Translations under genes and position numbers: made by a program
In this document: in pieces, positions 1 to 64,000 of the stretch
Position numbering within the stretch: position 1 is the first letter of the stretch
Layout of the letters: every line of letters starts with the position of its first letter
Notes under the pieces: generated by a model
What the model was told of the DNA's origin: nothing
What the model saw: only the letters and a program-made list of their open reading frames with translations
Database searches by the model: none
Origin: Prosthecomicrobium sp. N25
GTDB taxonomy: Bacteria; Pseudomonadota; Alphaproteobacteria; Rhizobiales; Ancalomicrobiaceae
DNA: 64,000 nt
Assembly: GCF_037203705.1 (NCBI RefSeq)
Contig: NZ_JBBCAT010000001.1
Location: 2,887,418-2,951,417 of the forward strand
Reading direction: 5' to 3'

Positions 1-113
1 ACAAGGAACTGGTCCGGGCGGACCCGATGGCCCACCTGCGCATCTTCTGGAAGGACGTGATGCAGCTGGTCGGCGTGGTGTCGGCCTGGGGCAAGCGGTC
101 CATCGACACTTGA
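1..113 (+). CDS. bchP: C-terminal fragment, probably geranylgeranyl reductase BchP
   Basis: Only the last 36 codons are present; the reading frame is open from base 3 and stops with TGA at 111-113. The tail contains the stretch KELVRADPMAHLRIFWKDV. Its pattern of a K-x-x-V segment, then NP/DP, then an amphipathic helix resembles the C-terminal tail of ChlP/BchP geranylgeranyl reductases, which reduce the geranylgeranyl tail of (bacterio)chlorophyll to phytyl. In several Rhizobiales photosynthesis clusters bchG-bchP sits next to ppsR, which fits. The identification comes from a short tail and from context, so it is tentative; another bch/crt gene end remains possible. Confidence 0.45.
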   Translation, partial: KELVRADPMAHLRIFWKDVMQLVGVVSAWGKRSIDT

Positions 114-129
114 GGCCAGACGTCGGCGG

Positions 130-157
130 GCCCGTGCCGGGGAGCGCCCGGCCGGGC
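130..157. terminator. Bidirectional hairpin between bchP-like gene and ppsR
   Basis: Strong GC hairpin in the convergent gap: arm GCCCGTGCCGGG (130-141), loop GAGCG, arm CCCGGCCGGGC (147-157), with one bulged base. It lies between two converging stop codons, so it could serve both strands. No clear U-tract follows. Confidence 0.5.
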
Positions 158-165
158 CGGCTCGT

Positions 166-1605
166 TCAGTCGGCCGCGCCGTCGTCGGCGCCCAGATCGC
201 CGATGCCGTACCGGCGCAGCTTGGCATAAAGCCCCTGACGGGACAGGCCGAGGATCTGGGCGGCGGAGGCGCGGTTGTCGCCGGTCAGGTTCAGCGCCGC
301 CTGGATGCACATCTGCTCGACGAGATCGGTCGTCTCGCGGACGAGTTCCTTCAGGGACACCCGGCCGACGAGCTCGGTGAGCTGCCCGACCGACCGCGTC
401 AGGTCGGATTCGCGCGGCGTGGAGATGGGCCGGTGCTCGGGGAGCGACCGGATCAGCAGGCTGTAGCAGGGCACGGGACCGGTCGGGGCGGCCACCGCTG
501 TGATCTCGACTTCCTCCTGGGCCCCGTATTCGCCCCGAAGGATGGTGGAGAAGTCGCGGATCGCTCCGTGCTCCTTGAGATTCGACACCACGAGGTCGAC
601 GTCGACGCCGGGCCGGCCGAGCCAGCGGTCCAGGCGCTGGCCGCGGGCCTGGTCGAGACTCGCCACTTCGGCGAGCGCGAGGAAGCTCTCATTCGCCTCG
701 ACGATCCGGCGGTCGAGGTCGATCATCACGAAGGCTTCGGGGAAGCCGCGCAGGATCTCCAGCGCCTGGCCGGGAACCATGCGGTTGACGCCGTCCGGGG
801 CGACGGATCCGTCCGGCGGCGACAGTCGCGCCAGCAGGTAGGTGCCGCCGTCCTGGCGAAAGGCCGAAAAGGACGCGACGACCTCAGGCTGGTCGGAGGC
901 CGGCCTCAGTCGGGCGGGGTCCGCGCGGCCGACCGCGCGCGCAGAGGCCACAGCCTCCTCAAGAAGGGTCGCCGAGGCGGCGCTGAAGAGGTCCTCGAGC
1001 GACTTGCCGACCATGCGGTTCGACGGCACGCCGAGCAGGATCGCGGCCGCGCCGTTCGCCTCGGCGATGCGCCGGGACCCGGCGTCGACGATCAGGACGG
1101 CCTCTGAGGACATCTGGAAGAGCAGGCGATAGCGCGTCTCGGCGCCGCGCAGGCGCTGGTACTGGCGGTCCACGGACCGCTGCAGGTCGACCATCTTCTG
1201 CTGGAGACGGCCGAGGCCCCGGAGGTCGCGGCCGAGCGCGATCGCGCCCGACCCCTCGATGCCCATGGCGATGAAGCGGATGGGGACGTCGCCGCCCTCC
1301 TGGGCGAGGTTCACCTCGCGCCAGCGGGCCACGCGCCCGCCGCGCGATTCATCCAGGAGACGCGTCACCTTGTCACGGCTGTCCTCGGCCACGATATCGA
1401 CCCAAGGGCGACCCATCACGTCTTCGATGGCCAGGTCCTCGGAGCCGATGGCGACGTCGCGGATGACGCCGCTCGAATCCAGGAAGAAGGCGAGGTCGGC
1501 CGACGCGGCGATCAGATCCGCGGCGGCCGTGGGCGCAAGCTGAGCGAGCCAGGCATCCGGAGACGCAAACCGGCCCGTTCTGCTTTTCGAGACCGCTGCC
1601 TCCAT
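166..1605 (-). CDS. ppsR: Photosynthesis repressor PpsR/CrtJ
   Basis: Redox-responsive transcription factor that represses bch, crt and puc genes under oxygen in purple bacteria. The 479-residue length is usual for the family. An N-terminal PAS region is followed by a Q-linker-like helix near residue 130, two more PAS-like domains (about 155-265 and 280-385) and a C-terminal Fis-type helix-turn-helix. The HTH carries GDNRASAAQILGLSRQGLY, almost family-invariant. Cys433 at the start of the HTH block matches the redox-active HTH cysteine of Rhodobacter CrtJ/PpsR. The only other cysteine is Cys380, so no residue corresponds to the second Rhodobacter cysteine near position 250. The gene is followed on the same strand order by aerR upstream, the classical ppsR-aerR-bchF arrangement. 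Start is the ATG at 1605. Confidence 0.95.
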   Translation of the reverse strand: MEAAVSKSRTGRFASPDAWLAQLAPTAAADLIAASADLAFFLDSSGVIRDVAIGSEDLAIEDVMGRPWVDIVAEDSRDKVTRLLDESRGGRVARWREVNLAQEGGDVPIRFIAMGIEGSGAIALGRDLRGLGRLQQKMVDLQRSVDRQYQRLRGAETRYRLLFQMSSEAVLIVDAGSRRIAEANGAAAILLGVPSNRMVGKSLEDLFSAASATLLEEAVASARAVGRADPARLRPASDQPEVVASFSAFRQDGGTYLLARLSPPDGSVAPDGVNRMVPGQALEILRGFPEAFVMIDLDRRIVEANESFLALAEVASLDQARGQRLDRWLGRPGVDVDLVVSNLKEHGAIRDFSTILRGEYGAQEEVEITAVAAPTGPVPCYSLLIRSLPEHRPISTPRESDLTRSVGQLTELVGRVSLKELVRETTDLVEQMCIQAALNLTGDNRASAAQILGLSRQGLYAKLRRYGIGDLGADDGAAD

Positions 1606-1634
1606 GATGGCGCCCTTCGCGTGGTGCCCAATGA

Positions 1635-2549
1635 CTATGTGGCTAGTCGCCTCCTCGCGTCAGCGGGACGCAACATGCTACGTATCTGAACGATCGCTTG
1701 TCGCCCGTCAACAGCCGAGATGTCGGCTCCTACATCGGCGACCCGGCCGATGTCGGCGTTGAACCACTGCCCGCCAACCATGACGACCAGATCCGGGTTC
1801 CGCGACGCCGCCTTCACCTCTGCGATCAGATCGGCGAGCTGCGCCCGATACCGTTCCGAACTCATGGAGAAGCCCGCGATCGCGAACCAATCTTCTCGCG
1901 CGGCACGGACAATCCGCGAGGGGTCGCCGTCCTCGACCAGGAAGGGATCCCACCCTCCCCGGCGGAAGTGCTCCTCGACCATGAGGAGGCCGAAGGTGTG
2001 CTGCTCTCCCGGTGCCGGCGCCAGCAGGGCTCTGGGCGAGGGATCGGCGGAGGGCAGGCCCTCCACGTGATCTCGACCGAAGTCCCGCAGGATCTGGTGC
2101 AGACGGCAGAGCCCCATCGTCACGTCGAAGAAGCTGCAGTCGTCCTCGAGCCAGTACTCACCCAGCCGCCGGGCCGTAGGCCCGAGCAAATCCGCCAGCA
2201 GAGACTCCGAGGACATCCCGGAGTTCATGAGATTTTCGAGATAAGCTTCGGCCGTCTCCACCTCATCGGTGATGACGATCCGGGCAAACTCCTCGACTCT
2301 TGCGTTGTCGAGTCGCAGCACCGATGATTCCGGCGATCGCAACCGGCGAGCGTCAGCCTTGTGAGACAGCAGCAAACGAGGGATTACTTCCCCTTCTACC
2401 ATCCGAGCGAGCTTGATGTACTCCTCGAAATCGCCGCCGCTTCCGTTGCGGCCGGGTCGGTCCGCACCTTCATGCGGTCCGAAGCAGTCGCAGGCATTAC
2501 CCCTCCCGGAGGTACCCGTCACATCGGTGGCCTGTTCAAGGCCATCCAT
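1635..2549 (-). CDS. aerR: B12-binding antirepressor AerR/PpaA
   Basis: AerR binds cobalamin and modulates PpsR/CrtJ in light. I choose the ATG at 2549 (304 aa) because AAGGGAAGGGG lies just upstream; the frame stays open to an ATG at 2693 (352 aa), which could give a long isoform as reported for Rhodobacter capsulatus. An N-terminal helical segment (LARMVEGEVIPRLLL) and a four-helix section (about 90-150) are followed by a B12-binding-like fold from about residue 175. His184 in GEQHTFG fits the cobalamin-coordinating histidine described for AerR. The gene lies between ppsR and the divergent bchF operon, and its upstream region carries a PpsR-type box. Confidence 0.92.
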   Translation of the reverse strand: MDGLEQATDVTGTSGRGNACDCFGPHEGADRPGRNGSGGDFEEYIKLARMVEGEVIPRLLLSHKADARRLRSPESSVLRLDNARVEEFARIVITDEVETAEAYLENLMNSGMSSESLLADLLGPTARRLGEYWLEDDCSFFDVTMGLCRLHQILRDFGRDHVEGLPSADPSPRALLAPAPGEQHTFGLLMVEEHFRRGGWDPFLVEDGDPSRIVRAAREDWFAIAGFSMSSERYRAQLADLIAEVKAASRNPDLVVMVGGQWFNADIGRVADVGADISAVDGRQAIVQIRSMLRPADARRRLAT

Positions 2550-2596
2550 GGGGTCCCCTTCCCTTCGCCACGGCGTCACCCGTCGCGTGCTTCTAG

Positions 2597-2614
2597 CGTC
2601 AGCCTCGATTGACA
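2597..2614. promoter_or_regulatory. PpsR-type box upstream of aerR
   Basis: CGTCAGCCTCGATTGACA matches the PpsR/CrtJ consensus TGT-N12-ACA with one mismatch in the first triplet. It centres about 57 bases upstream of the chosen aerR start. The same DNA carries the perfect inverted repeat TTGAC-N5-GTCAA at 2609-2623. Binding is inferred from consensus only. Confidence 0.5.
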
Positions 2615-2699
2615 ATGCGTCAACGTGGCCTTGGGCACGAATTGCGAAAGAATGGACCGGATCGTTTCCGGGCTGGAAATGATTGATCCGCAATTCCCC

Positions 2700-2718
2700 T
2701 TACCTGACCATAAGGTAA
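2700..2718. promoter_or_regulatory. Inverted repeat TTACCT-N7-AGGTAA in aerR/bchF region
   Basis: A perfect 6-base inverted repeat with a 7-base spacer, in an AT-richer patch between the divergent aerR and bchF genes. It does not match the PpsR, FNR or FixK consensus. It could be an operator for an unidentified dimeric regulator or a chance palindrome. Confidence 0.3.
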
Positions 2719-2733
2719 CTTGAAAAGCCTGAG

Positions 2734-2761
2734 TGTCTCACCGGATTTACGTCAAGCTAGA

Positions 2762-2767
<6 letters not shown>
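2734..2767. promoter_or_regulatory. Two overlapping PpsR-type boxes upstream of bchF
   Basis: Site one, 2734-2751, is TGT-N12-ACG. Site two, 2750-2767, is CGTCAAGCTAGATTGACA, which fits the extended consensus TGTCAA-N6-TTGACA except for the first base. Site two includes the putative bchF -35 hexamer, so occupancy would block RNA polymerase. The factor is presumably the PpsR encoded next door. Confidence 0.6.
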
Positions 2768-4598
<1,831 letters not shown>

Positions 4599-4599
4599 G

Positions 4600-6139
4600 A
4601 TGCAGCTCACCCTCTGGACCTACGAAGGCCCCCCGCATGTCGGCGCGATGCGGATCGCCGCCTCGATGACCGGCGTCCACTACGTGCTGCACGCCCCGCA
4701 GGGAGACACCTACGCGGACCTGCTCTTCACGATGATCGAGCGCCGCGACTCGCGCCCGCCGGTCACCTACTCGACCTTCCAGGCGCGCGACCTCGGCGGC
4801 GACACCGCGGAGCTGTTCAAGACCGCGGCCCGGCAGGCCTACGAGCGGTTCCGGCCGGACGTCATGCTGGTCGGCGCCTCCTGCACGGCGGAGCTGATCC
4901 AGGACGATCCCGGCGGCCTCGCCCGCGCGCTCGCCCTGCCGATCCCGGTCGTGCCGCTCGAATTGCCCGCCTACCAGAAGAAGGAGAACTGGGGCGCGGC
5001 GGAAACCTTCCTCCAGCTCGTTCGCGCCCTGGCGGCTCCCGGCGCCCGGGCGGAGCGCTCGGCGTCCGTCTCCTCCCGGCCGCCGAGCTGCAACATCCTC
5101 GGCGCCACGGCGCTCGGCTTCCGCAACCGGGACGACGTGCCCGAGGTCCGGCGGATCCTGGAGCGGCTCGGCATCGAGGTCCGCGTCGTCGCGCCGCTCG
5201 GCGCCACCGCCGCCGACATCGCCCGGCTCGGCGAGGCCGACTTCAACGTGGTCCTCTACCCCGAGATCGCGCAGCGCACGGCCGACTGGCTGAAGCGCAC
5301 GTTCGGCCAGCCGATGACCACGGTCGTGCCAATCGGCGTCGGGGCGACCCGCGACTTCATCGCCGAGGTGAAGACGCTGGCGGGAATCGACAAGAGCTTC
5401 GGCCGGGAGCAGACGCGGCTGCCCTGGTACGCGCGCTCCGTCGACTCAACCTACCTGACCGGCAAGCGCGTCTTCGTCTTCGGCGACGCCACGCATGCGA
5501 TCGCGGCGGCCCGGGTCGCCTCCCGGGAGCTGGGGTTCGAGGTGGTGGGCCTCGGCACCTACAGCCGCGAGTTCGCCCGGGAGGTGCGCGCCGCGGCGGC
5601 CGGCTACGGCATCGAGGCCCTGATCACGGACGACTACCTGGACGTCGAGGCCCATGTGGCGTCGCTCCAGCCCGAACTCGTCCTCGGCTCCCAGATGGAG
5701 CGCCACATCGCCAAGCGGCTCGGCATTCCGGCCGCGGTGATCTCGGCGCCCGTCCACGTCCAGGACTTCCCGGCCCGCACCTCGCCCCAGATGGGCTTCG
5801 AGGGTGCCAACGTCCTCTTCGACACCTGGGTCCACCCGCTGATGATGGGGCTCGAGGAGCACCTCGTCACGATGTTCCGGGACGACTTCGAGTTCGGCGA
5901 AGGCCGCGCGCCGTCCCACCTCGGCCATGCGCCGGCCCCGGCCGCCCCGGCCGAGGTCCAGGCGACCGAATCCCCGGCCGCCGCGGCGCCCGCCGCCGGC
6001 TCCCCCGTTCCCTGGACGCTCGATGCCGAAAAGGAGCTCCGCAAGGTGCCCTTCTTCGTGCGCGGCAAGGCGCGACGCAACACCGAGGCCTACGCGGGAA
6101 CGCGAGGCATCGCCCTGATCACCGTGGAGACGCTGTACG

Positions 6140-6165
<26 letters not shown>
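4600..6165 (+). CDS. bchB: Light-independent protochlorophyllide reductase subunit B
   Basis: Partner of BchN in DPOR. The 521-residue protein begins [19 protein letters not shown] and has Asp36 in QGDTYADL, the unusual aspartate ligand of the NB iron-sulfur cluster. After an Ala/Pro-rich linker (about 445-475) comes the compact C-terminal domain typical of BchB, with [20 protein letters not shown]. It lies between bchN and bchH, and the bchH start falls inside its last 26 bases. Confidence 0.97.
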
Positions 6166-10754
<4,589 letters not shown>

Positions 10755-10755
10755 C

Positions 10756-11454
10756 ATGAGCGCGACCTATTCCGAGCGGCGCGGCCAGCTCGAGACCTAC
10801 TTCGACCGGACCGCCCACGAAGCCTGGAAGCGGCTCACCTCGGACGCCCCGGTATCGGGCATCCGGGCGACCGTGAGGGCCGGGCGGGACGACATGCGGC
10901 GCACCCTGCTCTCCTGGCTGCCCGCCGACCTCTCCGGCCGGCGCGTCCTAGACGCCGGCTGCGGCACCGGGGCGCTCGCGGTCGAGGCCGCCCGGCGCGG
11001 CGCCAGGGTGCTCGGCATCGACATCTCGGCCAATCTCGTCGGCATCGCCCGGGAGCGCACGCCGTCGGACCTCGGCGGCGGTGCGGTCGAGTTCCGCCCG
11101 GGCGACATGCTGGACCCGGCAGCCGGGCTCTTCGACCACGTGGTCGCCATGGACAGCCTCATCCACTACCCGGACCGCGACATCGTCGGCGTGCTCGCCG
11201 GCCTCGCGGCCCGGACGGCGGGGTCCGTGGTGTTCACCTTCGCGCCCCGCACGCCGGCGCTGGCCGCCATGCACTTCGTCGGACGGGCCTTCCCGCGCGG
11301 CGACCGGGCGCCGGCCATCGAACCGGTCACCGAGGCCCGCCTGCGTGCGCTGATCGAGGGCGACCCGCGGCTCTCGCAATGGCGGATCGGGCGCACGCTC
11401 CGGATCTCGCGCGGCTTCTACATCAGCCAGGCCATGGAGCTCGTGCGCTCATGA
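10756..11454 (+). CDS. bchM: Mg-protoporphyrin IX O-methyltransferase BchM
   Basis: SAM-dependent enzyme that methylates the C13 propionate of Mg-protoporphyrin IX before ring E formation. It has 232 aa, with the class I methyltransferase motif VLDAGCGTGALAVEAA near residues 57-72 and a second motif LGIDISANLVGIARER. The N-terminus YSERRGQLETYFDRTA is typical of BchM. It starts one base after the bchL stop and overlaps lhaA by ATGA. Confidence 0.95.
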   Translation: MSATYSERRGQLETYFDRTAHEAWKRLTSDAPVSGIRATVRAGRDDMRRTLLSWLPADLSGRRVLDAGCGTGALAVEAARRGARVLGIDISANLVGIARERTPSDLGGGAVEFRPGDMLDPAAGLFDHVVAMDSLIHYPDRDIVGVLAGLAARTAGSVVFTFAPRTPALAAMHFVGRAFPRGDRAPAIEPVTEARLRALIEGDPRLSQWRIGRTLRISRGFYISQAMELVRS

Positions 11455-12884
11455 AACGGCTCGAGGCGACCCTGGTCGGTCTCTGGACGCGGGTCGGCAC
11501 TCGCTTCCTCCCCTTCGCCGACGCGGCGACGGCGGACCTGCCGCTCGGCCGCCTGATCCGCCTGTCGCTGTTCCAGGTCTCCGTCGGCATGGCGACGGTG
11601 CTGCTGGTCGGCACGCTCAACCGGGTGATGATCGTCGAACTGTCGGTCCCGGCCTCGATCGTGGCGATCGTCGCAGCCCTGCCGCTCGTCTTCGCCCCTC
11701 TGCGCGCGCTCGTCGGCTTCCGCTCCGACACGCACCGCTCGCATCTCGGCTGGCGGCGCGTGCCCTACATCTGGTTCGGCACGCTCCTGCAGTTCGGCGG
11801 CCTCGCCATCATGCCCTTCGCGCTGCTGGTCCTCTCCGGCGACGGCGAGGCGCCCGCCTGGGCGGGGCAGATCGGGGCGGCGCTCGCCTTCCTGCTGGTC
11901 GGGGCCGGCCTGCAGACGACCCAGACGGCGGGCCTCGCGCTCGCCACCGACCTAGCCCCGGAGGCGAGCCGGCCGCGCGTGGTGGCGCTCATGTACGTCA
12001 TGCTGCTCGCCGGCATGGTGCTGAGCGGCGCCGTCTTCTCCGCCGTCCTCGCCACGTTCAGCGAGCTCAGGCTGATCCAGGTCATCCAGGGCGCGGCCGT
12101 CGTCACCATGGCGCTCAACATCGCGGCGCTCTGGAAGCAGGAGGCCCGCGACCCGGCGCGCACCCGCCACGACCGGGAAACCCCGGCCTTCGTGGAGAGC
12201 TTCCGCGTCTTCCTCGCCGAGCCGAAGGCCAAGCGGTTCCTGGTCGCCGTCGGGCTCGGGACGGCCGGCTTCGCCATGCAGGACATCGTGCTCGAGCCCT
12301 ACGGCGGCGAGGTGCTCCACCTCTCCGTCGGCGAGACCTCGGCGCTGACCGCCATCCTCTCGGTCGGGGCGCTCGCCGCCTTCGCGATCGCCGCACGGGT
12401 GCTCGGGCGCGGCTTCGATCCGTGCCGGCTCGCCGCCATCGGCGCCGTCGCGGGCCTGCCCGCCTTCGCGGCCGTGGCGCTCGCCGCGCCGCTGGAGTCG
12501 CCCGCCCTCTTCCGGGCGGGGACGCTCCTCATCGGCTTCGGCGGCGGATTCTTCTCGGTCGGCACGCTCACCGCGGCGATGGACCTGGAGCGGACCGGCC
12601 GGACCGGCCTCGCGCTCGGGGCCTGGGGCGCCGCGCAGGCGACCGCCGCCGGCACCGCCATCGCGGCGGGCGGCTTCGTCCGCGACCTGGTCGCCGGGAT
12701 GGCCGTCGCCGGCCGGCTCGGCCCCGCCGTGACGAGCCCGTCCGCCGGCTATGCCGCGGTCTACCAGATCGAGCTCGTCCTCCTCTTCGCCACCCTCGTC
12801 ACCCTCGGGCCGCTCGCGCGCTATGCCGCCGCGGCGCGGCCCGCGAACGAGACCCCCTTCGGCCTCACCCAATTGCCGGGCTGA
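11451..12884 (+). CDS. lhaA: Light-harvesting 1 assembly protein LhaA (PucC/BCD family)
   Basis: PucC-family transporter-like protein needed for LH1 assembly around the reaction centre, perhaps by delivering bacteriochlorophyll. The 477-residue protein has about twelve hydrophobic segments. Family blocks include LNRVMIVELSVPASIVA and GWRRVPYIWFGTLLQFGG. I start at the ATG at 11451, which overlaps the bchM stop; the open frame upstream is bchM DNA read in another frame. Its position between bchM and puhA is the standard one. Confidence 0.94.
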   Translation: MKRLEATLVGLWTRVGTRFLPFADAATADLPLGRLIRLSLFQVSVGMATVLLVGTLNRVMIVELSVPASIVAIVAALPLVFAPLRALVGFRSDTHRSHLGWRRVPYIWFGTLLQFGGLAIMPFALLVLSGDGEAPAWAGQIGAALAFLLVGAGLQTTQTAGLALATDLAPEASRPRVVALMYVMLLAGMVLSGAVFSAVLATFSELRLIQVIQGAAVVTMALNIAALWKQEARDPARTRHDRETPAFVESFRVFLAEPKAKRFLVAVGLGTAGFAMQDIVLEPYGGEVLHLSVGETSALTAILSVGALAAFAIAARVLGRGFDPCRLAAIGAVAGLPAFAAVALAAPLESPALFRAGTLLIGFGGGFFSVGTLTAAMDLERTGRTGLALGAWGAAQATAAGTAIAAGGFVRDLVAGMAVAGRLGPAVTSPSAGYAAVYQIELVLLFATLVTLGPLARYAAAARPANETPFGLTQLPG

Positions 12885-12908
12885 GGCGATACCGCCGGGA
12901 GAAGTCCC

Positions 12909-13679
12909 ATGCAGAACTCCTTCACCAGCTACATCGACCTCGCCCAGGTCGTGCTCTACGCGTTCTGGCTCTTCTTCGCCGGCCTGATCCTGTACCTGCA
13001 TCGCGAAAACAAGCGCGAGGGCTACCCCCTCGACAGCGACCGCAACAACGACCGGGTGACCATCACCGGCTTCCCGGCCCCGCCGCCGCCGAAGACCTAC
13101 CTGGTCGCCCACGGCGATCCGATCGTGGTGCCGCATCCCTCGCGCGACGACCGCCGCCCCGTGAAGGCGAAGCCGGTCGCGCCCTTCCTCGGCGCCCCGC
13201 TGGTGCCGACCGGCAATCCGCTGGTCGACGGCGTCGGCCCGGCCGCCTACGCGATGCGGGCGGACGTGCCGGACATGACCTACGAGGGCGAGGCCAAGAT
13301 CGTGCCGCTCCGGGTGGCGCACGACTTCTTCGTCGCCAAGGGCGATCCGGACCCGCGCGGCATGAAGGTGGTGGCGGGCGACCGCTCGGTGGTCGGCGAG
13401 GTCGTCGACGCCTGGGTCGACAAGGCCGAGTACATGTTCCGCTACTTCGAGGTGGCGCTCGACAGCGGGCGGCGCGTGCTCCTGCCCAACCACTTCGCGC
13501 GGATCGACGGCAAGCGGCGGACCATGACGGTCACCGCGCTGCTCGCCGAGCACTTCCAGGAGGTGCCCGCGCTGAAGAACCCCGACCAGGTGACCTTCCT
13601 GGAGGAGGACAAGATCACGGCCTACTACGCCGGCGGCCTGCTCTACGCCACCCCCGGCCGCTCGGAGCCGCTGCTGTGA
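12909..13679 (+). CDS. puhA: Photosynthetic reaction centre H subunit
   Basis: The H subunit caps the L/M heterodimer of the type-II reaction centre and controls proton delivery to the secondary quinone. It has 256 residues, one N-terminal transmembrane helix (about 11-31, VVLYAFWLFFAGLILYL) and then a cytoplasmic domain beginning HRENKREGYPL. The C-terminal PRC-barrel region has DKAEYMFRYFEVAL and VTALLAEHF. The gene follows lhaA by 24 bases behind GGGAGAAG. pufLM is not in this window. Confidence 0.97.
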   Translation: MQNSFTSYIDLAQVVLYAFWLFFAGLILYLHRENKREGYPLDSDRNNDRVTITGFPAPPPPKTYLVAHGDPIVVPHPSRDDRRPVKAKPVAPFLGAPLVPTGNPLVDGVGPAAYAMRADVPDMTYEGEAKIVPLRVAHDFFVAKGDPDPRGMKVVAGDRSVVGEVVDAWVDKAEYMFRYFEVALDSGRRVLLPNHFARIDGKRRTMTVTALLAEHFQEVPALKNPDQVTFLEEDKITAYYAGGLLYATPGRSEPLL

Positions 13680-14335
13680 GCGCCGCCGCGGAGATCCCCG
13701 AAGGCCTGCCGGAGGCGCTGCCCGAGGGCGAGCGGCTGCTCTGGCAGGGCCGCCCGGCGACCCTGCCGCTCGCGATCGAAGCCTTCCACCTGCGCAAGGT
13801 GGCGGCCTATTTCGGCCTGCTCCTCGCCTGGCGGTTCGGTTCGAGGCTGCATGACGGCCTGCCGGCCGGCGAGGCGCTCGCCTATGCGGCCTGGATCCTG
13901 CCGCTGGCGGCCGGCGCGCTCGCGCTGATCGCGATCCTCGCCTTCGCGACGGCGCGCACGACGATCTACACCGTGACCTCCCGGCGCGTGGTGCTGCGCA
14001 TCGGCGTCGCCCTGCAGATGACCGTCAACCTGCCCCTCTCGATCGTCGAGAGCGCGGCCGTGAAGCGGCGCGCGGACGGGTCGGGCGACATCGCGCTGCG
14101 GCTCGAGCCGGGCGTGCGCGCCGCCTACCTGGTCCTCTGGCCGCATGTCCGCCGGTGGCGCTTCACCCGGCCGGAGCCGTCGCTGCGCTCCGTTCCGGAC
14201 GTGGCGGGGGTCGCCGACCTCCTGTCCGAGGCCCTCGCGGCGACGGCCGTGCCCGAGATCCAGCCGGAGCGGGCCCAGCCGGCTCCCGCCCCGAAGTCCC
14301 GCCGGCCCGCTGCGCTGCAGCCGCGCGTCGCCTGA
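13676..14335 (+). CDS. puhB: Reaction centre assembly protein PuhB
   Basis: Membrane protein that assists reaction centre assembly in Rhodobacter. It has 219 aa. The GTG at 13676 overlaps the puhA stop (GTGA) and is chosen because the protein then begins like PuhB, with an acidic stretch followed by EGERLLWQGRPA. Two hydrophobic helices near 45-60 and 72-95 precede a PH-like domain (YTVTSRRVVLRIGVALQ) as in the bPH2 family. The Ala/Pro-rich tail is likely disordered. Confidence 0.9.
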   Translation: MSAAAEIPEGLPEALPEGERLLWQGRPATLPLAIEAFHLRKVAAYFGLLLAWRFGSRLHDGLPAGEALAYAAWILPLAAGALALIAILAFATARTTIYTVTSRRVVLRIGVALQMTVNLPLSIVESAAVKRRADGSGDIALRLEPGVRAAYLVLWPHVRRWRFTRPEPSLRSVPDVAGVADLLSEALAATAVPEIQPERAQPAPAPKSRRPAALQPRVA

Positions 14336-14349
14336 AGGAGACGGAAGCC

Positions 14350-14802
14350 ATGACCGAGACCGCCGACAAGCCCGTGCCCACCGCCGCCGTCCTCGGCGCA
14401 CTGGTCCTGGTCGCCGGCGCGGTCGCGGTCGCCGCGCTCGGCCACTACGGCGGCATCGGCCGCACGGTGATGCCAGAGGCCGCGGCGGTGGCGGTCAAGG
14501 ACCTGCGCTTCGAGGACCGCGGCGGTGCCGTCGCCGTCCTCGACGCCGACACGGGAGCCGAGGTCGCGCAGCTCGCGCCCGGCACCAACGGATTCATCCG
14601 CGGCGTCCTCCGGGGTCTTGCCCGGGAACGCCGGATGAGCGGAACGGGGCGGGAGCCGCCGTTCCAACTGGTCCGTCGCGCCGACGGCCGCCTCACCCTC
14701 GTCGACCCGACGACGGGGCGGCGGATCGAACTCGACGCGTTCGGGCCGACCAACGCGGAAGCCTTCGCAAAGCTTCTGCAACCTGGGGAGAAGCACTCAT
14801 GA
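14350..14802 (+). CDS. puhC: Photosynthetic complex assembly protein PuhC
   Basis: 150-residue single-pass membrane protein of the PuhC family, which supports assembly or organisation of the RC-LH1 core. A hydrophobic helix (about 12-35, [19 protein letters not shown]) is followed by a periplasmic beta-rich domain with [15 protein letters not shown] and [17 protein letters not shown], typical of the family. The ATG at 14350 follows GAAGGAGACGG, which decides the start over upstream in-frame codons. It overlaps the next gene by ATGA. Confidence 0.9.
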
Positions 14803-15095
14803 CAGCCTGGTTCGAAAGACGGACGTTCGAGGTGCCCTGCACCGTCGACATCGAGCACACGCCGGAAAGCCTGCATGCCTACGTGGAACTGGACGGCTGC
14901 GAGATCGAGCCCGGCGACACGGTGCTCGTCCACGGCGCGCCGACCCGCGTTCCCTTCGGCGAGAAGCTGACCGCCCGCTGCCGGGCGAGCGTTACCCGCG
15001 CCAACCGCATCGACCGGGCGGTCACCAAGGTCGCCGCCTATCTCGAACTGACCGAGCTCTACGAGGTCGGCTTCTCGGACGGGAGGCCGTCATGA
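14799..15095 (+). CDS. Conserved small protein between puhC and acsF, function unknown
   Basis: 98-residue soluble protein starting [20 protein letters not shown]. It has no transmembrane helix or signal peptide and two cysteines (14 and 34). It overlaps both puhC and acsF by ATGA, so it is translationally locked between them. Small ORFs occupy this slot in other alphaproteobacterial photosynthesis clusters, but I know of no established function. A role in AcsF activity or RC assembly is inferred from position alone. Confidence 0.75.
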
Positions 15096-16156
15096 TCCGC
15101 GTCGAAGGCGGCGGCCAGGCCGCGACCCTTGCCCAGGCGACCGAGGAGACGATCCTGTCGCCCCGCTTCTACACCACCGACCACGAGGCCATGGACAAGC
15201 TCGACATGAGCCGCGTCCGCGCCGAGTGGGACGACGTGATGGCCGAGCTCGAGGCCGACCACAACAAGGGGCACTTCAAGCGCACCGAGGAGTTCGCCGG
15301 CGCGACGCTCGACAAGATGCCGCCGGACCTGCGCAAGGAGTTCACCGACTTCCTGGTCTCGTCCCTGACCGCCGAGTTCTCCGGCTGCGTGCTCTACGCG
15401 GAGATCAAGCGGCGGATCAAGAACCCGGAGATCCGCAAGCTCTTCGCCTACATGAGCCGGGACGAATCCCGCCATGCCGGTTTCATCAACGAAGTCCTGA
15501 AGGATGCCAAGATCGGCATCGACCTCGGCTTCCTGACGCGGGCGAAGAAGTACACCTACTTCCGGCCGAAATTCATCTTCTACGCCACCTATCTCTCCGA
15601 GAAGATCGGCTATGCACGCTACATCACCATCTATCGGCAGATGGAGCGGCACCCGGAACATCGCTTCCATCCGATCTTCAAGTGGTTCGAGAACTGGTGC
15701 AACGACGAGTTCCGGCACGGCGAGGCCTTCGCGCTCATCATGCGGGCCGACCCGAAGCTGACCTCCGGCATCAACCGGCTCTGGATCCGCTTCTTCCTGC
15801 TCGCCGTCTACGCGACCATGTATGTCCGCGACCACATGCGCCCGGCCTTCCACAAGGCACTCGGCATGAGCCCGGACGAGTACGACCGCAAGGTCCTGGC
15901 GCTGACGAACGAGATCTCCAAGCAGGTCTTCCCGCTGATGCTCGACCTCGACAACCCGACCTTCTGGGCGGGGCTCGACCGGCTGTGGCGGCTCGCCGAG
16001 CGGATCGAGGCGGCCAAGCAGGAGAAGGGCATCGGCGCCCGCATTCGGCAGTACGGCCTCGCGGCCCGCGCCGCGCTGACCTTCGGCCGGCTCTACCTGC
16101 TGCCGGTCAAGCCCAACGCGCTGCCCGACAACGTCCGTCTGGCTCCGGCCTGGTGA
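15092..16156 (+). CDS. acsF: Aerobic Mg-protoporphyrin IX monomethyl ester cyclase AcsF
   Basis: Diiron enzyme that forms ring E of chlorophylls using O2. The 354-aa protein carries the diiron ligand motifs in [28 protein letters not shown] and [13 protein letters not shown], two of them EXXH-type. It marks an organism able to make bacteriochlorophyll with oxygen present. The anaerobic cyclase BchE is not in this window. The start ATG at 15092 overlaps the preceding small gene. Confidence 0.96.
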
Positions 16157-16169
16157 GGGAGGGGCCGAC

Positions 16170-17009
16170 GTGCCCGCGACCGGCCTTTCGATCGGCTACG
16201 TCCTCGTCCTGTGGTGGGTCTCCACGGGCCTGATCCTCTATCTGGACGGGCTGCCGCGGTGGACCTTCCGCTGGACCATCCTGGGGGCGACCGTCCTCCT
16301 GGTGGCGGGGGTCCTGGGACTTGTGGCGAGCCGGGACGAACCGACCGTCACCGGTGCGCTCACGGCCTTCACCTCGGCGGTGCTCGTCTGGGGGTGGAAC
16401 GAGGTCCTGTTCCTGACCGGCGCGCTCACCGGCTCCTACCGGGGCGGCTGTCCGGAGGGGATCCGTCCGGGCCGGCGGTTCCGGCTCGCGGCCTCGGCGA
16501 TCCTGCACCACGAGATCGGCCTCGCCGCGTCGGGCCTGGCGGTCATCGCCCTGACTTGGGGCGGGGACAACACGGTCGGCGCGTGGACCTTCGCGGTGCT
16601 CTGGATCATGCGGCTCTCCGCGAAGCTGAACATCTTCCTCGGCGTCCCCAACGTGGGTGCAGAGTTCCTGCCGGCGCACCTCGCCCATCTTGCGAGCTTC
16701 TTCCGGCAAGCACCCATGAATCCGTTGTTTCCCGCTTCCATCGCCTTCGGCCTCGGCGGTCTCGCGCTGCTCGTGGCCGGCGCGGTCGCGGCCGAGGGGG
16801 CGAGCTTCGAGCGCATCGCCGCGACGCTCGTGGCCACCCTCCTCGGCCTCGCGGTCGTCGAGCACCTCTTCATGGTCCTGCCGATCCGTTCGGCGGACCT
16901 CTGGCGCTGGGGCTTCGCCAGCCACGCCGCCCGACCCATCCAACCGCCGCAGGCCGGGGTACCGGGCCTGACGGCCACGCCCAAGGACACCACCAGGGGG
17001 GTTCCATGA
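16170..17009 (+). CDS. puhE: Photosynthetic complex assembly protein PuhE
   Basis: 279-residue polytopic membrane protein with seven or eight hydrophobic segments, matching PuhE (ORF274 of Rhodobacter), which influences RC-LH1 assembly and pigment production. Recognisable motifs are [30 protein letters not shown] and [16 protein letters not shown]. The start is GTG at 16170, preceded by GAGGGAGGGG. It sits in its usual place between acsF and hemA and overlaps hemA by ATGA. Confidence 0.92.
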
Positions 17010-18217
17010 ACTACGAGGCATTCTTCCGGAAGGAACTCTCCGCGCTCAGGAAGGAAGGACGCTATCGCGTCTTCGCCGACCTGGAACGCCAGGCGGGGCG
17101 CTTCCCGAAGGCGACCATGCACACCGAGCAGGGCACCCGCGAGGTGACCGTCTGGTGCTCGAACGACTATCTCGGCATGGGCCAGAACGAGGCGGTGCTC
17201 GCCGCCATGCACGCCGCGCTCGACCGCTGCGGCGCGGGCGCCGGCGGCACCCGCAACATCGGCGGCACGAACCACTACCACGTGCTCCTGGAGCGCGAGC
17301 TCGCCGACCTCCACGGCAAGGAGGCCGCGCTCCTGTTCACCTCCGGCTACTCGTCGAACTGGGCGAGCCTCTCCACGCTCGCCGCCGGCATGCCGGGCTG
17401 CGTGGTGCTCTCCGACGCCGGCAACCACGCCTCGATGATCGAGGGCGTGCGCCACAGCCGGGCCGACAAGCGGATCTTCCGCCACAACGACCCGGAGGAC
17501 CTGGACCGGCTCCTCAGCGAAATCCCGACCGACCGGCCGAAGCTCGTCGCCTTCGAGAGCGTCTACTCGATGGACGGCGATATCGCCCCGCTCGCCGAGC
17601 TCTGCGACGTCGCCGAGGCCCACGGCGCCATGACCTACCTCGACGAGGTGCACGCGGTCGGCCTCTACGGGCCGCGCGGCGGCGGCATCTCCGAGCGCGA
17701 GGGCGTGCGCGACCGGCTGACGGTGATCGAGGGGACGCTCGGCAAGGCCTTCGGGGTCGTGGGCGGCTACATCACGGGCTCGGCCGCGCTCTGCGACTAT
17801 GTCCGCAGCTTCGCCTCGGGCTTCATCTTCACGACCGCACTGCCCCCCGCGGTGGCGGCCGGGGCGATCGCGTCGATCCGCCACCTGAAGGAGAGCCAGG
17901 CCGAGCGCGCCCGGCACCAGGACCGGGTCGCCAAGGTGCGCGCGGCCCTCGACGCCGCCGGCATCCCGCACATGGCCAACCCGAGCCACATCGTGCCGGT
18001 GATGGTCGGCGATCCGGTCGTCTGCAAGGCGATCAGCGACACGCTGCTCAGGACCCACGGCGTCTACGTCCAGCCGATCAACTACCCGACCGTGCCACGC
18101 GGCACGGAGCGGCTGCGGATCACGCCCAATCCGTTCCACACGGACGAGGACATCGCCCACCTGGTCGAGGCGCTCTCGACAATCTGGGCGGTGGAAGGCC
18201 TGAAGCGGGCCGCCTGA
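17006..18217 (+). CDS. hemA: 5-aminolevulinate synthase
   Basis: PLP enzyme condensing glycine and succinyl-CoA to 5-aminolevulinate (Shemin pathway), the first committed precursor of haem and bacteriochlorophyll. The 403 residues include [21 protein letters not shown] at the start, a glycine-rich [13 protein letters not shown], the aspartate-bearing [12 protein letters not shown] and the Schiff-base lysine near 248 in [13 protein letters not shown]. The ATG at 17006 follows AGGGGGTTCC and overlaps puhE. Placement in the pigment operon ties precursor supply to photosynthesis control. Confidence 0.97.
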
Positions 18218-18255
18218 GGCCCACCCACCCGCCCGCGTTCCCGAAAGGACCGGCC

Positions 18256-19212
18256 ATGAGACGACCGCTGAAAGTCATCCTGGCGAAGCCGCGTGGGTTC
18301 TGCGCGGGGGTCGTGCGGGCGATCGACATCGTCGAGCGGGCGCTCGACGACTACGGCGCCCCGGTCTACGTGCGGCACGAGATCGTGCACAACCGTGCCG
18401 TGGTCGAGGATCTGCGGGCGCGGGGGGCGGTCTTCGTCGAGAGCCTCGACGCGGTACCGGAAGGCGCGCTGACCATCTTCTCGGCCCACGGCGTCTCGAA
18501 CGCCGTGGAGGCCGAGGCGGCCGGGCGGGGGCTCGACGTGATCGACGCCACCTGCCCGCTCGTCCAGAAGGTCCACGCCCACGGCCGCGCCTATGCGGAG
18601 AAGGGCTACGACGTCGTCCTGATCGGGCATGCCGGCCACCCGGAGGTGGAAGGCACGCGCGGCCGCGTTCCGGGCCGGCTCCACGTGGTCGGCACCGTCG
18701 GGGAGGTCGCCGGCCTCGAGGTCGCCGACCCGGAACGCGTCGCCTACATCACCCAGACGACCCTGTCGCTCGCCGACACCCGGGAGATCATCGCCGCACT
18801 GACCCGGCGCTTCCCCGCCGTGGTCGGCCCCGACATGCGCGACATCTGCTACGCGACGCAGAACCGGCAGCTCGCCGTCCTGCGCCTCGTGGAGGAGGTG
18901 CAGGCGCTCGTGGTGATCGGGTCGCGCAACAGCTCGAATTCCAACCGGCTGCAGGAGATCGGCGCCGCCGCCGGCATCCCGAGCCGGCTGATCGACGGCC
19001 CGGCGGACCTCGACCCCGCCTGGCTCTTCGGCGTCGACACGATCGGAATCACCGCCGGCGCCTCCGCGCCCGAACGGCTCGTCACCGAGACGGTGACGCG
19101 GCTCGACCACTTCCGGGACGTCTCCGTCGAGGTCCTCGACGGCGTCGAGGAGACCGTCCGCTTCCGCCTGCCCGCCCGCCTTATGACGGCGCGGCGCGCC
19201 CTGCGATCCTGA
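18256..19212 (+). CDS. ispH: 4-hydroxy-3-methylbut-2-enyl diphosphate reductase IspH
   Basis: Last enzyme of the MEP isoprenoid pathway, an iron-sulfur protein making IPP and DMAPP. The 318-aa sequence has Cys16 (PRGFCAGV), Cys100 (DATCPLVQKVH) and Cys198 (RDICYATQNRQ), the three cluster ligands, plus HEIVHN and SRNSSNSNRL. It starts with ATG at 18256 after GAAAGGACC, 38 bases after hemA. Together with dxs downstream it brings both ends of the MEP pathway into the pigment operon. Whether another copy exists elsewhere cannot be seen. Confidence 0.96.
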   Translation: MRRPLKVILAKPRGFCAGVVRAIDIVERALDDYGAPVYVRHEIVHNRAVVEDLRARGAVFVESLDAVPEGALTIFSAHGVSNAVEAEAAGRGLDVIDATCPLVQKVHAHGRAYAEKGYDVVLIGHAGHPEVEGTRGRVPGRLHVVGTVGEVAGLEVADPERVAYITQTTLSLADTREIIAALTRRFPAVVGPDMRDICYATQNRQLAVLRLVEEVQALVVIGSRNSSNSNRLQEIGAAAGIPSRLIDGPADLDPAWLFGVDTIGITAGASAPERLVTETVTRLDHFRDVSVEVLDGVEETVRFRLPARLMTARRALRS

Positions 19213-19225
19213 GGAGCGCGCGCCC

Positions 19226-20344
19226 ATGGCCCGCATCGCCGCGAAAATCCGCCCGTCGAAGACAACGCCCGAGGTCGCGCCCGTGACTCTGCGCCTGGCG
19301 CCGCCCGCGCCCGAGCCGGAGCCCCGGCCGGCCGTCTTCCCCTTCTCCGCCATCGTCGGGCAGGAGGAGATGAAGCGGGCCCTGCTGATGGCCGCCGTCG
19401 ACCCGAGCCTCGGCGGTGTGCTGGTCTTCGGCGACCGGGGGACCGGCAAGTCGACGGCGGTGCGCGGGCTCGCCCAGCTCCTGCCGAAGCGCCGGGTGGT
19501 CGCGGACTGTCCCTACGGCTGCGCGCCCTCGGGCGGTTTCCTCTGCGAGAGCTGCCGGTCGCCCCGCAGTGGCCCGCGCAAGACCCGGCTCGCCCCGATC
19601 CCGGTCGTCGACCTGCCGCTCGGCGCGACCGAGGACCGGGTTGTCGGCGCACTCGACCTGGAGCGTGCCCTGACGCGGGGCGAGAAGGCCTTCGAGCCGG
19701 GGCTGCTCGCCCGCGCCAACGGCGGGTTCCTCTACATCGACGAGGCGAACCTGCTGGAGGACCATCTGGTCGACCTGCTCCTCGACGTCGCCGCCTCGGG
19801 CGAGAACGTGGTGGAACGGGAAGGCCTGAGCGTGCGCCATCCGGCCCGCTTCGTACTGATCGGCTCGGGCAACCCCGAGGAGGGCGAGCTTCGCCCGCAG
19901 CTCCTGGACCGCTTCGGCCTCTCCGTCGAGGTCACGACGCCGACCGACATCAAGACCCGCGTCGAAGTCATCCGGCGCCGCGACGGCTTCGAGCGCGACC
20001 GGGCCGGCTTCGCTTCGGCCTGGGCCAAGGAGGACGCGAAGGTCCGCCGGCGCATCGAGGCCGGGCGCTCCCGGATCGAGGGGATCGACGTGTCCGACGG
20101 CGTGATCGAGGCTGCGGCGCGGCTCTGCCTCGCGCTCGGCACGGACGGGCTGCGCGGCGAGCTGACCTTGGTGCGCGCCGCCCGGGCGCTCGCTGCCCTG
20201 GACGGGGACGAGGTGGTCGGGATCGGCCATCTGAGGGCGGTCGCCCCCTCGGCGCTGCGCCATCGCCTGCGCCGCAACCCGCTCGACGACGTCGGATCCA
20301 CCGTCCGCATCGAGCGGGCGATCGAGGAGGAGTTCGGTCCGTGA
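19226..20344 (+). CDS. bchI: Magnesium chelatase ATPase subunit I
   Basis: AAA+ ATPase that drives Mg insertion with BchD and BchH. It has 372 aa, with a Walker A motif GDRGTGKSTAVRGLA near residues 71-85, a Walker B region GGFLYIDEANLLEDH and sensor residues in GSGNPEEGELRPQLLDRFGL. An N-terminal extension of about 35 residues rich in Pro and Glu precedes the usual start of the domain (FPFSAIVGQEEMKRAL). It overlaps bchD by GTGA. Confidence 0.97.
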   Translation: MARIAAKIRPSKTTPEVAPVTLRLAPPAPEPEPRPAVFPFSAIVGQEEMKRALLMAAVDPSLGGVLVFGDRGTGKSTAVRGLAQLLPKRRVVADCPYGCAPSGGFLCESCRSPRSGPRKTRLAPIPVVDLPLGATEDRVVGALDLERALTRGEKAFEPGLLARANGGFLYIDEANLLEDHLVDLLLDVAASGENVVEREGLSVRHPARFVLIGSGNPEEGELRPQLLDRFGLSVEVTTPTDIKTRVEVIRRRDGFERDRAGFASAWAKEDAKVRRRIEAGRSRIEGIDVSDGVIEAAARLCLALGTDGLRGELTLVRAARALAALDGDEVVGIGHLRAVAPSALRHRLRRNPLDDVGSTVRIERAIEEEFGP

Positions 20345-22206
20345 CGGTCCCCGCGAAGGCGGCCGCGGCCGAACCGCGACGCCTGCCGGACGCCGGCGGG
20401 CATGGTTCCGGGGGCGGCCCGGGGGCCGCCGCGGACGCGGGCGACGCGGGTGCCCTCGCCTGGGCGGACGCGGTCACGGCCGCGCTTCTCTTCGCGATCG
20501 ATCCGGTTGGGACCGGCGGCATCCTGGTCCGGGCCCATGCGGGACCGGTGCGGGACCGCTACATCGCCCTACTGCAGGGGCTGATGCCGCAGGGCGCGGC
20601 CTGGCGCCGCCTGCCGGCCGGCATCGGCGACGGCCGCCTCATCGGCGGCCTCGATCTCACCGCCACGCTCGCGGCCGGACGGCCGGTCGCGGAGCGGGGC
20701 CTCCTGGCGGAGGCGGACGGCGGCGTGCTGGTGGTCCCGATGGCGGAGCGGCTGCCGGCCGGCACCGCCGCCCGGCTGGTCGCCGCGCTCGACAGCGGCC
20801 GCGTGGTCCTGGAGCGCGACGGGCTCAAGGGGGTGCATCCGGCCCACTTCGGTGTCGTCGCGCTGGACGAGAGCCTCCCCGACGAGGACGGCCCGGCCCC
20901 GACCCTGGCGGAGCGGCTCGCGTTCCGCGTCGACCTCACCGCCGTCCGGATCGCCGATCTCGGGGCCGCGACGGAGGCCGACGACCTTTCCGGCCTCCGC
21001 CGGGCCGTCCGCGACGTCCGGCTCTCCGCCCCCATGGCCGAGGCGCTCGCGGTGGCCGCGGTCGCCTTCGGGGCCGGATCCCTGCGGGCGGACCTCCTGG
21101 CCGCCGCCGCCGCGCGGGCCTCGGCGGCGCTCGGCGGTGCCGCGGAGATCGCCGAGGACGACGTCATGACGGCCGTCCGCCTCGTCATCCTGCCGCGCGC
21201 CACCCGGTTGCCGGCCGCCGAAGCCGAGGCCGAGGCCGCCCCCGCAGAGCCCCCGCCGGCCGAACCGGAGGCGACCGAAACCGACGCCGCCGCGCCGGAC
21301 CCGGCCGACAAGCCGCTCGCCGAGCGCATCGTCGAGGCGACCCGGGCGGTGTTGCCGGCCCATCTCCTCGCCGCGCTCCAGACCGCGCCGGTCCGCCTCG
21401 CCGGCCCGCGCCACGAGGGGCGGGCGGGGCCGGCCGGCAAGGCCGCCCTGCGCGGCCGGCCGCTCGGCGCCCGTCCCGGCGACCCGCGCTCCGGCGCGCG
21501 CCTCGATCTCGTGGAGACGCTGCGCGCCGCCGCGCCCTGGCAAAAGCTCCGGGCGGGCGTCGCCCCCTCGCCGGCCGCGCCCGGCCCCCTCGTCCGCATC
21601 GCGCGCGGCGACTGCCGGATCGTCCGGTTCCGCCACCGCACGCGCACCACCACGGTCTTCGTGGTCGACGCCTCGGGCTCCTCGGCGCTCAACAGGCTGG
21701 CGGAGGCGAAAGGGGCGGTCGAGATCCTGCTCGGCGACTGCTACGTCCGCCGCGACCGGGTCGCCGTCGTCGCCTTCCGGGGCCGATCCGCGGACCTGAT
21801 CCTGCCGCCCACCCATTCGCTGACCCGCGCCCGGGCCTCCATGGCCGGGCTGCCGGGCGGGGGCGGCACGCCGCTCGCGTCCGCCATCGAGGCCGGGACC
21901 GCGCTCGCCGGCGCCGTGCGCCGCCGGGGCGAGGCGGCCCAACTCGTCTTCCTCACCGACGGCGCCGCCAACGTCGCCCGCGACGGGGCGGGCGGCCGGC
22001 CGCGGGCTGAGGCCGACGCTCTGGCGGCGGCACGGGCGCTGCGCGCCGAGGCCCTGCCCGCCCTCGTGATCGATACCGCCCCCCGCCCAGCGCCGCGCGC
22101 CCGCGCCATCGCCGAGGCCATGGGGGCCCGCTACCTCGCCCTGCCGCAGGCGGATGCCGCCACGATCGGGGCCGTGCTCAAGGCCGCGACGCCCGCGGCA
22201 GCCTGA
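20341..22206 (+). CDS. bchD: Magnesium chelatase subunit D
   Basis: Partner of BchI in the AAA+ ring of Mg-chelatase. The 621-residue protein starts with GTG at 20341, overlapping bchI. The N-terminal AAA-like domain lacks an intact Walker A. A linker of Ala, Pro and Glu (about 295-320) leads to a C-terminal von Willebrand A domain with a MIDAS motif DASGSSA near residue 443 and [16 protein letters not shown]. The integrin-binding-like basic stretch RFRHRTRTT precedes the VWA domain. Confidence 0.95.
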
Positions 22207-22250
22207 ACGAAGAAGCCCGGCGCACCGACGCCGGAGACCGGGAGACGGAC

Positions 22251-24164
22251 ATGCCGCTTCAGACCCCCCTGCTCGACCGGGTGCGCGTGCCCGCGGATCT
22301 CCGTCAATTGCCCGAGGAGGACCTGCCGCAACTCGCCGAGGAACTGCGCCGCGAGCTCGTCGACGCCGTCTCGCGCACAGGCGGCCACCTCGGCGCCGGG
22401 CTCGGGGTCGTGGAACTCACCATCGCGCTCCACTACGTGTTCGACACGCCGCACGACCGGCTGATCTGGGACGTCGGCCACCAGGCCTACCCACACAAGA
22501 TCCTGACCGGCCGGCGCGACCGCATGCGCACCATCCGGCAGCCCGGCGGCCTCTCCGGCTTCACGAAGCGCTCAGAGAGCGACTACGACCCCTTCGGCGC
22601 CGGCCATTCCTCCACGTCCATCTCCGCCGGGCTCGGCATGGCGGTGGCGCGCGACCTCGACGGCCGGCAGGACAACGTCATCGCGGTCATCGGCGACGGG
22701 GCGATGTCGGCCGGTCTCGCCTACGAGGCGATGAACAACGCGGGGTCGATGGACGCCCGCCTGATCGTCATCCTGAACGACAACGACATGTCGATCGCAC
22801 CGCCGGTCGGCGCCCTGTCGACCCATCTCGCCCGGCTCCTGTCGGGCAAGACCTACCTGTCGATCCGGGACGCCGGCAAGCAGCTGACCGGCCACCTGCC
22901 CGGGCCGCTCGACCGCACCATCACCCGCGCGATCGAACACGCGCGCACCTTCCTGACCGGCGGCACGCTCTTCGACGAACTCGGCTTCTACTATGTCGGC
23001 CCGATCGACGGCCACGACCTGCCGAGCCTGCTGCCGATCCTGCGCAACGTGAAGGCGGCCGAGAAGGGGCCGATCTTCCTGCACGTGGTCACCCGCAAGG
23101 GGCACGGCTACCTCCCCGCGGAGGTCGCCGCCGACAAGCTGCACGGGGTGGTGAAGTTCGACGTCGCCACCGGCGCCCAGCAGAAGCCCAAGCCGTCCGC
23201 ACCGGCCTACACGCGGGTCTTCTCGGACGCGCTGATCGACGCGGCCGCCCGGGACGACCGGATCGTCGCCATCACGGCCGCGATGCCGTCCGGCACGGGC
23301 CTCGACCGCTTCGCCGAGGCGCACCCGCGCCGCTTCTTCGACGTCGGCATCGCGGAGCAGCACGCCGTCACCTTCGCGGCCGGCCTCGCCGCCGAGGGCT
23401 ACCGGCCGTTCTGCGCCATCTATTCGAGCTTCCTGCAGCGCGCCTACGACCAGATCATCCACGACGTGGCGATCCAGGGACTGCCGGTCCGTTTCGCCCT
23501 GGACCGGGCCGGCTTCGTCGGCGCCGACGGGGCGACCCACAACGGCGCCTACGATCTGGCCTTCCTGTCCTGCGTGCCGGGCATGGTCCTGATGGCGCCG
23601 GCCGACGAGGCCGAGCTCGCCCTCATGGTGGCGACCGCCGCCGCCCACGACACCGGGCCGATCGCCTTGCGCTTCCCGCGCGGCGAGGGTCTCGGCGTGG
23701 CCATGCCCGAGCACCCGTCCCCGCTGGCGATCGGGCGCGGGCGGATCCTCAGGGAAGGCGGGACCGTCGCCATCCTGTCGCTCGGAACGCGCCTCGCCGA
23801 GGCCCTGAAGGCCGCCGACGAACTCGCCGCCCTCGGGTTCCCGGCGACCGTTGCGGACGCCCGCTTCGCCAAGCCGATCGACACGGACCTGGTCGAGCGG
23901 CTGGCGCGCGAGCACGAGGTGCTGGTGACGGTCGAGGAGGGCTCGCCGAACGGCTTCGGCGCGACCGTCCTGCAGCATCTCGCCGCCTGCGGGCTCCTGG
24001 ACAACGGACTCAAGATCCGCACCCTCGCCTTCCCGGACGACTATCTGGAGCACGACCAGCCGGCGGCCATGCATGCCCGCATCGGAATCGACGCCCGCGG
24101 CATCGTCGGGGCGGTGGTGGCGGCGCTCGGGCTCGACAGGGCCGCCCCGGCGCTGCGCGCCTGA
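22251..24164 (+). CDS. dxs: 1-deoxy-D-xylulose-5-phosphate synthase
   Basis: Thiamine diphosphate enzyme joining pyruvate and glyceraldehyde 3-phosphate, first step of the MEP pathway feeding carotenoid and phytyl/geranylgeranyl synthesis. The 637 aa include the ThDP motif around [34 protein letters not shown] and the transketolase pyrimidine domain with [17 protein letters not shown]. It sits between bchD and bchO, splitting the common bchI-bchD-bchO trio. The ATG at 22251 follows GGGAGACGG. Confidence 0.96.
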
Positions 24165-24173
24165 GGGCGGGAG

Positions 24174-25097
24174 ATGAATGTGGCCCGCAAGCTCGACTGG
24201 GACAGGGACGGCGCCGACTGGCCGAACCGCGAAGCGAGTCGCTTCGTGGAGGCGGGCGGGATGCGCTGGCACGTCCAGGTCGCGGGCGAGGGGCCGGGCC
24301 TCCTCCTCCTGCACGGCACCGGTGCGTCCACGCATTCCTGGCGGGATCTCCTGCCCCGCCTCGCCGAGCGTCACCGGGTGGTCGCCCCGGACCTGCCCGG
24401 CCACGGCTTCTCGGAGACGCCGCCCGGAGGCGACTATACCCTGCCCGGCCTGGCGCGGGCCGTCGCTACGCTCGCCGGCGTCCTCGGCTTCGCGCCCGAT
24501 CTCCTGGTCGGTCATTCCGCCGGAGCCGCGATCGCGGTCCGCATGGTGCTCGACGGGCTCTGCCGGCCGCTCGGGATCGTCTCCGTCAACGGCGCGCTGG
24601 TGCCCTATGGCGGCATGGTCGCGCCCTTCTTCGCCCCGCTCGCGCGCATGCTGGCACAGAACCCGCTGGTGCCGCGCGTCTTCGCCTGGCAGGCGCGCAA
24701 CGGTCCCGCGGTCGACCGGCTGATCGGGAAGACCGGCTCCCGCATCGACGAGACGGGGGTCGACTTCTACCGCAGGCTGGTACAGACGCCCTCCCACGTC
24801 GCCGGTGCGCTCGGCATGATGGCGAACTGGGACCTGAAGACCCTCGGCGAGGACCTGCCCCGCCTCGAGGTGCCGCTCACCCTGGTGGTCGGCGGCGACG
24901 ACCTGATGGTGCCCGCCGACGACGCCTTCCAGATCCGCCGCGTGGTCCCGTCCGCCTCGGTCGTCTACCTGCGCGGCCTCGGCCACCTTGCCCACGAGGA
25001 GGACCCGGACCGCTTCGTCGAGATCATCGACCGCGTCCTCGTCCTCTGCCGCCTCGGCCGGCCCCACGATCCCGCCGGCACCGGAGACCCGCCATGA
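24174..25097 (+). CDS. bchO: Alpha/beta hydrolase BchO, Mg-chelatase accessory
   Basis: 307-residue alpha/beta hydrolase of the BchO family, found beside bchID in most photosynthesis clusters; its exact reaction is unknown. It shows the oxyanion motif LLHGTGASTHSWRDLLP, the nucleophile elbow GHSAGAA and a late histidine in GLGHLAHEEDP. The family start MNVARKLDWDRDGADWPNRE is clear. The ATG at 24174 lies ten bases after dxs behind GGCGGGAG, and the end overlaps crtI by ATGA. Confidence 0.92.
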   Translation: MNVARKLDWDRDGADWPNREASRFVEAGGMRWHVQVAGEGPGLLLLHGTGASTHSWRDLLPRLAERHRVVAPDLPGHGFSETPPGGDYTLPGLARAVATLAGVLGFAPDLLVGHSAGAAIAVRMVLDGLCRPLGIVSVNGALVPYGGMVAPFFAPLARMLAQNPLVPRVFAWQARNGPAVDRLIGKTGSRIDETGVDFYRRLVQTPSHVAGALGMMANWDLKTLGEDLPRLEVPLTLVVGGDDLMVPADDAFQIRRVVPSASVVYLRGLGHLAHEEDPDRFVEIIDRVLVLCRLGRPHDPAGTGDPP

Positions 25098-26626
25098 CCG
25101 CACCCGCCCGCCCCTCCGCCTTCTCCGCCCGTGCCGCCGCCCAGCCGCACGCCATCGTGGTCGGGTCCGGCTTCGGCGGCCTCGCCGCCGCGGTGCGCCT
25201 CGGCGCCCGTGGCTACCGCGTCACCGTGCTGGAGCGGCTCGACGAGCCGGGGGGGCGCGCCTCCGTGTTCCGGCAGGACGGCTTCACCTTCGACGCGGGC
25301 CCGACCATCGTCACCGCACCGTTCCTGTTCGAGGAGCTCTGGACGCTCGCCGGCCGGCGCATGGCCGACGACGTCACCCTGACGGCGCTCGATCCCTTCT
25401 ACCGGATCCGGTTCAACGACGGGTCGACCATCGACTGCTCGGGCGACGAGACCCGAATGCGAGCGGAGATCGCCCGGCTTTCTCCCAATGACGTCAACGG
25501 CTACGAAGCCTTTCTGAAACTCTCGCGCGAGGTCTACAAGACCGGCTTCGTCGAGCTCGGCGACGTGCCCTTCGACCGCTGGACCGCCATGCTCGGCGTC
25601 GCCCCGGACCTCGTCCGCCTGGGCGCCCACCGCAGCGTCTACGGCACGGCGGCGAAATACGTCCGCGACGAGCGGCTGCGCACGCTGCTCTCCTTCCACC
25701 CGCTCTTCATCGGCGGCAATCCCTTCTCGGTGACCGCGCTCTACGTGCTGATCTCCTGGCTGGAGCGCGCCCACGGGGTGCATTTCGCGATGGGCGGCAC
25801 GGGCGCGCTGGTGAAGGGGCTCGTCGGGCTGATCGAGGGCCAGGGCAACACGGTGCTCTGCGGCCGGGAGGTGACCGAGATCCTTGTGGAGGGGCGGCGG
25901 GCCACCGGCGTGCGCCTGGCGAACGGGGAGACGCTCCGGGCCGACGTGGTGGTGTCGAACGCGGATTCCGCCTGGACGCTCCGCAAGATGCTGCCCGAAC
26001 GGCTGCGCGGCCGCTGGACCGACCGCAAGCTCGACCGCGCCCGCTACTCCATGAGCCTCTTCGTCTGGTACTTCGGTACGAACCGCCGCTACGAGGACGT
26101 GCCGCACCACACCATCCTGATGGGTCCGCGCTATCGCGAGCTCCTCGCCGACATCTTCCGTCGCAAGGTTCTGGCCGAGGACTTCAGCCTCTATCTGCAC
26201 CGGCCGACGGCGACGGACCCCTCGCTGGCACCCCCGGGCTGCGACGCCTTCTACGCGCTCTCCCCCGTGCCGAACCTTGAGGGCGAGGTCGACTGGGACA
26301 GCGCGGCCGAGCCATACCGCCAGCGCATCGCCCGGCATCTGGAGGAGACCCTCCTGCCCGGCCTCGGCGACGCGGTGGTCACGTCGCGCCTGATGACCCC
26401 GCTCGACTTCCGCGACCGCTACCTCGCCTACCGCGGCGCCGCCTTCGGGCTCGAGCCGATCCTGACCCAGAGCGCCTGGTTCCGGCCTCACAACCGCTTC
26501 GGCTCCGTCGAGCGGCTGTACCTGGTCGGCGCCGGGACGCATCCGGGCGCCGGCCTCCCCGGCGTGCTGACCTCCGCCAAGATTCTCGACGAGGTGGTGC
26601 CCGATGCGGCCGCTCTCTCCCACTGA
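25094..26626 (+). CDS. crtI: Phytoene desaturase CrtI
   Basis: FAD-dependent desaturase converting phytoene to neurosporene or lycopene for the spirilloxanthin/spheroidene branches. It has 510 aa. A dinucleotide-binding motif VVGSGFGGLAAAVRLGARG begins near residue 19, followed by GGRASVFRQDGFTFDAGPT and the C-terminal carotenoid-desaturase signature LYLVGAGTHPGAGLPGVL. The number of desaturation steps cannot be read from sequence. The ATG at 25094 overlaps bchO; the 3' end overlaps crtB by 23 bases. Confidence 0.96.
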   Translation: MTAPARPSAFSARAAAQPHAIVVGSGFGGLAAAVRLGARGYRVTVLERLDEPGGRASVFRQDGFTFDAGPTIVTAPFLFEELWTLAGRRMADDVTLTALDPFYRIRFNDGSTIDCSGDETRMRAEIARLSPNDVNGYEAFLKLSREVYKTGFVELGDVPFDRWTAMLGVAPDLVRLGAHRSVYGTAAKYVRDERLRTLLSFHPLFIGGNPFSVTALYVLISWLERAHGVHFAMGGTGALVKGLVGLIEGQGNTVLCGREVTEILVEGRRATGVRLANGETLRADVVVSNADSAWTLRKMLPERLRGRWTDRKLDRARYSMSLFVWYFGTNRRYEDVPHHTILMGPRYRELLADIFRRKVLAEDFSLYLHRPTATDPSLAPPGCDAFYALSPVPNLEGEVDWDSAAEPYRQRIARHLEETLLPGLGDAVVTSRLMTPLDFRDRYLAYRGAAFGLEPILTQSAWFRPHNRFGSVERLYLVGAGTHPGAGLPGVLTSAKILDEVVPDAAALSH

Positions 26627-27725
26627 CCTCGCCCCGGAGGAGCCGACCGGTTGGGGCGGCTCGCCGACGCGCGCGGCCGTCTTTCCGGAGGCCGGGCACC
26701 GGGCCGACCTCGCCCAGTGCCGGGCTCTCCTCGCCACCGGATCGCGCTCGTTCTTCACCGCGTCGCTGCTGCTGCCGGCCCGGATCCGGGAGCCCGCCTC
26801 GGCGCTCTACGCCTTCTGCCGGCTCGCCGACGACGCCGTGGACCTCTCGGCCGACCCGGCGGCCGGTCTCGCCGGCCTGCAGGGACGCCTCGCCGCCGCC
26901 TACGAGGGGCGGCCGGAGGACCATCCGGTCGACCGGGCCTTCGCGGGCGTGGTGCGCCGCTTCGACATTCCGCGCGCGCTGCCGGAGGCGCTGTTCGAGG
27001 GCTTCGCCTGGGATGCGGAGGGCCGTCGCTACGAGACGCTCGAGGACCTGGAGGGCTACGCGGTCCGGGTCGCGGGCACCGTCGGCATGATGATGTCCGT
27101 CCTCATGGGCCGGCGGGCGCCGGAGGTGCTGGCGCGCGCCTGCGACCTCGGCGCCGCCATGCAGCTCACCAACATCGCCCGCGACGTGGGCGAGGACGCC
27201 CGCGCGGGCCGGATCTATCTGCCGCTCGCCTGGCTCCGGTCGGAGGGCATCGACCCGGCAGGCTTCCTGGCGCGGCCGGAACCCTCCCCGGCGCTGGCCC
27301 GCATCCTGGAGGGGCTCCTCGCCGCCGCCGACCGGCTCTACGCGACCGGGGCGGCCGGCATCGGCCGTCTCCCGGCGGGCTGCCGCCCCGCGATCCGGGC
27401 CGCAGCGCTGATCTATGCCGAGATCGGGCGCGAGATCCGGCGCAACGGACTCGACAGCATCACCCGGCGGGCGGTGGTCGGCGGGCGGCGCAAGGCGTTG
27501 CTCGCGGCCCGCGCGATAGCTCCGATCGCGCCGGGCACGGGCGGGCTCCACGGGCCGCCGATCGCGAGCGCGGCGGGGCTGGTCGAGAGGACGGCTGGCC
27601 CGTCCGCCCACGCGGACGGCCCCCGCTCGGGCGCCGAGCGGATCGTCTGGGTGGTCGACCTGTTCGACCGGCTGGAGCGGGCGGAGCGGGCCCGGCGGAC
27701 GGCTGCGCGCCGGCCGGGTTCCTGA
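26604..27725 (+). CDS. crtB: Phytoene synthase CrtB
   Basis: Condenses two geranylgeranyl diphosphates to phytoene. The 373-residue protein has the Asp-rich motifs FCRLADDAVDL and NIARDVGEDAR that bind Mg-diphosphate, and YAFCRLADDAVD is diagnostic. The ATG at 26604 lies inside crtI; a later start is possible because conserved sequence begins near residue 36. It is the last recognised pigment gene; crtC, crtD, crtE and crtF are not in the window. Confidence 0.95.
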   Translation: MRPLSPTDLAPEEPTGWGGSPTRAAVFPEAGHRADLAQCRALLATGSRSFFTASLLLPARIREPASALYAFCRLADDAVDLSADPAAGLAGLQGRLAAAYEGRPEDHPVDRAFAGVVRRFDIPRALPEALFEGFAWDAEGRRYETLEDLEGYAVRVAGTVGMMMSVLMGRRAPEVLARACDLGAAMQLTNIARDVGEDARAGRIYLPLAWLRSEGIDPAGFLARPEPSPALARILEGLLAAADRLYATGAAGIGRLPAGCRPAIRAAALIYAEIGREIRRNGLDSITRRAVVGGRRKALLAARAIAPIAPGTGGLHGPPIASAAGLVERTAGPSAHADGPRSGAERIVWVVDLFDRLERAERARRTAARRPGS

Positions 27726-27728
27726 GCC

Positions 27729-27860
27729 ATGGACGAGTGGTACGGGCTCATCGAGATGATCCTGGTCTTCGCCGTCATCCTCGGCTGGGCGGTTCGGGAA
27801 CTCATCTCCGTGCGGCGGGCCCAGCGGACCGACCGGGAGGACGGGCGCGACCCGTCCTGA
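27729..27860 (+). CDS. Small single-pass membrane protein downstream of crtB
   Basis: 43-codon ORF starting MDEWYGLIEMILVFAVILGW, four bases after the crtB stop. One hydrophobic helix (about residues 6-24) is followed by a basic stretch RELISVRRAQR, giving a predicted N-out/C-in single-pass protein the size of light-harvesting or RC accessory polypeptides. It lacks the histidine expected in a bacteriochlorophyll-binding LH helix. It is probably the last gene of the superoperon. Function is unknown. Confidence 0.6.
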   Translation: MDEWYGLIEMILVFAVILGWAVRELISVRRAQRTDREDGRDPS

Positions 27861-27923
27861 GCCAGCCGATCACGGCCGCGCGAGGCCCTTGCCCGCGCCC
27901 GGCACCGTGCTAGCCTCGTTCCC

Positions 27924-28238
27924 ATGCGCGATCGCCGGTTTCCCGCCCTCCTCCGGTTCGCCCTCGCCGCGGTCGCCGCCGTGGCGGGCGGGGTCGGGAC
28001 GGCGCAGGCGGATTGCACGTGCCGGGCGCTCGGGCGCGACTTCGCCCTCGGGCAGACCGCCTGCCTCAGGGTCGGCGACCGCAGCCGCCTCGCCCGCTGC
28101 GACATGGCGCTGAACAACACCTCGTGGACCTTCATCGACGAGTCCTGCCCCGCCGTGTCCGAGGCCGAGGCGCCGATGACCGTGGCGGTGCTGCCGCACC
28201 TGCATATCCACGAAGGCAGCGGGATCGACGACCACTGA
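27924..28238 (+). CDS. Exported cysteine-containing protein, unknown function
   Basis: 104-residue protein with an N-terminal signal peptide (basic MRDRRF, then a hydrophobic AAVAAVAGGVGTAQA ending near residue 29). The mature part is short and has five cysteines (31, 33, 47, 59, 75), including CTC near its N-terminus, which suggests disulfides in the periplasm. A His-rich tail (LPHLHIHEGS) is notable. The start ATG at 27924 lacks a strong ribosome site. I do not recognise the family. Confidence 0.6.
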   Translation: MRDRRFPALLRFALAAVAAVAGGVGTAQADCTCRALGRDFALGQTACLRVGDRSRLARCDMALNNTSWTFIDESCPAVSEAEAPMTVAVLPHLHIHEGSGIDDH

Positions 28239-28382
28239 CATCGGCCCGCCGTGCCGGGCCGTTCGGGCAGGGTTGCGCGGATCGGCTTGACTCCGGTCCG
28301 GCTTCTCCCGTACCGCCGACCCTCGCACCGCAACAAGACCGGACCCGCCGGAGCGGGGCGGGCGCGCGCGAGAGGAACCGCC

Positions 28383-29588
<1,206 letters not shown>

Positions 29589-29671
29589 CCTGTCGCAAAA
29601 GCGACGCGGCCGGCCGATCGCGCCGCCGCGCGGGCCCGTTGGCGCCATGAATCGGCCCGATACGGATGCTT

Positions 29672-29700
29672 TTGAAAAGGCAAAGCTTATCGGCTATGGT
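29672..29700 (+). promoter_or_regulatory. Putative sigma-70 promoter of opgGH
   Basis: TTGAAA (29672-29677), a 17-base spacer and TATGGT (29695-29700), in an AT-rich patch of otherwise GC-rich DNA, 111 bases upstream of the opgG start. Confidence 0.55.
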
Positions 29701-29810
29701 CGATCAGCTCCAACCCTCCGGGTTTCCTGGCATCGGGCGACGCCGGCGGGTTTCCTGCCCGGGCGGCCCGCGCCAGGGAAAACCGCGAGCCACCCCCTGC
29801 ATCCCGGCCG

Positions 29811-31376
29811 ATGACGCGCACCGACGTATCCGTTGACCCTGCAAGTCCCGACCGCCGGCGCTTTCTCGCCTCGTCGCTGTCGGTCGGCGCCGCCGTCGCC
29901 CTGTCGGCGACCCTGGCGAGCCGGGTGGCCGAAGCTCAAACCGCCAACGGCGAACGCACGCCCTTCTCGCGGCCTGCTCTCCTCGACGAGGCGCGCAAGA
30001 GGGCGGCCGAACCCTACCAGGAGCCGCGCTTCGACCTGCCGGAGCGATTCGCGAACCTCACCTTCGAGCAGTACCGCGACGTCCGCTTCAAGCCGGACCG
30101 CTTCATCTGGCGTGGCGAGAACCGCGGCTTCCAGGCGAGCCTGACCCACACGGGCTTCATCTATCGCCAGCCGGTCGACATCTTCATCGTCGAGGACGGG
30201 ATGGCGCGGGAGATCAAGTTCGACCGCGACCTCTTCGACTACGGCCAGAGCGTCCGCCCGCCGGACCCGAACGTCGACCTGTCCTTCTCGGGCGTGAAGC
30301 TGCGCCGGCCGGTCGGCAACGGAGACCGGCTGGAGGAGTTCGCCCTCTTCCAGGGCGCGACCTACTTCCGGGCCCTCGGGCGCGGCCAGCTCTATGGTCT
30401 CTCCGCGCGCGGCCTCGCCATCAACACGGGCGACGAGCGGGGCGAGGAGTTCCCCTTCTTCGAGCGCTTCTGGCTGGAGCGGCCGGAGCAGAACGCCAAC
30501 TCGGTCGTCATCCATGCCTTCCTGGATTCGAAGTCCTGCACCGGCGTCTACCGCTTCACGCTCCGGCCGGGCGACGAGACGGTCGTGGACGTCGAACTCA
30601 CGCTCTTCCCGCGCGTCGAGATGGACCATGTCGGGCTCGGCACACTGACCTCGATGTTCCTCTACGACGGCACCAGCCGCACGCGCTTCGACGACCTGCG
30701 CCCCGCGGTCCACGGCTCCGACGGCCTCGCGATCATCACGGGGCTCGGGGAGCACCTGTTCCGGCCCCTCAACAACCCCCGCAACCTTCAGATCTCCGCC
30801 TTCGTGGACCAGTCACCGCGCGCCTTCGGCCTCGTGCAGCGGAAGTCCGGCTTCGACGAGTTCGAGGACCTGGAGAACCGCTACGACCTGAAGCCGAGCT
30901 GCTGGGTGGAGACGGTCGGAGATTGGGGTGCGGGCGCGGTGCAGCTCCTGGAGATCCCGTCGGAGAGCGAAATCCACGAGAACATCATCGGCTACTGGCG
31001 ACCGAAGGGGAAGCTGCCGCCCAAGCAGGAGTTCGCCGCCGCCTACCGGCTCCACTGGGGCCGGACCTGGCCGCCGACCGGCGATCTGGGCGTCGTCGCC
31101 GACACCCGTTCCGGCCAGGGATCAAATCCCGCCTTCCGCCGTTTCTTGATCGACTTCGAGGGCAGGATGCCGCCGGCCGGCGCCGTGCGCGCCGAGGCCT
31201 CCTCGTCCTCGGGGCGGATCTTGAACCTGATCCTGAAGCCGAACCCGGTGCGCGGCGGCTATCGGGTGGTCTTCGAGCTCGACACGCGCAACACCCAGCT
31301 CGCCGAATTGCGCGTCCTCTTGACGGACGGCAGCAAACCGGTCAGCGAAACCTGGCTCTATCGCTGGACCGCATGA
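29811..31376 (+). CDS. opgG: Periplasmic glucan biosynthesis protein OpgG/OpgD
   Basis: Periplasmic protein needed for osmoregulated periplasmic glucan synthesis. The 521 residues start with a Tat-type signal (RRRFLAS then a hydrophobic stretch ending ASRVAEAQ near 43), which in Escherichia coli is a feature of OpgD, whereas OpgG uses Sec. Conserved segments include RDVRFKPDRFIWR and YWRPKGKLPPKQEFAAAYRL. It overlaps opgH by ATGA, so the two form an operon. Confidence 0.92.
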   Translation: MTRTDVSVDPASPDRRRFLASSLSVGAAVALSATLASRVAEAQTANGERTPFSRPALLDEARKRAAEPYQEPRFDLPERFANLTFEQYRDVRFKPDRFIWRGENRGFQASLTHTGFIYRQPVDIFIVEDGMAREIKFDRDLFDYGQSVRPPDPNVDLSFSGVKLRRPVGNGDRLEEFALFQGATYFRALGRGQLYGLSARGLAINTGDERGEEFPFFERFWLERPEQNANSVVIHAFLDSKSCTGVYRFTLRPGDETVVDVELTLFPRVEMDHVGLGTLTSMFLYDGTSRTRFDDLRPAVHGSDGLAIITGLGEHLFRPLNNPRNLQISAFVDQSPRAFGLVQRKSGFDEFEDLENRYDLKPSCWVETVGDWGAGAVQLLEIPSESEIHENIIGYWRPKGKLPPKQEFAAAYRLHWGRTWPPTGDLGVVADTRSGQGSNPAFRRFLIDFEGRMPPAGAVRAEASSSSGRILNLILKPNPVRGGYRVVFELDTRNTQLAELRVLLTDGSKPVSETWLYRWTA

Positions 31377-33652
31377 CGTCCCGAACGGATCACGAGATGG
31401 CCGCCGACACGCCCGACGAGACCGGTACGCTGGAGCACCCGCCCGTCGAGGACCGACACGGCGAGGCGAAGCCGGAGACGCCCGCACGCAGCGAGGTCGG
31501 GACGCTCGGCGCCTTCATCCCCTCCGTGCCGCCGGAGAGCGCGCTGGCGATGCCGGTGCAGAACTTCTGGCGCTGGGACGGCGCGAAGCCGTCCGTGACC
31601 GACCGGCCGACCGACGGGGCCACGCTGCTCGCCCGGATCGCCGTTTTCGGCGGCGCCATCCTGCTCTCGATCTTCGGCATCTCCGAGATGGTCGGCGTCG
31701 TGCGCGCCGGCGGCATCGTCGGCCTCGAATGGCCGCTGATCGTGCTCTTCGGGACCACCTTCTCGTGGATCGCACTATCGGCGTCGAGCGGCGTGGTCGG
31801 CTTCGTCGCCGGTCTCTTGGAGCGGCGCATGCCGCGGCCGGCCGAGCGGCCCCTCGCCTCGCGCACGGCGCTCGTCATGCCCGTCTATAACGAGAGCCCG
31901 GCCCGGACCATGGCGGCGCTTGAGGCGATGGCGCAATCGATCGCCGCCGAGGGCGCGGCGAGCCATTTCGAGATCTTCATCCTCTCCGACACCACCGATC
32001 CGACGGCCTGGGTAGAGGAGGAGATCGCCTTCATGCGCCTGCGCCACCGGCTCGCCGGGACCATGCAGGTCTGGTACCGGCGGCGGCACAAGAACGTCGC
32101 CCGCAAGGCCGGCAACGTCGGCGACTTCGTCACCCGTTGGGGCGGGCGCTACGACCACATGCTGGTGCTCGACGCCGACAGCCTGATGGAAGGCCGGACG
32201 ATCGTCACGCTCGTGCGCGCCATGGAGGACGATCCGCGCGCCGGCATCGTCCAGTCGCTGCCGCTGATCGTCAACCGGAACACGCTCTTCGCCCGCCAGC
32301 AGCAGTTCGCCGGCCGCATCTACGGACCGCTGATCGCCCGCGGCCTCAGCATCTGGACGGGGCGGGACGGCAACTACTGGGGCCACAACGCCATCATCCG
32401 CACGCGCGCCTTCGCGGAGGCCTGCGGCCTGCCCGACCTCAAGGGCCGCAAGCCCTTCGGCGGGCACGTGATGAGCCACGACTTCGTCGAGGCCGCCCTG
32501 ATCCGCCGCGCGGGCTGGTCGGTGACGATGCTGCCCTGGCTCGGGGGCTCCTACGAGGAGAGCCCGCCGTCGATCCTGGACGTCGCCTCGCGCGACCGGC
32601 GCTGGGCGCAGGGCAACCTGCAGCACACGCCGCTCGTCTTCGCCAGCGGGCTCGCCTGGCCGTCGCGGATCCACTTCGCCACCGGCATCATGAGCTACCT
32701 CGCCTCGCCGATCTGGCTGATGCTGCTCCTGACCGGCCTCGCGCTCGCCCTGCAGGCGCGGTTCATCCGGCCGGAATATTTCTCCAAGGACTTCTCGCTC
32801 TTTCCGGCCTGGCCGCGCTTCGATTCCGAGCGCGCCCTTCAGCTCTTCCTGATCACCATGGCGGTCCTGATGCTGCCGAAGGTGCTTGGGACGATCGAGA
32901 GCATTCTGCGGCCCGAGATCCGCAAGCCCGCCGGCGGCGGCTTCCGTATCCTCGCCAGCATGCTGCTGGAGACCCTGCTCTCGGCCCTCGTGGCCCCCGT
33001 CATGATGCTGATCCAGAGCCGGCACGTGATCGAGATCCTCTCCGGCCGGGACTCGGGCTGGAAGACCCAGCGGCGGGACGACGGCGGCATCCCGGTCTCC
33101 GAGGTGTTCCGCCACCACTGGCAGCATGTGGCGATCGGCGTGGTCATGGGGCTGGCGGCCTATGCCATCTCGCCGGCGATCCTCGCCTGGATGGCGCCGA
33201 CCCTGGTCGGCCTCGTCGGCGCGGTCGGCATCTCCTGGGCGAGCGGATCGATGGCCCTCGGGCTCGCGCTGCGCCGGGCCGGGCTGCTGACCATTCCCGA
33301 GGAGACGTCCCCGCCAGGGGTCATCGAAAGCGCCGCCCGCTTCCAGGCCGACGCCGAGGAGGACCTGCCGGAGGTGGAGGACGGGCTGACGCTGGTCGTC
33401 AACGACCGGCGCGTGCGGGATCTCCACGAGCGGCTTCTCCTGCCCGTGCCGCTGCGCGAGCGCGGCAAGCCGGACCTCGAGCCCGTCATGGCGGAGGCCA
33501 AGATCCGGGAGGCCGTTTCGGTCGAGGAGGCCCTGCGCTGGCTGACGCCGAAGGAGCGCATGGCCGTCCTGTCCCAGCCCCAGCTGCTGGCCCAGTTGGA
33601 CCGCCTCCTCGTGCCCGTCGACCAGCGCCCCACGCTGGTGCCGGCCGGCTGA
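31373..33652 (+). CDS. opgH: Glucan glucosyltransferase OpgH
   Basis: Inner-membrane family 2 glycosyltransferase that makes the beta-glucan backbone from UDP-glucose. The 759-residue protein has two N-terminal membrane segments (about 85-110 and 120-145), the GT2 core with MLVLDADSLMEG (DxD) and the processive motif RDRRWAQGNLQH, then four or more C-terminal membrane helices. A charged N-terminal region of about 80 residues is likely cytoplasmic. The ATG at 31373 overlaps opgG. Confidence 0.94.
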   Translation: MTSRTDHEMAADTPDETGTLEHPPVEDRHGEAKPETPARSEVGTLGAFIPSVPPESALAMPVQNFWRWDGAKPSVTDRPTDGATLLARIAVFGGAILLSIFGISEMVGVVRAGGIVGLEWPLIVLFGTTFSWIALSASSGVVGFVAGLLERRMPRPAERPLASRTALVMPVYNESPARTMAALEAMAQSIAAEGAASHFEIFILSDTTDPTAWVEEEIAFMRLRHRLAGTMQVWYRRRHKNVARKAGNVGDFVTRWGGRYDHMLVLDADSLMEGRTIVTLVRAMEDDPRAGIVQSLPLIVNRNTLFARQQQFAGRIYGPLIARGLSIWTGRDGNYWGHNAIIRTRAFAEACGLPDLKGRKPFGGHVMSHDFVEAALIRRAGWSVTMLPWLGGSYEESPPSILDVASRDRRWAQGNLQHTPLVFASGLAWPSRIHFATGIMSYLASPIWLMLLLTGLALALQARFIRPEYFSKDFSLFPAWPRFDSERALQLFLITMAVLMLPKVLGTIESILRPEIRKPAGGGFRILASMLLETLLSALVAPVMMLIQSRHVIEILSGRDSGWKTQRRDDGGIPVSEVFRHHWQHVAIGVVMGLAAYAISPAILAWMAPTLVGLVGAVGISWASGSMALGLALRRAGLLTIPEETSPPGVIESAARFQADAEEDLPEVEDGLTLVVNDRRVRDLHERLLLPVPLRERGKPDLEPVMAEAKIREAVSVEEALRWLTPKERMAVLSQPQLLAQLDRLLVPVDQRPTLVPAG

Positions 33653-33725
33653 GCCAGTGCCCCGTGACACCGCCTTTGCCGGCATGCCGTTGGCGTCCGG
33701 CTGACGCGATCCGGCGCGGTGGCGC

Positions 33726-34217
33726 CTAACCGGCGCCCCAACCGGCCCGCTTCAGCCGCTGCACCGCCACGTCGAGCGCCGACAGGAAGGTCGAGCGCTG
33801 GCGGCGGTCGAAGGGCCTCGGGCCTCCGGTCACGGCTCCGGCGCTGCGCAGGTCGTCCATGAGATTGCGGGTGGCCAGGGCCATGCCGATCGAGTCGGGC
33901 GTGAAGGGCTTGCCGGTGGGACCGATCACGGCGGCGCCGGCCTTGACGCAACGATCGGCCAGGGGGATGTCGGCCGTGACCACAACCCGGCCCGGGCCGG
34001 CGCGCCCGGCGATCCAGTCGTCGGCGACGTCCGGGCCCGCCGGGACGACCACCCGCTCGACCAGAGGGTCGGCCGGCACCTGCATCCAGCTGTTGGCGAC
34101 GAGGAAGACCTTCAGGCCGTAGCGGCCGGCAACCTTGTAGATCTCATCCTTCACCGGGCAGGCATCGGCGTCGACCAGGATCTCGATGCGCTGCGGGTCC
34201 GACGTCGCGCCGTCCAT
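33726..34217 (-). CDS. YaiI/YqxD (DUF188) family protein
   Basis: 163-residue member of the UPF0178/DUF188 family, a PIN-like fold of uncertain function. Family motifs are [18 protein letters not shown] at the N-terminus, [14 protein letters not shown] and [21 protein letters not shown] start at the ATG at 34217 because AGGGGAGGGG lies directly upstream; the longer open frame runs through a hairpin and a mini-ORF. The gene is downstream of that mini-ORF and the 34239-34266 hairpin, so its expression may depend on read-through. Confidence 0.9.
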
Positions 34218-34238
34218 GGCCCCTCCCCTGAAATGCAA

Positions 34239-34266
34239 GAAGGGCTCCCCCGGAGGAGAGCCCTTC
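34239..34266 (-). terminator. Hairpin between the mini-ORF and the yaiI-family gene
   Basis: Perfect 9-bp stem GAAGGGCTC/GAGCCCTTC with a 10-base loop. On the minus strand it is followed by TTGCATTT, a moderate U-rich tail, so it resembles an intrinsic terminator for the 25-codon ORF. It sits only about 20 bases before the yaiI-family start. Confidence 0.65.
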
Positions 34267-34286
34267 CCGATTACAATTCCGCCGCG

Positions 34287-34301
34287 GTCCGCATTGCGGA
34301 C
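34287..34301 (-). promoter_or_regulatory. Small hairpin after the mini-ORF
   Basis: GTCCGC-ATT-GCGGAC, a perfect 6-bp stem with a triloop, 14 bases after the mini-ORF stop and 21 bases before the terminator hairpin. With the next hairpin it gives a leader-like array ahead of the yaiI-family gene. A regulatory role is speculative. Confidence 0.35.
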
Positions 34302-34314
34302 GCTTCGCAGCCGG

Positions 34315-34392
34315 TCAGGCGGCGCGACTCTCGACCGAGGCGAGAATCCAGGCCACGCAATCCGACGACCGCGGATAATCACGAGTAGACAC
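34315..34392 (-). CDS. 25-aa microprotein with a perfect Shine-Dalgarno
   Basis: GTG-initiated ORF starting [16 protein letters not shown] and ending SRAA-stop. The 14 bases AAAGGAGGTGATCC (plus-strand 34394-34407) are the exact complement of the 16S rRNA 3' end, with GGAGG seven bases from the GTG, so very efficient initiation is expected. The ORF is followed by two hairpins, the second terminator-like. The peptide is soluble with one Cys and one Trp; it has no run of one amino acid as in classic attenuator leaders. It could be a stand-alone microprotein or a leader peptide for the yaiI-family gene. Confidence 0.6.
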
Positions 34393-34393
34393 T

Positions 34394-34407
34394 GGATCAC
34401 CTCCTTT
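34394..34407 (-). promoter_or_regulatory. Fully complementary ribosome binding site
   Basis: AAAGGAGGTGATCC on the minus strand, complementary over 14 bases to the 16S rRNA tail, seven bases (core to start) before the GTG at 34392. Most genes in the window have 4-7 base matches. Confidence 0.75.
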
Positions 34408-34576
34408 CGAACGTTGACGACGGGATCGAATATGGGCCCGTCGCGCCGAGTCGAAAAGGGGGGCGCAAACCTCTGTACGGGGATCCAAACCAGCTGTGCC
34501 CAAAATGCCGCGGCGGCTGCATCCGCGTGGGACCCCCAGCAGACAAATCCGTTCATGGAAGGTTCTATGTTGGACC

Positions 34577-35194
34577 TTATCGCACCTTGGCGATCCGGTG
34601 CGCCAGTTCCACGGCGGAGCGGACGCCGAACTTCTCCAGGATACGGGCGCGGTGGACCTCGACGGTGCGCATTGTGATGCCGAGGCGGTCGGCGATCTGC
34701 TTGTTCATCAGGCCGGCGAGGAGGAGGTCGAGCACCTCCTGCTCACGGGCCGAGAGACTGGCCAGCCGGTCGGCGACGCCTTGCGCGGCGCGGGTCTCGT
34801 CGTGGCGCCGGGATTCCAGCTCCAGGGCGGCGACGACACGGCCGACGAGGTCGTCCGCGTCGAAGGGCTTCTCCAGGAAGTCGTGCGCTCCGTTCTTCAG
34901 GGCCTGGACCGCGATCGGGACGTCGCCGTGGCCGGTGAGCACGATCACCGGCTGGGCCGCGTTCTGGGCCTTGAGGCGGTCCAGCACGTCGAGGCCGGAG
35001 AGGCCGGTCATGCGCACGTCGAGCACCACGCAGCCGCGCCAGCCCGGACGCCAGGCCGCGAGGAAGGCCTCGCCGGAGTCCCAGACCGTCACCGGAAGAC
35101 CGCGGGTCCGGAATAGCCAGCCGAGGCTGTCGCGGACGGCCGGGTCGTCGTCGACCACATGCACCCCCGGGGCAGCGGGTTCGGGCGCGCTCAT
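34577..35194 (-). CDS. dctR: FixJ-family response regulator, DctR-like
   Basis: 205-residue response regulator. The receiver domain has the acidic pocket VVDDDP (13-18), phospho-acceptor Asp59 in VVLDVRM and Lys109 in FLEKPF. A C-terminal LuxR/FixJ helix-turn-helix follows ([20 protein letters not shown], then [15 protein letters not shown]). The ATG at 35194 overlaps the sensor kinase stop, so the pair is translated together. Architecture and the neighbouring dctP gene resemble DctSR of Rhodobacter capsulatus, which controls C4-dicarboxylate uptake. The symbol is by analogy. Confidence 0.8.
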
Positions 35195-37212
35195 TCGGCC
35201 GCCTCCGCGTCGGCCCATGCGGCCGGCAGCCTGACGGTGAAGACCGCCCCGCCGCCGTCCCGCTCGCCATGGTCGAGGCGGCCCCGGTGGAGCTCGGCGA
35301 TGGACCGGCAGATGTTGAGGCCCATCCCCATCCCCTCGGGCTTGGTCGTCACGAAGGGCGAGAAGAGCCGGCCGGCGACGGCGGGCTCGATCCCCGGTCC
35401 CCGGTCGGCGACGCGGATCTCGACCTCCGGGCCGCCCTCCCCGCGGACGAGGGACACGCCGACCTCGAGGATCCGCCGCCGGCCGGGCGGCGTGGCGGCC
35501 ATGGCCTCGATGCCGTTGCGGACGAGGTTGAGCACCACCTGCTCGATCAGGATGCGGTCGGCGCTGATCTCGGGCAAGCCGTCCTCGATCGAGAGGTCGA
35601 TCTCGACCTGGTTCTTGCGCGCGTCCATGACCGCGAAGGCCGCCAGCTCCTCGACCAGCGGGCCGACCTGGACGGGGGCGAAATTGGGCTGGCGCTTGCG
35701 CACGAAGTCGTGGACGCGGCGAATGATCTGCCCGGCGCGTTTGGCCTGCAGGTCGAGCTTCTCGAGCGCCGCCGTCACCTCCCCGGGGTCGAAGGCGCCG
35801 GAGCGCACGAGGCTCAGGCAGCCGGCCCCGTAGCTCGCGATGGCGGCGAGCGGCTGGTTCAGCTCGTGGGCGATGGTGGAGGCCATCTCGCCCATGGTGA
35901 TGAGGCGCCCCGTCCGCTGCAACGTCTCGGCCTGCAGCCGTTCCATCGCCTCGGCGCGCTTGCGGTCGGTCACGTCGATGATCGAGCCCATCCAGCCGCG
36001 GTGGCGGCCCGCCTCGTCGATCAGCGGCGCCTCGTAGACGAGGACGTCGAACACGGTGCCGTCCGGCCGGCGGAAGCAGGTCTCGAAGCTGGTCGGCTGG
36101 GGCGCGCCGCCGGAGAGCGCGTCGTGCCGCGCGAGCGTCTCCTCGACCAGGTCGGGCACCCAGTAGGGCATCGGCGGGCTCCGGCCCACGAGGTCTTCGG
36201 CCCGGTAGCCGACCATACGGCAGAAGGCGGGATTGACGTAGAGGATCCGGCCGTCCAGGTCGCGGGCGCGCATGCCGACCGTGAGGCTGTCCTCCATCGC
36301 CTTGCGCAGGGCGTGGGCCTCGGCGAGGCTCGATTCCGCCTCCAGCCGGCGCCGGTAGTGTCGGTTGAGCGCGAAGATCGAGAGCGCCGCGAGCGCGGCG
36401 AGGCCGAAGATCGCCGCCACCATCGCGTCCTGGGTGCGGCTCGCGCGGGCACCCGTCGTGGTGATCGACAGGACGACGTCGGGGAGCGGCGGATCGAAGG
36501 ACAGCGTGTAGCGCTCCGCGCCGGGGGCGGGCACCAGCGACGACTTCCGCGCCAGTTCCGAGCCGTCGCGATCGACCAGGGCGACGAGGTTGTTCTGCGT
36601 GATCCACCAGGGAACGTGCTGGGCGAGCAGCCGGTCGAGCGAGATGCGGGCCAGGACGGAGCCCACGATGGCGCCTTGGCGCAGGACGGGGACGCGCAGG
36701 TCGGCGACGTAGCCGTGCTGGGCGGTGCGGACCGCGGGACCGACGATCGCGCCGGACAGGCCCGGGATGAGCGGCGGCTCTTCGGCCGGCTCGGCCGCGG
36801 CGGTCTCCTCCGGGTAGGCGGCGCGCACCTGGCCGTCGCGGTCCCGCCAGACGGCGGAGACGATCTCCGGGCGGGCCCCGACCAGGCCGCGCAGGCGGGC
36901 GGCGACCGCGTCGGGACGGGGCGGCGCCTGGGCGAGGTCGAAGGCGATCTGCTCGACGCTCTCGCGGCTGCCGGAGATCTGGAAGCGCAGGGCCTGCTCG
37001 ACCCAGAGGGCGTCGCGGATCAGGGTCTGGCGCGTCTCCTCCCTCTCGCCGCGGTCGGCGAACCAGACGAGCGAGCCGACGAGCGCGGCGATCAGCACGA
37101 TGGCGACGAGCGGAGCGAGCTCGACGCCGCGGTCGAGTGCCGTCCGGCCGCGCCGGCGCGGCTCCCACGACGGCGCGAGCGCCCGGTCCCGATGTGGAGA
37201 CGTCTCGGTCAC
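35191..37212 (-). CDS. dctS: Membrane sensor histidine kinase, DctS-like
   Basis: About 673 residues from the GTG at 37212 (the frame is open to a GTG at 37263, which has no ribosome site; AAGGAAGG lies 12 bases before 37212). One transmembrane helix near residues 32-50, a large periplasmic sensing region, a second helix (FGLAALAALSIFAL), a PAS domain (about 290-420) and a kinase core follow. The core has the phospho-acceptor motif in IAHELNQPLAAIASYG, an N box QVVLNLVRNGIEAM and glycine boxes DRGPGI and GMGMGL. The periplasmic layout suits a DctB/DctS ligand sensor. It is divergent from dctP. Confidence 0.82.
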   Translation of the reverse strand: MTETSPHRDRALAPSWEPRRRGRTALDRGVELAPLVAIVLIAALVGSLVWFADRGEREETRQTLIRDALWVEQALRFQISGSRESVEQIAFDLAQAPPRPDAVAARLRGLVGARPEIVSAVWRDRDGQVRAAYPEETAAAEPAEEPPLIPGLSGAIVGPAVRTAQHGYVADLRVPVLRQGAIVGSVLARISLDRLLAQHVPWWITQNNLVALVDRDGSELARKSSLVPAPGAERYTLSFDPPLPDVVLSITTTGARASRTQDAMVAAIFGLAALAALSIFALNRHYRRRLEAESSLAEAHALRKAMEDSLTVGMRARDLDGRILYVNPAFCRMVGYRAEDLVGRSPPMPYWVPDLVEETLARHDALSGGAPQPTSFETCFRRPDGTVFDVLVYEAPLIDEAGRHRGWMGSIIDVTDRKRAEAMERLQAETLQRTGRLITMGEMASTIAHELNQPLAAIASYGAGCLSLVRSGAFDPGEVTAALEKLDLQAKRAGQIIRRVHDFVRKRQPNFAPVQVGPLVEELAAFAVMDARKNQVEIDLSIEDGLPEISADRILIEQVVLNLVRNGIEAMAATPPGRRRILEVGVSLVRGEGGPEVEIRVADRGPGIEPAVAGRLFSPFVTTKPEGMGMGLNICRSIAELHRGRLDHGERDGGGAVFTVRLPAAWADAEAAE

Positions 37213-37365
37213 ACTGTCGCGGCGCCTTCCTTCGCGGCGTCCTCCCTGCCGGAATGGTGGCACCGCTCGCTTCGGAAATCCACAATGGCGTGGCCGGGGC
37301 GCCCGGCCCTAAGCTCGCCGGCCGGCAGGGTCCGCAAGAGACCCGGGAGAGATGGGGAGGCAGAC

Positions 37366-38370
37366 ATGGTGCTTGGTCGTCTCCGTTGGCTCGCGGGCGC
37401 CCTGATCGCGCTGGCCGGCCTGGCGGGTCCCGCCGGCGCGGCGGACTATGTCATCCGCTTCAGCCACGTGGTCGCGCCGAACACCCCCAAGGGCAAGGCG
37501 GCGGAGCGGTTCCGGGAGCTCGCGGAGCGCTACACGAACGGGCGCGTGCAGGTCGAGGTCTATCCGAACAGCACCCTCTACAAGGACCGGGAGGAGCTCG
37601 AGGCGCTGCAGCTCGGCGCGGCGCAGATGCTCGCCCCCTCGCTCGCCAAGTTCGGCCCGCTCGGGATCAAGGAGTTCGAGGCCTTCGACCTGCCCTTCAT
37701 CTTCCCCTCGCGGGCGGCGCTGCGGCGCGTGACGGAGGGGCCGGTCGGGCGTGGCCTTCTCGAGAAGCTCAAGGAGAAGGGCATCGTCGGGCTCGCCTAC
37801 TGGGACAACGGCTTCAAGATCATGAGCGCCAACGTGCCCTTGCGCCTGCCGGAGGATTTCCGGGGGCTCAGGATGCGGATCCAGTCGTCGCGGGTGATCG
37901 AGGCGCAGATGCGCGCGCTCGGCGCCGTGCCGCAGGCGACCGCCTTCTCGGAGGCGACCCAGGCGCTCAGGGCCGGGGTGGTCGACGGCACCGAGAACCC
38001 GCCCTCGAACATGTACACGCAGGGCATGCACGAGGTGCAGAAGCACGCCACCCTGTCGGACCACGGCTATCTCGGCTACGCGGTCATCGTGAACAAGAAG
38101 TTCTGGGACGGCCTCCCGTCCGACGTCCGCAAGGCCCTGGAGCGTGCCATGGCGGAGGCGACCGCCTACGCCAACGCCATCGCGCAAGAGGAGAACGACG
38201 CCGCGCTCGACGCCATCCGGGCCGCCGGCACGACGGACCTCCACAGTCTCACGCCGGAGGAGCGCGCCGCCTGGATCCGGGCCCTGAAGCCGGTCTACGA
38301 CGAGATGGCTCCCAGGATCGGGCGCGATCTCGTCGAGGCCATCGTGCGCGAGGCCGGCAAGGCGGACTAG
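37366..38370 (+). CDS. dctP: TRAP transporter substrate-binding protein, DctP family
   Basis: 334-residue periplasmic solute receptor with a signal peptide (VLGRLRWLAGALIALAGLAG, cleavage near AGAA-DY). Family motifs include FSHVVAPNTPKGKAAERF, RMRIQSSRVIEAQM with the conserved substrate-binding Arg, and VDGTENPPSNMYTQGM. C4-dicarboxylates are the likely ligands given the DctSR-like pair encoded divergently. No DctQ or DctM membrane subunit is adjacent, so the permease must be elsewhere or this receptor acts in sensing. Start ATG 37366 follows GGGGAGG. Confidence 0.9.
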   Translation: MVLGRLRWLAGALIALAGLAGPAGAADYVIRFSHVVAPNTPKGKAAERFRELAERYTNGRVQVEVYPNSTLYKDREELEALQLGAAQMLAPSLAKFGPLGIKEFEAFDLPFIFPSRAALRRVTEGPVGRGLLEKLKEKGIVGLAYWDNGFKIMSANVPLRLPEDFRGLRMRIQSSRVIEAQMRALGAVPQATAFSEATQALRAGVVDGTENPPSNMYTQGMHEVQKHATLSDHGYLGYAVIVNKKFWDGLPSDVRKALERAMAEATAYANAIAQEENDAALDAIRAAGTTDLHSLTPEERAAWIRALKPVYDEMAPRIGRDLVEAIVREAGKAD

Positions 38371-38462
38371 CGGCACCCCCCGGGGTGACGCAGGGGAGCC
38401 GGCACGGTACTGTCCCGAGGGCGCCCTCGGTCGCAGGTCCCTCGTCCCCGCCCGGAGTTCAG

Positions 38463-39920
38463 ATGTCCCCCCTCGCCCATTCTCGCGCCGCCCTGGCGCT
38501 TCTCGCAGCCGTCGTCGCCGTTGCCGGGCCCGCCTCGGCGCAATCGGCGGCCGAGCGGGAGGCCCAGCGTCTCCAGGGGCTCCTGGAATCCTATGTCGGA
38601 ACGCCCGCGCCCGGCGACGCCGCGACCGTGACGGTCGCGGCGCAGCCCGGCTTCTACCGCGTGAGCCTCTCCCTCGACCGCCTGGCCCGGCCGCTGGCCG
38701 CCCACGGCGTCGCCGTGGACCCGGCGGCGCTGGAGATCTCGATCGCGCCGCGGCCCGACGGAACCTGGCGGCTCTTCGACATCGCCTATCCGCCGCTCAC
38801 GATCCGGGCGGGCGAACGAACCACCCTTATCTCGCTGGACGGCACCGTCTACGAGGGGGTCTTCGATCCCGTCGTGGCCTTTTCGCGCAGCGTGACCTTC
38901 ACGGCCGCGCGGCTGGCGAGCGAGAGCAGCGGCGCGGGCGCGAGCAGCCGATCCGAGGCCCGGGACTACCGGGTGGAGTCCGGGACGGTCGCCTCCGGTC
39001 CCGAAACGGCCAACACGCGCGCGACGACGACCGTTCGCGACGTGACGCAAACGATGTCGCTGGAGCTGCCCCTGCCGGCGCTGCCGGACGGCCGCCTGGT
39101 GATCACCACCGCGTCGGCCACGCAGTCGCTGGACGTCGTGCTCGACGAATGGAAGCCGCGCCGGATCCTCGATCTTTGGGCCTTTCTGGTCGCCCATGCG
39201 GGCCCCCGGCTGGTGCCCGCCAAGGCCGAGCTGCAGTCGGCCCTGTCGGCCGCCCTCCCCCTCTGGCGCCGGCTCGCGGTGGTCGGCGGGGCCGACGGGT
39301 TCTCGGTCCGCAGCGGGTTCGGCGAGATCTCCGCGAAGCACATCGGCGGCGGCCTGCGCCTCGGCGGCCTGACCCGCTCGTCGGGGCTGGGCCTTCAGCT
39401 CGACGCCAGTGGCCTCGCGGTCGCGGGGCCGAACCTGCCGGACTGGACGAAGCCGCTCCTGCCGACCGACCTGGCGCTCGACGCCGATCTCACCGGCTTC
39501 GACCTGGAGGCCGGTGCGCGCATCCTGATCGACGGCCTGGAACCGGAAAGCGAGCGCCCCTTCCCGGCCGAGGTCGCCGACCGCGCCGCCGGCGCGGCAC
39601 TGCCGGCGAACGGCTTCGGCCTCAAGGTGCAGCCCGGGCGGCTGAAGGCGGCCGTCTACGAGGTCGGCTGGCAGGCCGATCTCACGGTCGGCAAGGACGC
39701 CATCTCGGGCCGGGCGACCGTCACCGCCAAGGGTCTCGACCGCGCCATCGCGGCCCTGAAGGCCGGCGGACCGGGCACGGCCGCGCAGGCCACGGTCGGC
39801 CTCTACGCCGCCAAGGCGCTCGCCAGGCGGGAGCCGGACGGCACCGACGTCTGGGTGTTCACCTTCGACGCGAAGGGCCGGCCGCTCGTCAACGGCAAGC
39901 CGCTCGGCGGCAAGGGCTGA
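38463..39920 (+). CDS. Uncharacterised exported protein
   Basis: 485-residue protein with a clear signal peptide (MSPLAHSRAALALLAAVVAV, cleavage near ASAQ-SA at 27). The mature part is rich in alternating beta-like segments with repeated Gly/Leu pairs (GGGLRLGGLTRSSGLGLQL) and lacks cysteines and membrane helices. It vaguely recalls periplasmic DUF945/YdgA-type or AsmA-like beta proteins, but no motif is decisive. It stands alone between dctP and trpG, about 90 bases after dctP. Confidence 0.7.
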   Translation: MSPLAHSRAALALLAAVVAVAGPASAQSAAEREAQRLQGLLESYVGTPAPGDAATVTVAAQPGFYRVSLSLDRLARPLAAHGVAVDPAALEISIAPRPDGTWRLFDIAYPPLTIRAGERTTLISLDGTVYEGVFDPVVAFSRSVTFTAARLASESSGAGASSRSEARDYRVESGTVASGPETANTRATTTVRDVTQTMSLELPLPALPDGRLVITTASATQSLDVVLDEWKPRRILDLWAFLVAHAGPRLVPAKAELQSALSAALPLWRRLAVVGGADGFSVRSGFGEISAKHIGGGLRLGGLTRSSGLGLQLDASGLAVAGPNLPDWTKPLLPTDLALDADLTGFDLEAGARILIDGLEPESERPFPAEVADRAAGAALPANGFGLKVQPGRLKAAVYEVGWQADLTVGKDAISGRATVTAKGLDRAIAALKAGGPGTAAQATVGLYAAKALARREPDGTDVWVFTFDAKGRPLVNGKPLGGKG

Positions 39921-39998
39921 GCGGCGCCGGCCATTTCCGGTGACAAACGCGGCCGATGGCTCTATCAATCGCCTCGGCCAGGAGCCGGGACGGGCAAC

Positions 39999-40604
39999 AT
40001 GTTCCTCGTGATCGACAACTACGACAGCTTCACCTACAACCTCGTCCACTATGTCGGCGAGCTCGGCGCGGCCCTGAAGGTCGTGCGCAACGACAAGATC
40101 TCGGTGGACGAGGTCCAGGCGCTCGATCCGGAGGGCGTGATCCTCTCGCCCGGGCCCTGCACCCCCAACGAGGCCGGCATCTGCCTCGACCTGATCGGCC
40201 GCCTCGGCGCCACGACCCCGATCCTGGGCGTCTGCCTCGGCCACCAGGCGATCGGCCAGGCCTACGGGGGCCGGGTGATCCGCGCGCCGCAGCTGATGCA
40301 CGGCAAGACCTCGGTGATCCGCCACACCGGCCGGGGTGTCTTCCGCGGCCTCAACAACGATTTCACCGCGACCCGCTACCACTCGCTGGTGGTCGAGCGC
40401 GATACGCTGCCGGACGGACTGGAGGCGGTGGCGGAGGCGGACGGGCTGATCATGGGCCTGATGCACCGGGAGCATCCGGTGCACGGCGTGCAGTTCCACC
40501 CGGAGTCGATCGCCTCGGAGAACGGTCACCGCATCCTGCAGAACTTCCTCGACATCGCCCGCGACTTCAACCGCACCCGCCCGCGCCGTCCGGCCGCCGC
40601 CTGA
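39999..40604 (+). CDS. trpG: Anthranilate synthase component II (glutamine amidotransferase)
   Basis: Supplies ammonia from glutamine to TrpE for anthranilate formation. The 201-aa class I amidotransferase has the oxyanion loop [12 protein letters not shown], nucleophile Cys in [12 protein letters not shown] and the His/Glu pair in [11 protein letters not shown]. The N-terminus [18 protein letters not shown] is diagnostic. It heads trpG-trpD-trpC; trpE lies about 19 kb downstream on the same strand. Confidence 0.96.
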
Positions 40605-40621
40605 GCTCCGAGAGACCGACG

Positions 40622-41635
40622 ATGACCGACCTCAAAGCCCTGATCGGCAAGGCCGCCACGGGCGCCACGCTGAGCCGCGAGGAGGCCCGCACGGCCTTCG
40701 ACGTCATGATGTCGGGCGAGGCGACGCCGGCGCAGATCGGCGGCTTCCTGATGGCGCTCAGGGTGCGCGGCGAGACGGTCGACGAGATCACCGGCGCGGT
40801 CGAGACCATGCGCGAGAAGATGCTGCGGGTGTCGGCCCCGGCGGACGCGATCGACATCGTCGGCACCGGCGGCGACGGCTCGGGCAGCTACAACGTGTCG
40901 ACGGCCTCGGCCTTCGTGGTGGCGGCCTGCGGGGTGCCGGTCGCCAAGCACGGCAACCGGGCGCTCTCCTCCAAGTCCGGCGCCGCGGACGTCCTGCAGG
41001 CACTCGGCGTGAAGATCGACATCGGCCCGGAGAAGATCGGCGAGTGCGTCAAGACGGCCGGCGTCGGCTTCATGTTCGCGCCCTCGCACCACAGCGCCAT
41101 GAAGCATGTCGGGCCGGCGCGGGTCGAGCTCGGCACGCGGACCGTGTTCAACCTGCTGGGTCCGCTCTCCAATCCGGCCGGCGTGACGCGGCAGATGACC
41201 GGCGTCTTCGCGCGGAGCTGGGTGGAGCCGATCGCCCGCGTGCTCGGCAATCTGGGGGCGCGGCGGGCCTGGGTGGTCAACGGTTCGGACGGGCTCGACG
41301 AGATCACCACCACGGGGCCGACCGCGGTGGCCGAGTGGCGGGCCGGCGAGATGCGCGTCTTCGAGGTGACGCCCGAGGCCGTGGGGCTGGAGCGGGCCCG
41401 GCCGGAGGACCTGAAGGGCGGCGACGGCAGCGTGAACGCGGCCGCCCTCAAGGCGGTCCTCGGCGGCGAGCGGATGGCCTACCGGGACATCGTCCTGATG
41501 AACGCCGGCGCCGCGCTGGTCGTCGCCGACCGGGCGGCCGACCTCGCCGAGGGCGTGCGCCTCGCCGCGGAGGCGATCGACAGCGGGCGGGCGCGCGAGC
41601 GGCTCGAGGCGCTCGTGCGCGTCTCCAACGCCTGA
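40622..41635 (+). CDS. trpD: Anthranilate phosphoribosyltransferase
   Basis: Transfers phosphoribosyl from PRPP to anthranilate. It has 337 residues with [17 protein letters not shown] (PRPP-binding glycine loop), [18 protein letters not shown] and [18 protein letters not shown]. It follows trpG by 17 bases and precedes trpC by 9. Length and motifs are normal. Confidence 0.97.
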
Positions 41636-41644
41636 GCGGACCCG

Positions 41645-42436
41645 ATGACCGACATCCTGAAGCGCATCGAGGCCTACAAGCGCCAGGAGATCGAGGCCGC
41701 CAAGGCACGGATCTCCGAGGCGGAGTTGCGCCGCCGCGCCGCCGACATGCCGCCCCCGCGCGGCTTCCTCGCCGCCCTCGAGGCGGAGCGGGCCGCGGGC
41801 CGGCCGGCGCTGATCGCCGAGATCAAGAAGGCGAGCCCGTCCAAGGGGCTGATCCGGCCGGACTTCGACCCGCCGAGCCTCGCCGCCGCCTACCGGGACG
41901 GCGGCGCCGCGTGTCTCTCGGTGCTGACCGACGGGCCGTCCTTCCAGGGCCGGCCGGAGTATCTCGCCGCGGCCCGGGAGGCATCCGGGCTTCCCGCGCT
42001 GCGCAAGGATTTCCTCTACGATCCCTATCAGGTCGCCGAGGCTCGCGCCTGGGGCGCCGACTGCATCCTGATCATCATGGCCGGCGTCGACGACGCCACG
42101 GCGCAGGCGCTCGAGGACGCGGCGGAGGCCCTCGACATGGACGTGCTGGTCGAGGTCCACGACGAAGCGGAACTCGCAAGGGCGCTGCGCCTGCGAAGCC
42201 GGATGATCGGCATCAACAACCGCGACCTGAAGACCTTCGAGACGACGCTCGCCACCTCCGAGCGCCTCGCCCCGATGATCCCGTCCGACCGCCTGATCGT
42301 CGGCGAGAGCGGCATCTTCACGCCGGCCGACATCGCACGCCTGGAGGCCGTCGGCATCGGCACCTTCCTGGTCGGGGAGAGCCTGATGCGCCAGGCGGAC
42401 GTGGCCGCCGCCACCCGCACCCTGCTCGCCCGCTAG
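41645..42436 (+). CDS. trpC: Indole-3-glycerol phosphate synthase
   Basis: TIM-barrel enzyme closing the indole ring. It has 263 aa. Catalytic motifs include [20 protein letters not shown] (catalytic lysine), [20 protein letters not shown] and [13 protein letters not shown]. The last gene of the trpGDC group; its stop is followed directly by decayed sequence and not by the moaC/moeA genes often found after trpC in Rhizobiales. Confidence 0.97.
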
Positions 42437-42460
42437 GGCTCGACCGGCGCCAGGCGGACG

Positions 42461-42604
42461 TGCGGCACCGCCCACATGGTGGACACGTGGGAGCGGGGCG
42501 TGGTCGTAGGGGACGGCCGGGTGTTCGGCCTTGCCGACCTCTATGTCGCCAGTTCGGCCGTATTCCCGACGCCCCCCGCCACCCGCGCCCTGTTCGCTCG
42601 CCAG
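42461..42604 (+). pseudogene. Fossil C-terminus of a GMC oxidoreductase
   Basis: In frame +2 the sequence reads CGTAHMVDTWERGVVVGDG then RVFGLADLYVASSAVFPT. This matches the C-terminal GMC-oxidoreductase signature, in which a GTAHHMGT-like motif is followed by D-x-RVHGLDNLYVASSAVFPT. The essential NPT-L-T segment after VFPT is absent (PPATRALFARQ instead), there is no upstream FAD domain, and the fragment begins just after the trpC stop. It is best read as a remnant of a deleted flavoenzyme gene. Confidence 0.65.
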
Positions 42605-42833
42605 GGTTCGACGACGACCGGTCGCCTGCGTCCCGTTGCAAGGCTTGACCGTGGGGGGGGGGGGGCGGCCGGCGCCGGTGATTGCCGCGACCGCAGCCCC
42701 GGGGGCCCCGCCTCCCGGAAGAGCGTCGGTCTGGCTGCATCCACCATCGGATCCGGAGGGCGCCGAGGGCAACGGTCGCCTCCGGGGTCGGCCCCCTGCC
42801 GCCACGCCGCGTCGGCGAGGGTCGGACAGCCGC
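42605..42833. other. Non-coding stretch with G13 tract
   Basis: GC-rich stretch between the oxidoreductase remnant and the tRNA promoter. It contains a run of 13 G at 42653-42665. I see no convincing gene on either strand. Confidence 0.5.
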
Positions 42834-42862
42834 TTGACCCTGGATGTCCCTGACTCTAAGGT
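42834..42862 (+). promoter_or_regulatory. Putative promoter of tRNA-Lys
   Basis: TTGACC (42834-42839), 17-base spacer, TAAGGT (42857-42862), 113 bases before the mature tRNA 5' end. Spacing is ideal and each hexamer is close to consensus. Confidence 0.5.
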
Positions 42863-42975
42863 CCGCCCGCCTTTCGCCGGCCGGTCCTCCGGCCCGGACA
42901 CGGGCCCGAAACCACGCCAGGACCCGACGGCCCCATCCCCGTCCCCTGCGCCGGGCCCGCCCGCCAACGAAAGCC

Positions 42976-43050
42976 GGGCCGGTAGCTCAGTGGTAGAGCA
43001 CGTGACTTTTAATCATGTGGTCGCGGGTTCGATCCCCGCCCGGCTCACCA
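42976..43050 (+). tRNA. tRNA-Lys (UUU)
   Basis: 75-base cloverleaf with the CCA end encoded. Acceptor stem GGGCCGG pairs with CCGGCTC (one G-U), D arm GCTC/GAGC, anticodon stem CGTGA/TCATG enclosing the loop CTTTTAA with anticodon TTT, T arm GCGGG/CCCGC with TTCGATC loop. Followed immediately by accessory-looking genes. No second copy of the tRNA 3' end was seen nearby, so an integrated element bounded by att repeats is not supported. Confidence 0.96.
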
Positions 43051-43214
43051 ACAAAATCAACGACTTAAGCCCTATTTTCGAGGCCCTTTGGAACCCACGG
43101 TTCCGAAGTTGGTTCCATATGGGTTCCAGTCTGATCGACGCTCGCGGCCGCACTGGGCTGTGGATAGACCCGGATCCGGATCCGCGACCTCGGTCTCTCG
43201 CGGTACTCTCGCAC

Positions 43215-43601
43215 ATGCCCGACGCGCCCGCGCCCCTCGACGAACTGCCGAAGCAACCGAACCCGAACGCCTCCGGTCTCTTCATGACGGATGACGAACT
43301 TCGGGTGCTCCGCGATGCCCTCGCCCGCGAACCGGCGATCGTCCGCGCGAAGGTCTATGGGTCGCGGCAGACGGGCATCCGGAGGGAGAAGGACCCGCCC
43401 TCGGATCTCGACATCGACCTCGCGATCGAGATCCCGACGGACGACCCGGAGGACGCCTTCACGGAGTTCCTGGAAGCCCGGTGGCGGCTCCACGCCGCGC
43501 CGGGTCTCCGGCTTGAGGTGGAGGATCTGACCGACGCCGGATCGCCTCGCTACGCCGCCCGTCAGGCGGGCGTCCTGATCTTCGACCGCTCCGACCCATG
43601 A
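43215..43601 (+). CDS. Minimal nucleotidyltransferase-like protein
   Basis: 128-residue protein of the polymerase-beta/MNT fold. The active-site signature is present: GSRQTG near residues 50-55 followed by SDLDIDLAIEI, giving the G-S and D-x-D motif, and a later acidic LEVEDL that could supply the third carboxylate. Family members include MNT antitoxins and small DNA/RNA nucleotidyltransferases, but no HEPN toxin is adjacent. It overlaps the next, frameshifted zinc-ribbon gene by ATGA. Start ATG 43215; an ATG at 43284 is an alternative. Confidence 0.7.
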   Translation: MPDAPAPLDELPKQPNPNASGLFMTDDELRVLRDALAREPAIVRAKVYGSRQTGIRREKDPPSDLDIDLAIEIPTDDPEDAFTEFLEARWRLHAAPGLRLEVEDLTDAGSPRYAARQAGVLIFDRSDP

Positions 43602-43830
43602 GGCACTACGGACCCCCTGCCCTCATCCGCGACCTGACCCGTCTCGGCGTCGTCCAGGCGAACGCATGGTGCCCTCGCTGCCAGAGGCGCGGGGCCTTCC
43701 GCTCGATCGGTTCGCGGAGACGGTGCCCTTCGTCGCGATCAAGCGCCGGATGGTCTGCTCCGGGTGCGGGGAGCGCGAGGTCGACCTCATGCCGGACTGG
43801 ACGGGGTATCGCCCGGCAGGAAGAATGTAA
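43598..43830 (+). pseudogene. Frameshifted zinc-ribbon protein gene
   Basis: Two frames together encode one small zinc-ribbon protein. Frame one, from the ATG at 43598, reads MRHYGPPALIRDLTRLGVV and then WCPRCQRRG. After a GGGG run near 43690-43693 the continuation is in the next frame: LPLDRFAETVPFVAIKRRMV, then CSGCGEREVDLMPDWTGYRP and a stop at 43828-43830. The two CxxC motifs (CPRC and CSGC) resemble the paired knuckles of small alphaproteobacterial zinc proteins ending in PDW. Restoring one G would rebuild a single ORF of about 77 aa. It may be a true mutation or a homopolymer error. Confidence 0.6.
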
Positions 43831-43855
43831 GAGGCAGCATGGAGGGATATTCGCT

Positions 43856-44347
43856 ATGACCGCACTGACGAGGCCCGCCATATTAGCAATCTCTGCGGGG
43901 TTGGTACTCGGCACAGCCGTACAAGCCCAGCCGAGCCAGGAATGGAAGATCACGAGCCGTAAATCCGACGCGTTGGCCGAAACTCGTTCGGGCAGCATGT
44001 ATGTGCGCCTGACGGGTCGATGTAACTCCGGCAGTCCGCATGTAGTCGTTTCCTTGGAGGGCTACCGCGGCAACGCGCTTCGGAAAATCGATCAGGTCGA
44101 CCAACCAGTCACCTTTGTTGCCGAGGGTCCTGACGGCCCAACGGAACATCGTGGTTCGATGTTCGTGTTCGCTGACGAAGTGGCAATGCAAGAGCCCTTG
44201 CCCACGTATTTCGTCGATCGACTTGCGACAGCGGACCGGCTGCTGATCCGCAATGCCTCTGGCCGATCCATCGTAACCGTTTCCGTAGCAGGTGCCCGGG
44301 AGTTTCCTTCTCGCATTACGAGCCTATGCCGAAACGTTAGGCCCTAG
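43856..44347 (+). CDS. Exported protein of unknown function
   Basis: 163-residue protein with a signal peptide (TALTRPAILAISAGLVLGTA, cleavage near VQAQ). The mature domain is beta-rich with two cysteines (in GRCNSGS and SLCRNV) that could form a disulfide. The GC content is visibly lower than that of the neighbours and the codon choice is less biased, which suggests acquired DNA. GGAGGG lies nine bases before the ATG at 43856. I do not recognise a family. Confidence 0.6.
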   Translation: MTALTRPAILAISAGLVLGTAVQAQPSQEWKITSRKSDALAETRSGSMYVRLTGRCNSGSPHVVVSLEGYRGNALRKIDQVDQPVTFVAEGPDGPTEHRGSMFVFADEVAMQEPLPTYFVDRLATADRLLIRNASGRSIVTVSVAGAREFPSRITSLCRNVRP

Positions 44348-44471
44348 GCAACTTGTCTCGATCGGCCCGGGAAATGGCCTCGCCGAGGTCGAGTCCGACG
44401 TCCGCCTCGACGGACTTCGCGAGGCGATCCTTTTCTCCTGTTCCGCGAACGCGGCTCACGGCGAGCGCCGG

Positions 44472-45785
44472 ATGGCGGCCCGAATCGCGGCCGTCGAGGA
44501 CCGGGTGCACAGCTACATCACGCTCGATCTTGACGGGGCGAGGGCCGCGGCCCACGTCGCGGAGACGGAGATCGCGGCCGGCCGCGGCAGGGGCCCGCTC
44601 CACGGCATTCCCTTTGCGGTGAAGGACAACTACGACGCCGCGGGCCTGCCGACCACGGGCGGTTCCCGGCTCCTCCAAGGCAACGTCCCCGGCCGGGACG
44701 CCACGCTGGTGGCGCGCCTGAAGGCGGCCGGCGCGGTGCTGATGGGCAAGCTGTCGACCTGGGAGTACGGCACCGGCAACGGTGGCGAGTACTTCGACCT
44801 GCCCTACCCGCCCGCGCGCAATCCCTGGGATCCGGAGCGCTTTCCCGGCGGCTCCTCGACCGGAGCCGGCACGGCGGTGGCGGCGGGCACCGCGACGGTG
44901 GCGCTCGGATCCGACACGACGGGCTCCGTCCGCCTGCCCGCGGCGGCTACGGGGACCGTCGGACTGAAGTCGACTCAAGGACTACTGCCCAAGACCGGCA
45001 TCCTGGCGAACTGCTACGCGATGGATGTGCCCGGGCCGATCACCTGGACGGTGGAGGATTGCGCGCTCCTGATGGACGTGCTGGCCGGCCGGGACCCGGC
45101 GGACCCGACCTCGCTCGCGGCGCCGGGCGCCGATCACCGGCGCGGCTTGCGGGCCGGCATCGCGGGGCTGCGCATCGGCGTGATCGCCGACCTCGGCCCC
45201 GGCATCCCGGCCCCGGACGCCGATCTCGTGGCCGCCTTCGAGGCCGGGCTCGCCGTGCTGCGCGATCTCGGCGCGGTTCTGGTCGAGGCCTCCTTCCCGG
45301 CCCCGGTTGCCGACTTCTACGCCTGTACCAGGGTCATCGGCCCGGTGGAGTCGGCGACGATCCACGAGCGCGAACTCGTCGAGACGCCCGGGGCGATGGG
45401 CTTCGCGCTGCGCGACAAGCTGATGTTCGGCACCATGGTGCGCGCCGTCGACTACATCGCCGCCCAGCGCCGCCGGCGCGCGCTCGCCGCCGCCATGGAC
45501 GCGCTGATGAGCCGCTTCGACGCGGTCGTCACCTTCGGGGCCTGCCACGTGGCGCCGCGGCTCGGGGTCGAGCCCGAGATGACGGCCTTCACCACCGACA
45601 CCGCCCTGGTGCCCTTCAACATCTCCGGCCATCCGTGCCTGGTCCAGTGCACCGGCTACGGCACCTCCGGGTTGCCGCTCCACTGGCAGATCGCCGGACC
45701 CTTCCTCGCCGAACCCACCATCCTCCGGGTCGCGGCGGCCTACGAGGCCGCCACGCCCTGGCGCGACAGGAGACCCGAACCATGA
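44472..45785 (+). CDS. Amidase-signature protein with shortened N-terminus
   Basis: Amidase-family hydrolase of 437 residues from the ATG at 44472. The Ser-cisSer-Lys triad is intact: Lys in FAVKDNYD, the serine pair in GGSSTGAG and nucleophile region GSDTTGSVRLPAA. The paralogue immediately downstream has about 40 more N-terminal residues (LTLVEASRLVAARRLSPVEL). The DNA upstream of 44472 does not encode that helix in any frame, so the 5' end appears lost at the edge of the accessory segment. The open frame upstream is non-homologous. It overlaps the second amidase by ATGA. Confidence 0.8.
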   Translation: MAARIAAVEDRVHSYITLDLDGARAAAHVAETEIAAGRGRGPLHGIPFAVKDNYDAAGLPTTGGSRLLQGNVPGRDATLVARLKAAGAVLMGKLSTWEYGTGNGGEYFDLPYPPARNPWDPERFPGGSSTGAGTAVAAGTATVALGSDTTGSVRLPAAATGTVGLKSTQGLLPKTGILANCYAMDVPGPITWTVEDCALLMDVLAGRDPADPTSLAAPGADHRRGLRAGIAGLRIGVIADLGPGIPAPDADLVAAFEAGLAVLRDLGAVLVEASFPAPVADFYACTRVIGPVESATIHERELVETPGAMGFALRDKLMFGTMVRAVDYIAAQRRRRALAAAMDALMSRFDAVVTFGACHVAPRLGVEPEMTAFTTDTALVPFNISGHPCLVQCTGYGTSGLPLHWQIAGPFLAEPTILRVAAAYEAATPWRDRRPEP

Positions 45786-47209
45786 CCGCCGTGACCCCGC
45801 TGAAGGCCCCCGACCCGCTGGTCCACCTCACCCTCGTGGAGGCCTCGCGCCTCGTCGCGGCACGGCGCCTGTCGCCCGTCGAGCTGGTCGAGGCCTTCCT
45901 GGCCCGCATCGAAGCCGTCGACCCGATCGTGCACAGCTACATCACGGTGCTCGCCGACCGCGCCCGCGCCGCCGCCAAGGCCGCCGAGGCGGAGATCATG
46001 GCCGGCCGCTGGAAGGGGCCGCTGCACGGCATCCCTTTCGCGGTCAAGGACAACTATCATGTTAAGGGAATCCGGACGACCGGCGGCTCCCGCCTGATGC
46101 TCGACTACGTGGCCGACGAGACCTCGACGGTGATCGAGAAGCTGGAGGCCGCCGGCGCCATCCTGCTCGGCAAGCTCAACACCTGGGAATACGGCACCGG
46201 GACGGGCGAGATCTACGACGACCTGCCCTTCCCGCTCGCGCGCAATCCCTGGAACCCGGCCCGCCACACGGGCGGCTCCTCGACCGGGGCGGGGGTGGCG
46301 GTCGCGGCCGGCACGGCGATGTTCGCGCTGGGCTCGGACACCGGCGGGTCGGTGCGCCTGCCCGCGGCGGCGACGGGGGTCTACGGCATGAAGGCGACCT
46401 ACGGCCTGATGAGCCGCGCCGGCTGCCTGCCGAATTGCTGGTCGCTCGACGTGGTCGGGCCGCTCACCTGGACCGCCGAGGACAATGCCATCGTGGCGCA
46501 GGCCATGGCCGGCTACGATCCGCGCGACCCGCAATCCGCGGCGGTCGCCCCCTACGACCTGAAGGCCGGCTTCGAGGCGGGCCTGAAGGGGCTCACGATC
46601 GGGGTCGTCCGCGACCTCGGCGCCGACGCGCCCTCGATGGACGCCGACGTGGTCGCCAGATTGGCCGAGACGGAGGCGATGCTCGCCGACCTCGGGGCCA
46701 CCGTCGTGGAGATCTCCCTGCCGGCGCCCCTCTCCAAGTACCGGTCCGTGACGGGCACCATCAACTGGGCCGAGAGCCTGTCGATCCACGAGCAGGACTT
46801 CATGGAGCGCAGCCACCTGATGGGCCGGGCGCTCAAGGACAAGATGACCGCCGGGTTCAGCGTGCGCGCCGTCGACTACGTGGCGGCGACCCGCTACCGG
46901 CGTCAGCTCGCGGTCTCCACGGACGCGGTGATCCGCACGGTCGACGCCGTGCTGACGCCCTGTACCTTCATCACGGCGCCGAGCTTCGAGGACCAGGACC
47001 GGCTGGTGAAGTTCACCTTCGGGTCCGCCACCTCGATCTTCAACGTCACCGGCCACCCGGCCATCTCGATCCCGACCGGGTTCGACCGGGACGGCATGCC
47101 GACCTCGGCGCAGATCGTCGGCCGCTACTTCGACGAGGCGACCACCTACCGGGTCTCGCGCGCGCTGGAGAAGGCGGCCGGCACCCGGGACCGCCGCCCG
47201 GCGCTCTGA
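45782..47209 (+). CDS. Amidase
   Basis: 475-residue amidase-signature enzyme with a complete N-terminal helix region and the catalytic Lys (FAVKDNYH), Ser pair (GGSSTGAG) and GSDTGGSVRLPAA. It is closely related to the gene upstream (both read VHSYIT...GPLHGIPFAVKDNY), so the pair is a tandem duplication. Substrate is unknown; related enzymes include AtzE-type and other aliphatic or aromatic amidases. It overlaps the upstream amidase by ATGA and is followed after 20 bases by a small ORF. Confidence 0.9.
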   Translation: MTAVTPLKAPDPLVHLTLVEASRLVAARRLSPVELVEAFLARIEAVDPIVHSYITVLADRARAAAKAAEAEIMAGRWKGPLHGIPFAVKDNYHVKGIRTTGGSRLMLDYVADETSTVIEKLEAAGAILLGKLNTWEYGTGTGEIYDDLPFPLARNPWNPARHTGGSSTGAGVAVAAGTAMFALGSDTGGSVRLPAAATGVYGMKATYGLMSRAGCLPNCWSLDVVGPLTWTAEDNAIVAQAMAGYDPRDPQSAAVAPYDLKAGFEAGLKGLTIGVVRDLGADAPSMDADVVARLAETEAMLADLGATVVEISLPAPLSKYRSVTGTINWAESLSIHEQDFMERSHLMGRALKDKMTAGFSVRAVDYVAATRYRRQLAVSTDAVIRTVDAVLTPCTFITAPSFEDQDRLVKFTFGSATSIFNVTGHPAISIPTGFDRDGMPTSAQIVGRYFDEATTYRVSRALEKAAGTRDRRPAL

Positions 47210-47229
47210 CCCCCAGCCTGGAGAAGCCC

Positions 47230-47436
47230 ATGTCCACCGCTCCCGAGTATCCCGCCTGGACGCAGGCCGAGATCGACGCCTTCGCGGCCCGCTACGGGCT
47301 CGTCAACGCGACGCCCGAGCACCTGGCGCGCATGCGCGAGCTCGCCGACCGGGTCGCCGCCGCCGGACGCGCCATCCCGCGCATGCCGAACAAGGGTGAC
47401 GAGCCGGCGAGCACGTTCCGCGTCCCGCTCGGCTGA
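47230..47436 (+). CDS. Small amidase-associated protein
   Basis: 68-residue soluble protein beginning MSTAPEYPAWTQAEIDAFAA. It follows the amidase by 20 bases and is likely co-transcribed. Some amidases (for example AtzE) need a short helical partner encoded next to them (AtzG); the WTQAEIDAFA helix and size are compatible with such a partner, but the similarity is weak. The C-terminal RMPNKGDEPASTF is polar and probably extended. Confidence 0.6.
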   Translation: MSTAPEYPAWTQAEIDAFAARYGLVNATPEHLARMRELADRVAAAGRAIPRMPNKGDEPASTFRVPLG

Positions 47437-47461
47437 CCTCCAGACCCTAGGGCGCGTCCTA

Positions 47462-47487
47462 CCCGGCCGACGCTTGCGCCGGCCGGG
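47462..47487. terminator. Hairpin after the amidase operon
   Basis: Perfect 8-bp inverted repeat CCCGGCCG/CGGCCGGG with a 10-base loop, 25 bases after the small ORF stop. There is no U-tract, so termination is tentative. Confidence 0.4.
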
Positions 47488-47573
47488 GCTGCCGTGCGTC
47501 GATGCACGCGGGGACTCGGCTTCCCCCGGGGGGGCCGGAGCCCGGGCCACCCGTCCGCAAAGGGCCGTGCGCC

Positions 47574-48473
47574 ATGGTCTCCGATAGCCTGTGGATCTGG
47601 CTGACGCTCGGCGCCGTCGGGTTCCAGACGCTGCGCAACGCGATGCACCGGGTGGCGGCCGCGACCCTGCCGGTCGCCTCCGCGACAACGGTGCGCTTCA
47701 TCTTCGCTCTGCCCTTCGCGGCGGCGTTCTTCGCAGCCGTGCTCGCGGGAACGGGTCGTCCGCCCCTCGCGCCCACCCCCGGTTTCGTCGGCTTCGTGAT
47801 TCTCGGCGCCGTGGTGCAGACCCTCGGATCCGGGCTGATGCTGCTCGCCATGCGGGAACGCAGCTTCGTGGTCACCATCGCGCTGACCAAGACGGAACCG
47901 ATCCAGGTCGCCCTCTTCGGCTTCGTCCTGATGGGCGAACGGGTCGGCCTCGGCGATCTCGCCGGCGCCGCCCTCGCCTGTGCGGGCGTGCTGACGCTGA
48001 TCCTCGCGACGGGGCATGCCGCGCTCGGGCGGACCTCCGTGCGGCCGGCCCTGCTCGGTCTCGCCGCCGGCGGCCTCTTCGGCTGCGCCGCCGTCGCCTA
48101 TCGGGCCGCCATGCTGAGCCTGCCGGAGGGCCCCTTCTTCGTCAGGGCCTCCGAGACGCTGCTTGCGGCGCTGACCCTGCAGGCCGCGCTGATGATCCTG
48201 TGGCTCAGGGCGCGCCAGCCGGGCGCGCTCTCCCGCATGGTCTCCCAATGGCGGCTGTCGCTCGGGGTCGGCGGCGCAGGCGCGATCGCGTCGCAGATGT
48301 GGTTCGCCGCCTATGCGCTGCAGTCCGCCACGCTGGTCTCGATCCTGGGCCTCACCGAGGTGATCGCCGCCAACATCGCCTCGGCCCGCTATTTCCGGGA
48401 GCCGCCGACCCGGGCCGAATGGACCGGGATCGCGCTCCTGGTGGCGGGCGTGGCGCTCGCGCTGGCCGACTGA
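47574..48473 (+). CDS. EamA/DMT-family transporter
   Basis: 299-residue polytopic membrane protein with ten hydrophobic segments arranged as two EamA repeats (about 5-140 and 150-295). Typical end-of-repeat motifs are ERVGLGDLAGAALACAGVLT and TRAEWTGIALLVAGVALALA. These proteins usually export amino acids or other metabolites; substrate is not predictable. Start is the ATG at 47574. It converges with the GST gene. Confidence 0.85.
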   Translation: MVSDSLWIWLTLGAVGFQTLRNAMHRVAAATLPVASATTVRFIFALPFAAAFFAAVLAGTGRPPLAPTPGFVGFVILGAVVQTLGSGLMLLAMRERSFVVTIALTKTEPIQVALFGFVLMGERVGLGDLAGAALACAGVLTLILATGHAALGRTSVRPALLGLAAGGLFGCAAVAYRAAMLSLPEGPFFVRASETLLAALTLQAALMILWLRARQPGALSRMVSQWRLSLGVGGAGAIASQMWFAAYALQSATLVSILGLTEVIAANIASARYFREPPTRAEWTGIALLVAGVALALAD

Positions 48474-48495
48474 CCGCGCCCCCTGACCATTCCCG

Positions 48496-49218
48496 TCAGT
48501 CCGGCACCGACAGGGCGCGCTGGTTGTAGAGGATCTTGCGGATGCGGGCCTGCTCCTCGGGCGGGAGCTTGGTGACGTCGGTCGACAGGTCGGCGCCGAC
48601 CGCGAGGCCGCGCTGGACGGCGGGCCGCGCCCCGACCGCCTCGAACCAGCGCCGGAAATGCTTGAACTCGGCGATGTCCTGGCCCTGGCCCTTCCAGTTG
48701 ACGGTCCACGGGTAGCAGATGATGTCGGCGATCGTGTAGCGGTCGCCGGCGATGTAGGGCCGGTCGCGCAGGCGCATGTTGAGGACGCCGTAGAGCCGGT
48801 TCGCCTCGTCGGTGAAGCGCCTGACCGCGTAGGACTGGTCGCCTTCCCGGTCGCCGAGGCGCAGGAAGTGGCCCGCCTCGCCGAGCTTCGGCCCCTGGTT
48901 CGCCATTTGCCAGACGACCCATTGCTGGATCTCGACCTTCTCGCGCAGGTTCTCGCCCCAGAAGGCGCCGGTCCTTTCCGCGAGGTAGAGCAGGATGGCA
49001 CCGGATTCGAACACCGACAGGGGCGGCCCGCCGTCGGCCGGCTCGTGGTCGACGATCACGGGCATGCGGTGGTTCGGGTTGAGCCTCAGGAAGTCGGGCT
49101 CGAACTGGTCGCCGCGGGAGATGTTCACCGGCACGACCCGGTAGGGGATCGCGGCCTCCTCGAGGAAAATGGAAACCTTCTTCCCGTTGGGCGTCGGCCA
49201 GTAATAGAGATCGATCAT
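48496..49218 (-). CDS. Glutathione S-transferase, YfcG/YghU-like
   Basis: 240-residue GST. The thioredoxin-like N-terminal domain has YYWPTPNGKKVSIFLEEA with the TPNG motif typical of Nu-class (YfcG/YghU) disulfide-bond reductases, the cis-Pro in NHRMPVIV and ESGAILLYLAERTG. The helical C-terminal domain includes YTIADIICYPW. Nu-class enzymes reduce disulfides with bound GSSG. Start ATG at 49218 follows GGAGG. Confidence 0.9.
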   Translation of the reverse strand: MIDLYYWPTPNGKKVSIFLEEAAIPYRVVPVNISRGDQFEPDFLRLNPNHRMPVIVDHEPADGGPPLSVFESGAILLYLAERTGAFWGENLREKVEIQQWVVWQMANQGPKLGEAGHFLRLGDREGDQSYAVRRFTDEANRLYGVLNMRLRDRPYIAGDRYTIADIICYPWTVNWKGQGQDIAEFKHFRRWFEAVGARPAVQRGLAVGADLSTDVTKLPPEEQARIRKILYNQRALSVPD

Positions 49219-49316
49219 CGGAACCTCCGAGACGGGTCAGGAAACCTGCAGTCTAACGGGGTTCCGGGGGGCCGCGCCGCTCGCTCCCGGCGGGGCAGCC
49301 ATGACGGCTCGGCCGG

Positions 49317-49338
49317 ACGGTCTCCGATCGGAGACCGT
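49317..49338. terminator. 22-base palindrome after exoR
   Basis: A perfect 22-base palindrome (arms ACGGTCTCCGA and TCGGAGACCGT) ten bases beyond the exoR stop. It folds into a 9-bp stem with a GATC loop and would act in either direction between exoR and the GST promoter region. No U-tract follows. Confidence 0.5.
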
Positions 49339-49348
49339 TCCCAGCCGG

Positions 49349-50173
49349 TCAGTTGCCGTTGCGGGCGATCCAGTCCTGGGCCAGGGAAACGGCCTGGCGG
49401 CGCTCCTGCTCGCTGGCGACCGAGAAGGCCTGCTCCTGGGCGTCCCGGATCCAGTCGTCCGAGGCGCCCTGGGCGCGGGCGCGGGCGATGGTCAGCCACA
49501 TCAGGCCCTGCACCGACCGGCGCGGCAACTCGGCTTCGCCGGAGAAGAGCATCTGGCCGAGCAGCGCCATGGCGCCCTGGTGGCCCTTGCGGGCGGCGAG
49601 CTTCAGCCAGCGCGCAGCCTGCTTGGGGTCCCGGTCGGGGGTGCGCGGGTCGAGGTAGATGCGGCCGAGATTGTACTGGGCGTCGGCGTCGCCGAAGTAG
49701 GAGGCCGCGTAGGTGAAGATCTCGCGGGCCTTGTCGACGTTCGGCTTGACGGCCGTGTCCTGGATCCCGGTCATGTAGTAGGAGCCGAGCGCCACGAAGG
49801 CGCTCGCCACGAAGGCGGCCGAGGGCGAGCCGGGCTGGTCGTCCGCGTGGCCGTTGGCGATCTGGTTGAAGATCTCGAAGGCCTTGAGATCGTTGGTCGG
49901 CACGCCCTCGCCGTTGCGATAGATGCGGCCGAGCAGGTAGAGCGCGCCCGGATGCCCGCGCTCGCCCGCCCGCTGCAACTCGACGACCGCCGCGGCCTGC
50001 TTGCCCTGGTAGTAGAGCAGCCGGCCGTTGCGGAAGGACTCCTCGACGGAGCTCTCCGGGGGACGCGTGGTCGAGGCGGGATCGAGCGCCAGAACCGGTC
50101 CGGTCCAGGCCGCAAGGCCGATCAGGGCCACCGCCGACGCACTTGCTATGCGAAGAAACTCACACGTCCGCAT
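49349..50173 (-). CDS. exoR: ExoR-like periplasmic Sel1-repeat regulator
   Basis: 274-residue exported protein with Sel1-like repeats. The signal peptide (FLRIASASAVALIGLAAW, cleavage near VLA-LD) is followed by repeats such as GERGHPGALYLLGRIYRNGE, YFGDADAQYNLGRIYLD and GHQGAMALLGQMLFSGE. In Sinorhizobium and Agrobacterium, ExoR holds the ExoS/ChvI system off in the periplasm, controlling exopolysaccharide and motility. Length and layout agree. The ATG at 50173 lies inside the 3' end of ilvD. exoS/chvI are not in this window. Confidence 0.75.
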   Translation of the reverse strand: MRTCEFLRIASASAVALIGLAAWTGPVLALDPASTTRPPESSVEESFRNGRLLYYQGKQAAAVVELQRAGERGHPGALYLLGRIYRNGEGVPTNDLKAFEIFNQIANGHADDQPGSPSAAFVASAFVALGSYYMTGIQDTAVKPNVDKAREIFTYAASYFGDADAQYNLGRIYLDPRTPDRDPKQAARWLKLAARKGHQGAMALLGQMLFSGEAELPRRSVQGLMWLTIARARAQGASDDWIRDAQEQAFSVASEQERRQAVSLAQDWIARNGN

Positions 50174-51893
50174 AACAGACCTTTTCACCCTTACCGCCCG
50201 GATGCGTGACCGCCCCGTTCTTCGCCGGCCCGACCGTCTGGGCATACTTCCAGATCGCGCCCGAGCCGTAGTCCGTCTCCCGCGGCGTCCAGGACGCGCG
50301 GCGCCGGGCCAGTTCGTCGTCCGCCAGCGCGACCGAGATCTCGCCCGCCACCGCGTCGATGGTGATCACGTCGCCGTCCCGAAGGAGCGCGATCGGCCCG
50401 CCGACCGCGGCCTCCGGCCCGACGTGGCCGATGCAGAAGCCACGCGTGGCGCCGGAGAAGCGCCCATCGGTGATGAGCGCGACCTTGTCGCCCATGCCCT
50501 GCCCGTAGAGGGCCGCCGTGGTCGAAAGCATCTCGCGCATCCCCGGGCCTCCCTTCGGCCCCTCGTAGCGGATGACGAGAACCTCGCCCTCCGCGTAGCG
50601 ACGCGCGCGCACCGCCTCGAAGCACGCCTCCTCGCTGTCGAAGCAGCGTGCCGGTCCGGTGAAGCGCAAGTTGTGCATCCCCGCGACCTTCACGATAGCC
50701 CCCTCGGGCGCAAGGTTACCCTTGAGTCCGACGACGCCACCGGTGGCCGTGATCGGCGTATTCGCCGGCCTGACCACGTCCTGATCGGGGTTCCAGGGAA
50801 CATGGGACAGGTTTTCGGCGATTGTACGACCAGTCACGGTCATGCATTCGCCATGAAGGAAGCCGTGCTCCAGCAGCGTCTTCATCAACAGCGGCACACC
50901 GCCGGCCTCGAACAAGTCCTTGGCGACGTAGCGTCCGCCCGGCTTCAGGTCGGCGATGTAGGGCGTGCGGCGGAAGATCTCCGCGACGTCGAAGAGGTCG
51001 AAATCGAGGCCGGCCTCGTGGGCGATCGCGGGAAGGTGAAGAGCCGCGTTGGTGGAGCCGCCGGAGGCGGCGACGACGGTCGCCGCGTTCTCGAGGGCCT
51101 GCCGGGTGACGATGTCGCGCGGCCGGATGTTCTTCGCGATGAGATCCATGACCTGCTCGCCGGCGGTCATGCAGAAGCGGTCGCGGATCTCGTAGGGGGC
51201 GGGGGCCCCGGCCGAGTACGGCAGGGCGAGGCCGATCGCCTCCGAGACCGTCGCCATGGTGTTGGCGGTGAACTGGGCGCCGCAGGCTCCCGCGGAGGGG
51301 CAGGCGACCTTCTCCAGCTCGTCGAGATCCGGGTCCGACATGGCCCCGACCGAATGCTTGCCGACCGCCTCGAAGACGTCCTGGATGGTCACGGGTCGGC
51401 CCTTGAAGGTGCCGGGCAGGATCGAGCCGCCATAGATGAAGATCGACGGCACGTTCAGGCGGACCATCGCCATCATCATGCCTGGCAGCGACTTGTCGCA
51501 GCCGGCGAGGCCCACGAGGGCATCGTAGCAGTGGCCGCGCATGGTCAGCTCGACGGAGTCGGCGATCACCTCGCGGGAGACCAGCGACGCCTTCATGCCC
51601 TGGTGCCCCATGGCGATGCCGTCGGTCACCGTGATGGTGCAGAACTCGCGCGGCGTGCCCCTGGCGGCCGCGACGCCCTTCTTCACCGCCTGGGCTTGAC
51701 GCATCAGGGCGATGTTGCAGGGCGCGGCCTCGTTCCAGCAGCTCGCCACGCCAACGAAGGGCTGGTGGATCTGATCCGTCGTCAGGCCCATGGCATAGTA
51801 GTAGGACCGGTGCGGCGCACGCTCCGGTCCCTCCGTCACGTGACGGCTCGGCAGTTTCGACTTGTCGATGCTGTTCGCCACGCCTGAACCCAT
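50160..51893 (-). CDS. ilvD: Dihydroxy-acid dehydratase
   Basis: Iron-sulfur enzyme of branched-chain amino acid synthesis. The 577-residue protein has a cysteine in [15 protein letters not shown], the central [17 protein letters not shown] motif and [17 protein letters not shown], giving the cluster cysteines, and C-terminal [21 protein letters not shown]. Start ATG at 51893. Its last 14 bases overlap exoR, an unusual coupling of a metabolic gene with a regulator of envelope polysaccharide. Confidence 0.96.
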
Positions 51894-52195
51894 TCCCCCC
51901 GGCCCGGTTGGGCCCGCCGGCGTCCTTCTCCGGCCGCTTCCGACGAGCCGGACGCTCGATCCGATTTGTGTCCGAATGGCGGCGGCTCTCTTTTGCGAAG
52001 ACTATGCGAGATCCATTGAAAAAGGGTGTTGCAGCCTTGTCACAAAGATGAGGGGAAGTGTTCGCGACACCCGGCCGGCCCGCCGGTGCCGCCGGGCTTC
52101 GCGATGCCGGGCCCCTGCCGGCCGCACGGATGCTATTCTGGGCAACCAGAGATTCGCGGGCGAACCGAGCCGTGGCCGACCGACGTGACGATCCC
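51894..52195. other. Divergent promoter region ilvD / SPOR-like gene
   Basis: 302 bases between divergent starts. An AT-richer patch at about 52005-52060 (ATTGAAAAAGGGTGTTGCAG, then CTTGTCACAAAGATG) probably holds promoter elements. I see no additional gene and no strong -35/-10 pair I would assign. Confidence 0.4.
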
Positions 52196-53536
52196 ATGAT
52201 GCGCCTCCTCGCGACCGAGGAGACCGGCAGCGTCGCGGCGCTGGCGGCGTGGGGATTCGTGGCCGTTCTCGCCGTGGCAGCGGGCTTCGCGTCCTGGCAA
52301 TACGCCCCGCCGACCCGGGCGTCGCGGCCGCTGGATGCGATCGAGACGACGGGGGCGATCCCGCGGCCCCAGCCGGTCCGTCCCGGCGCGCAGCCGCCGC
52401 CCGCCGCCGACCCCGGGGCCGGCCTGCAGCGCGACCTGGAACAGATCCGACAGGAGATTGCGGACCTCAGGCGCCTGATCGGGAGGACCGACCAGAGATC
52501 CGATCTCCTCGCCCGCCGCGTCGGGCAGCTCGAGGATCAGGCGGCCGTGCTCGCCAACGGCCTCGCCGACCTCGCCGGCGGGCGCACCGGAACGATCGAC
52601 AAGCGACCTGCCGCTGCCGCCCCCGAGCCGCCAAGGACCGATACGCAGAAGCCCGAGCCTCAGCCGGAGGCCGCGCCGCGCATCGGCCCGCGCACCAGTC
52701 TGGAGCCGGAGCCGCGGGCCGACGCGATGCCGGCCGCGACGGCCAACGCCTCCCCGTCGACCTCCAGCGCGGCCCCGGCCACTCCACCCGCCCCTGCGGC
52801 CGTGCCGTCCGCGGCAGCGCCCGTCCCGGTCCGCACGGTGGCGATCGATCCGGGCCCGCCGCCCTCCCCGCCGTCGCAAGCCTCCCCGCCTGCCGCCCAG
52901 GTCGCAGCACCGACGCCGCATGCTCCGGAGGCGTCGCCGCCCGCCCCGCCGCAAGCCGCTCCGCCGCGTCCGGCCGGGGCCATGGCCGCTCACGAGCAGC
53001 CCGTTCCGTCGGGCCCCCCGGCAGGGCCGGGCCCGATGGCCGGGCCATCCGTTCCGGCTCCGCCCGCGGGCGGCGGGCCCTCCGTGTCGCCCGCTGCAGC
53101 GGGCCAACCGGCGGTCCAGGCCGCTCCGGCGCCGGCCGATCCCGGCAAGGCGCGTCCGGCGGCGCGGCCGAACCAGGTGCCGACCATCTCGATCGGCAAC
53201 AAGACGCAGATCGCGGAGCGGCCGGGCCCGCCGACACCACTCGTGCCGCCGGCGGCCCCGCCGACTCGCATCGACTACGGCGTCGACCTCGGCGGCTTCC
53301 GCAACCTGCCATCCCTGCGCAAGGCCTGGTCGGACCTCGACGGGAAGGCGCCGCGGCTGACGCGCTCCTATGCACCGCTCGCCCAGGTCAAGGAGAACGA
53401 CGAGAGCCTCGAGGTCCGGCTGATCGCGGGCCCGTTCCCGTCCTCGGCAGAGGCGGCGAAATACTGCAAGCAGGCCCAGTCGGCCGGCATCCCTTGTGCG
53501 CCGGCCGCCTATGCCGGCCAGCCGACCGGGCGCTAG
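52196..53536 (+). CDS. Membrane-anchored Pro/Ala-rich protein with SPOR-like C-terminus
   Basis: 446 residues from the ATG at 52196. An N-terminal transmembrane helix (about 13-33, VAALAAWGFVAVLAVAAGF) is followed by a coiled-coil segment (DLEQIRQEIADLRRLIGR, about 80-125) and a long Pro/Ala-rich linker (about 140-365). The C-terminal ~75 residues (DYGVDLGGFRNLPSLRKAW, then EVRLIAGPFPSSAEAAKYCK) resemble a SPOR peptidoglycan-binding fold. The architecture suggests a periplasmic envelope protein tied to septal or denuded peptidoglycan. Upstream in-frame ATG codons give no better start. Confidence 0.7.
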   Translation: MMRLLATEETGSVAALAAWGFVAVLAVAAGFASWQYAPPTRASRPLDAIETTGAIPRPQPVRPGAQPPPAADPGAGLQRDLEQIRQEIADLRRLIGRTDQRSDLLARRVGQLEDQAAVLANGLADLAGGRTGTIDKRPAAAAPEPPRTDTQKPEPQPEAAPRIGPRTSLEPEPRADAMPAATANASPSTSSAAPATPPAPAAVPSAAAPVPVRTVAIDPGPPPSPPSQASPPAAQVAAPTPHAPEASPPAPPQAAPPRPAGAMAAHEQPVPSGPPAGPGPMAGPSVPAPPAGGGPSVSPAAAGQPAVQAAPAPADPGKARPAARPNQVPTISIGNKTQIAERPGPPTPLVPPAAPPTRIDYGVDLGGFRNLPSLRKAWSDLDGKAPRLTRSYAPLAQVKENDESLEVRLIAGPFPSSAEAAKYCKQAQSAGIPCAPAAYAGQPTGR

Positions 53537-53554
53537 GCCAGGGCGGCCCGGCCC

Positions 53555-54382
53555 TCAGCTCTTGGCGAGGCGGTCGAAGGCGACCAGGGTCTCGAGCAGG
53601 CCGGCCATGTCCTTCAGATGGACCATGTTGGGGCCGTCCGAGGGGGCCCGGTCGGGGTCCTGGTGGGTCTCAATGAAGACACCGGCCACCCCGACCGCGA
53701 CTGCGGCACGGGCGAGCACCGGCACCATGCGGCGGTCGCCCCCCGACGAGGTCCCCTGCCCGCCCGGCTGCTGCACCGAGTGGGTGGCGTCGAAGATCAC
53801 GGGGGCGCCGGTCTCGGCCATGATCGGCAGGGCGCGCATGTCCGAGACGAGGGTGTTGTAGCCGAAGCTCGCGCCGCGCTCGGTCAGCAGCACGTTCGGA
53901 TTGCCCGCGCCGGTGATCTTCGCAGCGACGTTTTTCATGTCCCAGGGGGCGAGGAACTGGCCCTTCTTGACGTTCACGACCCGGCCGGTCTGCGCCGCCG
54001 CGACCAGCAGGTCCGTCTGGCGGCACAGGAAGGCGGGGATCTGGAGGATGTCGACCACCTCGGCGACCGGCGCGCACTGGGCGGCGTCGTGCACGTCGGT
54101 GAGCGTCGGCAGGCCCAGCGTCTCCCTGATCTCGGCGAAGACCGGCAGCGCCGCGGCCATGCCCATGCCGCGCTGGGCGTTGAGGCTGGTCCGGTTGGCC
54201 TTGTCGTAGGACGTCTTGTAGACGAGGCCGATGCCGATCCGGCCGGCGATCTCCTTCAAGGCGGACGCCATCTCCAGCGCGTGGGCGCGGCTCTCCATCT
54301 GGCAGGGTCCGGCGATGAGCGCGAGCGGAAGACGGTTGCCGAAGCGGACGGGGCCGACGACGACGGTCTCATGGGGCGACAT
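53555..54382 (-). CDS. kdsA: 3-deoxy-D-manno-octulosonate 8-phosphate synthase
   Basis: Condenses PEP with arabinose 5-phosphate to KDO-8-phosphate for lipopolysaccharide. It has 275 residues with [27 protein letters not shown], the PEP loop [33 protein letters not shown] and [18 protein letters not shown]. The start at 54382 begins [15 protein letters not shown]; a longer open frame upstream has no homology. pyrG-kdsA are often adjacent in Rhizobiales; here three small genes intervene. Confidence 0.95.
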
Positions 54383-54458
54383 GGCGATTCCGTTCGTTCC
54401 TGACTGGGACAGTGCCCGGACGCATACGCGCTTCCGGCCTCCGGCGCCAGCGCCGGCT

Positions 54459-55361
54459 TCAGCCGGCACCGCTCGCCGGCTCGAACGCGACCGTGACGCC
54501 GTGCAGGGCCGCGGCCGGCACGACCAGCGTGCCGGCATGCTCCATCGGGGCGAGCGCCGAGGCATGGAGGTGGCCGCGGGCGGCCTCGAGGTCCCGGACC
54601 GCGATGCGGAGGGCCGCGATGGAGAGCGCCTCCGATCCGCCGAGCGGCGGCTCCAGCCCGTAGCGGAAATGGAAGCCCTGGGGGGTAAGGACCTCAATCG
54701 CACCGCGCGGGGTCGCGATCTCCAGTCCGTAGCCGGTCATGTGGAGGGTCCGGGTGCCGACGAAGGCCGACAGGAAGGCGTGGTGGTCGGCCGGATCGCG
54801 GGCCGTCAGGGTCACGGCTGCGATCCCGACCGCACCGTTGGCGTGCCTCTGGTAGGCCGGGCGCCAGAAATTCTCGGGGAAATGCTGGCGGCAGGTGAAG
54901 AAGCCGGCTTCCGAGGGCGAGGCGGAGGTCGCCGGCCCGGGCATCGCGAAGGCGAGACTGAAGGCGACCGTGCGGACCTCGCCACCCGGCCCGGTGGCGG
55001 CGCGCTCGAAGTCGAAGCGCTCGAAGGTGGTCAGGCCGAGGGCGCCGTACTCGGCGATGTCGCGGTCGGAATCCCCCGATTCCAGGACGAGCATCGACGC
55101 ACCCTCGCGCCGGGCCAGGAAGTCGCGGTTGAAGGCGCCGAAGGAGAAGCGGCCCGGGGTGGGGTCCGGGATCAGCGCCGGCCGGTCGACGGCCAGGATC
55201 TCCAGGAAGGCACCGTCGAACTGGACGAGGCGATTGCAGGTCCCCCAGGGGTGGCGGGCGGCCGGGGTCAGCGTGAAGCCGAGCCGCTCCCAGGATTCCG
55301 CCCCGGCGTCCAGGTCGTGGACGGGCAGGACGACGTGGTCGATGCCGCGCGGACCCGACAT
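54459..55361 (-). CDS. VOC-superfamily glyoxalase-like protein
   Basis: 300-residue protein of the glyoxalase-like domain type. The N-terminal motif [20 protein letters not shown] supplies a metal-ligand His, and further metal-site candidates are in [15 protein letters not shown] second beta-alpha-beta-beta-beta half spans about 160-280. Enzyme activity is not predictable. It starts one base after the stop of the DUF350 gene, so the two are co-transcribed. Confidence 0.75.
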
Positions 55362-55362
55362 C

Positions 55363-55782
55363 TCAGACCGCCATCGCGGCGGCGTTCAGGATGCCGCCGG
55401 TCAGGGACACGGCGCCGAGGAACAGGCCCGCGGAGACTTCGCCCTTCTCGATCCGAGAGCTGACGTCCCGAAGCAGGGCGAGGCGCACGATCCAATAGAC
55501 GACGACCTGGATCAGGATGGCGATCACGGCCCAGACCAGGAACTCCGCCAGCGCACGCGAGTGCATGGCCGCGGAGGCGAGCGGCAGCGCGTAGCCGATC
55601 ATGCTTCCCCCGAAGGCGATCGCCGCCGCCGGATTGCCGGCCCGGATGAGCGCCAGTTCGTCATGGGCGGTGGCGATCCCGTAGACGGCCGAGTAGATCC
55701 CCACCATGCCGATCGACAAGCCGACATAGACGAGAAACGGCCCGAGCCCCTGCAGGCTGTCGGTCACCAGCGAGACATCCAT
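55363..55782 (-). CDS. DUF350 family membrane protein
   Basis: 139-residue integral membrane protein with four hydrophobic helices (about 13-35, 50-72, 82-105 and 115-137). The sequence FLVYVGLSIGMVGIYSAVYG, then IAFGGSMIGYALPLASA, is typical of the DUF350/YjfL family. I prefer the ATG at 55782 (MDVSLVTDSL) over the ATG five codons earlier, which has no ribosome site. It forms an operon with the VOC gene. Function is unknown. Confidence 0.8.
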   Translation of the reverse strand: MDVSLVTDSLQGLGPFLVYVGLSIGMVGIYSAVYGIATAHDELALIRAGNPAAAIAFGGSMIGYALPLASAAMHSRALAEFLVWAVIAILIQVVVYWIVRLALLRDVSSRIEKGEVSAGLFLGAVSLTGGILNAAAMAV

Positions 55783-55947
55783 TCCTCGTCCCCCCATCGT
55801 CGCGCGTCGCGGTCCCGTTCTAGCCGAGGCGGGTCAAACCGCAAAGCGCCGACCCTGTTCCCCGGGTAACAGCCCCGCCCTGTCGGCAAGCCTACCGTCC
55901 CCCCAGATGGCGGCACGAGCCGGCCGCCGGGGACGGGAGACGGGACG

Positions 55948-56094
55948 ATGAACGCGATCAGGTACGTGGCGGCGGGCGGGGCGATCTACGGCGGGTTCTT
56001 CGGGTTCTTCTCGGCGGTGTTCGCGGCCGCGCATCCGGTCGCCGTCAATGCGCCGGCGAAGCCCGTGATCCAGTTCGTGCTGGCGATGCTGTGA
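55948..56094 (+). CDS. 48-aa membrane peptide
   Basis: Small ORF starting MNAIRYVAAGGAIYGGFFGF with a Gly/Phe-rich hydrophobic helix (about 7-27) and a short polar tail. GGGAGACGGG precedes the ATG at 55948. It is divergent from the DUF350 gene and its stop lies 13 bases from the pyrG stop. No family recognised. Confidence 0.5.
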   Translation: MNAIRYVAAGGAIYGGFFGFFSAVFAAAHPVAVNAPAKPVIQFVLAML

Positions 56095-56106
56095 GCGGGC
56101 CGGCCG

Positions 56107-57858
<1,752 letters not shown>

Positions 57859-57936
57859 TCACGGGGCGCGTGGGGGGTGGCCCGAACGGCCCGTCCCTGC
57901 CCGCGCCCGCCGGCGCGCTGCCGCGCCCGAAGAAGA

Positions 57937-57959
57937 AGCGGCGCCGTCTGCCGGCGCCG
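57937..57959 (-). terminator. Intrinsic terminator of secG
   Basis: Perfect 9-bp stem GCGGCGCCG/CGGCGCCGC with a 5-base loop, followed on the minus strand by TTCTTCTTC. It starts eight bases after the secG stop. Confidence 0.75.
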
Positions 57960-57967
57960 CCCGTGGT

Positions 57968-58360
57968 TCACTGCTGCGGCGCCGGGGCCGGCGCGGCCGG
58001 GCGCTGGAGCTGCTGCAGCTGGTCGAGGATGCCGCCGCCCTGGCCCGGCGCGGCGGGAGCCGGCGTGCCCGGGGCGGCCGGCGCACCCTGCCCGGCCGGC
58101 GGAGCGGCGCGGTCGAGGATGGAGGACGGCCGCTCGGTATGGCCGCCGGCGAGGATGGCCAGCACCAGGGAGGTCACGAAGAAGGCCGTCGCCAGAATGG
58201 CGGTGGCACGGGTCAGCACGTTGGCGGTGCCGCGGGATGACATGAGGCCGCCGCCCCCGCCGCCCATGCCGAGGGCGCCGCCCTCCGAGCGCTGCAGGAG
58301 CACGACGCCCACGAGCGCCGAAACGACCATCAGATGAATGACGATGATAACGGTTTCCAT
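57968..58360 (-). CDS. secG: Preprotein translocase subunit SecG
   Basis: 130-residue SecG, accessory to the SecYEG channel. Two helices (about 1-21 and 53-75) flank the conserved LLQRSEGGALGMGGG loop with FMSSRG-like LMSSRGTANVLTRAT. The C-terminal tail is Ala/Pro/Gly-rich, common in alphaproteobacterial SecG. It is in the usual tpiA-secG-pyrG order on the minus strand. Confidence 0.95.
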   Translation of the reverse strand: METVIIVIHLMVVSALVGVVLLQRSEGGALGMGGGGGGLMSSRGTANVLTRATAILATAFFVTSLVLAILAGGHTERPSSILDRAAPPAGQGAPAAPGTPAPAAPGQGGGILDQLQQLQRPAAPAPAPQQ

Positions 58361-58547
58361 CGATCGCCCAGATGTCTCCGCGCACGGCAGGGCCGCGGCG
58401 GACGATTGTGCAAGCCGAAAGCGTCCGGCCGGACCGTGACCGGCCCGTCCAGACGCTCACATGGGGAGCCGCGAACGGCGGCGCAAATTCGGGGGCCGTC
58501 TTACACGAGCTTTTCCACGAAGGCCAGAGCGCCGGACCGAAGGGCCG

Positions 58548-59294
58548 TCACCGGTAGGCGCCCGCGATCCCCAGGAAGTCCGCCGCCTTGAGGCTCGCGC
58601 CGCCGACGAGCGCGCCGTTCACGTTGTCGACGGAGAGAAGTTCGGTCGCGTTGGAGGGCTTCACCGAGCCGCCATAGAGGATGCGCACCCCGCGCCCGGC
58701 CCCGCCCAGCGTCGCGACCAGCCGCTCGCGGATGAAGGCGTGCATCTCCGCCACGTCGGCGGCGGTCGGGGTGAGGCCGGTGCCGATGGCCCAGACGGGC
58801 TCGTAGGCGACGACGAGGGTCTCCGCGGTGGCACCGTCCGGCAGGGACCCGGCGAGCTGGCCGCCGACCACCTCGAGGGCCTTGCCGGCCTCGCGCTCGG
58901 CCCGGGTCTCGCCGACGCAGACGATCGCCGCGAGGCCCGCCCGAAAGGCCGCCTCGGCCTTCGCCTTGACGGTGGCGTCCGTCTCGCCGTGGTCGGTGCG
59001 CCGCTCCGAATGGCCGACGATGACCGCCGTCCCGCCGGCGTCGCGGATCATCTCGGCGGCGATGTCGCCCGTATGGGCGCCGGACGACTTGGGATGGCAG
59101 TCCTGTCCGCCGATGGCGATGCCGGTGCCGGCGGCCGTCTCGGCGAAGAGCGCGAGGAGGGTCGCGGGCGGGCAGACCATGAGATCGACCTCGGCGGAGA
59201 GCGCGGCGTCGTAGCCCTCGGCCATGGCGCGGAGCTCCGCGGCGGCGGCCCTGAGCCCGTTCATCTTCCAGTTCCCGGCGACCAGCGGCTTCAT
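58548..59294 (-). CDS. tpiA: Triosephosphate isomerase
   Basis: 248-residue TIM barrel enzyme interconverting DHAP and glyceraldehyde 3-phosphate. Catalytic Lys in AGNWKMNG, His in [10 protein letters not shown], Glu in [10 protein letters not shown] and the C-terminal phosphate loop [11 protein letters not shown] are all present. It diverges from ppiD. Confidence 0.97.
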
Positions 59295-59408
59295 TCGACG
59301 CGCTCCTTCTTCCCTGCGGGCCAGCGGCGGTTCGGTAGCAGAAGCGGGACGGCGGCGCGAGCCCGCTTTTCGGCGGCCGGCGGCGCGGTTCCGGGTCGTT
59401 TGCCCGCC

Positions 59409-59437
59409 TTGCTCTCGCCGGACGCTCTCCCTATAGT
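59409..59437 (+). promoter_or_regulatory. Putative promoter of ppiD-trpE
   Basis: TTGCTC (59409-59414), 17-base spacer, TATAGT (59432-59437), 100 bases before the ppiD start in the divergent tpiA/ppiD gap. No Trp-rich leader peptide or attenuator hairpin was seen upstream of trpE. Confidence 0.5.
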
Positions 59438-59537
59438 CCGCGCCGCTCGCGGGGGCCCTCCCGCAGGTCGACGGATGCCGGAAAGAGTGGTCCCAGCCGG
59501 GCCGGCGGCATCCCCCTCAGGAACCGGTTCCGCCTCC

Positions 59538-61433
59538 ATGCTCGACGTCCTGCGCCGCAGTGCCTCCGGATGGGTCTCCAAGATCCTCCTCGCCTTCCTG
59601 ATCGTGAGCTTCGGCGTCTGGGGCATCGCCGACGTGTTCCGCGGCTTCGGCTCCACCACGGTCGCCGAGGTGGGGCACACGAAGATCAGCGCCGTCGAGT
59701 TCGATACCAACTATCGCCGGCAGATCGACCAGATCGGCCGGCAGCGCGGCCGGCCCATCTCGCGCGACGAGGCGCTGCGCGCGGGACTGCCGAACCAGCT
59801 TCTCAACCGGATGATCTCGGACGCCACGCTCAACGAGGCGGCGCGCCGATTCCGGCTCGGGGTGAGCGACGCCGAGGTGGTCCGCCAGATCCAGTCCGAC
59901 CCGACCTTCCAGCCCGCGGCCGGCCGTTTCGACCGGGGCCTTTTTGCCCGCACGCTGCAGCAGAACGGCTGGAGCGAGGACCAGTACGTGGCGCTCGCCC
60001 GCGAGGCGGCCAACCGCCAGCAGCTGATCGACGGGGTCGCGGGCGTGATGCCGGCGCCCAAGGTCCTGCTGGAGGCGCTGAACCAGTACCGCAACGAGGA
60101 GCGCGTCGTCTCCTACATCCGCCTGGAGCCCTCCGCGCTCGGCGAGATCGCCGATCCGGCGCCGGACGTGCTGCAGAAGTTCTTCGAGGAGCGCAAGGCG
60201 GCCTTCCGCGCCCCGGAGTACCGGAAGCTGGTGGTCCTCTCCATCGACCCGAAGAGCACCGCCAAGCCGCAGGACGTCACCGACGATGACGCCAAGGCCG
60301 TGTACGAGCGCTCCGCCGCCCGCTTCGGCGATCCGGAGAAGCGCCGTGTGGACCAGATCCCGTTCGACAAGCCGGAGGACGCCGAGGCCGCGGCCGAGAA
60401 GCTGAAGAGGGGCGCCTCCTTCGACGACCTCATGGCCGAGCGCAACCTCAAGAGCGAGGACGTCGACCTCGGCCTCCTGCCCAAGGCCGGATTCCTCGAC
60501 CCGGCTATCGGCGACGCGGCGTTCCGGCTCGAGAAGGCCGGTGACGTCAGCCAGCCGGTCAAGGGCCGGTTCCGGACCGTGATCCTCCGCCTCGGCGAGG
60601 TGAAGCCGGCCGGGCGCAAGCCTTTCGACGAGGTCAAGGCGCAGCTCAAGACCGAGATCGCGGAGGAGCGGGCCGGTGCCGAGATCCTCGGCCTCCACGA
60701 CCAGGTCGAGGACGCGCGCGCCGGCGGCGCCCGTCTCGAGGAGATCGCCAAGCGCTTCAAGCTGACCCCGGTCGCGGCCGAGGTCGACAAGACCGGCCTG
60801 CAGCCGGACGGGACCGAGCCGCGGGGCCTTCCCGAGCCGGCCAAGATCGTGGCGGCGGCCTTTGAGAGCGACGTGGGCGTCGAGAACGACACGCTCCAGC
60901 TCGGCACCAACGGCTTCATGTGGTTCGAGGTCACCGGCATCACGCCGGCGCGCGACCGCACGCTCGACGAGGTCAAGGACGACGTCACCGCCCGCTGGAA
61001 GGCCGAGCAGACCCGCACCGGGCTCGCCGCCAAGGCGGCCGAGCTGGTCGCCCGGCTCGAGAAGGGGGAGGACATCGAGGAGGTGGCCCGCTCGGTCGGC
61101 ACGGAGGCGAAGACCTCGCCCACGCTGAAGCGCGGCGAGCCGGCGGAAGGCCTGGCTGCCACTGTGGTCAACGCCGCCTTCGGGGGTCCCGAGGGCCATG
61201 TCGCCACCGTGCTCGCCGACAACGACGCCCGGGTCGTGCTGAAGGTGAAGGACGTCTCGGAGGTCGCCTTCTTCGGCGACTCCGATTCGACCAAGGCGGA
61301 GGCCAAGGAACTGGCCGGCGACATCCAGTCGACGCTGCTCGACCAGTATGTCCGCCAGCTCCGCGCCGAGATCCCGGCCACGGTCAACCAGCAGCTCGTC
61401 TCCCGCCTCGTCGGCACCAACCCGAACCAGTGA
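59538..61433 (+). CDS. ppiD: Peptidyl-prolyl isomerase PpiD (SurA_N/rotamase)
   Basis: 631-residue membrane-anchored periplasmic chaperone. The N-terminus MLDVLRRSASGWVSKILLAF includes a transmembrane helix (to about residue 32) typical of alphaproteobacterial PpiD. The SurA-like N-domain (about 40-150) is followed by a parvulin-type rotamase region (about 255-365) and a second SurA-like half. The start at 59538 removes an upstream open frame that is only tpiA antisense. trpE follows after 13 bases. Confidence 0.93.
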   Translation: MLDVLRRSASGWVSKILLAFLIVSFGVWGIADVFRGFGSTTVAEVGHTKISAVEFDTNYRRQIDQIGRQRGRPISRDEALRAGLPNQLLNRMISDATLNEAARRFRLGVSDAEVVRQIQSDPTFQPAAGRFDRGLFARTLQQNGWSEDQYVALAREAANRQQLIDGVAGVMPAPKVLLEALNQYRNEERVVSYIRLEPSALGEIADPAPDVLQKFFEERKAAFRAPEYRKLVVLSIDPKSTAKPQDVTDDDAKAVYERSAARFGDPEKRRVDQIPFDKPEDAEAAAEKLKRGASFDDLMAERNLKSEDVDLGLLPKAGFLDPAIGDAAFRLEKAGDVSQPVKGRFRTVILRLGEVKPAGRKPFDEVKAQLKTEIAEERAGAEILGLHDQVEDARAGGARLEEIAKRFKLTPVAAEVDKTGLQPDGTEPRGLPEPAKIVAAAFESDVGVENDTLQLGTNGFMWFEVTGITPARDRTLDEVKDDVTARWKAEQTRTGLAAKAAELVARLEKGEDIEEVARSVGTEAKTSPTLKRGEPAEGLAATVVNAAFGGPEGHVATVLADNDARVVLKVKDVSEVAFFGDSDSTKAEAKELAGDIQSTLLDQYVRQLRAEIPATVNQQLVSRLVGTNPNQ

Positions 61434-61446
61434 GCCGGACCGTCCG

Positions 61447-62964
61447 ATGCGTATCGAACCGGCCGAGGACGCCTTCCTCGACGCCCTCTCCGCCGGCCGG
61501 CCGACGGTCGCCTGGACCACGCTCGTCGCCGATCTCGAGACGCCCGTCTCGGCCTACCTGAAGCTCTGCGGCCGGCGGGACCACTGCTTCCTGCTCGAAT
61601 CGGTGGAGGGCGGCGCGGTGCGCGGCCGCTATTCGATGATCGGGCTCGATCCGGACCTGGTGTTCCGGGCAAAGGGCGAGGCGGGCGAGGTGAACCGCCG
61701 TTTCGCGCAGGACCGGCAGGCCTTCGAACCCGTGGAGGGCCGCTCGCTGGAGGCCCTGCGCCGGCTCATCCACGAGAGCGAGTTTCCGCTGCCCAAGGGC
61801 CTGCCGCCCATGGCGGCCGGCATGTTCGGCTATTTCGGCTACGACATGGTGCGGCAGATGGAGGAACTCGGCGCGCCGAAGGCCGATCCCGTGGGCATCC
61901 CCGACGCGATCCTGGTCCGGCCCCGGACCATCCTGGTCTTCGATGCGGTGAAGGACGAGATCACGGTCGTCACCCAGGCGCGCCCCGCCCCGGGGGTGAC
62001 GCCGGCGCAGGCCTATGCGCGCGCCGTCGACCGGTTGACCGAGGTGGTCGACACGCTCGACCGGCCGATCGACAAGGCGGCCTACGAACTCGGCGAGGTC
62101 TCGCTCGACGTGCCGATGGTCTCCAACACGTCGAAGGAGGCCTATTTCGACATGGTTGCGCGGGCAAAGGATTACATCCGCGCCGGCGACATCTTCCAGG
62201 TCGTGCTGTCCCAGCGCTTCGAGGCGCCCTTCTCGCTGCCGCCCTTCTCGCTCTACCGGGCGCTGCGGCGGGTGAACCCGGCGCCGTTCCTCTATTTCCT
62301 CGACTTCGGCAGCTTCGCGGTGGCCGGCTCCTCGCCGGAGATCCTGGTTCGCGTGCGCGACGGCGACGTGACCATCCGCCCGATCGCCGGCACGCGGCCG
62401 CGCGGCCGGACGCCCGAGGAGGACAAGGCGTTCGCCGCGGAGCTTCTCGCCGATCCGAAGGAACTCGCCGAGCATCTCATGCTGCTCGATCTCGGCCGCA
62501 ACGACGTCGGCCGCGTCGCGGAGATCGGGACCGTCAAGGTGACGGACAAATTCTTCCTCGAATACTACAGCCACGTGATGCACATCGTCTCGAACGTCAC
62601 CGGCCGGCTCGACCCCGCCCACGACGTGCTCGACGCGCTGGCCGCCGGCTTTCCGGCCGGCACGGTCTCGGGCGCCCCGAAGGTGCGCGCCATGGAGATC
62701 ATCGACGAGCTCGAGAGCGAGAAGCGCGGCCTTTACGCCGGCTGCGTCGGCTATTTCTCGGCCGACGGCGCGATGGACACCTGCATCTGCCTGCGCACGG
62801 CCATCGTGAAGGATGGCCGCATGTATGCCCAGGCCGGTGCCGGCATCGTGGCGGATTCGGTGCAGGAATCCGAGTACCAGGAGTGCGTCAACAAGGCCAA
62901 GGCCCTCTTCCGGGCCGCCGAGGAGGCCGTCCGCTTCGCCAGCGCGGCGGGGCGGCGCCAGTAG
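61447..62964 (+). CDS. trpE: Anthranilate synthase component I
   Basis: Converts chorismate to anthranilate using ammonia from TrpG. It has 505 residues with the chorismate-binding core SPEILVRVRDGDVTIRPIAG, DLGRNDVGRVAEIGTVKV and AGFPAGTVSGAPKVRAMEI. A feedback-site-like LLESVEGGAVRGRYSMIG lies in the N-domain. In related genomes ppiD-trpE-trpG-trpD-trpC is contiguous; here trpGDC is about 19 kb upstream. Confidence 0.97.
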   Translation: MRIEPAEDAFLDALSAGRPTVAWTTLVADLETPVSAYLKLCGRRDHCFLLESVEGGAVRGRYSMIGLDPDLVFRAKGEAGEVNRRFAQDRQAFEPVEGRSLEALRRLIHESEFPLPKGLPPMAAGMFGYFGYDMVRQMEELGAPKADPVGIPDAILVRPRTILVFDAVKDEITVVTQARPAPGVTPAQAYARAVDRLTEVVDTLDRPIDKAAYELGEVSLDVPMVSNTSKEAYFDMVARAKDYIRAGDIFQVVLSQRFEAPFSLPPFSLYRALRRVNPAPFLYFLDFGSFAVAGSSPEILVRVRDGDVTIRPIAGTRPRGRTPEEDKAFAAELLADPKELAEHLMLLDLGRNDVGRVAEIGTVKVTDKFFLEYYSHVMHIVSNVTGRLDPAHDVLDALAAGFPAGTVSGAPKVRAMEIIDELESEKRGLYAGCVGYFSADGAMDTCICLRTAIVKDGRMYAQAGAGIVADSVQESEYQECVNKAKALFRAAEEAVRFASAAGRRQ

Positions 62965-63040
62965 GCCGGGTCGGCCCCGCCCTACCCCGCAGCACGGTCG
63001 TGCCGTGCCGGGCGAGCGACGGGCTCCGGCCCGACGGTCC

Positions 63041-64000
<960 letters not shown>

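What the first reader, a model, noticed from the sequence alone, without database searches (positions are those of the whole stretch)
34215..34407. 25-codon microprotein with a full 14-base Shine-Dalgarno and a private terminator
A GTG ORF of 25 codons is preceded by an exact 14-base complement to the 16S rRNA 3' end at ideal spacing and followed by two hairpins, the second terminator-like, just before the yaiI-family gene. This is the strongest initiation signal I saw in the window and is attached to a peptide of unknown function. It could be an abundant stand-alone microprotein, or a leader that controls the downstream gene through ribosome occupancy and the two hairpins.
Basis: partly seen in the sequence, partly recalled or inferred. 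Interest (0 to 1): 0.7.

Follow-up and report, generated by a model that had tools for sequence, protein, structure and literature searches.

The report
Small RNA with long ribosome-binding site
A short bacterial RNA carries an exceptionally long match to the ribosome's mRNA-binding tail and a tiny reading frame whose start and stop are kept while the peptide drifts freely; relatives occur in many Alphaproteobacteria, so it may work by engaging ribosomes rather than by making a useful protein.

Summary
On the minus strand, 34408-34392 is a 17-nt complement of the 16S rRNA tail, then GTG, a 25-codon ORF and a terminator-like hairpin. 34416-34241 is a full-length but sub-threshold match to Rfam RF01867, Caulobacter sRNA CC2171 (55.1 bits, E 4e-11; gathering 75). 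RF01867 hits 69 of 150 relatives; the motif occurs in 114 of 199 genomes of one related family (reversed control 1). Neighbour strands are random: not a yaiI leader.

Three constraints: (1) all 30 single mismatches are A>G or C>T, keeping 16S pairing as G.U. (2) In 79 elements found by model alone, all start ATG/GTG and have the first in-frame stop after 14-31 codons (11 and 14 in other frames). (3) Long-range helices beginning inside the ORF covary. The peptide shows no purifying selection (omega 0.98-1.45).

Best reading: a translated structured RNA in which recruiting ribosomes and a short translation are selected, not the peptide. What this does in the cell (decoy, ribosome-gated switch) is inference.

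The parts
34392..34408 (-). GAAAGGAGGTGATCCAG: 17-nt complement of the 16S rRNA 3' tail (super Shine-Dalgarno); its last G is the first base of the start codon
   Evidence: single mismatches in relatives keep 16S pairing as G.U in 30 of 30, 16 of 21 changes in model-found elements
34315..34392 (-). 25-codon ORF with GTG start and TGA stop ([25 protein letters not shown])
   Evidence: start and stop kept in relatives, peptide sequence not
34241..34416 (-). full-length match to Rfam RF01867 (CC2171 sRNA), 55.1 bits, below the gathering score of 75
34367..34374 (-). helix P2, 5' strand CCGCGGTC (inside the ORF)
   Evidence: complementary to 34289-34282; covariation in 39 relatives; strand paired in the MFE
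34282..34289 (-). helix P2, 3' strand GACCGCGG
34376..34380 (-). P1-like 5' strand GATTA (relatives: CATTGTC at codons 3-5)
   Evidence: sequence shows GATTA/TAATC complementarity; P1 covariation is in relatives, this genus does not pair at the aligned P1 columns
34269..34273 (-). P1-like 3' strand TAATC (relatives: GACAATG)
   Evidence: as above
34337..34352 (-). CCTGGATTCTCGCCTC: internal mimic of the 16S tail that can pair back on the SD and start codon
   Evidence: duplex -22.0 kcal/mol, z -2.1 against mononucleotide shuffles; z below -2 in 57 of 186 elements
34231..34265 (-). terminator-like hairpin 34265-34240 and T-rich tail
   Evidence: terminator-like hairpin in 190 of 213 relatives, 71-91 of 213 in five shuffles; not reported as such by the scan
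34429..34434 (-). possible -10 element CATATT (inferred)
   Evidence: upstream regions of 213 elements show a weak TTG at -49 to -47 and CAAC just before the SD; no sigma-70 consensus found by the scan

Best explanation
The element makes a stand-alone transcript of roughly 175 nt, homologous to the CC2171 sRNA family. Its 5' tail hybridises with the 3' tail of 16S rRNA, capturing a 30S subunit. The ribosome starts at GUG/AUG, runs 14-31 codons through the structured domain (opening helices P1 and P2, whose 5' strands lie in the ORF), and stops before the terminator hairpin. The act and the extent of translation are selected; the peptide is a by-product. Supported by sequence evidence: homology, selection for 16S pairing, selection for start and stop, no purifying selection on the peptide, covarying helices, independence from neighbours. 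Inferred: transcription and translation in this organism, and that ribosome occupancy toggles the RNA between a translated, opened fold and a closed one (P1/P2 and/or SD paired with the internal 16S-tail mimic), so that its stability or pairing activity reports, or buffers, free 30S subunits.
For: 16S pairing: 30 of 30 one-mismatch copies among 114 carriers (199 genomes) are G.U-preserving, at 5 sites, none in TGTC (hand tally); in 79 elements found by model, 16 of 21 SD changes preserve pairing. Start: 79 of 79 model-found elements have ATG (44) or GTG (35); in an NNTG search 41 of 41 were ATG, GTG or TTG, none CTG. Stop: first stop after 14-31 codons in 79 of 79 model-found elements against 11 and 14 in the other frames, 209 of 213 in all against 41, 50 and a shuffle mean of 63; 17 of 17 Rhodobacterales-named elements have 18 codons with TAG 9, TAA 4, TGA 4, and 31 of 34 Sphingomonadales-named ones (one cut short) have 18; of 42 close pairs 40 have equal length while the stop codon differs in 11 of those 40. 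Peptide: omega 0.98-1.09, substitutions by codon position 54/58/55 in the closest band. Structure: 87.9% of cells paired against 30-57% for slid controls, 19 of 24 pairs with double changes, 0 of 500 shuffles reach this. Stand-alone: neighbour strands 100 to 99 and 110 to 90. Transcript: Mesorhizobium huakuii MH_s33, annotated RF01867, has a 215-nt sequencing product (PMC5596092, passages).
Against: No expression, ribosome or binding data for this genome. The SD is not predicted to be more exposed or more hidden than in shuffles (27 of 71 sampled elements less accessible). Indels within ORFs are not enriched for multiples of three (2 of 4, 9 of 28, 38 of 115; 29 of 166 in ORFs and 93 of 576 after the stop), although these gapped alignments are loose. 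Five of 21 SD changes in model-found elements break pairing. Codon 2 is Ser in 210 of 213 and GGAGCARCC keeps one frame in 28 of 31 copies, which leaves room for some peptide constraint. P1 is the weakest helix (4 of 7 pairs with double changes, 80% paired). In the window's own family only its genus carries it (3 of 15 genomes). Elements are related, so counts are not independent. Schrader et al. (PMC4117421, passages) write that most Caulobacter ncRNA regions are not translated, though two of the earlier set are; which two was not visible.
Confidence: 0.6

Rival explanations
1. A purely non-coding sRNA: the 5' tail binds 16S rRNA (or masks anti-SD-like sites) and the start codon and ORF are incidental.
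For: Named an sRNA in Rfam; no purifying selection on the peptide; covarying helices begin at codon 3 and would oppose translation; ORF indels not in threes.
Against: Only ATG/GTG/TTG at a fixed offset; stop kept in frame with all three stop types.
Confidence: 0.18
2. A functional stand-alone microprotein.
For: Strong SD, maintained ORF; codon 2 is Ser in 210 of 213 with TCT, TCG, TCA and TCC; GGAGCARCC in one frame in 28 of 31; within some groups peptides look alike.
Against: Omega about 1 or above, near-flat codon-position pattern; peptides unalike between orders, mostly 14 to 31 residues; the window peptide matches no Pfam or NCBIfam family; GGAGCAGCC kept out of frame in L008, L010 and L074.
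Confidence: 0.12
3. A leader or attenuator that controls the downstream gene (yaiI here, an ArfB-like gene in Rhodobacterales).
For: An ORF clustering with YaiI in 16 elements (one on the opposite strand; Pfam-checked in L156 and the window) and an RF-1-domain cluster of 17 loci (14 listed, 13 of these downstream on the same strand; Pfam-checked in L118); about 20 nt between hairpin and yaiI start in the window; 17 of 20 Rhodobacterales-type elements lie between two same-strand genes.
Against: Over 211 elements the downstream gene is same-strand in 100 and opposite in 99, and its identity changes between orders.
Confidence: 0.07

Closest known systems
Rfam RF01867, CC2171 (Caulobacter sRNA; I recall Landt et al. 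2008 as its source, which was cited in papers seen but not itself available)
   Same: Full-length alignment over all 159 model positions, same 5' CAAC...GAAAGGAGGUGAUCCAGUGUCU start and 3' hairpin
   Different: 55.1 bits, below the gathering score of 75; the family is filed as an sRNA, while here a start-stop unit and the 16S pairing look selected
Dual-function sRNAs and leader-peptide RNAs, e.g. rnTrpL/peTrpL of Sinorhizobium (PMC10117765, passages)
   Same: Small RNA with a very short translated ORF and a terminator
   Different: Not linked to one operon; peptide sequence not conserved; very long SD instead of a leaderless start
Extended Shine-Dalgarno motifs in Staphylococcus aureus (PMC13009471, listing and start of abstract only)
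   Same: Unusually long pairing between mRNA and the 16S tail at initiation, reported together with many small ORFs
   Different: There a general feature of the species' mRNAs; here one 14-17-nt case on a structured stand-alone RNA
STAB-SD 5' stabilisers such as that of cry3A mRNA in Bacillus (recalled, not looked up)
   Same: Might work alike: a 5' GAAAGGAGG segment that binds 16S and could protect an RNA
   Different: Here it is followed by a start codon and ORF in a structured RNA; stability was not tested
Anti-SD sRNAs (cuckoo RNAs / alpha-r14, recalled; Bartonella BbsR14 seen in PMC7717549 passages)
   Same: Alphaproteobacterial small RNA that uses the SD/anti-SD code
   Different: Opposite polarity: those carry the anti-SD, this carries the SD

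Membership tests
Rfam RF01867 (CC2171) | bit score at or above the gathering score (75) | tested here: not met
   55.1 bits, E 4e-11; 10 of 150 relatives pass, 69 of 150 at E <= 0.001
Rfam RF01867 (CC2171) | full-length homology with conserved 5' segment and 3' hairpin | tested here: met
   model positions 1-159, 34416-34241; relatives form a continuum of scores from 93.6 down to 28.9 bits
Rfam RF01867 (CC2171) | non-coding, as the label sRNA implies | tested here: inconclusive
   start codon and stop maintained but no purifying selection on the peptide and no translation data
conserved small protein | purifying selection on amino acids | tested here: not met
   omega 0.98-1.09, 1.45
cis leader / attenuator | fixed position in front of a regulated gene | tested here: not met
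   100 same-strand, 99 opposite, 12 undetermined
ribosome-binding regulatory RNA | physical binding to 16S/30S | not testable with these tools
   only evolutionary evidence for pairing

The most novel reading that the evidence does not exclude
An alphaproteobacterial, typically single-copy 'ribosome-gauge' RNA: a structured transcript that captures 30S subunits through a 15-17-bp duplex with the 16S tail and uses a peptide-indifferent short round of translation to sense or buffer ribosome availability, with an internal copy of the 16S tail serving as its off switch.
Probability: 0.25. Interest if true: 0.88.

Novelty: new variant of a known kind. Interest (0 to 1): 0.64.

Why it matters
Many alphaproteobacterial genes start without an SD (75.4% of Caulobacter genes per PMC4117421, passages), yet this RNA keeps a 14-17-nt SD, apparently by selection for pairing. 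It would be a natural case of translation selected as an act rather than for its product, and would turn an Rfam 'sRNA' about which my searches found no function into a testable ribosome-engaging RNA, found in 114 of 199 genomes of one family and, by model, 61 of 289 genomes drawn class-wide.

Tried and rejected
Leader of yaiI: rejected on neighbour statistics. SD sequestration as a general rule: accessibility no different from shuffles, although a 16S-tail mimic is enriched. RNAalifold on a MAFFT alignment of 39 elements found only a small hairpin in the SD and the terminator; P1 and P2 were named by eye from that alignment and then counted on it, so the test is not blind. The 39 rows were chosen from 57 candidates of the window's type. 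Indel counts: one search was uninformative because the aligner opened too many gaps; two searches showed no enrichment of multiples of three. UpsM and StsR of Rhodobacter were considered: UpsM lies in the mraZ 5' UTR (PMC5089854, passages), whereas the Rhodobacterales-type elements here lie by an RF-1-domain gene; StsR could not be checked. S. meliloti SEP1 (23 aa, pI 4.18, highest TE among the 54 non-annotated candidates; PMC10117765, passages) resembles some 22-25-residue peptides here in size and pI, but its sequence was not visible, so no link is claimed. A plasmid search gave 2 weak hits; the one over the element (Skermanella) has no listed gene under it. Model hits L055, L056 and L082 did not match the motif expression and were dropped before the 213-element count, and duplicates were removed; L207 (SAR92, beside tRNA genes, probably chance) is in the 213 but was left out. 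The 79 'model-found' elements exclude those already fetched by the exact pattern. The neighbour gene caller is home-made.

Full report
OBSERVATION. On the minus strand the window reads GAAAGGAGGTGATCCA-GTG. The first 17 bases (34408-34392, including the G of GTG) complement the 16S 3' end GGCTGGATCACCTCCTTTCT, found in two of 16 genomes searched, both of the window's family; the window's own assembly gave no 16S match. AAAGGAGGTGATCC occurs once in the 5.95-Mb genome. The ORF (34392-34315) has 25 codons. A hairpin of 11 pairs by eye (15 in the centroid fold) with a T-rich tail follows (34265-34231); the simple terminator scan reported only another, 5-pair hairpin at 34251-34239. yaiI starts at 34217 (DUF188).

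IDENTITY. A lax Rfam scan gives one clear match on the minus strand, 34416-34241, RF01867 CC2171, 55.1 bits, E 4e-11, model 1-159 of 159, under the gathering score of 75; the default scan of the window reported only a tRNA. The same model hits 69 of 150 relatives (10 over the cut-off; 67 of the 69 with one match) and 61 of 289 class-wide genomes. AAAGGAGGTGATCCNNTGTC occurs in 41 of 289 class genomes (no hit of the reversed pattern in the rows) and, with one mismatch allowed, in 114 of 199 genomes of the family of G082, whose peptide equals a Mesorhizobium one (reversed control 1 of 199). In the window's own family only its genus has it (3 of 15).

THE 16S PAIRING LOOKS SELECTED. In one search, 30 of the 114 carriers have one mismatch to the pattern. 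All 30 are A>G or C>T inside the SD (GAAGG 11, GATCT 8, AGAGG 5, GGTCC 5, AAAGGGGG 1, tallied by hand from the listing). Each keeps pairing with 16S as G.U. None is G>A or T>C, the transitions that would break pairing, and none falls in TGTC. The search admits any single mismatch alike, but sees no copy with two or more. In 79 elements from model searches, 16 of 21 SD changes preserve pairing and 5 break it. Predicted duplex energy with 16S is -34.9 kcal/mol, against -19.7 and -10.3 for two shorter SD examples.

THE START-STOP UNIT IS KEPT, THE PEPTIDE IS NOT. Of 213 distinct elements, 111 start with ATG and 102 with GTG at the same offset; most of these were fetched with patterns that asked for a start codon. 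The 79 found only by model were not: 44 ATG, 35 GTG, nothing else. In one search the start letter was free: 41 of 41 were ATG, GTG or TTG. The first in-frame stop falls after 14-31 codons in 79 of 79 model-found elements, against 11 and 14 in the other frames, and in 209 of 213 in all, against 41 and 50 and a mean of 63 (maximum 76) in 200 shuffles. Lineages have their own fixed length: 18 codons in 17 of 17 Rhodobacterales-named elements (TAG 9, TAA 4, TGA 4), 18 in 31 of 34 Sphingomonadales-named (one of the 34 is cut short), 14 in 7 of 7 Bradyrhizobium-named. Among 42 disjoint close pairs, 40 have equal ORF length; in those 40 the stop codon differs in 11 and the last sense codon in 15. Yet substitutions are nearly even over codon positions (54/58/55; 201/197/156; 502/498/447 in three overlapping identity bands) and omega is 1.08, 1.09 and 0.98; a looser pairing gave 1.45. 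Against a strict frame constraint: indels in ORFs are multiples of three in 2 of 4, 9 of 28 and 38 of 115, and in 29 of 166 against 93 of 576 after the stop. For some peptide constraint: codon 2 is Ser in 210 of 213, and GGAGCARCC inside ORFs keeps one frame in 28 of 31 copies; in the other 3 (L008, L010, L074) it is kept out of frame.

STRUCTURE. In 39 elements of the window's type, P1 (codons 3-5 with the bases before the terminator), P2 (codons 7-9 with GACCGCGG) and the terminator pair in 87.9% of cells (slid controls 30-57%), with double changes at 19 of 24 pairs (P1 4 of 7, P2 8 of 8, terminator 7 of 9) and no shuffle of 500 reaching this. I named P1 and P2 by eye first; RNAalifold did not propose them. 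Other groups show comparable long-range helices (SSE/EQP type: 39-45 of 46 per pair, double changes at 4 of 5 pairs; Sphingomonad type mostly invariant). The window has P2 exactly (34374-34367 with 34289-34282), and GATTA/TAATC in place of the usual P1. A mimic of the 16S tail able to pair with the SD is enriched downstream (z below -2 in 57 of 186; window -22.0 kcal/mol, z -2.1). Overall SD accessibility is not unusual (71 of 190 elements sampled).

STAND-ALONE UNIT. A terminator-like hairpin follows in 190 of 213 elements, against 71-91 in five shuffles. The downstream neighbour is same-strand in 100, opposite in 99, undetermined in 12; upstream 110, 90, 11 (home-made gene caller). YaiI-like ORFs lie by 16 elements and an RF-1-domain cluster covers 17 loci; Pfam was run on one relative of each. 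A weak TTG at -49 to -47 and a CAAC(A)A tail precede the SD.

LITERATURE. Searches for the motif, CC2171, RF01867, anti-SD in Rhizobiales, and Caulobacter and alphaproteobacterial small-ORF work showed no paper describing the ORF or the 16S pairing of this family. Limits: open-licence papers only; the motif is also a common 16S primer, and I saw 40 of the 150 papers that hold it, as a listing; Landt et al. was not available. Passages seen: Rfam 15 (one additional covarying pair for CC2171); Mesorhizobium huakuii MH_s33, annotated RF01867, sequencing product of 215 nt; Caulobacter, two earlier ncRNAs translated, unnamed in the passages, and 75.4% of genes without SD; Sinorhizobium Ribo-seq.

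VERDICT. A divergent homologue of a known sRNA family; new, as far as these searches show, is the evidence that its super-SD is selected for 16S pairing and that a start-stop unit is kept without purifying selection on the peptide. The cellular role remains inference.

Noticed in passing
Rhodobacterales-type elements (e.g. L123:4665-5084 and 5352-6218): Here the element sits between a Vut_1-type (putative vitamin uptake) transporter gene (Pfam-checked in L123) and an RF-1-domain gene (Pfam-checked in L118; GGQ seen in L123; ArfB-like), on one strand in 17 of 20 by the home-made gene caller.
   Followed up: partly
window assembly G000: No 16S rRNA match is found in the 99% complete assembly, so the 16S tail was taken from same-family genomes.
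   Followed up: partly
window 34580-35194 and 35191-37263, minus strand: Two-component pair beside the element: a receiver-LuxR response regulator and, judging by its sequence only, a sensor kinase; a TRAP-type solute-binding protein gene seems to follow on the other strand near 37.4 kb.
   Followed up: no
L194: Azospirillum element whose ORF runs to 59 codons and begins like a signal peptide, an outlier to the 14-31 codon rule.
   Followed up: no
G385, G396, G167: Elements with TTG as start codon.
   Followed up: no
Rfam RF01867: The gathering score of 75 bits is passed by 10 of the 69 model-positive relatives, so annotation at that threshold would miss most of them.
   Followed up: no
Bradyrhizobium-type elements (e.g. 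L019, L163): SD and start codon can form a long hairpin with UCACCUC inside the 14-codon ORF, predicted in 9 of 9.
   Followed up: no
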